Source: Chrysomallon squamiferum | Taxonomy: Eukaryota; Mollusca; Gastropoda; Neomphalida; Peltospiridae | Reading direction: 5' to 3' | NCBI GenBank assembly: GCA_012295275.1 | Contig: CM022677.1 | Coordinates: 14,575,594 to 14,639,593 of the forward strand | Length of the DNA stretch: 64,000 nt | In this document: in pieces, positions 1 through 64,000 of the stretch | Position numbering within the stretch: position 1 is the first letter of the stretch | How the letters are laid out: each line of letters opens with the position of its first letter | Position numbers and translations under genes: made by a program | Notes under the pieces: generated by a model | What the model saw: the letters and a program-made list of their open reading frames with translations, nothing else | Database searches by the model: none | What the model was told of the DNA's origin: nothing

Positions 1-930
1 CAATATATTCGCTTGTGATTAATGTTCAGGTATATTTTCAACCAATGGAATCCAATAATTTAATTAGTGGACACTGTTTAATCATTTAGTAAGCATTTTA
101 AGTAATGAATTCTTTTTACATTAAAATTATAGATCAGATGGAAATATTTATAGGATATTCTTTATCTGTTATATTAATATATCAAAGGTAAATAACATCT
201 TTTTTATATTAATAATAATAATTCTATGTTGAAAATATCTAATTTGTTGAAAACTAAAATTTACAAAAAGAAAATTTATATTTTGATATAACTCTGAACT
301 TGAAATATGATAAGGATAATGAGAACTTAAAAACAAGAATTGTGTTCTACATTATACTTTTGTCCGATGGTAAAAGGAGAAACAAATAAATATAATAAAC
401 AATAAAATATTTCTTAATAATAGTTACCAGCGAATATATTCACAAATAGAGTTATTTTCCTTTAATATGAAAACGAATACTTTCTCGGATGGAGTTATCT
501 CCCCTTTCTTACATTAAAAAAGGGTTTATCAGAATTACTTGATATGAAATCAGTTTGTGGAAATATGTGAATAGAAGATTCATCAAAGTTTGTGAAAATA
601 TTTAATGTAATAAAAAATGTATTATTGATTCATTATGTCACTATTTGTTATTTTTCGTTTAAAATTATTATCAAAATTATCAAACAATTATTAATTTAAT
701 ATATATTCTTAAAATTTAATTTCATATCATTTCTTTAGCACTTAACTAAATGAATTAAATGAAACAGAAATCTAAATTACAAAATACATCATTATTTTTA
801 TTTCCTTTTTCAAAATTTGTTTTGTTGTTGTTAATGTTGTTAACCATTATCATCGTTATATTCATTCCTATTATTAATGGACAACAGAGTTATTTCCCTT
901 AGACTACTTTGTCTATGAAATTGACTAATT
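1..930. other. AT-rich non-coding stretch
   Basis: No splice-bounded ORF or RNA gene is visible. It contains scattered A/T runs and two copies of the recurrent GAGTTAT(C/T)TCCC motif, near 490-508 and 885-900. Confidence 0.6.
430..520 (+). repeat. Degenerate monomers related to the 68-bp satellite at 39 kb
   Basis: The segment has GAATATATTCACAAATAGAG, then AATATGAAAACGAATAC, then CTCGGATGGAGTTATCTCCC. The same words, with small changes, form the first and last monomers of the tandem array at 39.0-39.9 kb (AAAACGAATAACCTCTCGGA and so on). This is therefore an isolated, diverged copy 38 kb away. Confidence 0.7.
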
Positions 931-938
931 ATTATTAT

Positions 939-976
<38 letters not shown>
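926..976. repeat. (TTA)n then (GTA)n microsatellite
   Basis: A short ATT run passes directly into about twelve uninterrupted GTA/TAG units. Confidence 0.95.
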
Positions 977-1347
977 TCTCTGTGCATTCTTAGTTTATTT
1001 CATATATTTAAAATGTTTCTTTACTAAAAACTTAATATTTATTCATTCATACTATTCAGAATAAAAATAAGAATTTAAATTTATTACGACATTCCATTTT
1101 GATACGTGAAAATTTGTATATATTATTTATTATAATTAGAGAAAGAGATATTTGGGTTTCACTACGACTAAGATTGTACGTCTTCATGAAAATTTCATTT
1201 CACTGTAAAAATGTAGCAATAAAAATTTCAATTACATATAAATACTGTTTTTCTGCCATTTCATACTGACACATTTAAATTTCACAGATATAATGATTTC
1301 TAGAGTGCGGAATGTAACATCAATTCAGGTGTTTAAAAGTGTAATTA

Positions 1348-1348
<1 letters not shown>

Positions 1349-1398
<50 letters not shown>
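1349..1398. repeat. (TG)n microsatellite
   Basis: An almost pure TG run. The Cys-Val polypeptides it can encode are artefacts. Confidence 0.95.
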
Positions 1399-1399
<1 letters not shown>

Positions 1400-1576
1400 A
1401 TCTTTCTTTCATTTTTGTTTGTTTTTATTTTTGTTTTTGATATTATTGCTAACACTTATTTTTTTTTACTGTGGTACATAATTATTACTATTTTTATTAT
1501 TGTTATTATTGCTAATATTGGTGTTATAGCTATTGCTTTTGCTGTTGGTTAATTTTGCTTTAGGCAGAATTGATAA

Positions 1577-2235
1577 GTTTGTGTGGAGAGAAGAAAGCGA
1601 TTTACAGAGAGAGTTAGAGAGAAAAAGACAGAGACAGAGAAAAACACATGGAGAGAGATACAGAGACAGACAGAGAGAGACAGAGACACAGATAGTGTCA
1701 GAAAGACAGAGAGAAAAAGTGAGTCAGAGACACATAGACAGTCAGAGACAAAGAGATAAAGACAGTGAGAGGCAGTGAGATAAAGAGACAGATAGGGAAT
1801 GAGACAGAGGGAGAAAGAGACAGAGACATAGGGAGACAGAGAGAGACAGAGACAAAGAGATATAGCAGAGAGAAAAAGAGAGATTCAGAACAGATAGAGA
1901 CAGAGAGAGAAAGAGAGATTCTGACAGAGACAGTGACAGAGGGAGAAAGAGAGATTCAGAGAGAGACAGAGAGATATAGAGAGAGACCGAGAAAGAAAGA
2001 CTGAGAGAGACAGAGTCAGAGAGTGGAAGAGAGAGACAGAGATAGACAGAGAGAAAAGAGAGAGACAGTGATAGAGGGAAAGAGAGACAGCGATAGAGGG
2101 AAAGAGAGACAGAGAGAGAGAGATAGACACAGAGACCGAGAGAGTCGCACAGAGAGACAGAGATAGTCAGAGAGAGAAAGAGAGAAAAGAGAAAGAGATA
2201 GAGAGTAAGAGAAAGAGAGAGACAGAGAGAAAGAG
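1577..2235. repeat. Purine-rich (GAGACA/GAGAGA)n degenerate tandem tract
   Basis: About 650 bp of almost pure purine on the plus strand, built from GAGACA, GAGAGA, AAAGAGA and GACAGT words. It opens several overlapping Arg/Glu/Gln-rich frames on plus and Ser/Leu-rich frames on minus, none with other coding signs. Confidence 0.9.
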
Positions 2236-2399
2236 ACTAACCATTAAGAAAATACTAATCATTAACCAAATACTAACATTTAACAAATACTAACCATTAC
2301 TAACATCTCCTACGTGTACTGAACCTCACCGTGGTGTATGGGTGGCAACATTTCCAAAGGGAATGGCTAATTAGTACATTAATATAATAACATTATTTT

Positions 2400-3409
2400 G
2401 GTTAGATAGATAGACAGATAGATAGATTATGATAGATAAATAGAAATACCTACATACAGATATAGTTACTGAAGATAAATGAACAGATGGATACATAGGG
2501 TATTGCTACTTTTTCTAATTTTGAATATTATTTTGAAAGCTTTTCCTATATACAAATAGACAGACAGGCCAACAGAGCATAGACAGAAGTCTATGTACTT
2601 AAGAATAAGTTATGACATATAAATATCTCCCTCTGGCTTTCACTGTCCAAATTACTCATCCTTACTTACCTGCATGTTTCTATCTATCTATCAGTCTATT
2701 ATATTTGTTTTATTTCATCATCAATTTCTCTGGCTATTTGTCTATCTATGTATCTGTCTGTTTGTTGATCAACCTGTGGTGTAGCTTAATCTTATTACCT
2801 GTCTATCTGTATTTACCTCTGTGTATCTGTCTGTATAATCTATCTGTATTTATCTCTGTATATCTGTCTATAGATTGTATTTATCTCTGTACATCTATCT
2901 ACATAATCTACCTGTATTTATTTCTATATATCTATATATAGATAATCGATCTGTATTTATCTCTGGATATCTACCTTTAAGTTATCAGTTCATCACTAAC
3001 TCAAACACAGATCCAATCCTTTCTGTTTTCTGTCTGCCTCTGTGTGTATTTATCTATATACATATACATGATCATATCCACTTTACCATCATATATGCTT
3101 ACACCTATCTATTTATCCATCCACTGAACTCTAAGGAAATGCCTCCCTATATATATTTCTCTATCCATCAATAACAGTCCCTTGAATCAGCTATTCATCT
3201 TCCTGACTAACTCCCTCAATTATTATAACTACCTTTTATATCTATCTTTCTGTGTTATGTCCATTTATAACTCTCATTCACAATTCCCTTATTTAGCAAT
3301 CCTTATCAATCACTGGCACACACACACACACATGCACTTTCTATGTCAACTATCTATATATATCTCTATATGTGTATCTAATAACACAATTTATCATTCT
3401 ATCTACATA
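2400..3409. repeat. GATA/CTAT-rich tract, outer end of the left duplication arm
   Basis: It begins with GATA repeats (2403-2450), then CTAT/CTGT-rich DNA. Unique words inside show it is duplicated. GGATACATAGGGTA...TGCTACTTTTTC at about 2490 recurs at about 27495 in direct orientation. CTATTCATCTTCCTGACTA and CTTATCA.TGAC at 3190-3330 recur at 58.98-59.15 kb in inverse orientation. The overlapping ORFs are low-complexity Tyr/Leu/Ser/Ile chains and are not called as genes. Confidence 0.75.
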
Positions 3410-3609
3410 NNNNNNNNNNNNNNNNNNNNNNNNNNNNNNNNNNNNNNNNNNNNNNNNNNNNNNNNNNNNNNNNNNNNNNNNNNNNNNNNNNNNNNNNNNN
3501 NNNNNNNNNNNNNNNNNNNNNNNNNNNNNNNNNNNNNNNNNNNNNNNNNNNNNNNNNNNNNNNNNNNNNNNNNNNNNNNNNNNNNNNNNNNNNNNNNNNN
3601 NNNNNNNNN
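3410..3609. other. Assembly gap (200 N)
   Basis: Exactly 200 N, the same length as the second gap, so it is a placeholder rather than a measured size. Sequence on both sides belongs to the duplicated arm, which may be why assembly failed here. Confidence 0.99.
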
Positions 3610-3635
3610 TGACCTGCCTTGTACTGTAAGGGAGA

Positions 3636-3810
3636 GAGTGAGATCTGAAAAACTCTGTCGTTGACCAAGTTTTTAAAAGAAATACAAAATCTGACATGGA
3701 CTTGACAGTTTCCACCTGTAAATTGAAAAGAATTCATTGTCACCAGCCTATAAAAATGACAGGCATTTTAGTTAAATAACTAATTGATAAGTTCTGTCAT
3801 TTATTAGTTT
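3636..3810 (+). repeat. Segment duplicated in direct orientation at 28.80-28.95 kb
   Basis: GTGAGATCTGAAAA, TTGACCAAGT, AATACAAAATCTGAC, GGCATTTTAGTTAAATAACT and TTTATTAGTTTA occur in the same order at both sites, with indels between them. Similarity stops near 3810 and 28950, marking a breakpoint. Confidence 0.85.
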
Positions 3811-5531
3811 ACTAATAGATACCAAAGCTTTTCAGTTCTAATAACAAAATGTTAATATCATTCTGCACTAGGTATGTGAATTCAGTCATTTTGATTACTT
3901 TACTTTTTTGGAACACTTAGAACTGATTCTATACACCTAATTTTAGATTTGATTAAAAATATAAGTTAATAATCTGGCTACAACAATACATTTATCGAGA
4001 ATAATAATCTTTTAAACCCAAAAGAGAATTCCAATTAATTACAAATATTTAACATTTTAAAATGTGATGATATAATTAATTCAAACCACAAAAAAGGCCT
4101 TTACACCTTCAGATCTTTTTGAAATATTTAAGAAAAAAAAAAATGTATAACAGTAAATGACAGCTGAATAAATTCATAAAAAATAAACATTATCTGTGAA
4201 TATCATTCAGTTCATCAGCTAGTTTATGTATATTATTCTAACACAAAACAAAACTGCAGTGATTAAAATGCTGAAGTTTTATCTTGATCTGAACTGAACT
4301 TTTATCACCTACAAATCTATGTTTATTAAAGTTAACAGATTTGAATACTGAACGAGGAAGTGATCCAACTGATTAAAAAAAATAATAATTGAACAAAATA
4401 ATGCAGATAGTGCAACAGTAACACTGAAACTAATCAACTCTGTGTCATCTCATATATAAAGTTTTGACTGGTAGGAAACAGAGTTGTAAGGATTTACATC
4501 TGCATCTTCCTGATCAATGGCAATTTATAACATAATTACCACCAACTTGATGGCTGTGCATTTGGAACGTACATTTTTCAGGAATATCGAGGAATTTTTA
4601 TAAAACAGAATCAAGAAATGAAGTACTGGTTTTGACAGGTTTTTGTTTTATTTTAGTTTATTATTATTGTTGTTGTTGTTGTGGTGATGGTTGTTGTTAT
4701 TGCTATTATATATTTTTAAATAATTTATTTAAAATGCTATTTGAGCTGAAAAAGAAAAAAAGAAGCAAACAAAAAAACATTAATATCCCTTCCCCGCAAA
4801 CCACATAAGTATAAAATCCACCAATCTGTCTTGTATCTGATTACATGAAAGGTCTTCCAAGCTGGTCAAGAAAATCCTTTGAAATGCTGGATCCAAAGTT
4901 TGTGCTGGTGGTATGATAGATATATTTAAACAACTATCTTGTTTCCTACTATTTGTTCATGATTGGGTAATTTTGTGGATTTTGTACATTTCCCTTTTTT
5001 TAGCCAGATTTATCTAAATAAACAAATATAGAAAGAAAAATTAATAAAATAAAAATAAATTAACAATAAATAAAAAATGAGATCCAAGTTTATCATTCTA
5101 AATCTTAACATAAATTATTTAAATGATTATTTTTTTTACCTATTTCAGGCTAGGAGCATTTGATTAATTTGCACAATAAAATCTTTGGGAAGAAAAATTT
5201 CAGTCATGGAAAATTATTATAAATTATACTTTAACAATGTTTTAATACTGACTGGATATAATGGTAACATTCAAGAAGCAGCAAAAAATAACTTTAAAAA
5301 AGACTAAATCCTTTACCTGAGCAAACCTTACAATTAATGAGTTAAAACCTTAATAAAAAATATAATTTTTATAGGTGTGCATTACAGACAACAAAATAAA
5401 GATAATTCTACCATTTTAACTAAGTCTGTGTGAAATTAATATTTCCCATAAAATTATTATTATGGCTCTTGTTTTAAAACATATAGAAGAAAAAATAAAG
5501 TATTACTATAAAACATATCAAGACCACTTAC
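3811..5531. other. AT-rich non-coding stretch
   Basis: No gene seen. It carries a GTT microsatellite near 4660-4700 and A/T runs, with no clear homologue elsewhere in the window. If it lies between exons of the minus-strand gene that follows, it could be intron or 3' flank. Confidence 0.5.
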
Positions 5532-5626
5532 TTCAGAACTGTTCTCTGTTTTATTGATTTCCTCTGTCTGGCTAGTAACTGTATCAGATGAATTTGTCAG
5601 CTTCAGGTTTTTTTTCTCAAAATCAC
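5532..5626 (-). CDS. Candidate internal exon, Ser/Thr/Glu-rich, of the unrecognised minus-strand gene
   Basis: On the minus strand, a pyrimidine-rich TTCTGGTTTTTCAG acceptor is followed by 95 bp open in one frame, then a near-consensus donor GTAAGTGG. The peptide starts GDFEKKNLKL and continues with NSS, TSQTEE and NKTENSSE, so it is acidic, Ser/Thr-rich and has two possible N-glycosylation sites. The exon starts in phase 1 and ends in phase 0, the same pattern as the leucine-rich-repeat exon at 51.02 kb in the other arm. I do not recognise the family. The splice signals are good, but no homologous exon was found in the other copies, so it may be unique to this arm or a chance ORF. Confidence 0.4.
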
Positions 5627-6416
5627 CTGAAAAACCAGAAATATTTAATTTTAGCTTGCACAAGATTACTTAATTTAGCAATTTTGGAAGGAAAGCTGGA
5701 TTAGCCACAGTTAACAAACTCAAAATGGTTTCCAGCTTACAGTTTGTTTTATCTGTATTCTCTCTTTTATTTCCTCTGTCATCTTGAACTTCTACAACGA
5801 TCTAGCAGACTGTTTTGGCAGGCATCCCGGCTGCTAATAATTATTTATGATGAGCCTAAAACTGTGACAGGAATATATCTCATAGCAAGAAACAAAAACA
5901 AATTCATAAACAAAAATTAAAGAAAGACATTTAATCCCAAATCTAACCTAATTACTTCTGGTAGTTAGATTCTTCAATGGAATGAAGGTCAGATCTATAT
6001 TTGCTATTAATTTAAATATTTATGATCTACACGCAGAGAAGTTTTGAATGCCAGCATTTAAAAAAATAAATATATAAAATAAAGTAAAAATTAAAAATAA
6101 AATATTAATTAAATCTAAATAGATCAGAGAGATAACAAATATGTCTAAAATAAAGATGAATTTGAATCACATAATTAAAGCGATAGAAGAATTTTTCATT
6201 CAGAAACACATTAAAAAAAATTAATACAGATGTGTTTTTCTTTATGAACTGATTTCACACATAACTGAATATCACTCCTTTATACAAATAAAATAAAATG
6301 CAGTACTTCATGGCTCAATTTTTGTGAGTCTAAAAATGAAACTGTTTTGATTACTCCTAGTACAAATATAAGCTAAAAAGAAATAAAACAATGCTAATGG
6401 AACTGTACTAAGTCAC

Positions 6417-6625
6417 CTGCTGCTGAACTTCCAGGATTTTGTCTTTGCCACGCACAGTGTTTTTCTTTCCCTGGTTTTAGCAGGTTCAAGTTTTTCAATT
6501 TTTTTTTCCTCCTGATATTTGACTGTTGAGATTGGTGACTGGTGTAAGAAGCTCCAACTTAAGAATTGACGTGGTCGGCTTCAATGTCCATGTCTGAATC
6601 AGAGTCACATTGGTGGGTGCACTGC
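6417..6625 (-). pseudogene. Candidate broken exon related to the Lys/Glu-rich module
   Basis: The minus strand has an AG acceptor (ACTCAAACTAG) and ends at CAGCAG followed by GTGAC. That end matches GAAGTTGAGCAGCAGGTGAC in the modules at 8.1, 49.4 and 54.3 kb, so this is probably another diverged copy of that module. One frame begins SAPTNVTLIQ and is open for about 160 nt until a run of nine A. Another frame is open afterwards (SNIRRKKKLK, CAWQRQNPG). A one-base slip in the A run would explain the split. Function unknown. Confidence 0.3.
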
Positions 6626-7160
6626 CTAGTTTGAGTAAATAAATAAATAAATAAAATACTGTAAAAAATATAAAATAAATAAAACACTGCTACTACAACA
6701 TTTACTGTAACACAATATGCTACTTTTATTAACATCATTACTGTAACTAAAATTTACTATTGTTACTTATTCAACTAGGGTTACTGTTATTGAAATAATA
6801 CTCCTATTACTAAAATTATGATCCATTAATAATAAAAGTGATTTTTTTTACTCTCTTCACCATTACTCCTATGCCTGTATTTCTTTACTCAAATATCAAT
6901 TCTACAATGTTACTACAACAAGTAGTATTATTATTACAAGTACTAATGATGTAACAACTACATTACTACAACAATGGCAATGACTAATACTACTACTATA
7001 ACAACAACCTCTAGAGATCCTCCTGTTCTGCCATATTCTTTGATGACATTTCTACCCTGTCGTGACTCACTAAATTAGCTCTTCTTGTGGACAGAGCAGT
7101 TTCTGAAAAACAACAGTAATTTATTTATTTACCTTTGTAGTTATATATGTATCTGGTATC
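6626..7160. other. ACT/ATT-rich non-coding stretch
   Basis: Degenerate ACTACTACA and ATTACTACT words similar in composition to 51.5-52.2 kb. No gene seen. Confidence 0.5.
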
Positions 7161-7164
7161 TGTC

Positions 7165-7561
<397 letters not shown>

Positions 7562-7954
7562 GACAGCACCTTATACTGAAACAACTTCACTAGCAAACAT
7601 CAGCACATCAATTAGAGCTGTATGTGTATTCTGAAAAAATACAAAAAAAAAAAAAAAATAATAAACTGTTAAAAATAAATAACTAATGTTTCTACAGTAT
7701 TTAAATTTTACTGTTATCAGTTACTGGATTATTCAGACACAAAGTGATGTGGGATATTTTTGATATACTTTGTATAATCATTATAATGATAATGATAATA
7801 ATGATAATAATTTAAATAATTAACAAAACAATAGCAAACAAATGATTATTATTATGCTAATTTACAATCAGTAAAGAGTTGTTACCATAAAACTTATTTT
7901 ATTTGCTAAGAAATAAAAATAAGATAAAAAACTTGCAACTTGGAATTGTGTTGT

Positions 7955-8290
7955 CTGAATCAGGTACAGGTCTAGCTTGGTCCTTCGAACTGTCAATATC
8001 GCTGACATCACTCTCATGAATGTTGCCTTCCTGAGTTTCATCTTGTTCTGCTTCAGCTACAGCCTTTGTTTTCTTCTCTCTCTTTTCTTTATCTTCTCAT
8101 CCAGCTTCATTCTCAGAGCAGCAAGCTCAGACGTCACCTGCTGCTCAACTTTCTGGCTGTTATTTTTGCCATCGCAGTCATCTGCCTAGTTTTTTGTTTC
8201 GCAGCGTAGCAGATGAAGTGTTTTTATCAGCATCAGCTTGATTTCACAAAAAAGCAGACTTCAATGGTGCTCTGCCCTTTTCTTCTTGTT
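7955..8290 (-). pseudogene. Coiled-coil-like Lys/Glu-rich module, copy 1
   Basis: Read on minus, this copies the modules at 49.26-49.60 and 54.21-54.60 kb (plus). Shared words include CAAGCTGATGCTG, GAGCAGCAGGTGA and GAGCTTGCTGCTCTGAGAAT. One frame gives EQQVTSELAALRMKLDEK, a heptad-like charged helix ending at TAG. The next stretch is open in a different frame (DETQEGNIHESDVSDIDSS), so a frameshift lies in the GA-rich part between them. The upstream end also has stops. The three copies share the shift, so it was either present before duplication or marks a real boundary I cannot see. I do not recognise the protein. Confidence 0.55.
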
Positions 8291-8391
8291 CCTGTTGATA
8301 TATGTAAATCGATATATCATATTATAGTATTCCAGCAGCACTTGCACTCTACAGTGTGATACTGTAGAAATTTATAAAATATTTCACTCAC

Positions 8392-8449
8392 ATCTGATTT
8401 TTTACAGAACCATTCATTAAATTCATTTGGAACATTTTCTCCCCATGAC
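8392..8449 (-). pseudogene. Short exon-like segment, copy 1 of the WILQ/GEN exon
   Basis: The minus strand has TGTATTCTAG as acceptor and a strong donor GTGAGTG. The segment is open in the frame SWGENVPNEFNEWFCKKSD. Homologous exon-like segments lie at 34991-35077 and 49046-49141 (plus), and all three keep GTGAGTG at the end. Here the 5' part has been lost or replaced, so the exon is 58 bp instead of 87-96 bp. Family not recognised. Confidence 0.5.
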
Positions 8450-8459
8450 CTAGAATACA

Positions 8460-9430
8460 TAAAAAATAAAAATGATTAGTAATGATATGAAAAATAAAAT
8501 GGATAATAATAATAAAGATCACAAAAATAATAATAATAAAAATAAAACATAATAATAATAATAAAAAGTAGAAATAATAATAAGAGTAGAAGAAGATGAA
8601 AAAGAAGGAATTACAACAAAACAAAACAAAGTGTAAATAAATAAATTAAAATTGACCATTAAGAAAAGAAGAGAAACAAAGAACAGGATAACAAATTATT
8701 TGAGTGTTTATTTGTGTGTTAAATATTTTTTTTATAAATAATTTTATTAATATTTTATAGCATCTACATATGAAATAACCTGGTCATGTATTTCTTAAAT
8801 TTGTATTCATTGTTATTTGTTTTTAGTGTTAACATAGAGCTATACAGGTATTTAGCTTAAATAATATGAAAGCATTTAGGGACCCACCCATTATAAAGTT
8901 TAATATGTTTAATAATTATAGAGCAAGTCAGCAATTTAACCTAAATCTTTAAAAATAATAAATCATAAATAAACTGACTGAAAACAACCTGTCAAACAAA
9001 ATTAGCATATTTTCTTTTAATAGTTTTATTATAACAACAACAAAAAATAATAATAATTATAATAATAAATAAAAAAAATAAAAAATAAAAAAATAAATAA
9101 TAACAATAACAATAACAATAACAATAATAATACTAATAATAATTTTAAATTATCTGTGACTTGTTGTGTGGTGTTTCTTTGGTGTGTGCTACACAAGCCA
9201 GTTTATTTTAAAACAAATTTAATTACTGGCCACTCAAAATTTGCTGATACATCATGACGTTGTTTATGTTGTTCACATTAGTACAACCACTGGTGAATGT
9301 TATTATTAATCGACTGTCGTCATTTGAAAAAATTATAAATAAATAAATAAATATTGTTCTCAAATAATATGGCTGCCATCAGTTGTCTATGACTTTTAAA
9401 TTATAATTAAATAAAACGAAAAAAATCCAA
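8460..9430. other. AT-rich intron-like stretch of the left arm
   Basis: ATA/AAT microsatellites dominate (8500-8580, 9020-9150). Parts match 48.3-49.0 kb in inverse orientation, such as ATGGCTGCCATCAG at about 9370 against GATGGCAGCCATC at 48353, so this is an intron or spacer of the duplicated gene. Confidence 0.6.
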
Positions 9431-9464
9431 ACACATTAACATTTATAATAATAAATAGTAATAC

Positions 9465-9607
9465 CTGTCTCCTTCACAAAATGAAATACTTTAAACAACT
9501 GTTTTAATGCGATTACACCAATTCCGTAGAAAATTCTTCGAGCATTAAATAAAAAAGTAAATCCGTAAAGTCCGACAATCATCCCGCATTTTTCTGCATA
9601 TACAATC
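9465..9607 (-). pseudogene. Exon-like segment with hydrophobic peptide, copy 1
   Basis: On minus, one frame is open through the segment (AEKCGMIVGLYGF, then NARRIFYGIGVIALK, then VFHFVKETG) and ends at GAGACAG followed by GTATTA, a possible donor. The peptide is hydrophobic and could form a membrane helix or a buried core. The copy at 48116-48268 has a clean acceptor (TTTTTTTAG) but a one-base insertion. This copy keeps the frame, but its acceptor is replaced by a run of ten or more G on minus. Neither copy looks functional. Family not recognised. Confidence 0.5.
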
Positions 9608-9659
9608 CCCCCCCCCAAGAAAATAAAAAAATAAATAAAAACAAAATTAAAATAATGTT

Positions 9660-9950
9660 CAAAACAAATAAAATAAAATAAAGGAACATCACAACCTTTA
9701 TTAAAATATATATTTTTTATTTATTTATTTATATTTTTTTAATCTTATTATTAGCCAATCGTTGACCGTAAACTTCAAATAAACGGTATTTTTATTTTAT
9801 TTTCCCCTACTTTTTCTTTCTTCTTCTTATTTATATTAATGCACCAAATAAAATCACAAAACTTACAACTCACACTACAAGTTTCTTATTATTGTGCACG
9901 AATTTACCAATGTTTGATATCCTATTCTAAAATGTATTATACCATTTCTA
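9660..9950. repeat. Left-arm segment matching 47.80-48.07 kb inverted
   Basis: AACATCACAACCTTTATTAA, TTAGCCAATCGTTGAC, CTTCAAATAAACGG and ATTTACCAATGTTTGATATC each have a close reverse-complement partner, in reverse order, at 47.80-48.07 kb. Similarity ends near 9940 (partner about 47810), which is one edge of the 3.7-kb insertion in this arm. Confidence 0.85.
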
Positions 9951-10110
9951 TCAATATCACCATCGTTGCCGTCGTAACGGCGTTGTTTCTAGCTTTCTAG
10001 AGTCCTTCTCATTATTCTTTAGTGGGCGAATCACCTCTTCAAATACATTATTGTGATTTCTAGTAATGTCGCCGTCGTTCCAGTATTAACGTCTTGGTTA
10101 ATATCACACG
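9900..10110 (+). repeat. Dispersed ~155-bp repeat with GCCGTCGT core
   Basis: TTGCCGTCGTAACGGCGTTG, TTTCTAGCTTTCTAGAGTCC and TGTCGCCGTCGTTCC are shared with 43.56-44.04 kb (inverted, several tandem copies) and 60.11-60.34 kb (direct). These GC-rich cores stand out from the AT-rich background and recur with the same spacing, so they are a repeat family and not host coding sequence. Confidence 0.75.
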
Positions 10111-10620
10111 TCACTGTACAGTATTTCTTTACTTAATACTACTAATATCACGTCACAGTTTTTATTTACTTAATATCGCTTTACTGTACATATTTATTTT
10201 GCTTAATTTCTGCTACTATTACGTTACGGTTCAGTATTTATTTACTTAATACTGCTACTATCACGTTACTGTACGGTTCTTTTTTTTTACTACTGCTAAT
10301 ATCACTTTACTGCACAATATTTATTTACTTATCTCTGATAATATCACGTTACTGTACAATAGTTATTTAGTTAATGCTGCTCATATCACGTGACTGTACA
10401 GTATTTATTTACTTAATGCTGCTAATATCACGTTACTGTACAGTATTTATTTACTTAATACTGCTAATATCATTTTTTTCTGTTCAGTATTTATTTACTT
10501 AATGCTTCTAATATCGTTACTGTACAGTATTTATTTACTTAATACTGCTAATATCACAATACAGTATTTATTTACTTAATACTGCTAATATCACAATACA
10601 GTATTTATTTACTTAAAAGG
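10095..10620 (+). repeat. 42-bp tandem satellite
   Basis: About a dozen units of CAGTATTTATTTACTTAATA plus CTGCTAATATCACGTTACTGTA. Successive starts at 10399 and 10441 give a 42-bp period. It directly follows the GCCGTCGT repeat. The array at 42.5-43.56 kb has the same period, next to the same repeat in inverse order. Confidence 0.9.
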
Positions 10621-10849
10621 AGATTCTTCATATTTCGCAGAATAAGGTCCGCTACAGAGAGAAAGAATGAAAAAGAAAAAGAAAAATAGAAATGAAATAA
10701 AGTGTAATGATTTTGGATAAAAACATTTTGTATCAATTAAAACTGACATTTATTCAAACACATTCATAAAATAAAATAAAAAAATAAAAAATGTGGAATA
10801 GCATAATAAAAAATAGAAATGTCATAAAATGTCTTAACATGGCGAGTTT

Positions 10850-10965
10850 GCATAAAGTAGTGACATCTAATTTGTACGTGTTTTGAAGAAGAAACAGAAC
10901 AACTGCAGACAATACTTCAAAATCTTCATAATTTAAGAAGTGCGCCACTTCTAAATGACAGCTGT
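10850..10965 (-). pseudogene. Prolyl 4-hydroxylase alpha-subunit fragment, minus strand
   Basis: The minus-strand frame reads HFLNYEDFEVLSAVVLFLLQ followed by NTYKLDVTTLCKLAM. It lines up residue by residue with LPSYEDLKVAAEL and QDTYKLNAI in the plus-strand pseudogene starting at 11.08 kb. The alpha subunit of collagen prolyl 4-hydroxylase, an ER enzyme that hydroxylates proline in collagen, typically has the pattern LP..EDL.GAA.AL.RLQDTY.L in its N-terminal half. The match covers about 35 residues and ends in AT-rich sequence, so this is a fragment or a single exon. It lies head to head with the plus-strand copy, about 120 bp away, and differs enough to be a separate duplication. Confidence 0.55.
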
Positions 10966-11069
10966 AATGCACATTTTAATCTGTTATTTTTTTTTTCTTG
11001 GGGAGTGTTTTTGTTTTCTTTTTTGTCTGTATGTTACTTTATTCTGACATAAACAAAGTATTAATATAA

Positions 11070-11790
11070 GAAATCCGTGAACATCTTCCAAGTTACGAAG
11101 ATTTAAAAGTGGCCGCTGAGCTCTGTTTCGACTTCAAGACACGTACAAATTAAATGCTATACGATTAACAGACGGTTTTATATTTGAACGATATATACAG
11201 AGATTATCAGCAGAAGACTGTTATCAATTAGGTCGCCTTGCATAGAAACTGAAAAAATACAAATATGTGCATATCTGGAGGACGATAAGTCTCGAAAAAG
11301 TTAGAACAGAAAAAATTCAGAACGTATCTCGGTTAAAACTTCATGACTATGACATACACGGTAGAGAATTAGCGGGACAGATAGAGCAAGTTTTAAATTT
11401 GACAAATGAACAGTTAATGTTAGCTCGTGGACTAGAATGTGCTCCGAACAGAAGAAAAAAGTATTCAAGTATATCAAAACTTAGGAAAGAAAAGAGAAAA
11501 AATGGAAGAGTTAAAGAAAAAACAACTTTCGATGCTCTCTGTCGTGGTGAAGACGTTATTAAAGTACGACAGCGACATCGTCTGAAATGTCGCTACCATT
11601 GCAATATCAAAAACCGCTTCTAATTCTTAAGCCTGCTAAAGAAGAGATTCTGCATTTCTCACCGAAAATTGTTCTCTATCATGATTTTATCAGTGATGCT
11701 GCAATTTAAGACACTAAAACAGTTTCTATGCCACTTTTAAAAATATCTGAAATCAGTTGTTATGAAAAGCAGCTTTTGAAATTAATGTTA
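11070..11790 (+). pseudogene. Intronless prolyl 4-hydroxylase alpha-subunit pseudogene (partial)
   Basis: Six recognisable blocks appear in the correct family order without introns: LPSYEDL; QDTYKLN; LSAEDCYQLGRLA; RELAGQIEQVLNLTNEQ; FDALCRGED with CRYH; and LILKPAKEEIL...PKIVLYHDFISD. These belong to the alpha subunit of collagen prolyl 4-hydroxylase, from the tetramerisation/peptide-binding region to just before the catalytic dioxygenase core. The iron-binding His-x-Asp region is not present. Breaks are a frameshift before the QDTY block, a TAG where the family usually has Tyr after LGRLA, a frameshift at CGCTTCTAAT (about 11617), and a TAA at about 11706 in the conserved acidic/EI position after HDFISD. 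The intact part runs 11267-11623. The long intronless span suggests a retrocopy or an old tandem fragment. It sits inside the 3.7-kb insertion unique to the left arm. Confidence 0.8.
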
Positions 11791-11799
11791 AACTTGGAG

Positions 11800-13297
11800 G
11801 TCATGACAGAGAAAGAAATATTAAAAAAAAAACACCAATTAAAACTTTAAAAAAAACACAAAAAAACGCAGACATCAATGACAGACTGACAACTGATAGA
11901 CCATTGACATTTGTAATAAAAAATATTCCTGTTTTATGTTATTTTAATCTTTAGAAATCTGCACTCTGTCTAAAACGGTATATCACGTTGTCTCAATGAA
12001 TCATCCGGTTTTGACAGCGTGCACTGTATTTATTTTTATTATTTATATTTCAGTTATTTATCACATATTAATAGATACGGTATATTGTTTATAGTATGTA
12101 AACTGATATTCCTGGAAATACCTACACATTTACATTTATTACTCTTTATACAGCTATATACGACGTTTCGTTATCAGCGATTTTCTGTGGTGTGCAATGA
12201 CTTACACCGAGAACCCCACAAACAGAAGAAAGAAAGAAACTATAGCTGAAGGGAGATTACTCTCATATATTTTTTTAGTTCGGGGGGAGGCTGGATTTCT
12301 ACTTTTATTTGCGGTATTTGTTATTTATGGTTTTTTCAGTTAAATGTAGATTCTAAGAATCATGAAGAGTTGACTTCTTTATTAAATGCAGGTAATGGTA
12401 GAATATTACTTTCTTGAATTTTTTTTTTTGCTTTTTTCGGGTTTCTTTTCCTGGCGCGCTGAAATATTAAATAAAAACATATGAAATTTAATATGTTTTA
12501 ATATATTTGTGAAAATTCAATTTTACTGTGGTAACATTTCTTTTGATTATTAATATCAATGTGTGTGCGTGTGTGTGCGTGTCTGTTTAAAACTGTATTA
12601 AACAGTGATTAAAGTGAATCAAGTGAAAAGTGACACAATGTAATGAAATAATGAGTCAAGGCAAATACATTTATGTTAGGCTATGAAATGACTAAATACA
12701 TGAAGATTAACAATGATAAACGATTTTATTACAGCATATTTCTATTGTGTTAGCGTCTGTAAAGATAAAAAGGAGTAAAGGAGGTGACTAGGGAAATGTT
12801 TCTCCACATCAGTGTGCCCAGACAGTCAATGCTGTCATAAAAGAGACAGGAACAAATTAATTTAAAAACTAACTTACAAGTACTCCTTTTTCTACTTTAT
12901 TAGAAAGGTCACTGTGAAATATACGTTTGAAATTTACATTTGTATTAAAATATATAAAAACTGACCCAAACAAAACAAACAACCCCCGCCCAAGAAAGCT
13001 AATCTGACTGCATCGTGCACAAACAAAGAAAAGAAAATATTAAAACTTTTCAAGTGTAGAACACTGGGTAGAAAATTTAAAAATAAATAAATAAATAAAT
13101 AAAAAAATAAAACCTTTATAATTAATAACCACTGGATGTAGATGAAAACAATATGTCGTTGTAGCAAGACTGAATATCAAATTACATTTTAATTTTTCAT
13201 AATGTAAATATTATTTCAGTGTTTAAATCGAATTGTCATCATTTTATTATCTTTATACGTCTTTCATATCTACTATCATTACTATTACTTTCTTTTA

Positions 13298-13333
<36 letters not shown>

Positions 13334-13680
13334 AATCCATATTTCTGAATTGTTATTTCTAAAGGTAAAATATAAAAGATTATTTTAACGTCGTTTTTAA
13401 TTTACCTTGCGTTTTAGTTTTCTTGGATGAACTGGTTCTAAAAGACAAATATGAACCAATAAGACAGGTGTATCTAACATACTCTGATGAAAACTCACTA
13501 ACGTATTTTTAAAAGCAAAAATGTATCATTTGGTTCTTTTTCATTCAAAGACGTATACAAAATAAAGCATACTTAGTTCACCTCTATACAAACATATTTT
13601 AAATAATTTCATCAGAACAAAAATTGTTTGGTGGCATCCTAGGTATGAGCCCATACATTATATATGTCACTATTCTGATT
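11800..13680. other. AT-rich stretch with no supported gene
   Basis: It contains TG/CG words at 12560-12590, an AAAT run at 13080 and a pure A run of about 30 at 13299-13330. Short ORFs at 12019-12249 and 12934-13167 are AT-rich, hydrophobic and without splice support. This is the right half of the insertion specific to the left arm. Confidence 0.5.
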
Positions 13681-13905
13681 TATGTTTGTGGGCGTCTTTT
13701 TATTCCTGTTTGTTTTTCTTTTCCATTTTTGCCAAACACTAACGGCATTTCAGACATTTGAGACAATTTCAAATGAAATAAATTCAAATAATAATAAAAA
13801 TAAATGATTCTTGTCTCACCTTTATCAGGATGTTTAGCAGTTTTTTCTGTTAAAATTAAATAAAAAAATAATAAAGAAAAACAACAACAATAAAATAATA
13901 AAAAC

Positions 13906-13907
<2 letters not shown>

Positions 13908-13954
<47 letters not shown>
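13908..13954. repeat. (CA)n microsatellite
   Basis: A pure AC run. The right arm has a CA run at the matching place (47660-47706). Confidence 0.97.
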
Positions 13955-13958
<4 letters not shown>

Positions 13959-14925
13959 ATACCTAAGCTAACATTTATTTTTGTTATAAATACAACAAAC
14001 AGGAAAGTGAAAAAGTTATGTACTTAAGAAAAAACAGAGTTCCGTGTGGCTAACTAGATTGATTTCGACTGCCTATATTAATGTTGAGAAAATTGTTAGA
14101 TATCATTAGTTTAATTCAGCAAAGCAGTAAAATAGAAAAGCGTAGAAACCTCTACGAAAAAAGGATTTGATTCAAAACTACTAAAATAAGGTATAGTTTT
14201 CTTCAAAACGATTTCGTTTTTCACCCATTGATTTCAGTGTAAAAATGACGAAATAATTTTCAACTAAAGATTTCCAGTGACGTAGAAGATCGGCGGGAAA
14301 TATAAATATGTCGACTAGACATATCTCAAAAAGATCAAACCCAACGTTAGGCCTATAATTCCCACAAATATTTGTAACTACCGTCAATGTTTTGAACACA
14401 CACGCTCACGCACAGTCATGTACAAAGTTGGTTTTAAGCAAGATTTATTTCTATACTCTGGGATCATAATATCTATATGTAATATCATTTTAATGTGAAA
14501 ACGTAGTATAATAATTCTTCTAGTACTTCAACTGTTGTTATTTAAGCTGCTATTATTTAAACTCCAGCTGTTATTTAAGAAGCTTTACAAGACAACTTAG
14601 AAATGTAATAGATCTGTAATTATGAGCATTATTTTTAATCAACGTTAGAAAAAGAATGGGTAACGAATGCAAACAGGGCTACAGACATAGCTATTTTCAT
14701 TTGTCACCAGTAATCTATGTTTAATTACAACGGGAAGGTCTACGTTGTTCAAGGCCACCGAGAGACGTCCTGTCCGTCTCTTTACAATAATCTCTTACGT
14801 CTACAAATCGTGCTAGAAACATTATCACATAAATCATATTTATTTTTAATTTTCTCGAATAGAAAATTATATTCATTTTAACAAAATATAACTTAATGAC
14901 AATGGACAGATGCAATGACAGATGT

Positions 14926-14931
<6 letters not shown>

Positions 14932-14979
<48 letters not shown>
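14932..14979. repeat. (GA)n microsatellite
   Basis: A pure GA run, followed by GGGGGG. Absent at the matching site of the right arm near 46.1 kb. Confidence 0.97.
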
Positions 14980-14984
<5 letters not shown>

Positions 14985-17900
14985 TTGATATGACCCTGTC
15001 ATAGTTTGTATTCAGTTAATAAAAAATAAGGCGATATTTTTAATTAAGGATGCCGCTATTTACACTATAAATCACATAACATCACATAATTATAAACAAG
15101 TAAAAACAAGCTGTCAGTTTTACTTAAGGATAACGCTATTTACACTGATAATTTTAACACTGAGTTACAAAAATAAAGTATAATAACGTGTCCACTATTT
15201 CTGTAAAAGTTTATGCGGTAATTTAGTTACATTGTGTTACACAGAACATTCATAGTTAGAGAGTAGCGGTGACTCCAACCATTCAGTATAATCTGTGGAT
15301 CAAGCTAATAACATGTAATACTAGTTAGACAGTGATGACGTGTAAAAATTAAGCAAAGTAAAATTATCAGTGTAAATAGTGTATTTTCTTAATAAAAACA
15401 CAACGTTATTTTTATCTGGTTGCGATATTTTATTCCTGAATATTAACTGTACTTCTCAACTAGAAATATTAAGATGAATATGACTTCACATATAATTAAT
15501 TATTTGCTATTATTTAACAATGTAACCTCAGCTTTTCAATACATACCTGTCTAGAAAAAGAAAATCAATATTTAACTATCAGGTGCAGCTAAAATCTAAT
15601 CCAGTTTTGCTTAGTAACAAAGAACTGCAGTCTGGAAGGCCTCGTTATTTCTCAATTTCTCAATTTCACAACTATCCTTCTTGAATGAGATGATATTCAG
15701 TAAGTTATACGACAAATTATACTGAAAATTACAGGTATGATTTCACTTGTTAAATTCAGAAATATAGATGGAACTTCCGTGTTATAATGTTTTTATAAAT
15801 ATCTGTAGCTTTATATGTGTCGTGAAACATATATCGAGAAATAAAGAGAGCGCATTTATAAGCACCAGAACATTTTCACTGAAAAACAAAACAGCAGAAC
15901 TTTGTGCACTAACTTCAGATACCGCTACGAAGTGTCCGTTTTATTAAAAATAACAAGATATTATATTTTACTTTGCTAATTCTAAATCGTATAATAAAAA
16001 GGTGTAATTGTACTGTTCGTGAACTTAAATATTATATACACTACAGAAAATATTGATAACCACAGTTATCACTGAGAGTTATAAATGATAATTCTACATG
16101 CCGTTATAAAAAGAAAAATATGAGAATTAATTATATTTACAGTTTGTAGGTTAAGTATGTTGACAAATGTTAATCTCATATTTTATTAATATCGTATGTT
16201 TATATAAGGTTATATTTAAAAATATCAGATTTAATTCTCTTGAATCACGATAGTGTGTACTGATTAGCTGAGAACAAAGAATGTTATTTTATTATGCGAA
16301 GTTTATTTGTTTTCATTACATTCATTAAAAGGTTGTATAGTGTAATATACTTTACATTTCTTATTATACCTGAAGTTCTCTTACTACATTAGATATTTAT
16401 ATCCGCTCCCCAGTAATTATCAATGAGTCAGTGAAGCAGACAGTTGTCACAGTCCTCTGTCAACAGCTAAATAACCACACCAATAATAACACTTAATATT
16501 TTTATTTTTTATTTTGTTTTTATTTCTCTGTAAAAACGGAAGCTTCCTATATATGTCTGACGCTATTCTCTTAGTTTCATTAGAACTGTTCTGAGTGCGG
16601 ATATAAAAATTACTTCCAATTTTTTATTAGGCCTCGTAAAGTTATCAGAGAAATCAGATTTATTCTTAGTGTATTGTTTCTGTCGAGATAAAATCTAAAT
16701 ACTTCTTTTTAAAAAAATATATAATAATGATAATAATAATAGTAAACTGATTTATGAGAAATCGTGAACTTTTACAAAACCACAGTTAACTATAGAATAT
16801 CGATGTTTACACTGATAATGTTATCCATCGATAACTAAATATGTAGGGAGAGATGTAAATTGTGTCGCGGAATGTCATGTTACTGCGTCATAAAACAAAG
16901 TATCACATTATGACACTGAAAGGTGCACAGTTAATTTTCAGTAATATCAATACAATAATAAATACAGTATTCATCTAGCACTTCACGCGTTTCTGTATAG
17001 TCTTATTATTGTTAATAATAAAATAACTTATTATTAAAGACCATAATTTTTCAGTATATAAGGAGGACATTAATTTGGGGGAAAATATAATAATATTAAT
17101 ATCAAATGTCGTTTACAATAAAATATTTCCTTTTTCTGAAGCCTTGAATTGTTTTTGATCAGAGGACTGGTAAATTCATATCAAACGTTAAACAGATTTG
17201 TCGTAGCTGTGATGTTAGCTGAAAGCGTTTTTCAGGTTTCTGAATAAAGACCAAACATTAATTCTAAAAGTAAGGGTTCTTTTTAATATTATCACCTAAA
17301 AATGTAAAATGTAGTAGGAAAATGTATATACGCTCTGTGTGTGTGTGTGTGTGTGTGTCCATATCTATATTTCTGTATAAAAATGTAAACTTATCCTATT
17401 TAAATTTATTTTGTGAATATGAATGTGTAAGTAAAGTGCCTTTTGTAAACTGCGAATGTGAAATGAGGACTCAATATTTTTATTGTAATGTACGCAAACT
17501 AACAAAAACACGTTCCTTATGTCAGTTCAGGTATTTTGTTTTATGATTTACAGTCAGCGATCAAGTGGGTTAAGAGAATTTACATTATCCTCACTTGAAG
17601 AAATCACAGTTGTTTTCACTCGAGTGTTTACAATAATCATGTTTAAAAAGGATATATTTTCAAAGATAGGTTTGATTGAACAAATTTCTTGTTTAACCAA
17701 CACAGCAATTTTTGAGATTACGAGTTCAAGATTAATGTGTAATGAAAATTATAAACAACATTCACAAATTTATTTCATTGGAATATTTAGATTACTGTTC
17801 AGAAATGTGTTCAAATTTTTTAGAGATGTTAAATTGCATTAATAACAGAAAAACAAATTTATCAACAAAAATTCAAAAACAATTAAAACAAGGCAAACAA

Positions 17901-18102
17901 AAATGAAAACAACATTAATTTATTTTAATAAATATCAACATTAGTAATTATAACATATAAACAACAAGTGTAAGTTAAATAGATATTTCTCTGTACAGAA
18001 GACAGCAGGTACAGATCTGGGGTGTGGTGTGTTAACATATTTGCGTGATGAGAAAATACCCCAAATATTTTCTTGCTCCTCTACCATATAACACCTTCAA
18101 AT

Positions 18103-18297
18103 TATTTCAACCTTACTCTTGTGGTGTAAAAAAAACAAAGTTACACATACTGGCTTTTTGACCAAATGAACTTTAAGACTTATGCTCCTTCGGGCGCAGC
18201 CTAAGCACCTTCGGGGGTTAAAGTGCATTTGGTCAAAAAGCCAAAAGCCAGTATGTGTAACTTTGTTTTCTTTACACCACAAGAGTAAGTTTGAAAT
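18103..18297. repeat. Terminal-hairpin-like palindrome of a parvovirus-type element
   Basis: CTTACTCTTGTGGTGTAAA, ACAAAGTTACACATACTGGC, TTTTTGACCAAATG and ACTTTAA on the left are followed, after a 35-40 nt tip, by their reverse complements in reverse order on the right. The stem is nearly perfect for about 70 bp, with a 7-base AAAAGCC insertion in the right half as its main flaw. The tip carries two small self-pairing CC-TTCG-GG units (GCTCCTTCGGGCGC and CACCTTCGGGGGT), giving a branched end. A long stem with small ears at the tip is the known shape of parvovirus genome ends, where it primes replication. The capsid remnant begins 128 bp downstream. Confidence 0.8.
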
Positions 18298-18363
18298 ATA
18301 TTATGATTTTCACACATACATTTTTTTTCTTTGACATCATCAGTATGTCACATGACTAATTTT

Positions 18364-18377
18364 TAATATAAATATAC
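18364..18377 (+). promoter_or_regulatory. TATA-like box upstream of the capsid remnant
   Basis: AATATAAATATAC lies between the hairpin and the first ATG at 18426. A promoter in or beside the terminal repeat, reading inward, is usual for densoviruses. In AT-rich DNA this could be chance. Confidence 0.3.
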
Positions 18378-18425
18378 AACACTACTAAAATATTTCATTT
18401 GCAAATTAATATTGCATGAGATAAC

Positions 18426-20772
18426 ATGTTCACAGCTATTGGATTGATAGCAACCAAGCTAATTGAATCTGCATTTGACATATCAGTGGAATTTGCAACT
18501 GATGCAACATTAGAATCTACAGCACCAGCAGTAGCAGAAATCATTGGCGCTGATAATATATTTCTCGACGAAGCAACTGGATTAGCACAAACGGTTGTTG
18601 AATATTCAATAGAATCTATTGCAGATTATACTAAGTCTCAGATCTAAAAAGCAGTTGAAGAATTTCCTTACGCTGTGCAAGGAACTAGTTTATCTGACAA
18701 AAATATTATAAGCAAAGATAACGAACAACAGAAAGAAGAAGAGGAAGAAGAAGAGAACGTTACTTATATATTAATCGTTTTAATGCACAAAGGAAAACGT
18801 ATATTGGATAAAAAGGAAGTTACTCGTCTTTGGGCAATAGCATAATCTAAAGCATTAAATAATTACAACAGTTAAATGTGTCTAGGGATCAAGCTCAAGA
18901 AAACTGGTTACAGATTCGACGTAGATATCCAAATTTGCAAATACCGAATTCAGATTTGTATTCGGCAATAGATAATCTTTGACAAGAATATAACAATACT
19001 GAAGATTCGAATGAAGATGACCCTTTTGATTTGCCTTTATTCTCAGAAGACCACGAAAGACAAACAAAAGAAACAACGAAAAGACACACAGAAAAACCAA
19101 TTAATCCACCACCAAATAAGAAACGTAAAGAAAATCCACAGTTATCTACAACTGTATCTGAAGATGTCGAAAATACTGCAGCGAAAGGAACATATCTACA
19201 ACCAGAAGAAAGTCTGATGAATCCTGATTCGGTCACAGGAAACGAAGTCTGTCAAACTGGTGGTAGTGAAGCTGTGCAAGGAGCACTAATGTTCTCTATC
19301 ACAGATTTGGAGGAACAACAACAGCGGCTAATCCTAAGTACATCAAAGTAAAAAGAAAATTTAAACGTAAATTTACTAGTGTTTAAACTTCACTAAATTA
19401 AGAAAAGCAGAAATGAATGTTCTGAATAACGAAGTTCAAATAGGTTGGCCCAGTGCTATTGGAGATCCATCCGTATGTAAATGTACTTTTAATCATGTTG
19501 GTCATAATAATACCTTATTGGTATAAACAAGCTAGTACTAAACCTGAAGATTGGAATTTACCAGATGAATTTGTAGGTTATAGAATTAAAAAGTTTGGAT
19601 TCAATATTAATAATATGATGATTCATGTTTTAAACAATAATAAGGCTGATCATAATGAAGTTCCTGCTATAGCTCCACCAAATGCTAGAGTGTGGACTTT
19701 TACTGATATCAACAAAAAATACAGGTGATTATAGTCATAATAAGTTATTTAGAGATGAAGAATGTATGGATCAAACCGATGAGCGAAGTATCAAGGTACA
19801 ACCTGATAGAAATATATGTTTGCCAAGTGATATAGGAATGCAGGTTTAAAATAATGCTTGTACACTGAAAAATGTACATAACCGACACCTAATTATATTT
19901 ATGATTTAAAAAATCATGACGTTACAGAGAAACTGTAATTAGTGCAGGACGTTTGCTTTAGATTATGAATGTAAAAATGCTCCTCTAGTATAATTTCAGT
20001 CAAGTTGCTGGTAACGTAAAAAAGAGTAATTATTAATTTAGTAATGAAAGTGCAAAATATTTTGAAGTGTGGCCAACGGATGAAATAACAGTAACTGAAA
20101 TCACTCAACATCCAATGGGAAAAGCTATGACAGGTTATTTTAATCATCAGAATCAAAATGTTGATTATAAAGCATGTTTTCAGAATTTAGTTAGGTGAAC
20201 CAGCAATGGCAAATGATAGTAATCAAAATAAATTGATTTAAAAAGGTGTGACAGCAAATGATATAAGTGATCAAAATGTCAAAACAGAAATGGACGGAAG
20301 TCATCGTAGAACACATGAATGTAACAGACCACCAATGTTTTTGATAGGTATTTATCCGGATGTTGAAAGAACAACTAATGGTAACACGTTATTCTTTAAT
20401 TATCACGCTAATCTTCAAATAACGCATTATAGTGAAGTAGAGTTCATAGTTAGGACTGGTATGTGTCCTAAATACATTCCTATTGGACTTGGTGGTTGCC
20501 CTGGTGTTATGAGAGGAATGTTTATACTGTGGTTGCTGGTAAAAAAGATAATATAAAACATACAGAACAAGAAATTTTTTTATCTAAAAATTCTGAACAA
20601 TATTTCAAGAGAATTAAAAAATCTTGGCAGCTACGAATAGACGCTCCAATATGGGATAATTGGAATAGAAGAAAACCTAGACCGGCGGTTGTTTTGGCCT
20701 ATACATGGTGTTTATGGTGATAGGACTGTCCCTATCGTTGGAAAAGAAAATGATTGGAAATATCCTTTATAA
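18426..20772 (+). pseudogene. Endogenous parvovirus (densovirus-like) capsid gene, broken
   Basis: A run of open segments in changing frames together has the layout of a parvoviral structural protein. 18426-18647: an alanine-rich, amphipathic N-terminal piece. 18648-18845: an acidic piece with an E run. 18868-19351: a Ser/Thr/Glu-rich linker with a PPPNKKRK basic nuclear-signal-like motif and an internal TGA at 18980. 19520-19728: the start of the capsid barrel (PYWYKQAS, PEDWNLP, GYRIKKFGF). 19718-19849 and 20058-20198: further barrel segments. 20248-20556: PPMFLIGIYPDVE with an aliphatic strand after it. The last short frame, containing GVYGDRTVPI, stops at 20770-20772. I count at least three in-frame stops and about five frame changes, so no capsid can be made. 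No phospholipase A2 motif is visible near the start, unlike many densoviruses. The host-like AT bias and the decay indicate an old insertion. Confidence 0.8.
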
Positions 20773-21000
20773 ATTTCATTAAAATTAATTTTATTAATAA
20801 CTATATTGTTATTTAATACAAAATTAATTTATTATATATTACATAAAATAAGGTTTAAACGAAGAGCTTAGTTTTGGACAATATTTAATTCTTCATTATT
20901 AATACCTTTTAAATGGAATACAATTTATTCTATTTTTATTTTTATTTATTATTATTATTATTGACAAAGGAAGATGTTATTTTAGTGATGAGCTTATCTA
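20773..21000. other. AT-rich spacer after the viral remnant; no replication gene
   Basis: No helicase-like or rolling-circle frame is visible on either strand here or in the next 2 kb, and no second hairpin resembling the one at 18.1 kb was found. The insertion therefore appears to be the capsid half only. Confidence 0.5.
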
Positions 21001-21008
21001 TATTTAGT

Positions 21009-21109
21009 TGACGTCAGAAAGTCGAAGCTGATTGGTCAATTTGAATATTATTACGTCATTAGCAACTAGACAATTAGCAACAAAAGTCAGCTGCAGTTGT
21101 GTTTATAAA
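21009..21109 (+). promoter_or_regulatory. Promoter-like cluster: CRE, inverted CCAAT, CRE-like, TATA
   Basis: TGACGTCA (21009-21016), ATTGG (21031-21035), TTACGTCA (21051-21058) and TATAAA (21104-21109) lie in order within 100 bp, with spacing normal for an RNA polymerase II promoter. Such a set is unlikely in random AT-rich DNA. The predicted start, 25-30 bp after TATAAA, falls at about 21130-21138, on top of the first ATG of the small ORF below. Confidence 0.55.
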
Positions 21110-21129
21110 GCGAACAAAAAGTAGAAAAA

Positions 21130-21315
21130 ATGAAGTGGTTGTCTTGGTGTTGTCCATGTGTCAAGCGTCGAAGCCGCCAAAACGCTAGTACGAGCTTCTC
21201 AGAAAGAACAAAGAGCTGTGCAATATTCTCACAGATTTATTGTATTAGAACGAAACAAACATTTGATTTGTCTGTCAGTCTGCTTTCCTTAGGTTCTTCT
21301 ACAATAGAATACTGA
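21130..21315 (+). CDS. Small cysteine-rich ORF downstream of the promoter-like cluster
   Basis: This 61-codon ORF begins MKWLSWCCPCVKRRSRQNAS: a short aromatic/cysteine head, then a basic stretch. The rest is Ser/Thr-rich. A head with CCPC next to basic residues could be palmitoylated and membrane-bound, but that is only a resemblance. A second frame overlapping 21170-21290 is also open (RFIVLERNKHLICL), so a frameshift or a spliced gene is possible. It lies 360 bp beyond the viral remnant and could be viral, host or neither. I do not recognise it. Confidence 0.3.
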   Translation: MKWLSWCCPCVKRRSRQNASTSFSERTKSCAIFSQIYCIRTKQTFDLSVSLLSLGSSTIEY

Positions 21316-22740
21316 CTTTACTCTCTGTAAAATTACTAAGTGTGTTATATTTCTTTTTACTTTTCCTCTGTTGACTACAATTTTATTTCTCGGGAGCATT
21401 AATTTCATTATTTATTATCTATTTATAAATGCAATATTATTTATTTATTCATTTATTTATTGCTTTATTTCTTTAGTCAATTAGATTTTTTTTTTTTTGT
21501 TGTTGTTGTTTTATCTTAACGTCACATACATTCTGTACCACTTTTCAGTTTAAACTGAATAAAAAGCCATGACTAAACATATTCTTTCATTATTTGTATG
21601 TATGTATAGATATACATACATACACACTATAAACACATGCCTGCATACATACCCATGTGCATCGAAAAAATACACGCATATACACACAAACACTTAAACA
21701 AACACTCAAACAAACATACATTGGCTCATGGTATATTTGTGATGCATGTTATAGAAAATAATTATTTATTTATTTATTTTTATAGTTTTAAAAATTAGTT
21801 ATAGTTGTTTTTTCTTTTTTTTTCCTTTTTTTTCTCATTTACAATATACATACAGTGTTTAACAAAAATATTTCATAGTATGGCTTTAAAAACAAAACCA
21901 AAAAAAAATTATTAAAAAAGAAAAAAAAGGAAAAGACAAAAAGAAACACATTTCTAATCACTTGTAAATAAAATAAAATTGTTGTGTTTTTCCTATCTTT
22001 TATGTTTGTTTTAATGTATCACAGTTTAGGTGTGGTTAGAACAGGAAATTATGTCAGAGAAAAATAAAAATAATTGATCCAGCTCTGCTCTTTATTATCA
22101 TAATTATCATCTGCAGGCTACTTACTATTATTGTAATTATCATCTACTAACTCTCACTTTTATTATAATTATCTGTTCACACACACTTGATAAATAACTG
22201 GTTTCTACATTCAGGTTTGTAAAAAAAAAAAATGGCATTTTGCAGATTATATACTTTAAAACATTTTTTTAGAAAAATATAAAAATAATTAAGAAATAAT
22301 ATAAATAAATACAAATAACGTTAAAAAGTCTAAGTATTTGTCATGCTTTGTATCAATCATATACATGTTCTGTATTTTGTGTAAACACATCAGAACCTTA
22401 AGCTACTAATATTTTAATAACTATCAAGACCATTCGTATTACAAACAAAACCTTACATAATCAGCAACATGTTAGTGACTGCAGTATTGACAACACTATG
22501 ATACATCATGCTACTCAGTGATAAATAATAATGACAATTCTTACATACAATCTCAGAGAAAAGCTAACTCTTCAGTTTCTGTTAAGTCACTGTACACTGG
22601 ATATAACAAATTCATTCACTGATAAAGCACAGAGGATTTGTAATGCTACATAATATACATATACAGCTGTAATCTGTCTCTTAAAATAAAACAGCTGAAA
22701 AAAACATTTCTTCATTCTTTGGTTTATGGGCCAGTGATAA
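21316..22740. other. AT-rich stretch, no gene seen
   Basis: Holds TTTATTTA runs (21430-21470, 21758-21780), a CATA/ACACA-rich patch at 21590-21720 and A/T homopolymers near 21815-21930. Confidence 0.55.
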
Positions 22741-22744
22741 GTGT

Positions 22745-23330
22745 CTATCTATGTTTCAATGTGTGTGTGAGTGTGTATGTACTTGTGTAAGTCTGTATAC
22801 ATGCGTATTTGAGTGTATGTATTTTTATATGTATTTATGCATGTGTATTTGTGTGTGTTTATATTATGTGCATTTGAGTGTGCATATATTTGTGTAAGTC
22901 TGTATCTGCATGTATCTGTGTGCTTATTATGTGTGCATGACTATGTATGTATTTCTGCATGTTTGCATGTATTTGTATCTGTGTATGTTTGTATTGTATG
23001 GTTAAGTATCTATGTATGTTTGTATGTCTGTATGTATGTGTGGAAGTGTTTGTATTATGTGTGTAAGAGTATCAATGTATTTGTGTATCTGTGTGTTTGT
23101 ATTTTGTGTGTGTTGTATGAATGAATTTGTTTATTTAGTCAAATTATCTAGTGATCATGAATATGTTTCTGAATGTGTGTGTATGTGTATCTTTTAGAAT
23201 GTTTGTATAGATATATGTGTCTGTATTAGTGTATGTATGTATAAGTATGGATTATGTATACTTATATCTAATTATGTGTGTATGAATACATGTGTTTGTA
23301 GTACTGTGTGTAAGTTTGGATGTAATCAAT
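22745..23330. repeat. Degenerate TGTATGTGTTTGTG-rich block
   Basis: Nearly 600 bp of plus-strand T/G-rich words (TGTATGTA, TTTGTGTG) with no fixed period. It opens overlapping Cys/Val/Tyr-rich frames, which I treat as artefacts. Confidence 0.85.
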
Positions 23331-23617
23331 GCCAAATAAATTATTGGTTCTGAAAACATTATCTGAACACCAAAAACAAAAACAAATCTGAAAATAAATA
23401 ACGTATCTACTATGTGTGTTTTATGTTGTTTTTTTACCTGCTGAAATTAAATAGCAACAGAAATTGAATAAAATACCTATCTATATTTAATTATTTTAAA
23501 TTTGTTTTTGTTTTTTAAATAATTAGTTACTAATTTAAAATCAAACACTCACATTAAAATAGAAAAATAAACATATTCCATAAACATACACAATTAAAAA
23601 AAAAACATAATTCATCA

Positions 23618-23890
23618 TAAACTAATACACACATATGTGCATACACCTGCACACATAGGCATACCTATAAAAAAATCCATACAAACACAGATACAAACAT
23701 ACACACTCACACAGAAACACATACACACACAGAAACTCAGACTTGCATATATATAGACACACATACACCATACAAATACAGACACATTCACACACACAAA
23801 CATACAAACTTAATACACTCACACACATATAAATACACATATACACAGATCCATACATTCAATTACATACATATATATATATATATATAT
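23618..23890. repeat. Degenerate CACATACA-rich block, complementary in composition to the preceding one
   Basis: CA-rich words on plus (ACACACATACA, CACAGAAACAC) ending in a pure TA run at 23871-23890. It faces the TG-rich block about 290 bp to the left, so the two can pair imperfectly. Confidence 0.85.
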
Positions 23891-24000
23891 AACATAAAAA
23901 CTAACTCTTACACATCCTATAAAGATAATTATGTAGAAACAGAATGACACACAGTGCTATAAAGAAATAAGAGGTATATAAAAATATCACTTGTTTGTAG

Positions 24001-24225
24001 GTAAAAAGATGATGGAGGTAGAGCAGGTGCCTGTGATAGAAGTAGAAAACACCAGTAACACATCAGTGAAAACACAGTTCAGTCAGAAACTAGCTTAAAT
24101 AAGAAGACAACAGCAGCAAAAAGTGGTGATGAAACAACTACAGCAACAACAGCAGAGGTGAAGAAAACAGAATCAAGCACATTTCTGAAAATAAGAGAGA
24201 AGACAAAAGTAAACTATGACAAATA
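24001..24225 (+). CDS. Weak candidate exon, Thr/Glu/Lys-rich
   Basis: After CTTGTTTGTAG, one frame reads KKMMEVEQVPVIEVENTSNT and stops at 24096. A second frame then reads TTAAKSGDETTTATTAEVKK up to TAA near 24223. The Thr/Ser/Glu bias resembles the candidate exon at 5.5 kb. With two frames and no clear donor it is either a broken exon or chance. Product unknown. Confidence 0.2.
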
Positions 24226-24400
24226 AACAATCATAATAATAATTATAATAATAATCATAATAATAATTATAATAATAATCATAATAATAATAATTATTAT
24301 TACTAACATAGTATTAATATTAATATTAATAACAATAATATAATAATAACAATAAATAACAACAATAACAATAACAACAATAATTAATAAATAAAGAAAT
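24226..24400. repeat. (ATA/AAT)n and (AAC/AAT)n degenerate microsatellite
   Basis: Alternating TAATAATTATAATAATAATC units, then AACAATAAC words. Confidence 0.9.
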
Positions 24401-26700
24401 AAAGAAATAAAGTTCTCTATAACTTGTCTGCTGATGTATTTCATAATCTTAGACTTGCTGTTTTTGTAAAAACAATAATATTGTTGTTGTGATGTTATGT
24501 TTTGATTTCATCATGTGGTTTTAAATGCAGAGAAAAGGGGAAAATAAAAAATAATTAAGGTGACAGCTATTTTCATAATAAATATATTTTGGTACTTTAT
24601 TAAATAAGAATTTAAACTGTTTTCACTTAAACAGTAATATCCATTTCAAGATGTTGCATTTTGATTTTGTCATCTTTCTCAAAGAAATGTAAAAATGACA
24701 TGTCTGATCAAAGGATATCACTACTTTCATGTAAAATTTATTTGCATAATTTATCAGTTTGAAATAAGTCTTAAGAAACCATCAGTAACCATCCATGTAT
24801 GATCAATGCATCTCACTACTTACCTACACATCAATGTCTATATAACTACCTTACATATCTATTTTTCTGTATGTCTTTCTATAAACTCACTTAAATATAT
24901 GTCTAGAACTAAAAATATAGAATAAAACATTCTTACACATACATATAATGTTACAATATGTCAAACTAGTCATTTAGCCTAAGCCAAAACCATCAGAAAT
25001 TAGGCCTAATGACTAAAATTTCCAGGTGTTTGGCCAAATGACTAAAATTTCCAGGAATTAGGCCGAATGACTGGATTTTCCATTTATTTCACATTCTGCC
25101 TGATAGTAATTCAGACAATCAGTCAAGCAGGTTTAATGCTTTGCAACATCATTAGTGGTTCAATTCAATTCTTTATTATTCTAAGCTTTACAGCTTATTA
25201 ATATAAAATGTCAATAATAAGAAGAAAAAAAAGAAGAAAAAAAAAAGAATTACAAATAGTGACAGTATGATAAAAAAAGAAAAATCCTTTGGAGAATATT
25301 AACAGCAGATAAATTAGGAGTGGCTGTGAATTTAATGTCTATATGTTACAGTCAATATCTCAAACTAGTCATTTGCCCTACTGGTTGAAATGTTTAGCAT
25401 ACCACCCACAGAAATCAGGGTTTTGTCCTAATGAGTACAGTAAAAGTTTAACCTTTACACTCTTCTTTTCAGTATCAGTCTGTGATGTAGATAACACATC
25501 TCCTTAATTTCAGGTCTTCTCACTTCTTCCTTTTTAACAGAAAAAAACACAAAAAAACCCATTAATGTTCACATCTCATTATGCACTGAGCTCTTTATAA
25601 AGTAAAAACTGAAATTTAATGTGCTGCTTCCAAAAAATTTGAAAAAGAAGCAAGAACAATATAAAAAAAACAAATAATAATAATAATAATAATAATAAAA
25701 ATAAAAATTCAGTATATGTCACTGTGAAAAATGAATATTTTACTTAATTTACTGTTTCACTGCTGATTATAAAATATGGGTTTATTTTATATGTTTCATG
25801 TTTTCTGAGGAAAATGCATCTTCTTCATGCTTCTTGTAGCATCATACATTTAAAAAAAAATTAGTTTTCATTGTCTTTGTGAAACAAAATCAATATTTTT
25901 ATATTTTCTATTACTGATAATGAAAAATGTATAGACTGTTCAGTGTTAATAATAAATAAATAACAAAACAATATATATTTTTTAAATTCTTATTTAGTAT
26001 AATTTCTATTGTTTAAGAAAATGAAAACTGATATAAACATTACAATCTAAGACTTGCCTAGTTCCATACCGGAGAGTTCCGTATCGTTACTTTGTTTGAT
26101 GTCTGCCTTGAAGTCATAAACATTATTAATAAGTGAACATTTCTTATCAGTGAATTCAATATTATCTGTTCTTGTTCAACAGATTAAAATGTTTTTGTTT
26201 TTTTATGTTTTTAGCAGACACAAAGCCACGTGCAAGTTGGAAACGTGTCTCAATTACGACATTAGTTTCACATCATCCAAAAGAAAAAAGACTACTGTGA
26301 ATAAAAAAACAACAAAAAAAACAACATAACTATTGAGAGGTAATGAGGATCAGATCACAGCTACCTATACTGCAGACTTAGAAACACCAAGACAACATTT
26401 TTCTAAACCACTCATATTTCCATTTTTAATGACCTCTTTGAGAAGATCACCAGGATTTCAGAGGTAGTCCAGAAAATCAAGAATTTCAGCTGCCTGACTT
26501 TTGTGTTACTGCAGCTGAAAAACAGAATTAAAATATTAAGAATAATAAAAAAATAATTTGTAATAACATGAAGATATTTTTAAAACAGTGTTTAATCTGG
26601 CAAATGCTGTCCTAGATTCCAGTGGGAAAATGGATTCTCAAATAGGAAACTAATTTAATCCTAGGATTAAAGTACTTATACAGTTACAAAGATTTCCAGT
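24400..26700. other. Mostly non-coding AT-rich stretch
   Basis: No supported gene. The only structure noted is the 29-bp repeat at 25.0 kb and an AAT microsatellite at 25672-25697. Confidence 0.5.
25000..25083 (+). repeat. 29-bp tandem repeat, three units
   Basis: AATGACTAAAATTTCCAGG begins at 25008 and 25037, and a variant begins at 25066, giving a 29-bp period. Each is preceded by a GGCC-containing word. A related single piece, CAAACTAGTCATTTGCCCTA, lies at about 25360 and echoes 24962. Confidence 0.85.
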
Positions 26701-27485
26701 GTTGTTGTTTTTCTGCTCTGAAAATCTGACAAATTGGACAAATGTCTGAAGATGTTATGAGTCAATGTGAGATACAGCAAAGATTCTGAGTATTTCAAAG
26801 TCCACACTGCAACACTGTGTGACAAAGTCGAAAAATATATCTGCATGTGTATGAGTGTGTGTGTGTGTGTGTGTATTGTTGTGTGTAGATGTGTGTGTAC
26901 CCCTTTCTTGATCAATATTGTTCTGAACGCATTTGTTATTGTCTTTCATGTTTGTTATTATTACTTTTCATTTTCTTCTTCTTATTGTTATCGTCATTAT
27001 CATCATCATCATCATCTTTATTATTATTATTATTATTTCACGTTACAGGTGAAATTTTGTTTCTTTCTTTATGTGATGAACGACACTCCAGAACAAAACT
27101 AAATAAAGCAGAAAATATGTGAAATTACAGATATGTGTGTGTTGTTGTTGTTTTAACTATGCTAACAGTAGAATCAGGTTAGAAAATTTAGCAGCTATTG
27201 AAAAGCCAACAGAAATGTAGAGACTTTTAGGTAGACTGATATATATATATATTTGATTCGAGTATTTGCGCAAGAAACTGTGGGAATATGTGTTTATGAG
27301 TTAGATAGAAAGAATGGCTATATCATGTGTGGTTTTGTGTGTGTTTTCTCTGTGTTTTTGAGAGTGCATATGTATTGTAGATACATAGGTAGACAGAGAC
27401 AGAAAGATAGAAAGATATGTGTCAATGTAAAAGATGTAGTGTGTAAATGTGTATGGCTTTGTAATATTATGTGTCTGTGTGTTAG
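26700..27485. other. Low-complexity stretch with TG and ATC/ATT microsatellites
   Basis: TG words at 26843-26900, CAT/TAT repeats at 26990-27040, and T/G-rich DNA at 27290-27480. The ORFs here are short and compositionally biased. Confidence 0.5.
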
Positions 27486-28557
27486 AGAGAATGTGGATAC
27501 ATAGGGTACTGCTACTTTTTCCTATTTTGAATACAGTGGCATTAATTTGAAAGACCTTTCTATATATGCACTCCAGCTTTCACATTTGCAGACATAGCTT
27601 ATCTAACAAATATAAACACATTCTCATTCATACATCACCTCTCTCTAACACTCCCAAAAATAGTTACTCAGTATAAACTCTATTCAGTATATACTTACAC
27701 CTATACACATACCTGTCTCCGTCTAACTAAATCCACCCACAAATCTATATCTAATCTATCTAAAATAAATAAACAGTATAAACATAATCTTGTTCACACT
27801 TATTTATTGACCATCATTTCTCTGTTTAATAAATGTATACATTATATAAATATATATACACGCACCTATCTCGCATATCTGTCTCTCATCTTTCAAACTT
27901 GTCTATCTATCTATCTCTATATATAACTATCTTTATATCTATTTCTATCTCTGTATCTATATATAGATATATAATTATCTCTATTAATCTTTCTCATTCA
28001 CTGAAAAATCCTACACACCAGGCATACTTCTCAGTTTCATACAGAGGTCAATACCTGTTCTCTCTCTGTAACACACAAACACATATAACCACACCTACAT
28101 ATCAGTCTCTCTCTCTCTCTCAATAGATCTTTCTTTTTAACATACATAGTCAAATATAAACATACTCTCATTTACACATTCATTTATATACCAATCCTCT
28201 AAATACATAACAATATATTCATAGACATATACTCATTATAGTAGTTTGTAAATATCCATCTATCTGAGTCATCCATATACATACATAAACCCACATTCAT
28301 TCACTCATCTCTCTATCAGTCATCTGACTATCTCAAAAGTCCACAAAAAGCACACTATCTTTAACCCACATTTATATACCCATTCTCTTTAACACACAAA
28401 CACATAATTATGCTCATATTTATAAAGACTCATACATATACATATCAGTTTGACCATCTATCTATAATTATGGTCTACCTATCTCTCTATGCATCATCTA
28501 GCAATCCATCTATCTAACTGTTTATCTATCAATCTATCTCACCCTATCTCAAAATTA

Positions 28558-28559
28558 GT

Positions 28560-28587
<28 letters not shown>
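28558..28587. repeat. (CA)n microsatellite
   Basis: A pure ACAC run of about 30 bp. Confidence 0.95.
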
Positions 28588-28591
<4 letters not shown>

Positions 28592-29322
28592 CGTATATAC
28601 TCTCTCTAGTTACCCCCCTTTCAAAATGCATTATTTAAATACTTTTTCTTACGCAAACTCACAATCCTCCTTTAACACTGCCATATAGCGATACTCTCTA
28701 GCAAACATACAAACACATCAAGACCTCTACACTTCCCTATCCACCTCTCTCTGTCTGTCTTTGTATCGCTATTCAAATGTTTGTCTACCTACCTATGAGA
28801 GTGAGATCTGAAAACCACTGTCTTTGACCAAGTATTTAAAAATAATACAAAATCTGACGTACACTTGAAAATAATTCATATAAGAAATGTCAGGCATTTT
28901 AGTTAAATAACTAAATGATAAGTTCTGCAATTTATTAGTTTATTGATTGTTTGAGATAAATGACTTACGATATAAGGATTTCAAACAGTTTACAACAAAA
29001 ATTATGTTACAAAGTTCCCATCCATAACTTAAGATTTAAAAAAATTAAAATAGGAAAATCATTGTTTGCATACATGATAGTACATGTTTCAGAAGTTGAA
29101 TGCTTTTTGTTTTAACGAAAAAGAGTGAAAACTTAATACTTATAAATACCATCTCTAATGGATTGAAAATGGAAATAAATATAAAAATAAAAATGTATTA
29201 TGGTTTCAAGTGTCGTTTTACAACTACGTACTCAGAGCTGACCGCTATGGAGAATTAAAAGTGTAACGTGTCCACATTATGGTACCTAATGAGAATATTA
29301 ATCCACCAGTGTCAGTTAAAAT

Positions 29323-29396
29323 TTTTTTTTTTTTTAAATTTTTTTTCAGTTATTTAATTTTATTCTAATATTTTTTTTTTTTTTTTTTTTCTTTAT

Positions 29397-29441
<45 letters not shown>

Positions 29442-29476
29442 TTATTAATATTTTTTTTATTATTTTTTTTTTTTTC
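29323..29476. repeat. Poly(T)-rich tract
   Basis: Over 150 bp of almost only T with a few A and one C. The matching site of the right arm (about 57.97 kb) has an AAT microsatellite instead. Confidence 0.95.
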
Positions 29477-30617
29477 GCTGGTGACATCTAATAATATCTG
29501 AAAAAATGCATAATACGAAATCGATACGAGATGGTACATTAGGTCAACGGTACAAACTAAAACAACAACAAAAAATGTTTCTACCTTTACAACAATTACT
29601 TCTCAGTAGTAGACATCTATGTACCAGAGGCATTGGTTATTTGACATACTTCCACAAATTAATTTTAATAAACCAAATAGGATTGACTGCATTATAAAGG
29701 ACTATAGGTTTAAAAGTGTATAAACACTGATCGGACTTCGATGTTGCCATATTGCATTTCGATCGGAAGTTTCCGTGAGCTCTCGGAAGTTTTAAACTTC
29801 CAAATTCAATTATTTTACGTCTCTTTTCTGAACCTTCTATGATTTAACTGATAAGGATGGTTGTTCATATTACAAAGCCCGTGATCTCCTGCGTCTTTCT
29901 TACTTGTTCAACCAAAATAAATAAAATAAAGAAATAAAACTGATTGAAAAACATTAAATGAAATAGGCATTTTACAATAATTCAATAAATAATAATAACA
30001 CATTAAATAAATAAAAAATATAGGAAACTGGTTATTTAAAAGACAAAGAAAACGCAGGGAATGTTAATAAGCTGGTTCTGTCTGCTACAAAACATTATAC
30101 AGAATTAGTTATTTTCATCTTAAAGCAGCAACTCTAATTTACCGTCACCTCACATATGCGAGGAATAATCTATTTCAGAAGTTCCCGGTCTAAGGGAAAG
30201 AACTCTATTTAACACTATTTTGGTAAATATACAAAAAAGACTGAGTGTCGAACAACGCACTCTCTCTCACACACACAAGAAAGATTACTAGTGGCATCTT
30301 AAGTCTCCTGAATGTGTTTCATTCACTGAATTTACTAACTTCACTAAAATGATTTTATTTAAACCTACATATTATTATTTTTATTTCTGTTTAATGTAAT
30401 TGTTTCTTTATAATAAATATATCACTGAAATAACATTTTATTTCCTTTCTTAATCTTTTCTTTATCCCTTGTTTGAGTATTTTTTCTTTATTATTATTAA
30501 TTTTTTTAAATCATTTTAAGTAGTATTATTGCAATTATTGTTGTTGTTTTTATCATTAATGTCGTTATGTCAGATATTGACTTGTCGTCATTATATAGAA
30601 ACAATTATCAACAGATA

Positions 30618-30619
<2 letters not shown>

Positions 30620-30652
<33 letters not shown>

Positions 30653-30667
30653 TCACACACACACATA
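30620..30667. repeat. (CA)n microsatellite
   Basis: ACAC run with one CGCACT interruption. The right arm has a short GT run at the matching place (56757-56770). Confidence 0.95.
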
Positions 30668-31115
30668 TACACACAGAGAGAAAAGAAAGAGTTTGATATA
30701 CCTGTTTGCCTTAGAGGATACGTTGTTAAGTTGATATAACTGAGATGGTGTTTACATATGTAGTTAAGTAATAAGCCGATATATTTAATAGGCAAATGAA
30801 CTTGTAAGAAAATGTTTGTACAAGCGTTATAATATAATATCACATTAACCTCGCTTTTCACATCTTTTCTTTTATTGGTCACTCAGTTCAGTTTTGGCTT
30901 TTTATTTCTATATCTGTCTGTCTGTCCGTCTGTCTACCTGTCTACCTCACAGATTGTAGAGATGTGCACAGTGGTCGCTGTAATTATAACTTCAGTAATT
31001 TAGTAATAAACACTGTAGAAAACATTGATAATAAAGCAGCGATGATATAGTATGTCACAAAGTTTTCTTGTTCAGGTAAAGTGTATCTCCGTTTTCACCA
31101 TTCTTCTCACGTTTT

Positions 31116-31116
31116 C

Positions 31117-31152
<36 letters not shown>

Positions 31153-31190
31153 AATAATAATATAATAATAATAATAAAATAAAAAAAAAA
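31116..31190. repeat. (CAA)n then (TAA)n and poly(A)
   Basis: About twelve AAC units followed by ATA units and an A run. Confidence 0.95.
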
Positions 31191-31559
31191 AAAAACAAAA
31201 AACATTAAGCTTATCCAGCAGAGTAGTTTATATTCACTTCAACATGTTCACCTTTTCCTGTATAGTTTATTTTATTTTTAAAAAAGGATTCAAAATTGTC
31301 TCCGCCTTAGAAATTTGTTTTACATCGTAGTGTAAAACTAATGACGTAATCGAGACTCGCGTGACACGTTTACTATTGAATAAAAAATGACAATTTTAAA
31401 TAAGAACTATTCACTTATATATATTATACAAAACCAAAGCAGATGTCACACGAAGAAACCCAGAGTGATCGTGACTGTCCGAGATTTATAGTGTATAATG
31501 TCATTGTTTTTACTCAAGCGACAAATCGAAAAAGAAATAAAATAATAAATAAATGTTTT

Positions 31560-31817
31560 AAGCAAAATGGGAATTTTTCAATAATTAATTAAGTAATAAT
31601 AATAAATCAAATAAAGCAACAAATAATGAAAACTGGCTCTTTATTAACTGTTGAATTTAATTTATCGTATTAGAATATTTTGCTCTAAAACATTTATAGA
31701 ATTAGCCGATTTCATCTAAATGTAGTAAACCGAATTTAGCTTCATATTGCGAATGCGTTAATGGTCTAAGGGAAATAACTCTGTTTAACGTATTTGTAAA
31801 TAGATAAAAAAGACTGA

Positions 31818-31830
<13 letters not shown>
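31560..31830 (+). repeat. Local tandem duplicate of 29.95-30.25 kb
   Basis: GGTCTAAGGGAAATAACTCT, TTTGTAAATAGATAAAAAAG and GACTGAGT echo GGTCTAAGGGAAAGAACTCT and AAAAAAGACTGAGT at 30190-30245, and upstream words (AACTGG.T.TTTA) match as well. The segment is a second, more diverged copy 1.6 kb downstream. Confidence 0.75.

Positions 31831-31892
<62 letters not shown>
31819..31892. repeat. (GA)n microsatellite
   Basis: A pure GA run of about 72 bp. Confidence 0.97.
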
Positions 31893-31952
31893 ATGATGTT
31901 CATTCTATTGCTTTTAATGTTTGTTTTAATAAACTCAAACAAGATGTGTAAT

Positions 31953-31954
31953 AA

Positions 31955-31993
<39 letters not shown>

Positions 31994-31994
31994 T
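31953..31994. repeat. (GT)n(TA)n microsatellite
   Basis: GT units passing into TA units. Confidence 0.95.
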
Positions 31995-32093
31995 TATAAT
32001 GATTATGTCAGATTATCTTCTACTGGTTGACAGACAACAAAAACAGCTTTTGATCAATATATACATAATAAAAATAAAAACACATAAAGACTG

Positions 32094-32129
<36 letters not shown>

Positions 32130-32769
32130 TGTTTTAAATTATATGAATTATAACAATTTCAGCATGGTTTTCCATTTATTGTTTTTAGATAAGATGCAAT
32201 GGGTTTGATTTTGTAGATGTCAGGATTTAAAACAGTTGAGAACAAATATTCTATTAAAAATATGGTTGGGAAAGAATGCAACAGGAAAGAAAGAAACGGA
32301 AAAAAGTAACAGAAAAAAAAAATAAAGAAATATGAAAGAAAGAAACATTACACATTTTTACTAAAATTCCTATTTTAAATATGATAAAGGTATTTCAAAT
32401 GATTTTTTTTGCCAAACAATATTTTTAATGCTTCTTAAATACTCATCATAAATATGCAGCTCTTTCACCCATAAATTATCATTCGCCAATTGATAATCCA
32501 TATGTTTCACCATAAATATTATGTCAATCTATATCTCTACATCTCTCTAACATAAGTCAATTTCCCAATTAAGTTGCCCAATTGAGTTTTAATTTCATTG
32601 AGTCCTTGACCTATCCAATGGGTTCTTTAGATGTCTCAATTATCATTTTCTTGAAGAAACCATTTAAGAAGCTATTCTCCAATTGACCCATTCAAAGGGT
32701 AATCCCTTCTCTTTATGTCCTCAGATCTATCCCTTTATCTTATCCTCATATCTATCCCTTTACCTTATC

Positions 32770-33084
32770 TTCAGATCTGTCCCTGTATATGGCTTCCCAG
32801 ATGGCTTCCCACTTAATTACCTATGCTATGAATACAAAAGCTGTGAGGGAGCACCATTCCTGAGACTCATTAGTGCCATCGTTAGAACACATTCCACAAA
32901 CATATCAATAAAATTACTATGGAGTCAGAAAGGTGGATCAAAAATGTGTTATCATGGCCACATCTATACCAAGTTAGCTACTAGGATGAACAAGATTTGG
33001 TGGAAGTACTCCAAGAAAGTCAGTCTTGGTATGTATAAGGGTGCATATACTGTAGATGATTTTATTTATATTTTAAATTTCTGA
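32770..33084 (+). pseudogene. FLYWCH-type zinc-finger-like fragment
   Basis: The C-terminal half of the open frame at 32683-33084 reads LLWSQKGGSKMCYHGHIYTK and then WWKYSKKVSLGMYKGAYT. FLYWCH domains typically run F..SQKG...L...GY.Y....., then YW.C, C and H; they bind DNA and are common in MULE-type transposases and their host derivatives. The pattern of SQKGG, the glycine before the aromatic/Tyr pair, and WW at the right spacing fits, but the cysteine after the tryptophans and the later C/H ligands are not visible. It is diverged, or the match is partial. The N-terminal part of the frame comes from CTTTATCTTATCCTCA-like simple repeats, so the true start is not the first ATG. Confidence 0.4.
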
Positions 33085-33189
33085 AATGCAATGATGTGTT
33101 AATGAATTCGATTCAATTGGATGGGCAGGAAAATCTTGTATATTTCTTCAGATCACAGTAAAATATTATAGGATGGTTCTAAGGTTTGA

Positions 33190-33655
33190 ATATCAATATT
33201 TCCGAATGACTTCATATTCTGGTATTAATGAGTTCTTTACCAGATGTGTGGCTGGCAGAAGATATGTTGGTCATTCATCACCTGATGACGCTGAGATCTC
33301 AGACACCAAGTGTCGCACGCCATGGACAAGCTGCCAACTCACTGAAAAGCAGGATCTTCGCAACTCACAGCCGAGATCAGACAGAAGGCATGCCTACCTA
33401 CAATCAGGAGAACACTGGCGCAGTTTACGCAAGCAAAACAAGACTCCTCCAGTACCCAGCACCTCTCTGGGTTCATCATGGATGGCAGAAGACCGTTCTA
33501 CCCATGGCCATTCCAGCTCAGTTCTGGACCCAGGCTTTAACAGGATCATGCCTTTAGTACAGAACTGGGACTCAGGCGCCTGGCTCTGCGACTGCCTATT
33601 CATGGATGACAATCTCCATGGCTCCAGCTCAGTTCTCCCAGGTTTATGTGCTTAC
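33190..33655 (+). other. GC-richer block with several overlapping open frames
   Basis: Base composition rises clearly above its surroundings, and three frames (two plus, one minus) are open for 70-210 codons at once. I do not recognise any peptide. Frames on both strands together suggest composition rather than coding. The block runs into CCCTAA-like repeats, so it may be the body of a repeat element. Confidence 0.35.
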
Positions 33656-33663
33656 GGTCGTGG

Positions 33664-33880
33664 TGTAATCCTAACTCTAATTCTAACACTAATCCTAACC
33701 CTAACCCTAGCTCAACTTCTAAATCTAATCCTACCCAAGGCCACAACTTTGATTCTTACGTTAACGCTGCTGTTAATGACCGTAAAATTATTTTGCACAT
33801 TATCGTAACATTGATAATAAAATTTAAATAACCCTCATCCTAACCATAACCTACCTTAAACGTAACCCTAACGACGGGAC
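33664..33880 (+). repeat. Degenerate telomere-like CCCTAA repeats
   Basis: CTAACCCTAACCCTAG with flanking ATCCTAACTCTAATTCTAA words, then a second patch with CATCCTAACCATAACC and AACCCTAACG. This is an interstitial, decayed (TTAGGG)n-like array and not a chromosome end, since unrelated sequence continues on both sides. Confidence 0.7.
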
Positions 33881-33889
33881 TGAACTTAA

Positions 33890-34985
33890 GTCTGATGCTA
33901 ACACCATTTCTAACTGTGCTCTCAGCTTGAACTTACAGTGGCCTTCAAATGTATGGCCACGACGTCTAAATATCTCATCTTATTTTCCAAGCGTTCGATT
34001 ATATGATTTTTTATTTTATTTTATTATCATTTTTTATTCTGTCTCCCGTTCTTTTATTGTTTCGTTCTTTTCATTCAAATTATGTTTGTTTTGTTTTAAT
34101 TCTATCATAGTTCATAATTTCTATAATAGTTGTAGCTTTCTTTCACATTTTCTTTTGCATGTTTACTCGTTTATTCCTTTCATTCTCTCATCCGTGTTCC
34201 ACATCCCGCATTGTAATATTACTCTGTAGGGGAAGTGTACGTATATTGGACAGTTCTCAGCCTCTGATTGTTTGAAAGGTGTTTAGCCACAACTATGTGA
34301 TACCTCGATCGACATCATGATTGTTGTGATATTAAAGATAGCGGAAATCAGCTGACGAGAAAAAATAATAATAATAATAATAAAAAAAAGAAGAAAAAAA
34401 GAAAAAAAAGAAGGATAAATCTTATTTCAGCCATGTAAATTTAATTTTTAGTTATATTTTTGTTTTGTATTTGTGTAGTGGTATATAGATGCATATGTAG
34501 GATATTATATATTTCTAGGTTAGGACAAGTCTCTTCATATGGGGATCGAGGAAGTTCGCCTTCCGAAAAATTAGATGTGGTAAAACAAAATGTTCCTTTC
34601 GGTTCTGTTTCTTGGTAATTTAGTTCATAGAAATGGGTCAACCACCGCTAGGCTTCAGGCTAGACTAGTCTCGATAAACCACGATGTTTTGAACATTTTG
34701 TTTTTAATTAACGTTTTATGTTGATTATTTTTTTTTTTAATTTGGAAATATTTTACTGTCCAAATTATTCAATTTATTTTAGAATTTTGAAATATAATTT
34801 TAAAACCAAATGGATTCGGATGTTTTACCACGGAATCGTTTTTTCTTTTTCTTCATCTTTTTTTTTTATTATTATTATTATTATTACGACTTTAAATTTT
34901 TATTATTATTATTTTTAAAATCATTATTACTGTTTTTCATTTTCTTCTTAATATCATTATTAACATTTATTTATTTTTGATGTTT
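33890..34985. other. T-rich stretch with no supported gene
   Basis: Poly-T-like frames, an AAT microsatellite at 34363-34385 and AT homopolymers. The ORF at 33927-34229 is Phe/Ser-rich, typical of T-rich DNA. Confidence 0.45.
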
Positions 34986-34990
34986 GCCAG

Positions 34991-35077
34991 GCCAAATTAA
35001 ATTCATCGACGGCATGGATTTTGCAGAAAGCATTTGGAGAAAATGCTTTTAAAGAACATTTGTATGAAAAATGAGAT
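34991..35077 (+). pseudogene. WILQ/GEN exon, copy 3 (with stop)
   Basis: Acceptor TTTGATGTTTGCCAG, then 87 bp, then donor GTGAGTG. The frame reads AKLNSSTAWILQKAFGENAF, and then KEHLYEK is followed by TGA three bases before the donor. It matches 49046-49141 (DQLKSSLAWILQKV, with its own stop) and the shorter minus-strand copy at 8392-8449. The exon boundaries and the donor hexamer are conserved in all three, while stops fall in different places, so the exon was once functional. Family not recognised. Confidence 0.55.
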
Positions 35078-35618
35078 GTGAGTGAAATATTTCAAAAATT
35101 TCAAATATTTCAAGATATATATTCTAATTATTAAAGTTATTATGTGCATTGTCATTTTGTTTGAATTACCTCCAGTTTCAGACTTTATATAAAACTTATA
35201 ATTATTCATCAAAAATAGAAAAAAATAAATGCTCTGAAAATTATCTATGAAGAAATTTGTGTTTCCCTGTATGACATTTTTTTCTACAGTATAGTTACCA
35301 TATTCCTTGATAAAACGTGTTAAATGCAAAAGCAAAAATATGATGCTATATACATGTTGTTGAATAAAACATTCATTCCTTCTTTTTCTCATTAACAAAT
35401 ATTATGCTTATTATAATCAGTAATAGATGAAACAATATATAGTAAATTATTATTACTGTTATTGTTGTGGTATTATTCCTATTTTTACTATTAATATTTT
35501 ATTACTACTATTGTTTTTGTTAAGGTTATTAATATTATTGATATTAATTTTTATCATCATCATGATTAAAATATGTTAAAAAAACTTATTATTTTATTGT
35601 TATTGTGTAATTTTCCAG

Positions 35619-35707
35619 ATGACACAACATCTTATCAGCAGTCTGCTGTCAAGTGATCTGTCAGGCCTGTAGTAGAATGTTTTCAGAGACCTCTCAACAG
35701 TGGCAGG
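35619..35707 (+). pseudogene. CFQ exon, copy 3
   Basis: Acceptor TGTAATTTTCCAG and donor GTATGT flank 89 bp. The frame reads TTSYQQSAVK, stop, SVRPVVECFQRPLNSGR. The right-arm copy at 49565-49646 reads NQQSGVK, stop, CVRPVLECFQKPLNSGR. The stop is TGA here and TAA there, at the same codon, which means either a genuine stop codon kept by selection or two separate hits. Confidence 0.5.
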
Positions 35708-35718
35708 GTATGTTTTAT

Positions 35719-35724
<6 letters not shown>

Positions 35725-35759
<35 letters not shown>

Positions 35760-36031
35760 AAATTTTTGTCCTGTTTGTTGAGCTTGTTATGGTTAGTGAT
35801 AACACACAGCTAATCTGTTTTGTCAAGACTAAAGTTTACTTAGTTGCCTTAAATCTTTACCTAGAGATAATGATTACTTTAGAGCAAAGTCAATGAGAGA
35901 GAGAAAGAGAGAGATAGAGAGAGTGGCTGTGTGTATATATGTGTGTGAGAGAGAGTGTGTGTATGTATATGTAGCTATGTGTGAGAGAGAGTGTGTGTGT
36001 ATGTATATGTGTGAGAGAGAGTGTGTGTGTT

Positions 36032-36091
<60 letters not shown>
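35725..36091. repeat. (TG)n, mixed TG/GA and (GA)n microsatellites
   Basis: A pure GT run at 35725-35757, GAGAGAGTGTGTG mixtures at 35897-36030, and a pure GA run at 36032-36091. Confidence 0.95.
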
Positions 36092-36094
<3 letters not shown>

Positions 36095-36299
36095 TTGGCT
36101 GTATGTGTGTGTACCTGTATCTTGGCTAATTTCCTACATAAATAAAAATAACTGAAATATCAACAAATGATAATAAGCAGAAAAAATGTGTTTGTCAGAC
36201 AAATGTAGATTGATAAAAAAAAATATCATATTTTTATTAAAATTAATAAACTTTTATACTTACTACTGATGCTAAATATGTTATGTAGGTCATATCAGT

Positions 36300-36392
36300 A
36301 TTATTGAGGTGCTGCCTAGAAAGGTAACTTACATCATGGAGAAGGATAAATCAGCTGTTACAGAAACCATTCTCATGCATTCTGAGTTGTGA
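36300..36392 (+). pseudogene. MEKD exon-like segment, copy 3
   Basis: GCTGCCTAGAAAGG, CATGGAGAAGGATAAATCAG and TACAGAAAC match 49900-49985 in the same orientation (IMEKDKSAVTE here, IMEKDESAVQK there). It is probably an exon of the duplicated gene. The boundaries are not clear. Confidence 0.4.
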
Positions 36393-36399
36393 GTTTATT

Positions 36400-37235
36400 T
36401 TATTTTGTGTCTTAGAGAAAATTCTTAATTAACAATAAAACAGTGTAATAATAATCAGTTATTTGCTGTTTTGTTAATTATTATTGTTATTATTATTATT
36501 AATATTATCATTATAATGTTTTTACTTGGTGCCATGGGGATTCCCCTAAGTTGTAAATGTGTATCTGTCTCAGGCAGGTACAACCTGAGTTGACTTGCTC
36601 TTCTGGTCAGTATGGGATCTATGTATGCAGTATATTATAAAATACCATAACACTAGAACAGAACAAACATAAGAACTTTTAAAAACTGTATTCACATAAC
36701 ATTGAAAATTCACTAGTAAAGACTAATATAACTGAATAGAAATACTGTAATCTGTCACATCAATCACATACGGGGTTAATTCAGTGAAACCAGGAAATAT
36801 ATAAATAACTAGTTACCAGGTGTGTTTAGGGGACAGCGATGGTTCCACAATTCTCTCCCTAACAAAAAAAATTCCAGGCTTTTATAAGAAAAAAGGGACT
36901 TGTTTAATTTGGCAACGTTTTATGAAGTTTGCCACTAGACGGTGTCGCCAGATCATTCTGTAAAACAAGAACCTGTAACACTGAGGCATTTTGTTGATTT
37001 GGCAGACATAATCAGCAGTCAGGATACATGACTTTTACAGGTGGAAAATTCTTCCTTCACACTTGGTAACATTATTTATTAAAGGGACAAGCTAGGTGAA
37101 AACCAAATCTGTTATCTTTAGGTTATAGAACTGAAAATGTGATTATTTTGTGGTAAATTTCTATATGTTAAAATAAAAGAAGAAGAAGTATAATATTTTA
37201 TAAGTATTTTTAAAATGTTTGACTTTCCTGTTACC
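36400..37235. other. Intron-like stretch
   Basis: AT-rich with an ATT microsatellite at 36475-36500. The GC is slightly higher at 36530-36610 and 36820-37000, but no open frame with splice signals was found. Confidence 0.4.
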
Positions 37236-37237
37236 AG

Positions 37238-37366
37238 ATGGAATGTCAGCCTTCACACAGTGTCACTGTTCCTGTGATGACAGACACACTAAAAATACAC
37301 TGGAGATGGATGTACAGTATCTGTTGTCTGTAGTTTCTATTCTCTGCAGTCTCTCAAATTTCATGG
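37238..37366 (+). CDS. Candidate exon, copy 3 of the LRR-type gene
   Basis: Acceptor CTTTCCTGTTACCAG is followed by an open frame DGMSAFTQCHCSCDDRHTKN, then LEMDVQYLLSVVSILCSLSN. The leucine spacing at the end resembles part of a leucine-rich repeat, and the N-terminal part is rich in Cys/His. The donor is uncertain (ATGG followed by GTTTAA). No counterpart was recognised in the right arm. Confidence 0.35.
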
Positions 37367-37524
37367 GTTTAAATATCACAATTTTTGTAAATAAAATAAT
37401 ATATCAGATGGTAACTTTAAAATTTAGCATTAAATTTATGAATGTTAATATCTAGTAAGACAGATGTGTTGTTGTTGTTTTAAATTTCATAATTGACAAA
37501 TTCTTATTTTATTATTAGGTCAGG

Positions 37525-37552
37525 CTCTCTCTCTCTCTCTCTCTCTCTCTCA
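37525..37552. repeat. (CT)n microsatellite
   Basis: A pure CT run. Confidence 0.95.
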
Positions 37553-37598
37553 TGTTATTAAATATTTATTGTCTCATGGTTATTTATTTATTTTTCAG

Positions 37599-37742
37599 AG
37601 ATATGTTTGAAAGATGGGTTAGGAATAGCTAATTCTTTATGTAATCTACACTCTCATCAAAACATTCTGTGAACAGCATCTTATCATCTACTTTTTTCCA
37701 CTTGATAAAACTAACATCTTCTGAATGGTCAGGAAACAGAAA
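37599..37742 (+). pseudogene. LRR-like exon with internal stops, copy 3
   Basis: Acceptor TTATTTTTCAG and consensus donor GTAAGT enclose 144 bp, exactly 48 codons. The frame reads ICLKDGLGIANSLCNLHSHQ and NIL, then TGA and further stops. The pattern L.DGLG.A..L..L resembles ribonuclease-inhibitor-type leucine-rich repeats. With the splice sites preserved and the frame broken, this looks like a decayed exon. Confidence 0.4.
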
Positions 37743-37749
37743 GTAAGTT

Positions 37750-38260
37750 TTGTGGAGAGTCTTTAGTTATGGTTCAGGATTTTACTTTAAAAATGTACAT
37801 TACAAGCCAAAAAATTGTATTATATCTTTTATTATATGAATTTATGAAAATTGTTATTGTACTGGAAAAATTGATATTTGTAATATTCAGTTTTAGTGTA
37901 CAGACTGATGAATGCTTTTCCTATGTAAATATATTTGTATTATTTAAAATGGATGCTTTCAGGCTTTTAAAGATCCTTATATAATGTCAGTATTTCAGAA
38001 GCTGCCAATAAAGAAAGTTAATATTAAAGGATTTTTTTAAATGACTGCTCCTCAGTTAAATTTTATGAAGATTTATTTCATCAGACAGGTTATATTGCAG
38101 GGTTTATTATTATTTTTTATTAATTTTAATTCAACGTAATGGAAGTCAAATGTCACGAAACACCAAGTACTCATTAGCTTTAACAAAACTGAGTTGAGAT
38201 TCAGAATAAACAAATCAAACACTACTCCATAAGTATTCACTTAATCAATTGTGTTAAACT
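37750..38260. other. AT-rich stretch
   Basis: The ORF at 37769-37984 is short and has no splice or homology support. Nothing else seen. Confidence 0.45.
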
Positions 38261-38264
38261 TATA

Positions 38265-38345
38265 GTGATGGATAGACTGGCTCAGTGGTTAGAGTGCATG
38301 GCCAAGGTTTGTTGTGTTCCAGGATGAGTTCTGCATGGAGGACTA
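38265..38345 (+). mobile_element. tRNA-derived SINE head
   Basis: TGGCTCAGTGGTTAGAGTGC matches the internal A-box region of a tRNA gene, followed 30-35 bp later by TGTTCCAGGATGAG, a decayed B-box. The cloverleaf is not complete, so this is a SINE and not a tRNA gene. The tail is not clear. Confidence 0.65.
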
Positions 38346-38800
38346 ATAATGTTATCTACCAAAAGATGTGTATGTTTGTTTTGTGGAAAGGTATATGTTT
38401 AAAAGCAGATTTTTAGTTTGTCAGGGAGTCAGTTCATTGCAGAAACAGGTTTTCTTGATCATTAGCTGAATTGTTGTTTACCTTTAAAGACACAAAGAAG
38501 TAGTAAAACATGCTGTGTATGTCCTTAAATAAAATATTTCTTCTTTATTTTTATATTTATCAATAATCAGATTATAAATGAAGTGTTTTAAAAGATACTA
38601 AATTTTTAATTCAGGATTTATATTTATATTGTAGTATACAAATATCCTGATAACTTAGACTACTTCATTATTTCCATATTTCCATTAGCATTATTTTATT
38701 CTTGTTTCTGGTGTCAACAATCTTTTCTTATGATTTTTAAATTTCTTATTTTATTATTGTTTTATTTATTTATTTGTTATTTTAGCAATACGTAACTGAA
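38346..38800. other. AT-rich stretch before the gap
   Basis: No gene or repeat recognised, apart from T/A homopolymers. Confidence 0.45.
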
Positions 38801-39000
38801 NNNNNNNNNNNNNNNNNNNNNNNNNNNNNNNNNNNNNNNNNNNNNNNNNNNNNNNNNNNNNNNNNNNNNNNNNNNNNNNNNNNNNNNNNNNNNNNNNNNN
38901 NNNNNNNNNNNNNNNNNNNNNNNNNNNNNNNNNNNNNNNNNNNNNNNNNNNNNNNNNNNNNNNNNNNNNNNNNNNNNNNNNNNNNNNNNNNNNNNNNNNN
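38801..39000. other. Assembly gap (200 N) next to a satellite
   Basis: Exactly 200 N. The 68-bp satellite starts immediately after it, so the unknown part is probably more satellite, and the true length may be very different. Confidence 0.99.
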
Positions 39001-39895
39001 AAACGAATAACCTCTCGGATAGAGTTATGTCCCCTTTGTTGCATTTTCCTCCTTGATTATTCAGGTTAAAACGAACATATTCCTATATAGAGTTATCTCC
39101 CTATAATCAGGTTAAAACGAACATATTCTTATACAGTTATCTTCCTTTAATATGAAAACGAATAACCTCTCGGATAGAGGTATCTCCCCTTTGGTACATT
39201 TTTCTCCTTGATTATTCAGGTTAAAACGAACATATTCCTATATAGAGTTATGTCCCCTTTGTTACATTTTTCTCCTTGATTATTCAGGTTAAAACGAACA
39301 TATTCCTATATAGAGTTATGTCCCCTTTGTTACATTTTTCTCCTTGATTATTCAGGTTAAAACGAACATATTCCTATATAGAGTTATGTCCCCTTTGTTA
39401 CATTTTTCTCCTTGATTATTCAGGTTAAAACGAACATATTCCTATATAGAGTTATGTCCCCTCTGTTACATTTTTCTCCTTGATTATTCAGGTTAAAACG
39501 AACATATTCCTATATAGAGTTATGTCCCCTTTGTTAGATTTTTCTCCTTGATTATTCAGGTTAAAACGAACATATTCCTATATAGAGTTATGTCCCCTCT
39601 GTTACATTTTTCTCCTTGATTATTCAGGTTAAAACGAACATATTCCTATATAGAGTTATGTCCCCTTTGTTACATTTTTCTCCTTGATTATTCAGGTTAA
39701 AACGAACATATTCCTATATAGAGTTATGTCCCCTTTGTTACATTTTTCTCCTTGATTATTCAGGTTAAAACGAACATATTCCTATATAGAGTTATGTCCC
39801 CTCTGTTACATTTTTCTCCTTGATTATTCAGGTTAAAACGAACATATTCCTATATAGAGTTATCTCCCTTTGACATGAAAACGAATATCCTCTCG
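39001..39895 (+). repeat. 68-bp satellite array with GAGTTATGTCCCC motif
   Basis: About twelve tandem units of TTTTTCTCCTTGATTATTCA GGTTAAAACGAACATATTCC TATATAGAGTTATGTCCCCT TTGTTACA. TCTCCTTG occurs at 39203, 39271 and 39339, giving a period of exactly 68 bp. Central units are almost identical (CTCTG or CTTTG, TACA or TAGA). The first and last units are different and carry AAAACGAATA(A/T)CCTCTCGGAT, so variant monomers flank a homogenised core. Confidence 0.97.
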
Positions 39896-40180
39896 GATAA
39901 GAAAAAATAATTCTAATAAAAACATTATTCACATAATAGAAGATTGTAACAGCAGAACAATAAAAAAAAAAAAAAAAAACAGTTTAAGAAATAAAAACGC
40001 ATGGCCTCTGCCCTCCTGCCCCTCCCTCACACAGAACCAAGTTGAAACTATAATGTTTCTTGTAAGCATGTTCATGTGCGTGAGATCGTGGGATTGAATC
40101 TCAGCGTTTTTGGAGACATCAGCAGTACTTTCCGATTCCAGATTCATCTAAGAAATATTGTGGAAACATCACTTTCTTTA
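39896..40180. other. Short unique stretch with poly(A)
   Basis: An A run at 39961-39979 followed by a slightly GC-richer patch (CCTCTGCCCTCCTGCCCCTC). No gene recognised. Confidence 0.4.
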
Positions 40181-40182
40181 TA

Positions 40183-40398
40183 CAGGGTGGCCCAGATGTA
40201 ACCGAACCCGAAAGCTCAATCGATGATCACTGAAATGTGCAAAAACGTAACAGAATCAACCATTGAACGATGTCATCACGTATTAAAAATAATGGTTTGC
40301 ATTTTGAACATTTGCTGTAACTACATGAAATCAAATTTGTTTCATTTAACTGTAACTTTTCATAACAATTCAGGTTCGGTTACATCTGGGCCACCCTG
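40183..40398 (+). mobile_element. Internally deleted Tc1/mariner-type element
   Basis: Terminal inverted repeats of 26 identical bases (CAGGGTGGCCCAGATGTAAC CGAACC) sit at both ends, flanked by TA on each side (40181-40182 and 40399-40400), the target duplication typical of this superfamily. The 216-bp body carries a frame at 40223-40330 (MITEMCKNVTESTIERCHHV, then LNICCNYM). This resembles the last residues of mariner-like transposases, where an R.C....G.H.E ending is common. The catalytic DDE/D part is deleted, so it can only move in trans. Confidence 0.9.
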
Positions 40399-40429
40399 TA
40401 TATAACATGGATCATACCCCGTGATGTGT

Positions 40430-40795
40430 CACCAGAGGTGGGAGGAGTTTACTCGGCGAAGTAAAGGCTATATTGATTACAGTTTAGTGATATGTGCTCA
40501 CAAACATGGATTAGAATTAGGTCCCTTACATGAGATGTACTCAGTAAACAAATTAAAAATTATATCGATTAGACTTATCTCCCTTTAGTGATATGTGTTC
40601 ACAAACATAGATTAGAGTTATGTCCCTTATGTGAGATGTACTCACTAAGCAAAGTGAAAATTGTATCGATTAAAGTTATCTCCCTTACGTGACATGTACT
40701 CACTAAATAAAGTAAAAATTATATCGATTAGAGTTATCTCTCTTTAGTGATATGTGCTCGCAACTTTAGCCTTACGTGAGATGTACTCACTACGT
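40430..40795 (+). repeat. Tandem repeat, ~58-70 bp, with TATCTCCCTT and GATATGTGCTCAC words
   Basis: ATCGATTAGAGTTATCTCCC, TTACGTGACATGTACTCACT and AAATAAAGTAAAAATTAT recur about four times with substitutions. It shares the GAGTTATCTCCC core with the 68-bp satellite but has different flanks. Confidence 0.8.
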
Positions 40796-40799
40796 ACGC

Positions 40800-41580
40800 T
40801 AATTATCCATATGGGATAAATGGAATCTCGAAAAATGTCGGCGTATGGCGGGAGGGCATGTGTTCAACTCACCTTTTCTGTCCGGGACCCTAAGCTCACC
40901 CGTTTTTATCCTATCCAACCCCCCACCTCCCTAGTCACCCACACACCGACTGTCTGTCCTGCATATGGATGGAGCTACTGATAAACAGGCTGAAGTTTGT
41001 ACAAGCTCTAGGGGCTTTTAAGATTAAACTGGTAATTAAATATTTAAAAAAGTAATATTGTTTTTGTTTACCGACTGAAAATATAGAAACTTATCTAGTG
41101 ATCATATATTGCAATTACTGATAGTGACTTCAGGATCTATCTGATCTATCTATCTATCCGTGAATACACATACATACACATGCACGCATGCACTTACACA
41201 CTGTCTGATAGTGGTAAGCTTCTGAAAATCAACTGAATATTGACGAGTATAAATACAATATATATGAATCCATGATGTGTGTTTACATTGGTGTGTGTTG
41301 GTGCACACATTTGCATACAAAAACACACATACACAACAAACACATAAATTAAGCTATGCATTTCTTTCTTTACTTTTTATTTGTTTTTCATCCATTTTCC
41401 AATCCAGTGCCTTCTACAAGCATTATTAGAGATTTTAAAAATGATTTTTGTAATATGATTTTAAATAATTACATATATTTATCTTGTCAATCAATTTATA
41501 TTTGTTAAACAGTTTACACAAATACTTTGACGTGTAAATAATGTTTATCAATATTCTGCCTTATAACATGATTAGTATAA
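40800..41580. other. Stretch without a gene
   Basis: A moderately GC-rich patch (40830-41010, with TGTCCGGGACC and CCCCCCACC) is followed by CA/CATA-rich DNA at 41170-41350. Nothing recognised. Confidence 0.4.
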
Positions 41581-41588
41581 CATTAATT

Positions 41589-42165
41589 CAGTGATTCTCA
41601 ACCAGTGTGCCGCGGCGCACAGGTCTGCCACGAGATCTTCCTATGTGAGCCGCACAATTTTGTACGGCACACTAAGAAAATGCGAAAAACCACTTGATCC
41701 CAAAATAAAACAAACAGTAGAATGCAAGGTAAAAACGAAAATATTCTCACTTCAACAGACAAGTTAGTTGCCCTCAAAAAGAAAATAGTGATTTGGGGAA
41801 AAAAGAGCAGTCACTGTCAACCTTTATATGTTCCCTCTATTGCGTTCTACCTGCGTTAGAGAAGTGATCCCTATTGTGTTTACTCATCTGACAGCCCTAG
41901 ACGAAAGCATCAACAATAAATTTCCGTCATTAAAGACAGAAAAGTACTATTGGATTAGAGATCCTTTCATAAATCATTCTTCCAACATTGAACTTGAGTT
42001 ACAGGAAGAAGAAGAATTGGCCGACCTTTCTAATGACCTTAAAATTAAAACATTCGACTCTGCCCATTGATTCGTTTTGGATTTCAATACAAGAGGTGTA
42101 TCCCATATTATGTAAAAGAGTTTTAGCAATTTTATTACAATTTTCAACTCCTTATATATGTGAAT
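41589..42165 (+). mobile_element. hAT transposon remnant with transposase C-terminus
   Basis: CAGTGATTCTCAACCAGTGT, followed by GCCGCGGCGCAC, is the terminal sequence typical of Charlie-like hAT elements. About 240 bp later an open frame gives transposase blocks: YYWIRDPFINHSSNIELELQ and EEEELADLSNDLKIKTF in one frame, then SFWISIQEVYPILCKRVLAI and LLQFSTPYICE in another. These are the known end part of ZBED5/SCAND3-like hAT transposases (LS.KFWI....YP.LS.KAL..LL.F.T.YLCE), with a frameshift at about 42060. The BED finger and the catalytic half are absent, and there is no matching right end within the window. Confidence 0.85.
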
Positions 42166-42168
42166 TAG

Positions 42169-42300
42169 GCAACATCAAAAAGTTGTGTAGTTGTAGTGAA
42201 ACATGTGGTAGAGGCATTAGAATAAGATTTGAGATACGAACATGCACAGATACGAAGAGGAATCTTCAAGAAGCATGTGAAACAAATGTCTTGTGTCCAG
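42169..42300 (+). CDS. Thrombospondin type-1 (TSP1) domain exon
   Basis: A possible acceptor AATTAG and a donor CCAG followed by GTAACA bound 132 bp, exactly 44 codons. The exon starts and ends in phase 1, the usual arrangement of shuffled TSP1 exons. The peptide has CSCSETCGRGIRIRF, RTC, EAC and LCP, the cysteine and arginine pattern of a TSP1 repeat, an extracellular module in adhesion and matrix proteins. The expected N-terminal W-x-x-W part is missing or replaced by KKLC. It is in the same frame as the last hAT block, with no stop between, and the mollusc gene it belongs to is outside the window or lost. Confidence 0.7.
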
Positions 42301-42309
42301 GTAACAAGC

Positions 42310-42530
42310 AATAATTATACTTCTCTGCCTACAAAAGTGAAAAATGACTCAAATAATATTAAGGATTTCTCTTAAAAAACAACAAAAAAAAAACAACATA
42401 AACAACAAAAATATTCAGTTGTTAATGATTTAGTGGAACTTTATGGATAATGAATTGCATTAGGTATACTGATAACCACAACAGTAAAGAATTAAACAGC
42501 ACACTTCTAAAGTTATAAAGCATGTTTTAT
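42310..42530. other. AT-rich stretch after the TSP1 exon
   Basis: Intron-like, with an A run near 42384. No further exon found. Confidence 0.4.
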
Positions 42531-42534
42531 ATTC

Positions 42535-43560
42535 CATTTATATATCAGTAGTATGGTTGAAATAACAGTGACAGATTAGTAGTAATATCAGTAGTATGGT
42601 TGAAATAACAGTGACAGATTAGTCGTAATATCAGCTGAAATATTAGTAATATTAATGACAGATTAGTAGTAATATCAGTAGTATGGTTGAAATATTAGTA
42701 TAATTAATGACAGATTAGTAGTAATACCAGTAGTATGGTTGAAATAACTGACATAGTAGTAGTAATATCAGTGATATATCTGAAGTAGCAGTGACATATT
42801 AATAGTAATATCAGTAATAGCTCTGAAGTAGCAGTCACAGATTAGTGGTAATATTAGAAGTATGGCTGATGTAACAGTGACAGATTAGTAATAATAGCAT
42901 AGTATTGCTGAAGTAACTGATAGATTAGTAATAATAGCAGTGGTATTGCTGAAGTAAAAGTGATTAGTAGTAATATCAGTAGTATCGCTGAATAACAATG
43001 GTAGATTAGAAACAATAACAGTAGTATCGCTGAAGTAAAGTGATATATTACTAGTAATACAGTAGTATCGCTGAAGTAACAGTGACAGATTACTAGTAAT
43101 ACAGTAGTATCGCTGAAGTAACAGTGACAGATTACTAGTAATAGCAGTAATATTGCTGAAGTAACAGAGGCAGATTAGCAGTAATATCGATAGTATCACT
43201 GAACTAACATTGACATATCAGTAGTATCACTAAAGTAAGTGGTGATAACAGTAGTATCGCTGAAGTAACACTTGTAGATTAGTAGTAATATCAGTAGTAT
43301 CACTGATGTAATACAGGCAGATTAGTAGTAATAACAATAGTATTCACGCAGTAACTATGACAGATTAGTAGTAATATCAAAAGTATCGATGAAGTAACTG
43401 ACAGATTAATAGTAATAGAAGAAGTATTGCTGAAGTAACAGTGACACATTAGTAGTACCAGAAGTAACAGTGAGAGATTAGTAGTAGTGGCAATAGTATC
43501 GATAAAGAAACGGCGGCAGATTAGTAGAAATAGCAGTAACTTAGTGGTAATATCAGTAAT
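42535..43560 (-). repeat. 42-bp satellite with AGTAGTATCGCTGAAGTAAC units
   Basis: Units such as AGTGACAGATTACTAGTAAT ACAGTAGTATCGCTGAAGTA AC repeat. The starts at 43081 and 43123 give 42 bp, and outer units are more diverged. In reverse complement it resembles the 42-bp array at 10.1-10.6 kb in period, in words (ATACT.CT..TATTAC) and in lying next to the GCCGTCGT repeat. The minus-strand Leu/Ser/Thr/Tyr frames across it are artefacts. Confidence 0.9.
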
Positions 43561-44040
43561 AATAATAGTAATTTCAATACTGGATATGCACTGTAGGAAA
43601 GTAAGAATCGTAAAATGCGAAAAAGAATAATAAACACCAAGCCTTGAAGGACAACACAGGTACGACAGCAGCGTCTCCAACGTTAACACTAATAATACAG
43701 ATGTATTAATAATATATTTTAATACAGGATGCGCAAAAATAAGAAATAAGAATAATAGGTGATAAAAAAACAAAGAAGAACTATGAGAAGCACTCTAATA
43801 ACTACGTTAGGAACTATGCCGGTACGACGGCAACGACGGCGACATTAATAGAAATTACAGTAATACAATTTAATACTCATAAAGTATGAGTAATGACTAA
43901 TAAAAAGCGCAAAACAATAATGAGAATTACAGCAACAAAGCTAGGAACAAGTACAGCAACTACGGTTGTATTAACAGAAATAGTAATAATACATCTTAGT
44001 ATTGGATTTGAACGCAAGAAAAGTTGTTTGTAATTTTCAT
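43560..44040 (-). repeat. Three tandem units of the ~155-bp GCCGTCGT repeat
   Basis: In reverse complement, three blocks each contain CAAATCC.ATACT.A.ATG, TATT(A)ATG, GCCGTCGT or GCTGTCGTACC, GTTCCTAGCTTTGTTG and CTCATTATTGTTTTGCGC. The best-matching cores are at 43665-43695, 43815-43850 and 43930-43980. The same family lies at 9.9-10.1 and 60.1-60.34 kb. Confidence 0.75.
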
Positions 44041-45876
44041 TACAGTTTATTTATCTTGAACCCAGTAGTCTCAGAAAATCAGTGCTGTGTTGGTTAAACA
44101 AGTGCACACTTCAGCATCAAACCTATCTCTGAAAATATATTCCTTTTCATAGAACATGTTTATTGTAAACACTCGAGTGAGGATAATGTAAATTCTCTTA
44201 ACCCACTTGATCGCTGACTGTAAATCATAAAACAAAAGACCTGAATTGATATAAGGAACATATGTTTATTAGTTTGCGTACATTTCAATACAAATATTTC
44301 CTTTTTCACATTCGCAGTTTTCAAAAGGCATTTTACGTACACATTCGTATTCACAAAATAAATTTAAATAAGATACGTTTACATTTTTATACAGACAGAC
44401 AGATATGGACACACAGACACACGCACACACGCACATAATCATTTGCAGAAAATAATGAAACATATTTCATGTTCTGAAGAGTTTACAAAATAGAAGGTAA
44501 GTACGTGGCTACATAGTAGCAAATAAAACGTTTAAGACAAATATATTCAGATATAATTAAATATATTTTGAAACAGTTAAGTATATTTTGAAACAATTAA
44601 GTATATGTTGATATGATTAAATATATGTTGATATGATTAAATATATTTTAATATGTTTAAATAATTTTGATATGATTAAATATAAAAATGTCCATCTGAA
44701 TCAAATAACTTCTTTAAAATACCCAACTATTTATTTTGGGACATTTTCCTCCTGTGTGATATTGTGTTTTATGATCGCTGTAACATGACATTCCGCGACA
44801 CAAGTTACATCTCTCTCTAGATGAAATTACATAATTAATCTAAAATTCAGCTAGTATTTATCAAATTATGTAATTAAGAATATATCATTAATTTTTCTTA
44901 AACACATCTAAAAGTAAGTTAATAATTGAGAATGAGATTCCATATTTATTCAATAATATAACCTATAATCTCTAATTAATGTTAAAATGCCATATAAATA
45001 ATACAGACATGATAAAACAAGGGTCTTATTTTTGGGTAACATTATCAGTGCAAATAGCGATATTCTTTATTAACTGTGGTTTTGATAAAAGTTCACGATT
45101 TCTCATGTAATTACATTATAAATAAATCATTATTATCATTATTATATACTTTTTTAAAAAGAAGTATTTAGTTTTTATCTCGACAGAAACAATACACTAA
45201 AATAAATCTGATTTATCTGATAATTTCACGCGGCCTAATAAAAAATTCGAAGTAATTTTTATATCCGCTCTCAGAACAGTTCTAATGAAAGTAAGAGAAT
45301 AGCGTCAAAAATATACAGGAAGCTTCCGTTTTTACAGAGAAATAAAGACAAAGTAAAAAATAAAAATATTAAGGTGTTGTTAGTTAGCTGCTGACAAAGA
45401 GAGGACTGTGACAACTACGGTGTCTGCTTCATTGTTATATAGATTATTATTGGTGGAGCGGTTATACTAATATCTAATGTAATAAGATAACTTCAGGTAT
45501 AATACAAAATATAAAGTATATTACACTATACAACTTGCGCTGATGTACACCTTTTAATGAATGTAATTAATTAAATTAAGTTCTGTTCAAGTTTGTCAAA
45601 TTTGCTTAATAAAATTTATTATCAAATTTAAACTGACCTTTTATTTTACGAGAAATAATTTGATTAATCTGAAATTCATCTACATTTTGAAGTTTATTAA
45701 ACTATTTTTATTAGATATATATTTCTTTCACAAACATTATTTAGACTGTCAATAGCGGTATCCTTAATTAAATATATCACCTTATTTTTACTTGTTTATG
45801 ATTTATAGTTTTACAAAATAAACTTGATAACTTTGTGTACATAATGGAATATTATTTGAGTTTTCTTCTATTTGTT

Positions 45877-45879
<3 letters not shown>

Positions 45880-45930
<51 letters not shown>
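45880..45930. repeat. (AAT)n microsatellite
   Basis: Pure ATA units of about 50 bp. Confidence 0.95.
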
Positions 45931-45933
<3 letters not shown>

Positions 45934-47006
45934 CTTTAAAAAATTAAAACAAACTGAACGTACGCTCTATATTTCCCAGTATTCAGGTCTTCTCTATGAT
46001 CGATGAAATGTAAGATGTTATAAAGCAAAAGTTGAGTGGGCGCGAGATCAGGCTGATATTTTTTTATTAACTCAATTCAAACTATGACAGGGTCATATCA
46101 ACCTTTTTCATTTTCAACTTCTTTTCAATGATCCATTTGCCGATTTGTACAGTATAACAAAATTAAGAAGTAATTTCAATACCCATCCCCAGCACGATTT
46201 GTAGACGTAAGAGATTATTGTAAAGAGACGGACAGGACGTCTCTCGGTGGCCTAGAACAACGTAGACCTTCCCGTTGTAATTAAACATAGATTACTGGTG
46301 ACAAATGAAAACAGCTACTGAAAGAATTCAAGTAAAATTAACTCATCATTTTTCCATTTCTCAACCCTTTGTTAGCTTTCTTTACATTTGTTGTTAAACA
46401 TTTAAACTTCTGTTCATGTTATAGCATGTGAATTACACATTTTCCTGCTTTAAAAATAAATACATTAAACATAAGAAATATTGGAAGGTGTTCACTTCCA
46501 AGACAAAATAAAAATTAAACGGTAAATCATTAGCATCCTCATAAAAATGTTTAGTGAAAAACATCGGAAAACTAGCGAACTGGGCTTAAAGCTCAACCGG
46601 AGCAGATTAATAAATTCGAATGAAATTAGAAAATGATTATTTTTGAGAATAAAAAAAAATTCCTAAGCCAACGCGTTTTCTAATTCTAAGTATATGTATA
46701 AATACATAAAAACATCAATCACATATATAAATGTGTGTGTGTGTGTGTGTGTTTTTGATGTAGATAACAACTGCTGAAATCTCTATGTCTATAGCCCATT
46801 TTGCAATCACTAATTCCCATTCATTTTCTAAGGTTGATTCAAAATAATGCGGTTAATTACGGATCTATTACATTTCTAAGTTGTCTTGTAAAGCTTCTTA
46901 AATAACAGCTGCAGTTGTATCTTAAAACAAATAATATACTATTTGAAGTACTAGAAGAATTATTGTTTTCACATTAAACTGATTTGACATAAAGATATTA
47001 TTATCA

Positions 47007-47008
<2 letters not shown>

Positions 47009-47044
<36 letters not shown>
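47009..47044. repeat. (TA)n microsatellite
   Basis: A pure TA run absent from the partner site at 14.45 kb. Confidence 0.95.
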
Positions 47045-47049
<5 letters not shown>

Positions 47050-47656
47050 ACAGAGACTTTGTATATGACTGTGCGTGTGCGTGCAAAACACTGGCAGTAG
47101 TTAGAAATGTGAGAATAATAGGCCTAACGTTGGGTTTGATCTTTTCTCAAGATAGAATTTCTAGTCGACATATTTATATTTCCCGCCGATCTTTCTACGT
47201 GACTGGAAATCTTACTTTGAGATCAAATGCTGAAAAACGCAATCGTTTTGAAGAAAACTATAGCTTATTTTAAAGGTGAAAATGCAGATACCTGTGTGTG
47301 AACGTGGAGTGTGATTTATTTATTTTTGTTTACTTTTTCTTTCTTTTTTTTGGTAGAGGTGTCTACGTTTTTCTATTTTACTAATCTAATCTGATCAAAT
47401 CTAACAATTTTCTGAACATTAATATAGGCAGTCGAAATCAGTATAGTCAGCCACACTCTTTTTTCTCTTAAGTACATTTCTTTTTTACATTCCTGTTTGT
47501 TGTATTTATAACAATATTTTTATTTAACATTTCAGTAACATCAGGAGAATACACCCGAAAAGGTGAAATATACCCTTCATTTGATTAGTTTCTACTTTGA
47601 CATTGATAATATAACTGATAGAACAGGTTCAGACATTGATCGTACACACGCACACA

Positions 47657-47660
47657 CATA

Positions 47661-47706
<46 letters not shown>
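47657..47706. repeat. (CA)n microsatellite
   Basis: An AC run, partner of the one at 13908-13954. Confidence 0.95.
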
Positions 47707-47707
<1 letters not shown>

Positions 47708-47799
47708 TTTTAAGATAAATAAATGTTTATTTGATGGGATTATTTGTTTCCAGTCTCGCTCAGTTGTCATTGTTGTACATTTTCGATTTATTTATTTTT

Positions 47800-48110
47800 A
47801 TTTTTTTCAGACCATGTTTTCAATCCTATATCAAACACTGGTAAATTCCTGATCAATAGTAACCAACTTATGCAACTTATTTTATTTGGTGATTTTATTC
47901 GGTGTATAAATATAAATAAATAAAAAAGAAGAAAGAGAAAGTAGGGGAAAAAATAACAACACCGTTTATTTGAAGTTTACGTCAATGATTGGCTAATAAA
48001 AAACAACAAATAATAATAATAATAAAAAGAACCACATCGAGTATATTTTAATAAAGGTTGTTATGTTGCTTTATTTTATTTATTTGTTTTGAAATATTTT
48101 TCTTTCTTTT
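47800..48110 (-). repeat. Right-arm segment matching 9.66-9.95 kb inverted
   Basis: TTATTTGAAGTTTACGTCAA and TGATTGGCTAATAA match CTTCAAATAAACGG and TTAGCCAATCGTTGAC of the left arm. Between this block and the CA run at 47.7 kb only about 90 bp remain, whereas the left arm has 3.7 kb, so the insertion is on the left. Confidence 0.85.
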
Positions 48111-48115
48111 TTTAG

Positions 48116-48268
48116 GATTGTATTTTCGGAAAATTGCGGGATGATTGTCGGGACTTGACGGATTTAATTTTTTGTTTCACGTTCGAAGAATCTTCTACAG
48201 AATTGGTGTAATCGCATTATCATGCAACAAAAAAGTTGCTGAAGTATTTCATTTTGTGAAGCAGACAG
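48116..48268 (+). pseudogene. Hydrophobic exon, right-arm copy (frameshifted)
   Basis: Acceptor TTTCTTTTTTTAG, then 153 bp to GCAGACAG and GTAGTA. IVFSENCGMIVG is followed by an extra G (TCGGGACTTGA), which brings a stop. Further on the original frame resumes (GIGVIAL, EVFHFVKQTG). The left-arm copy at 9465-9607 (minus) keeps the frame. Confidence 0.5.
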
Positions 48269-49045
48269 GTAGTACTATTTATTATTATAGCTGATAATGA
48301 GTTTGGATTTTTTATTTTTTATTTAAGTATAATTTAAACGTCAGAGTCACCTGATGGCAGCCATCTTTTTCTGGAATAATATATATATTTTTATTTATTT
48401 ATTTATTTATTTATTTATTTTTTATTATTATTATTATTTTATTATTTTTGTATTCGTGTGTAATATTTATTTATTTATTATTTATTTTTTTTTTTTTTAT
48501 TTATTTTATTTTAATTCTTTTTTTTTCTTCAAATAACGACACTCGATTAATATCAAAATTCGCCAGTGGTTGTACTAATGTGAACAGCATAAACAAGAAT
48601 TGTTTAGTCTTAATTTTGTTTTACCAATATGATATATCGGGGCAAATTTTGTGTGGCCAGTAATTAAATTTGTTTTAAAAGAAATTGACATGTGTAGCCC
48701 ACCAAACAAAGTAAACACCACACAACAACTATGTGTCAACTCGCAATCAATTTTTATTAATACACTGTACAATCTCTATGCACAAAACACTATTAAAATG
48801 ATTATTTTTAGAAGTAGGTGTCTTATGCAGATAATATGACTAATACTACGGCATCCAAAAATATTTACCTCTGTATCTACAGATAATGTACCTGGTTGAC
48901 ATTAATTGCTTCATGACACCTATATGTATTACAACATGTTCAACTCATACAATATAAACCCATGAATGTATAAGGTCTTTATTATTATTATTCATTTGCT
49001 TTTTCATATCATTACTAATATTTATTTATTTTTGATGTTTTCCAG

Positions 49046-49141
49046 GACCAATTAAAATCATCATTGGCATGGATATTGCAGAAAGTATAAGGAGAAAATA
49101 TTCCAAATGAATTTAAAGAATGTTTCTATGAAAAATCAGAA
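49046..49141 (+). pseudogene. WILQ/GEN exon, right-arm copy
   Basis: Acceptor GATGTTTTCCAG, then 96 bp (32 codons), then donor GTGAGTG. The frame reads DQLKSSLAWILQKV, stop, GENIPNEFKECFYEKSE. The stop (TAA, about 49088-49090) lies where copy 3 has Ala-Phe. Boundaries are the same as in copies 1 and 3. Confidence 0.55.
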
Positions 49142-49184
49142 GTGAGTGAAATATTTTATAAATTTCTCATCCAGCTACACAATC

Positions 49185-49646
49185 ATTGACCAAAACCACT
49201 CTGTAGAGTGCAAGTGCTGCTGGAATACTATAATATGGATAAATCAATGGTTTACATTCAGCATAGACAGGAACAAGAAGGAAAGGGCAGAGCGCCATTG
49301 AAGTCTGCACTTTTGTGAAAACAAGCTGATGCTGGTAAAAAGACTTCATCTGCTACGCTGCAAAACAAAACAACTTGGTAGATGACTTGATTGGCCGTGT
49401 GCAAAGGCAGCAGCCAGGAAGTTGAGCAGCAGGTGATGTCTTGCCACATTCGATGGACCAAGCTAGTCCTGTACATGATTCAAAGTGGGACGAATGCACC
49501 CAGGTCCCTGTCCCCTACTTCATCATCATCGAGTTTTAGAGAATGGATACTAGAGACTTGTGATAATGTGAACCAACAGTCTGGTGTCAAGTAATGTGTC
49601 AGGCCTGTGTTAGAATGTTTTCAGAAACCTCTCAACAGTGGCAGGG
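49185..49646 (+). pseudogene. LLEYYNMDK / Lys-Glu module / CFQ exon cluster, right-arm copy
   Basis: An open stretch, VQVLLEYYNMDKSMVYIQHR followed by QEQEGKGRAPLKSALL, ends at TGA. It is followed by the module words CAAGCTGATGCTGGTAAAAA and GAAGTTGAGCAGCAGGTGA, then RSLSPTSSSSSFREWILETC with NQQSGVK and a TAA, and finally the CFQ block before GTATGT. Parts match 7.95-8.33 kb (inverted), 35.6 kb and 54.2 kb. The middle of the Lys/Glu helix present in the other copies is missing here (ATGTCTTGCCACATTCG replaces it). Several stops make it non-functional. The protein is not recognised. Confidence 0.5.
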
Positions 49647-51010
49647 TATGTTCTTTTATTAATTTATATGTGTGCGTGTGTGTGTGTGTATGTGTGTGTG
49701 TGAGCGGGCATTTGTATGTGACTGTTTGTGTGTGAGAGAGACATATTGCATGAATGATAATAAGCAAACAAAAATGTATTTAATCAGACAAATGTAGATT
49801 GAAAAAAAGAAAGAAAAAGTGTCATGTTCATGTTGGAATTGCTAAAATCTTTGTTTACCAATTAATGATAAATCTTTTATACATAATTGCTGTATTGTTC
49901 AGCTGCTGTCTAGAAAGGGAATTCATATAATGGAGAAGGATGAATCAGCTGTACAGAAACTGCAGACTGCACAGTTCCAAGTTGTAATTTTTTTTATCTT
50001 ATTTTTATTTCTTAGAGAAAGTGAAATAAATGTTATAGTAACAACTCTTTACTGATTGTGAAATACCATAATAATAATCATTTATTTGCTATTGTTTTTT
50101 TAATTAATTAAATTAATACCATTATCATCATTATCATTATAATGATTATACAAAGTATATAAAAAAATATCCCGCACCCCTTTGTGTCTGAATAATCCAG
50201 TACAATTTAAATTTTAATAATAACAGAAACATTAGTTATTTATTTATAACAGTTTATTATTATTTTTTATTTTTTATGTTGCTATTAACAATTTTGAAAA
50301 AATAAAATAAAGAATCAATTGACCATCTCTGCTTACTGTTGTTCAGAATTGACAAATACTCTTTGGGATTTGAAGTTTTTAGTATTTTCATTTTTTGTTT
50401 AATAGATATTCTATATTCCCTAACAGCTCTATTTAGTGGCCAAACAAACCCAAACAGTAATGAAGTTGTAAACTTGTATATTTGTTTTCTGAAAATTATT
50501 ATTATTAGTGATTTTTTTAGAACCAGTATTATTCTAATAACTAACTTGTTACTATTAGTGTCTTTTAAATAGTTGCTTATGATTTGGATAAATATTTGTA
50601 TTTATATTCACTTAATGTTTTCTCTTAATTTCAAGGTCTGCCCTCTTTGTTTTTATATAGCTTTAGAATCAGTAATTTAAATAACTTTAAATTTATTTAT
50701 AGTTTTAATTTATAAAAATGCTCTTAAAACAAGTTTTAGTAGACAGTTGATTATTTTTATTTTATTTATTTTTATTTAATTATTAATCTTTCTGCCTATC
50801 TTCTGTCTATCTATCTGATGTATGTATGTATCTATCTATCATTTATTTATTTTCTTATTATTTTTAATTTATTTAAAATATAATCATACTGAATTACATA
50901 ATATTCACGTTAATTATTATCAACCTTTTCATTATTTTATGTAAAATAACAACCTACTGAATAATTTAGTGTTCTGTATTTTCATTATTTTTTAAACTAG
51001 GTTTTAAATT
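49647..51010. other. Intron-like stretch of the right arm
   Basis: TG/GAGA words at 49670-49740, a MEKD segment at 49925-49985 (partner of 36.34 kb), and unique words at 50150-50240 matching 7.68-7.79 kb inverted (ACTGGATTATTCAGACACAAA). GTCT/TATC words lie at 50790-50840. No exon with both splice sites was found. Confidence 0.5.
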
Positions 51011-51016
51011 TATCAG

Positions 51017-51126
51017 GAAACAGTTTTGGACCCCAGGCTTTCCAATCTGTGTGTTTGGCAGTGTGTTCTAACACAACAGTGATCTTCCTTAGCCTCACCA
51101 CCAACAAAACAGACACTGAGAGTGCT
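51017..51126 (+). CDS. Leucine-rich-repeat exon (ribonuclease-inhibitor type)
   Basis: Acceptor AATTTATCAG and donor GTGAGT enclose 110 bp open in one frame: NSFGPQAFQSVCLAVCSNTT followed by VIFLSLTTNKTDTESA. The pattern N.FG..A......L..NTT...L.L..N fits the 28-29 residue ribonuclease-inhibitor-type leucine-rich repeat found in NLR and related proteins, which bind other proteins through the repeat. The exon starts in phase 1 and ends in phase 0. It is the cleanest exon of the duplicated gene and has no stop. It follows about 1.3 kb after the MEKD segment. Confidence 0.55.
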
Positions 51127-51159
51127 GTGAGTAATCTTAATTATAACTGTTACAAAATC

Positions 51160-51654
51160 TTTTATAATAATAATAATAATAATAATAATAAAACCAGTTT
51201 AAAGAATTCCATATTCATTACATAATGCTTATACCAATAACAAGAAATTATTTTTATATTTATATATGTATAATTATGAGAAAAAAATCATATTTTCTCT
51301 TCTTCTTCTTCTTCTTCTTATTATTATTATTTGTGTTGTTCTTGGTATTGTTATTATTATTATTAGTAGTATTATTATTATATTGTCACTGTTATTGTTA
51401 TTATTATTAGTAGTAGTAGTAGTAATTAGTATATGTAATTATCCAGTATTATCAGTTAGCTACTAATATTGCTAAGTCTGCTACTACCACTGTTACTACT
51501 ATTATTCTACTAACAAAAAACAATTACTAACAGTGACTTTCAACACACTAAATCGATTACCAATTATTATTATATATCTATTTACCACTATGTGTGTTAC
51601 TGCTATTTCTGTTGCTACTTATACTACAAATGTTATTTTTACCACTTATTACAT

Positions 51655-51699
<45 letters not shown>

Positions 51700-52200
51700 T
51701 ACTGCTACTACTACTACTATGGTGTCTGCAGTTATTTACTACCTCTCTGTATTGTATCTACTTGTACTGTACAACCTAAGCTAATTCTACCACAGTTATC
51801 ACTATTACTGTTACTGCTACAGTTACCACTATTACTACTACTAGTATGGTTATTACTAATAATATTCACAAACTATTACCACTACTACTACAACTAGTAC
51901 TGTTTCTACTACTACTACGACTATTACCGCTGTTACTATTACTAGTACTGTTACTACTGATATTACAGTTATTACCACTATTAATGCTACTAGTACTTTA
52001 CCACTATTACTACTATTAGTATTGATACTACAACTATGAATTCTGCTGCTGCTGTTACTACTATTACTACTACTACAACTACTGCTGTGGCAACTACTCA
52101 ACCACTGTTACTAGTTCTGTTGCTGTTATTACCACAACTGCTACCACTGCTGTTGATATCTATTACTACTGTTAAAACATCTACTAATTACATTTTAATA
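51160..52200. repeat. (TAA)n, (CTT/TTA)n, (TAG)n and a 700-bp degenerate (TAC/ACT)n tract
   Basis: AAT at 51164-51192, TTC/TTA at 51297-51420 with TAG at the end, pure TAC at 51655-51698, and irregular ACTACTACT, ACTGTTACT, ATTACTACT words to about 52190. The frames through it encode Tyr, Leu or Thr runs and are not genes. Confidence 0.93.
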
Positions 52201-52280
52201 ATAACAAATAGATAAGTGTTAACAATTTGTGTTAATAGTTTTTACTACTAATACACACAACTTGAGTGTTTTGTTTCTAG

Positions 52281-52383
52281 ATCAAAATGTTGTTGGCAAA
52301 CAGGAATATTTCGATGTGTTGAGTAATTCTCTAGGAAATGATTATTTCTCTCATTGTGTCAGTCCAGCTCTTAAAACTCTCAG
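52281..52383 (+). CDS. Candidate exon of the LRR gene
   Basis: Acceptor TTTTGTTTCTAG and a possible donor CAG followed by GTTTTC, with 103 bp open. The peptide is DQNVVGKQEYFDVLSNSLGN followed by DYFSHCVSPALKTLR. It starts in phase 1, as the LRR exon before it. The spacing L...L.....F......L..L is consistent with another, more divergent repeat. Confidence 0.45.
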
Positions 52384-52440
52384 GTTTTCTTCTTATTATT
52401 CATGTCATTTTATTAACTTTTCTTTATCTGCCAGTATTTC

Positions 52441-52442
<2 letters not shown>

Positions 52443-52512
<70 letters not shown>
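52443..52512. repeat. (CT)n microsatellite
   Basis: About 70 bp of pure CT, then a TG run. Confidence 0.97.
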
Positions 52513-52526
<14 letters not shown>

Positions 52527-52707
52527 ACTGATACTCTGTCTCTCTTACTGTCTTTCTCTTTCTCTCTCTCCTCTAAGAAACCTTAGCTTCAAGAATCTTA
52601 ATTTATCATTATATATTTTAAAATTTATTAACTTTCTTATTTATTTATTTATCTATTTATTTATACTGGTTTTATTAATATAAATGTGTATTTCTCTCTA
52701 ATTTCAG

Positions 52708-52744
52708 AGCTATTTTCTGATAATGTAGATTCTGCACATTGTGA

Positions 52745-52804
<60 letters not shown>

Positions 52805-52805
52805 G
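52708..52805 (+). other. Possible exon start running into (TTA)n
   Basis: After CTCTAATTTCAG, a frame ELFSDNVDSAHCE is open and goes straight into about 19 TTA/ATT units (52747-52805), which would add a run of leucine. Either an exon interrupted by microsatellite growth or a false acceptor. Confidence 0.3.
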
Positions 52806-52828
52806 TTTTTATTTGTTTTTATTACCAG

Positions 52829-52905
52829 CTGGGATCACTTAATCTTGTATTCAGTTTTTTATCTGAATGATGCAAAAGTTAATAACCAAACACTTACAGT
52901 TGATG
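52829..52905 (+). CDS. Candidate short exon of the LRR gene
   Basis: Acceptor TTTATTACCAG and donor GATG followed by GTAAAT enclose 77 bp. The open frame is SWDHLILYSVFYLNDAKVNN followed by QTLTVDG. The leucine pattern is weak, and it is supported mainly by splice signals and by its place between two other exons. Confidence 0.35.
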
Positions 52906-52936
52906 GTAAATTTAGATTTGTAAAATATATTTATAT

Positions 52937-52939
<3 letters not shown>

Positions 52940-52994
<55 letters not shown>
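52940..52994. repeat. (CT)n(TA)n microsatellite
   Basis: CT units, then TATATA and CACACA. Confidence 0.95.
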
Positions 52995-53009
<15 letters not shown>

Positions 53010-53125
53010 CATACACACACGTTTATTTCATTCTGTAACTATCTAGATTTGACAAATTTCTCATTATTATATTTTTTCAACTTTTTTCTTTTTCTGCTGT
53101 TAATACTGTTTTTCATTTTTTTCAG

Positions 53126-53306
53126 ATATTCCAGATTCCAAATCAGTCACAAGTTCTCTACAGGAATTAAGTCTGAACTCCAGTTGTTTAACCAACCAGC
53201 TGTTTGAGTTTCCATGGAAAACTCCTTTCTTTGAAACATGTGGACATTGGAAATTGTCCTGATCTTTCTGTATCTGTCATTGACGATTTAGTTAAACTTA
53301 TTTCAG
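53126..53306 (+). pseudogene. LRR exon with a frameshift
   Basis: Acceptor ATTTTTTTCAG and donor CAG followed by GTAATT enclose 181 bp. The first half reads DIPDSKSVTSSLQELSLNSS with NQLFEFPWKTP. After CCTTTCTTTG the second half is open in another frame, LKHVDIGNCPDLSVSVIDDL with VKLIS. Both halves have leucine-rich-repeat spacing (SLQELSLNS, LKHVDIGNCPDLS). The shift sits in a T/C run, so either a true one- or two-base loss or a sequencing error is possible. If it is an error, this exon may be functional. Confidence 0.5.
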
Positions 53307-53655
53307 GTAATTGTTTTTTAAATTTTATAAATTTTTATAATATTTGAATAATTATTCTACATATAATCCTAATCTTTCTCAATCTGACATAGACAATTTA
53401 GTTAAACCATATGCTAAGAATATTAAACTAAACTTTTTATTATGAAATAATTTTATGTAGATATTTTTAATGTATATAAATATTTTGTTTTGTTATATAT
53501 TTGTAGTTGTATTAATTATCATGTATTTGTTATTAAGTATCTACATATGTATAAACTGCTTGTTTCCTTTTTGCTTTTGTTCTCATGTTCTCTGTCTCTG
53601 AGTCTGTCTTTCTGCCTTTTACAATTAATTTTGTAAGTTTAGCTTTACTTATATT
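53307..53655. other. AT-rich intron-like stretch
   Basis: TTTAGTTAAAC at 53285 and 53399 and ATCTTTCT...TCTGNCAT words occur twice, about 110 bp apart (53265-53300 and 53371-53408). A piece of the preceding exon is therefore duplicated into its intron. Confidence 0.5.
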
Positions 53656-53659
53656 TATA

Positions 53660-54190
53660 TTCCTGAGAGTGAGTGTGTGTGTGTGTGTGTGTGTGTATCA
53701 GCAATAGAGATAATTGCTGATAATAGTCTGTGTGTGTGTGTGTGTATCAGCAATGGTGAAAACTACTATTCTGATCAGTGTGTGTGTGTGTATCAGCAAT
53801 AATGAAAATTAGTATTCTGATAAGTGTGTGTGTGTGTGTGTATCAGCAATAGAGATAATTGCTACTCTGATAATAGTGTGTGTCTGTGAGTGAGTGTGAG
53901 TGATATTCTGATAATAGTACGTATCTGTGTGTGCATGTGTATGTGTGTGTGTATATATCAGCAATAGTGATAATTGCTACTCTGCTAATTGTATGTGTGT
54001 GTGAGTGTCTCAGCAATAGTGATAATTGCTACAATGTGTGTGTTTGTCAGCAATATTCATGACTCTGATAATAGTCTGTGTGCGTGTGTATGTTTGAGTG
54101 TATCAGCAACAGTGATAAGTGCTACTCTGAGAATAATATGTGTATGTGAGATAATTTGTATCACTGATAATAGTGTGTGTGTGTGTCAGC
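53660..54190 (+). repeat. Minisatellite of TG runs plus TATCAGCAATAGTGATAATTGCTACTCTGATAATA units
   Basis: TCAGCAATAG, GATAATTGCTACTCTG and ATAATAGT recur about eight times between TG runs of variable length. TG length changes keep the period irregular (roughly 50-80 bp). It ends directly at the module starting at 54.2 kb. Confidence 0.9.
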
Positions 54191-54600
54191 AATACAGAAA
54201 ATTGCAGACTTCAATTGAAACAAGCTGATGCTGGTAAAAACACTTTGTCTGCTGTGCTTCCAAACAAAACCACTTGGCAGATGACTATGATGGCTCTACA
54301 TGACTGTGACAAAGACAACAGCCAGGAAGTTGAGCAGCAGGTAACATCTGAGCTTGCTGCTCTGAGAATGAAGCTGGATGTGAAGATTAAGAAAACAGAG
54401 AGAAGAAAACAAAGGCTGTAGCTGCAGCAGAACAAGATGAGACTCTGGAAGGCAGCATTCATGAGAGTGATGTGTCGCCATAGTGACAGTCCTGTACCTG
54501 ATTCAGAGTGGATCAATGGACACAGGTCCCTGTCCCCTACTTCATCATCACAAAATCCAGGCCATTTTCCAGAGAAGGGATACAAGAGACTGTCTTAATG
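54190..54600 (+). pseudogene. Lys/Glu-rich module, second right-arm copy
   Basis: The longest version of the module: LQLKQADAGKNTLSAVLPNK, DCDKDNSQEVEQQVTSELAA and LRMKLDVKIKKTERRKQRL, stopped by TAG at 54419. Downstream a different frame is open (EQDETLEGSIHESDVSP). In the first frame MRLWKAAFMRVMCRHSDSPV is open and continues RSLSPTSSSQNPGHF, to TAA at 54597. It matches 7.95-8.29 kb inverted and 49.26-49.6 kb directly. A charged helix of about 45 residues is likely from the heptad-like pattern, function unknown. It was probably copied within the arm, since the arm already has the 49-kb copy. Confidence 0.55.
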
Positions 54601-54640
54601 AAGCCATAATCAAGCAAACTAAATTTTAAATTTTATAAAT

Positions 54641-54673
<33 letters not shown>

Positions 54674-55163
54674 TTTTTTTTTTTTTACTATTATTATAGA
54701 CATACATATTTTCATTTTCATTTTCTTTAAAATAAAAATTACTGCAAATCTGTTTTAAAAAATACTTGGTTTTAACAGTGCTCAAATTATTTTTTAATCT
54801 GATTAATTTCAGCTATTTTCAAACATCTTTTAATATTAATAACATTAATATAAAATCAAGACAAAAATATGATAATAATCATTAAAATAATCCAATTAAT
54901 CATTTTGTTTTTTATTCTATTTTTATATTATTTTTGAAAAGACAACAGCAAACAAAACACTTGGAACTTGCATTTATTTATACATAAACAAGGACACTGT
55001 CTTTCACATGCAGCAGTTATTTGACAACAAACACATTAACTCTTTCTCACAGATAACATGTACGTACCAACTCATCCTTTCACATTCACATCAGTCTATC
55101 TGTCTCTCTATGTCTGCATCTATTTCTCCTACCTCTGGAAACATACAAAACATAAATTTCCTT

Positions 55164-55219
<56 letters not shown>

Positions 55220-55630
55220 CTGTTCATCTGTTTCTCTACCAATCCATACATTCTATACAGCTTTAACAATTTTTTATGTACATCTCCCTAACAGTTTATA
55301 TGCTTTCTGTGTATCTCCTATAAAACTTATTGTTTCAGTGTCGTATTTCATTTTAAAATTAAGTATTTCAAATTACTTTTGCAATGTTGATTGTAAAATT
55401 GTTTTAGTTTTAGAAACTTTCACAAAAATAAATAAATAAATAAATATAGATAATTATTTATGATGACAACTGAAATCAAACTAATTAAAATTACAATAAT
55501 AATAATAATAATAAATTATTTTCTATTATTTATGAAAATAATAATTAATGCACATTTTCAGGACCCTAGATCTATCACTGAAGGCTCTGTAAGTTTCATC
55601 TACCTAGAAAACAAGTTCCTGAGGCTAAGA
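54601..55630. other. Low-complexity stretch
   Basis: TTA units at 54640-54672, a T run, a CA run at 55166-55218 and AAT at 55495-55520. No supported gene. Confidence 0.5.
55166..55218. repeat. (CA)n microsatellite
   Basis: A pure AC run. Confidence 0.97.
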
Positions 55631-57963
55631 TAATGGTTAATAAAAAACAGAGGAAAAGGTGAACATTTTGTATCATTATTTTTCCTGAATCTACATTTTG
55701 CTTTATAAACTGCGCTGCTGGATAAGCTTAATGGCTTCTTTTTTAAATTGTTTATTATATATATATGTATATATATGTGTGTGTTTTAATACCTGGCAAA
55801 GTTTATATGAATAAAAATGAGATATGATTAAGAACCAACGTGTTATTTTCTTTATTTGTACGGCGTTATGCAATTTTAATCAGTGAGATGTTGACAATGT
55901 ATTTATATCATATTTAATTTGCGTGAGGGTAGATTTCTCAAGGTAATTTGAGACTACTGGATGGGATTTACGTTTATATTTACTACCAGCTGTGCAGCTT
56001 ATACGATTAAATTAAGACTGAGGCGGAAATTACGTTCCATCTTAGTAAAAGTACCGCTGTTTACATCGATATTTTATTAAGATTTACCTCTGATTTGCAT
56101 CATAACAAATGTTGATAATATATATAAAATTGTCAGTATAATCTTGAGTACAGCTAAAGGAATATTATCGGTTTTTCAAGAATAATCGTATTAGAGTTAA
56201 TAACAGCAAATGTTGCCGTTCAGTTTCAAATTACCTGTGAAAACTGATCTCATGTTGAAAACATAAACATGCCTGTCCTCCTGAACTAGTGTTTTATGAG
56301 ATATGAGGATATTTTTAGTTAGCTAGAAGAACTATATCATTTGTTTCATCCTATTACAACATAACAATAATGTCTTTATTATCAAGTAAATATTAATGTT
56401 TCTTCTCCAGTTATCAATACAATCTCACCAGAAGCTTTTAAAATATCGGATTGAACTGAACTGATTAACACAATACAGACATATAGATAGATAGATGGAT
56501 AGACAGACCGACAGAGAGATTAAAATGACCAATAAAAGAAAAGATGTTAAAAGCGAGGTTAATATGATATTATATTATAATGCATATACAAACATTTTCT
56601 TACAAGTTCATTTGCCTATGAAATATAAAATGTATATCTATATCCATCCCTAGCTATCTTCATGTATCTGTCTATTATTTAACTACATACATTTCAACTT
56701 ATGTATATATCCATCATCTAAGGCAAACGGGTATAACCAGATGCTTTTTTTTTTCTGTGTGTGTGTGTCTGTATATCTATTGATAACTGTTTCTTTTTTC
56801 AGAAATAATATCTGAAATAAAGAGATTAACGATAAAAATGACAACGTAACTACAATCATACTAATTAAAATGATAAATAAAATTACAATTAAGAAACAAT
56901 ACTGAAACAAGTGAAAAAGAAAAGAGTAAGAAAGGAAATAAAATTATTTCAGGCGTATATTTATCATAAAGAAACAATTATATTAAATAGAAATAAAAAA
57001 TAATATATAGGTTAAATAAAATCATTTTAGTGAATTCAGTAAATTGAGTGAATGATCTGTATTCAGCAGACTTATGATGTCATTAATAATCATTGAAAAA
57101 ATATATATTTCTATGTGATTTCTTTTTGTTATTTTGTTATTTTTTATTATTTTTACTTCACACTCAGTCTTTATTGTATATTTTCTAACGTGTTAAATAG
57201 AGTTATTTCCCGAAGGCCACAAACTTCTGAAATAGATTATTCCGCATATGCGATGCGACGGTAAATTAGATTTAAAATAACTAATTGTGTATAATGCTTT
57301 GTAACAGACAGCACCAGCTTAATAACATTCCTTGCGTTTTCTTTGTCTTCTAAATAACCAGTTTACTTTAGTTTTGATTTATTTAATGTATTGTTATCAT
57401 TTATTTAATGTTTTTATTCAAGTTAATTTATTTCTTTTCGATTTGTCTCTTTAAAAACAATGAATTTATTTACAAATTATTTTTATATGAAATTTGTTGT
57501 ATATTTACGCATATACAATACACCATATTTAGGACAATATTTGAAAGCTATTTAATAATACTTCATCTAATTTACAAATCATAAAAAGTTGAGAAAATAG
57601 ACGTAAAATAGTTGAAATTGGAAGTTCAAAAACCCGATCAGACGGTTTCCGAGCGATCACGGAAACTTCCGATCGAAATCCAAAATGGCAGCGTCGAACG
57701 CCGATCAGTGTTCATAAACTTTTAAACATCCAGTCAAGTCTATATGGATTATTAAAAATAATTTGAGAAAATAATTAATATAACTAATGCCGTTTATACG
57801 TATATGCCTATTACTGAGCAGTAATTGCTGCAAAGGTCGAAACCAATTTTTAATTTAATAATTATTTTCTTGGGGGGGGGGACTTTGACGTCATACTATC
57901 TCGTACCCATTTCGTACTAGATTTTTATTTTCCAGATATTATTTCGATGTCTCCAGCCAAAAA

Positions 57964-57974
<11 letters not shown>

Positions 57975-58022
<48 letters not shown>
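57975..58022. repeat. (AAT)n microsatellite
   Basis: About 16 AAT units, preceded by AAAT units. Confidence 0.97.
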
Positions 58023-59179
58023 TTTTCACTGACGCTGGTGGATGAATGTTCTCATTAGACACATAATGTGAACACTTACTCTGCTAAAACTCCATAGCGG
58101 ACAGTGCTGAGTACGTAGTTGTAAAACAATACTTGAGACCATTATATTTTTATTTTAATATTTATTTTTATTTTCAATACATTAGAGGTGGTACTTACGT
58201 GGAAAAAGGAAACTGATCGCGTGTTATAGAGAAAGAAAGACGGAGATATTGATAGACTGATAGACAGATCAGTAGAAGTTAAATGAATTGAGAGATGTAG
58301 ATGAATTTAGGTAGACAGGTGAACATAACAATGTCGATTTATCTATTCTGTGTTTTCTTCTTTCTGTCATGTGTGTTTGTGTGCCAGGCTGAGAGTGTAG
58401 ACATACAGTAAAATACATAGGTTGTAATGTAGCTATCTAGACATAGTTAGTTATGTATGTAGGTAGTTTGACAGGGAATTAGATATATGATTGATGGATG
58501 GTTATTGATCTGTTATAATGTGGATAAACAAATAGGTATGTAGGTCAGTAGTTCAGTAGGTTGATATGTAGATATATGTAGATAGTTATGTAGCAGAGAG
58601 ACAGATAGGCAAGTATGGATGGTAATGTGGAAGACTGAATGTATATGCTGGTGTAGGTATACATAAGTTGGAGCAGAGAATAGTATATACATGTGTATGG
58701 GAAGGAAAATTTGCTTGTTTTTTTGAAGAGTGAATATACTGAGTTATGTGTGCAAATATTCAGAAAAACAGGGAGATCTGTAGGTGGATACATAGGAGAT
58801 GTAGACAAGGAGATGTTTAAATGACTGATATATGTTATTGATGGTTATTGATTTCAATGGATGGACAAGATAAAAGAAAATTAGATTATATAACTGTTAG
58901 TTAGATTGATTATGTTGATAAACTGAGAAAATGTGTAGATAGACATACATATGGAGATGTATGTAGATAGGTGATATCCACATATATATGCATAAGAAAA
59001 TGAATGTGTGTGCGTGTGTGCGTGCGTTTGTCAGTGATAAGGATGGCTAAATATGAGAATTGTAAATGGACACTATCACAGAGAGATAGATATAGAAAGT
59101 AGTTATAATTATTTAGGGAGATAGTCAGGAAGATGAATAGGTGATTCATGGATGGTTATTGATGGAATGTAATGTAGAT

Positions 59180-59180
<1 letters not shown>

Positions 59181-59239
<59 letters not shown>
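59181..59239. repeat. (TA)n microsatellite
   Basis: About 58 bp of pure TA. Confidence 0.98.
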
Positions 59240-59241
<2 letters not shown>

Positions 59242-59399
59242 AGGATAGACAGAGAGATTATATAGAAAGCTAAAAATAGGCAGGCCAGTAGGTTCAATAG
59301 ATAGACAGAAAGATAGATAGAAGGATAGGTGTCAAGCAAGATAGGTAATAGTTTCAATAAATACATAAATAAATAAATGACAACCCTTTATAAACATTT

Positions 59400-60105
59400 T
59401 CTGAGGCGAAGACAATATAAAAATATACTAAGTTTGTCATTCAGCTGTATCATAATAATAATTTTACATGCGACTGCGCTGACAGCTGGAAAATGACGAA
59501 TGATACCGAACAAATCTTTGTAACTACCGAAGCATGCTGGACCATGCTGACATAAATCCACTTATAAGATAATAAACAAAACTGGAGCACATTTTAGAAC
59601 TGCGCTGTAGCAAGATTCTGGTGTACACTCTGTATTTCTCAATACTCGGGTTTTCTGTATGAGTAAATATCATCGTTGTTATCACTTACAGTTACCCATA
59701 TCAACTGTAGTAAAATTTCACGTACCATTCTTTTCGCTGAATATAAATTTATATGTATGAGGTTTTTTTTTTTGTTTGTTTTAAAATAAAAAAAATAAAA
59801 TGCAATGTTATTAATTTAAAAAAGGACATTATCGATATATATGCATATATATATATAATGAACACGTGAAAGAAAGCACATTAATTTATTTCTCAAATTT
59901 TTAAAGAAAAATAATACCCCACTCATCTACCTCTGACTTCTTTACAGTTTGCTGGTTTTGTTACGCATGATTATCACGTATAAACAAACACACGTAGCCC
60001 TATGGGCAGAACATTTTGTGAGAAGGTTATAAAGTAAGCAGACGTACTACTAACAAAAATATTTAAACTTTTACTAATCTCAGTTTTATCTTATAAAGGC
60101 TATTC
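59400..60105. other. Stretch without a gene, outside the arm
   Basis: Mixed composition with CTGCGCTGACAGCTGG at about 59468. TGTACACTCTGTATTTCTCA, then ATACTCGGGTTTTCTG, at 59620-59660 resembles TACGCTCTATATTTCCCAGT and ATTCAGGTCTTCTC at 45962-46000. Otherwise nothing seen. Confidence 0.4.
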
Positions 60106-60109
60106 CTCA

Positions 60110-60338
60110 AACTTTCGGAGCGGGCGCATCCTACATCAAAATATATTATTATTATCTTTATTAATGTTGCCATCGTTTCGTCGTAAAGTGGTTGTTGCTA
60201 ATGTTCTAGGTGTATTTATCATTATTCTTTTGCTTTTTTTAAAACTATTATTCATATCTCTTTAGTGTTCAAATCCCATACTAAAAGGTATTATTACTTT
60301 TTTAACGGCGTTGTTCCTAGCTTTGTTGACTTCCAAAG
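60110..60338 (+). repeat. ~155-bp GCCGTCGT repeat, third site
   Basis: TGTTGCCATCGTTTCGTCGT, TGTTCTAGG, CATTATTCTTTTGC, TTCAAATCCCATACTAAAAG and AACGGCGTTGTTCCTAGCTT match the family at 9.9 and 43.6-44.0 kb. The reverse transcriptase fragment on minus ends exactly where this repeat starts. Confidence 0.75.
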
Positions 60339-60339
60339 G

Positions 60340-61900
60340 GACTGAAGATTATCTTCTCCCAGACAAGCCTGAATTAGCCTTGAAAAAGTAGCATTACACA
60401 AACCCATGTGCATCGTGGTGTATTCAAAAAGACCCGATGAACCAGTTCGAAATACAGTCTTGGAAATGTCTTCCTCTTCCATGGCACACTGAAGAAATTC
60501 ATGTGCTAGATCGATGGAAGAAAAATACTTGGCCCCTTTCATCTGAGGTGGTAATTTTATATTTAATGATGCTACAGTATCCTATATCATGACCACCTTT
60601 ACTAAAACATCATCCTACGTACAGGTTAAGTTATCCCGAATATCCAACTGGTCAAAAATGAAATCATCGCTGGAAACCTTTCCAACCACAGAATCACAGC
60701 TCTGCAATTCTACACTGAATGGCTCACGTGCAGATGTTGAATTATTGTGTAAATGCTCAACTCTGGTGCGTGGCTGTAAATAAACGTCCTTCTGACTGAC
60801 ATTCGTGATTTCAACAGGCGTCAATCCATTTGCCACTATAACCAACTTTATGCTCGCAATAACATACTTTGGCAAACTGCCATCTGCCTCTGAAAGACAA
60901 TCTAAAACAACAGTTCTATGAATGCCTCCAGGGTACCTCCTTGTTGAGCCAGGAACAATCTGCCCAGATCCAGCTGGGATTCGTACAGGTTTCTTACCAG
61001 CAACCCGGACGTACCCAATAATATTCTCAGAGCTACCAGTATTAGACGTTCCAGATGCTGAAATCTCCTGACAATACAGAGCCAAAACCGTCACCAATTT
61101 TTTCTTAACCGCCTATTACTCCAGGTAAACAGTGTTTCCTCAGATTATTGGGAGAATATTGTAAATCGTTTACCACCAAAAAAAAAAAAAAAAAAAAAAA
61201 AATCGGTTGTACCTAAAATATGCAGATCAATTTCAATGTAGGCTTTAAATGAAATGCTGTGACCACTTGCTGCCGAAACATTAACAAAAGGAGATAAATC
61301 AAACATTTCTCTAACTTTGTCTTTAAAATGATTGTTGCAAAATGTTTCGGTGATGGTAGAAACTTCAGCACCGGTATCTAAGCGACATCTTACATTTGAA
61401 TTAAACATTTTATTAATAGGCTGCGGACATCTGCCGATAGCTTTCTGAAGGACCAAGTCAGTTTTCAGATTTTTACAGCAGGCTCTAATCGTTTAAATGC
61501 TGCGACCATTGCCATTACGTTGCCTGGGACAGTCTCTTTGAAGATGGCCCAAACGACCACATTTGAAGCAGGCACCATTTCCTCCCTGGCTATTAGTGAA
61601 ATCTGAATTACATTTTGGAGAGGAATGCCTTTGATTAGTTTGAAAATGGTTGGGAGTCAGAAACACTAACTGGAGTTCTTGTTACTGAATGGCAAAAAGT
61701 GTCAGCAAATGCAGGACAGCTTCTCATATGCCTCTCCAACATGTCTCCCTTCCGTTGAAGTAATAACAGAATACTGGCTGAACTGGATTCATGAACAGAT
61801 ATCTCCAAAGTCAAAAGACGACCACGTTTATGGCAATGAATAACCAAATCTCTCAGCTTGATTGCTTGCACTTCTTTCAGAGAACAGCGAATTTATTCTT
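60340..61900 (-). mobile_element. Ty3/gypsy retrotransposon remnant (gag-protease-RT, deleted)
   Basis: Read on minus in order. Gag part, 61871-61635 (HCHKRGRLLTLEISVHESSS). CCHC zinc knuckle CFKCGRLGHLQRDC at about 61570-61530. Aspartic protease with LDTGAEVSTI at 61383-61352 and, after it, the ASGHSI block. Linker with IIGYVRVAGKKPVRIPAGSG at 61100-60615. Reverse transcriptase core KYFSSIDLAHEFLQCAMEEE, KTVFRTGSSGLFEYTTMHMG and LCNATFSRL, 60590-60335. This is the gag-PR-RT order of Ty3/gypsy. Two deletions are clear. The RT N-terminal fingers (about 100 residues) are missing between linker and SSIDLA, and the element stops after GEDNLQSL, just before the catalytic YVDD motif. RNase H, integrase and LTRs are absent. 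A run of 30 or more A on plus (61171-61202) interrupts the protease region. It cannot be active. Confidence 0.92.
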
Positions 61901-62640
61901 GATCTTTATTCAAACTTCTCCTTTAGGGATATAAAATACTCCAGTTTTGAATTAACATGAATACTGTGTTTTGCCTTCAAATGATTTTCGAGACGAACCC
62001 AAACAGCAAGTACTCAAAAGCATATAGCTGGTGCCAGATGCACGATAACATTAGTGGGTGAACACTTGACTAGACTGCACAAGCTGTTGTGCTCAGCTAT
62101 GTTGTAATTACAATTTTACCCTATAAATTTATAATTATTACCAATATAGGGTAAAATAAAATAAAAATGTTGATATTACTAGATTATTACTGAATTGCAC
62201 CACATTCGGAATCACTCCTCTAGAGTTACCTGCCCTTTTGTGTTTTTCCTTAAAGAGCAACAATACATCTGAAGGAAATAGTATTTTATTTGTATAATGA
62301 TAATCGATAGGAATTAAAAATCTATATTATCACCTTGTTAATTTATAAGAGTTGGTTTTCTCAATTGTCCCAATAGTTAATTTTTTCTTGATGTTGTTTT
62401 TGTTTTTTGTTCTTTTCTATAGTTGTTTGTCGTTGTCATCATCATCAGCAGCAGCTGCAGCAGCATCATTATTACCGTTATTTTCTTGTTATTTTTAAGG
62501 GCAAAGGGCGTGTACATGAAACATTAAGCGATGCATGACTGTAGTTTGTATCAATACATTGTTTTAGAAAAACGTTCTTTAAAACAGATATATAGAAGAC
62601 TACATGGTTGCTTTGGAGTAACATCAAAGTTTATTATCAT
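61900..62640. other. Stretch beyond the gypsy remnant
   Basis: 61900-62060 may still be gag (moderate GC), but no frame can be followed. After that AT-rich DNA with CATCATCAGCAGCAGCTGCA at about 62440. No gene. Confidence 0.4.
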
Positions 62641-62664
62641 CATCATCATGATTATTATCATTAC

Positions 62665-62724
<60 letters not shown>

Positions 62725-62732
62725 CATTATTA
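62640..62732. repeat. (ATC)n(ATT)n microsatellite
   Basis: CATCAT units passing into about 20 TTA units. Confidence 0.97.
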
Positions 62733-62779
62733 AAAGTTGATTTGTAAGTGAGAAAATCTGAGGTAATAATGGCGTATTA

Positions 62780-63240
62780 CTTTAGCTCCTTTTCAGCGGC
62801 CGCGCCTCACATTTTTCTTTCGTAATTCAGCATCATCGAATCTGTAATAACATGTTGTAGATAACGCTGCATCCGAAACACTGTGTTACCTGTAAGTGTG
62901 ATAGGCCTGCATCAAAGCTGACACGTCTACAGACACAGTCAGTGACGAAATCAAAGGCAAGTTGTGTTAAAAGAAGTATCCAAGTACAGAAGTGTGATCA
63001 CTGCACATGTAAAATGGAACTGAAGTCAGTAGCGAAAAAAAACACAACGGCTTCCCAACTAAATATCCATAAATATCCAAATAACGTTTGGTACCCATGA
63101 CGACAGCCCGGCAGTTTCTAACAGACCATGTAACATGACTAGACCCGTGTAACCACACGACAGCGCGCGATCGACTAGTCCAGCCGCTCTGTTCAACAGC
63201 AACATGCCGTCCAGAGTCGCTGCCCACTCACCAACTGCCT
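62780..63240. other. GC-richer patch with CpG words
   Basis: GCGGCCGCGCC at 62798, CAGCGCGCGATCGAC at 63161 and other CpG-containing words make this the most CpG-rich non-mobile patch in the window. The minus-strand frame at 63227-62967 (VEQSGWTSRSRAVVWLHGSS) is not recognised. This could be the promoter or first exon of a gene beyond the window, or part of another retroelement. Confidence 0.3.
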
Positions 63241-64000
63241 GAAATATTCAAATAATGAGAACCATCGTGACAACTGTATTAATGAAACAAAAACAAACTG
63301 TGATCAGTTATGTACTAATCACACAAGTCTTTCAACACTGAAGACAAAACAGTTGCAGCATGTTCTTTCCTACCCATAACATTAAACATAAATAGTTTTA
63401 GAAATCCTCCCAAACGTCAGTTACATTCATTAATTCAAACAAATAAATAAGCCTATTTAACACCAGGTAAAAGTTTAATTAATGAAGAAAATACCAACTT
63501 GTTATTTAGGCAGTTTGCTGTGTGACGTGTTAACGTAAGCTGAATTCAAAGATAATGGCAACAGTTCAAAATTAGACATTTGTGAAACTCAAAATGTACA
63601 ACTTTCGTCAAATTGAAACATTTTACACAATATTGCAAACGTTCATTATGTTGTGATTTGTTCTGTTTTAATCTTAATTACAGTCCATCCCCTTTATAAT
63701 ATTGACAGAAACTCTCAGTTAATTTTGGCATTACAAGGAGATGGGTGATAAGTTTTCTGAGGATTAAAGGATTTTAGGTAGTGCCATATGTCATGGTGAC
63801 CAGTCTGAGTGGTATTAGTACCTGAAAGGGCAGCAGACTATAATAGCATCACGTGACAAGGTGTTAATTATCTCAGACAGCATAACTATTAAATGACTAT
63901 TCTGTATCGACAAGAGAACAATAACACAAACACGAATTCAGTATGGATAATTATTTTATATAATGCCGATATATATATATATATATAATCTTTTAATTAC
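63241..64000. other. AT-rich end of the window, no gene seen
   Basis: No splice-bounded frame. A TA run at 63969-63987. Confidence 0.5.

Follow-up and report, generated by a model that had tools for sequence, protein, structure and literature searches.

Does a long palindrome next to a broken, capsid-like gene in a gastropod genome mark the remains of a hairpin-ended virus, and if so, of which kind? A sequence-only reading of the locus had taken it for an endogenous element of the ambisense densovirus type, and had named an unrelated miniature transposable element (MITE) as the alternative. The window, i.e. the whole stretch of 64,000 nucleotides analysed here, corresponds to C13:14575594-14639593 of the Chrysomallon squamiferum genome, which comprises 404.6 Mb in 22 contigs. 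The features of the locus are listed in Table 1; L numbers designate sister loci.

Table 1. Features of the element and its immediate surroundings (window coordinates)
Feature	Position	Strand	Remarks
Sequence upstream of hairpin	14001..18066		blocks 76-93% identical to sequence at other C13 loci; the comparison began at 14001
Terminal-type hairpin	18097..18306		left arm 18097-18176, tip 18177-18217, right arm 18218-18306
Hairpin tip	18177..18217	+	41 nt, two CCTTCGGG copies; branching not significant
TATAAATA	18367..18374	+	possible VP promoter, upstream of the first ATG (18426)
VPn, upstream open segment	18426..18782	+	shares its frame with the VP start; interrupted by one stop (18645); PLA2 not matched
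Broken capsid-like VP gene	18783..20772	+	matches to P0001, P0002 and an open segment of L027
Post-VP stretch	20773..21181	+	common to the C13:12.36 Mb copy (L029); no NS match
ATTAAA	20778..20783	+	after the VP stop; possible polyadenylation signal

The terminal-type hairpin

The palindrome had been described as a nearly perfect stem, and this description was confirmed. Alignment of the two arms showed 3 mismatches, i.e. 3 of the ~80 pairs differ, and gaps of 1, 1 and 7 nt, with a score of 124 compared to at most 29 in 300 mononucleotide shuffles. Folding of nucleotides 18103-18297, proposed earlier as a check, yielded a dG of -72.3 kcal/mol, compared to -20.1 +/- 3.0 for 200 shuffled sequences (z about -17.5), none of which was equally stable. 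Its complementarity of 96% is the highest among ten inverted repeats of the window (at least 35 nt, within 400 nt), the other nine being 70-89% complementary and mostly AT-rich or simple repeats. No second copy of the hairpin was found within the 64-kb window.

The tip does contain the two mini-hairpin sequences that had been noticed, but the branched fold attributed to them did not hold up, as 45 of 200 shuffles of the region 18168-18226 and 138 of 200 shuffles of the tip itself folded as well or better. Since shuffled sequences so often match its stability, the branching has no statistical support and was rejected as more than a chance feature.

The capsid-like gene and its upstream segment

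The first ATG is located 128 nt past the end of the right hairpin arm as folded (position 18298), in agreement with the distance first reported for the start of the broken gene. Per 128 bp of this window, 0.04 occurrences of the octamer in the intervening segment would be expected, and 0.41 of the looser motif TATAWAW. The plus strand contains 17 breaks between 18422 and 20770 and the other strand 22, compared to 32.9 +/- 2.9 in 500 shuffles, the lowest of which had 25. As fewer than 17 breaks also occur in 18 of 454 sliding stretches taken along the window, a low number of breaks alone does not prove a gene, and the relatives are the stronger evidence.

A search with the window piece 19519-19725 retrieved P0001 (551 amino acids; E value 8.5e-30, 76% identity), the sole protein with an E value of 10 or less among 10 candidates. 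P0001 in turn retrieved one further protein, P0002 (743 amino acids; E value 1.2e-34, 26% identity), among 4487 candidates. Residues 1-548 of P0001 are colinear with window positions 18783-20364, with shifting frames, and P0002 matches the window at 19504-19722 and 20326-20535, so that the broken gene is borne out by colinear relatives. Its C-terminus is covered by P0002 up to 20535 and by the L027 open segment up to 20757. The C-terminal window piece gave no match in the protein database at an E value of 10 or less (8 candidates), although the last 41 residues of P0001 match this piece at 76%; since the search missed P0001, this null result is no proof of absence.

The segment at 18426-18782, named VPn, precedes the start of both P0001 and P0002, and its first 73 residues have relatives between the hairpin and VP in sister copies. 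A likeness of VPn to a polyomavirus minor capsid protein was considered, but found no Pfam or PDB support and was discarded.

Profile searches did not assign VP to a family. The match to a parvovirus capsid profile for which the sequence-only reading had proposed to search was not found, as none of the window pieces tested gave a significant Pfam match; three window pieces gave none in PDB, and P0001 and P0002 gave none in Pfam, PDB or profile searches. The absence of a phospholipase motif, noticed from the start, was upheld by the lack of a PLA2 Pfam match in the window pieces tested, P0001 and P0002. No exogenous relative was found in viral_contigs with three window pieces, P0001, P0002 or the P0001/P0002 alignment, and a genome_contigs search with P0002 found nothing. 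Two structure models had pLDDT values of 43.9 and 34.7, too poor to use. The name "capsid" was therefore given not on the basis of a profile match, but because the gene adjoins the replication gene NS in sister copies and is the second large gene of the unit; VP would accordingly code for the capsid protein.

Other features of the window

The region 20990-21290 appears promoter-like by eye (GACGTCA, ATTGG and TTTATAAAG) and is followed by a short open segment beginning with MKWLSWCCPCVKRRS; up to position 21181 it is common to the C13:12.36 Mb copy, and it has no significant Pfam match. An open segment at 41988-42311 gave a weak match to the thrombospondin type 1 domain, with 17.9 bits for a cut-off of 21.6. 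Two open segments on the minus strand at 60615-61456, one of which contains DTGAEVSTI, a motif that we take to resemble a retroelement protease, have no significant Pfam match. Long tandem arrays are located at 39174-39872 and 42542-43457; their units measure 68 bp (97% match, 10.3 copies) and 43 bp. A cephalopod host, at first suggested by base composition and simple repeats, is unsupported.

Related hairpins in the genome

A search of the same genome with the hairpin gave 103 listed matches from the 35 best-scoring candidates. At least 101 of them are on C13, which represents 7.0% of the assembly, and they merge into at least 33 places in at least 18 clusters, located, among the matches listed, between 2.48 and 15.17 Mb of the 28.28-Mb contig. 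The two matches on C1 correspond to one place on both strands, again among the matches listed. This preference for C13 is established for the hairpin as query.

The C1 place and 15 of the 18 C13 clusters, i.e. all but those at 13.33, 13.63 and 15.17 Mb, were inspected, those at 14.54 and 13.41 Mb as 3-kb stretches only. VP, VPn or NS was found beside the hairpin in 12 of the 15 C13 clusters, including that of the window, and VPn and VP adjoin the C1 hairpin; the clusters at 2.48, 6.10 and 10.40 Mb had no VP or NS in the stretch read. Beside these related hairpins, VP, VPn and NS stand in a consistent order. Occurrence of the palindrome at many loci without capsid sequence had been named as the observation that would turn the element into a MITE. 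The number of places (at least 34 in the genome) and the three clusters lacking viral genes in the stretch read agree with an unrelated MITE that happens to lie beside a host or viral gene, but the regular presence of viral genes at the other clusters inspected and at C1 indicates a parvovirus-like element instead, and makes the MITE scarcely conceivable.

Nine of 13 chosen hairpin regions fold with z < -8, and the other four (L003, L029, L023 and L022) contain only half a hairpin or fragments. Preservation of the hairpin, which had been considered unusual, is therefore common among the copies, and the passages of PMC12297876 and PMC6232428 that were compared already report hairpin remnants in endogenous elements. 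The half-hairpins of L003, L029 and C13:10959310 in L023 all begin close to the tip, at position 80 of the 195-nt query, which suggests a deletion at the centre of the palindrome before duplication.

Replication genes in sister copies

Open segments beside the hairpin in L007 and L008 match Parvo_NS1 (PF01057) with 30.0 and 30.1 bits (cut-off 20), and also match DUF5906 just below its cut-off. They are the two matches of a first Pfam scan of eight open segments; in a second scan of ten segments the best score was 19.5 bits, obtained for a third segment and lying under the Parvo_NS1 cut-off of 20. In all, three of about 13 scanned NS-region segments match Parvo_NS1, counting the one at 19.5 bits. 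L017:1749-2480 and L030:4439-5212 overlap NS matches, yet match no parvovirus family in Pfam, and two NS segments compared to PDB found nothing.

The motif G-S-H-[VI]-H (HxH), which we take to be that of an HUH nuclease, was detected in N-terminal NS segments, namely in five of nine segments examined (L017, L019, L021, L027 and L028); the other four lie elsewhere or end before that position. L007 and L008 are not among the five, but the L028 segment shares its unit with the 19.5-bit match, and the helicase parts of the HxH-bearing copies match those of L007 and L008. The NS region also contains GESDSGKT, presumably a Walker A motif. An NS1 with a superfamily-3 (SF3) helicase and a nuclease motif is found in sister copies only, and no NS match was found in the window copy. 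L027:4247-5593 (minus strand) is a single open segment of 449 amino acids running from the VP C-terminus into the N-terminal region of NS without a stop, with the HxH motif at residue 255.

Gene order and strand

VP and NS adjoin, with no hairpin match separating them, at ten mapped places (L013, L014, L016/17, L018/19, L020/21, L025, three units in L026-L028, and L030). In all ten, VP precedes NS and one strand carries both genes. L013 has a 99.2% duplicate in L025, the genes being fragmentary in both, and L016/17, L018/19, L020/21 and L030 duplicate one another at 93-98%, so that the ten represent about six distinct units. At L023/L024, VP and NS face each other across hairpins, which marks an inverted junction and not a unit of ambisense type. 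Measured from start to start, adjacent hairpin places of one cluster are separated by 2.3-6.6 kb, and those of the seven mapped units that contain both genes by 3.7-5.4 kb.

Since a hairpin match would miss an unlike hairpin, the gaps between VP and NS were also folded. Five stretches of 251 nt gave z values of -1.8 to +2.0, i.e. no strong hairpin, and none of 160 overlapping 200-nt stretches from eight of the ten gaps had z < -8, the lowest value being -3.9 (20 rough shuffles per stretch; there is no gap to fold at L013 and L025, and the 55-nt end of one L018 gap was excluded). The statement on hairpin junctions rests on folding; a separate palindrome finder missed hairpins visible in the folds. 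Where the VP and NS matches border on shared surroundings, a hairpin is present on the VP side in the window and on the NS side in L017, L018, L021, L026 and L030. The order is hairpin-VP-NS-hairpin, partly in head-to-tail arrays.

The ambisense densovirus layout proposed at the outset agrees with a VP gene reading inward from a hairpin 128 nt away. It is contradicted by the sister copies, in which NS follows VP on one strand at ten of ten adjacencies, with no strong hairpin in the eight gaps folded, and by the lack of a Denso_VP4 or PLA2 match in the window pieces tested, P0001 and P0002. A small opening is left by the fact that NS adjoins a VP of the window's own group in one unit only (L027/L028), in which NS lies behind a truncated window-like VP and both are on one strand; an ambisense remnant is nevertheless very improbable.

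The same arrays could also derive from a circular or concatemer-forming element replicated by an HUH protein, with the hairpin as the origin between NS and VP and the arrays as rolling-circle products or joined circles. In the head-to-tail arrays hairpins indeed lie between the end of NS and the start of VP, none being detected between VP and NS. Hairpin copies often occur, however, in clusters of two or more instead of singly (L009, L021), the helicase of NS matches Parvo_NS1, and hairpins stand at the borders on both the VP and the NS sides, although nicking at an origin could give a similar picture. We regard such an element as unlikely. The hairpins outside VP and NS, together with the nuclease motif and helicase of NS, would make the replication scheme of parvoviruses, with a linear genome, the most likely one.

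Copy groups, duplication and decay

The copies form at least two groups. That of the window includes L003 (94.1% identity to the window over 1648 nt), L029 (87.7% over 2757 nt) and part of L028 (94.0% over 749 nt), and the other matches of at least 700 nt to the window's element are 64-71% identical. The similarity extends beyond the element, as the window sequence between 14001 and 18066 is shared in blocks, for example with L023 (81-93%), L029 (83-91%) and L003 (87%). Elsewhere, blocks of up to 6.7 kb reaching past VP and NS are 90-99% identical. These shared surroundings point to intrachromosomal duplication.

Multiplication by its own replication proteins, as a parvovirus-derived mobile element, might have acted beyond chromosomal duplication and would be compatible with the viral origin preferred below. 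Diverged units do lie side by side in the arrays, with about 64-78% nucleotide identity between groups, and many copies are found on one chromosome. We nonetheless hold this contribution to be quite improbable, as the long shared stretches are explained by chromosomal duplication and nearly all listed hairpin matches are on one contig.

Among 12 C13 spans measured, that of the window VP has the highest density of breaks, 14 in 1583 nt (8.8 per kb); the other 11 have 0-6.3 breaks per kb and the C1 span of 1221 nt has none, these counts covering a subset of the VP matches. The remnant in the window is heavily decayed and lacks NS; less broken copies exist. Having neither an NS match nor an intact VP frame, the window copy is most likely inert.

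Origin of the element and comparison with known viruses

The locus probably derives, as a remnant in the germline, from a parvovirus-like single-stranded DNA virus with relatives arranged as hairpin-VP-NS-hairpin and duplicated on C13. These relatives would have had a ~5-kb unit flanked by hairpins on both sides. A capsid-type gene would have read inward from one of them; downstream of it, and on its strand, an NS gene for a protein with an HxH nuclease motif and an SF3 helicase would have extended to the other hairpin. The hairpins may have primed rolling-hairpin replication and been nicked by NS in its course. Viral DNA would then have entered chromosome C13, in places as head-to-tail arrays, and chromosomal duplications would have copied these arrays with their surroundings. 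The window copy would have retained one hairpin and VP, and be dead. What is kept of the first interpretation is a decayed endogenous element of parvovirus type, in which a terminal-type hairpin adjoins a capsid-like gene and no phospholipase is recognisable; its ambisense layout, capsid profile and branched tip are not supported.

The element resembles Parvoviridae (PF01057) in its HxH motif upstream of an SF3 helicase, its Parvo_NS1 match, terminal-type hairpins, ~5-kb units and separate VP and NS genes. It differs in that VP is upstream of NS on the same strand and matches no parvovirus profile. According to the passages of PMC6521121 and PMC7912424 compared, NS is the left and VP the right ORF in Parvoviridae, and in densoviruses the left ORF is ns and the right one cap, the latter on the opposite strand in the ambisense ones (PMC6521121). 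Because the order found here is a different one, the element is called parvovirus-like rather than a member of the family.

As far as the passages compared describe them, several known systems share part of these features. In the Bemisia tabaci ambidensovirus, VP reads inward from a terminal hairpin and endogenous pieces with a hairpin remnant are reported (PMC12297876). Ambisense Densovirinae, however, have NS and VP on opposite strands and a VP with PLA2 (PMC12297876), whereas one strand is used here and PLA2 gave no match. Hamaparvovirinae, or chapparvoviruses, likewise have a VP without PLA2 and endogenous invertebrate copies, but are monosense with NS first and a VP described as short (PMC6631224, PMC7912424), in contrast to a VP in first position with a relative, P0002, of 743 amino acids. 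The Acheta domesticus segmented densovirus (PMC10267136) illustrates that parvovirus gene arrangements can change and that capsids can do without PLA2; it consists of two segments, whereas VP and NS adjoin in one unit here.

In the portions of PMC12297876 compared, the terminal hairpin of parvoviruses primes second-strand synthesis and is nicked by Rep, and an integrated near-complete flip-flop palindrome is reported; partial hairpin-like palindromes are mentioned for a pit viper endogenous element in the part of PMC6232428 compared. Parvovirus-related sequences are recorded from molluscs and other invertebrates (PMC5013282, in the portion compared). Retained hairpins in endogenous copies are thus already known, whereas the gene order, the unmatched capsid-type family and the one-chromosome arrays look new. 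A VP-first parvovirus is not mentioned in the titles and abstract beginnings of the 8 of 22 papers listed by a narrow word search, and no paper was found by such searches for endogenous parvovirus with cephalopod or endogenous densovirus with octopus, which does not prove absence.

Tentatively, and as a possibility that the present evidence leaves in near balance, the element may represent an undescribed hairpin-ended parvovirus-like lineage with the order hairpin-VP-NS-hairpin on one strand, whose capsid-type protein would belong to no known family and whose N-terminal segment lacks PLA2; the head-to-tail arrays of its endogenous copies would make one chromosome an archive of several viral lineages. 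If the gene order is right, replication of the parvovirus type would be compatible with a layout absent from the literature passages compared, which would bear on the shuffling of NS and VP cassettes in the evolution of single-stranded DNA viruses. The arrays and the near confinement of the hairpin matches to part of one chromosome provide a test case for the capture and multiplication of viral DNA in the germline, for which the hairpin arms and the duplicated flanks may serve as independent clocks.
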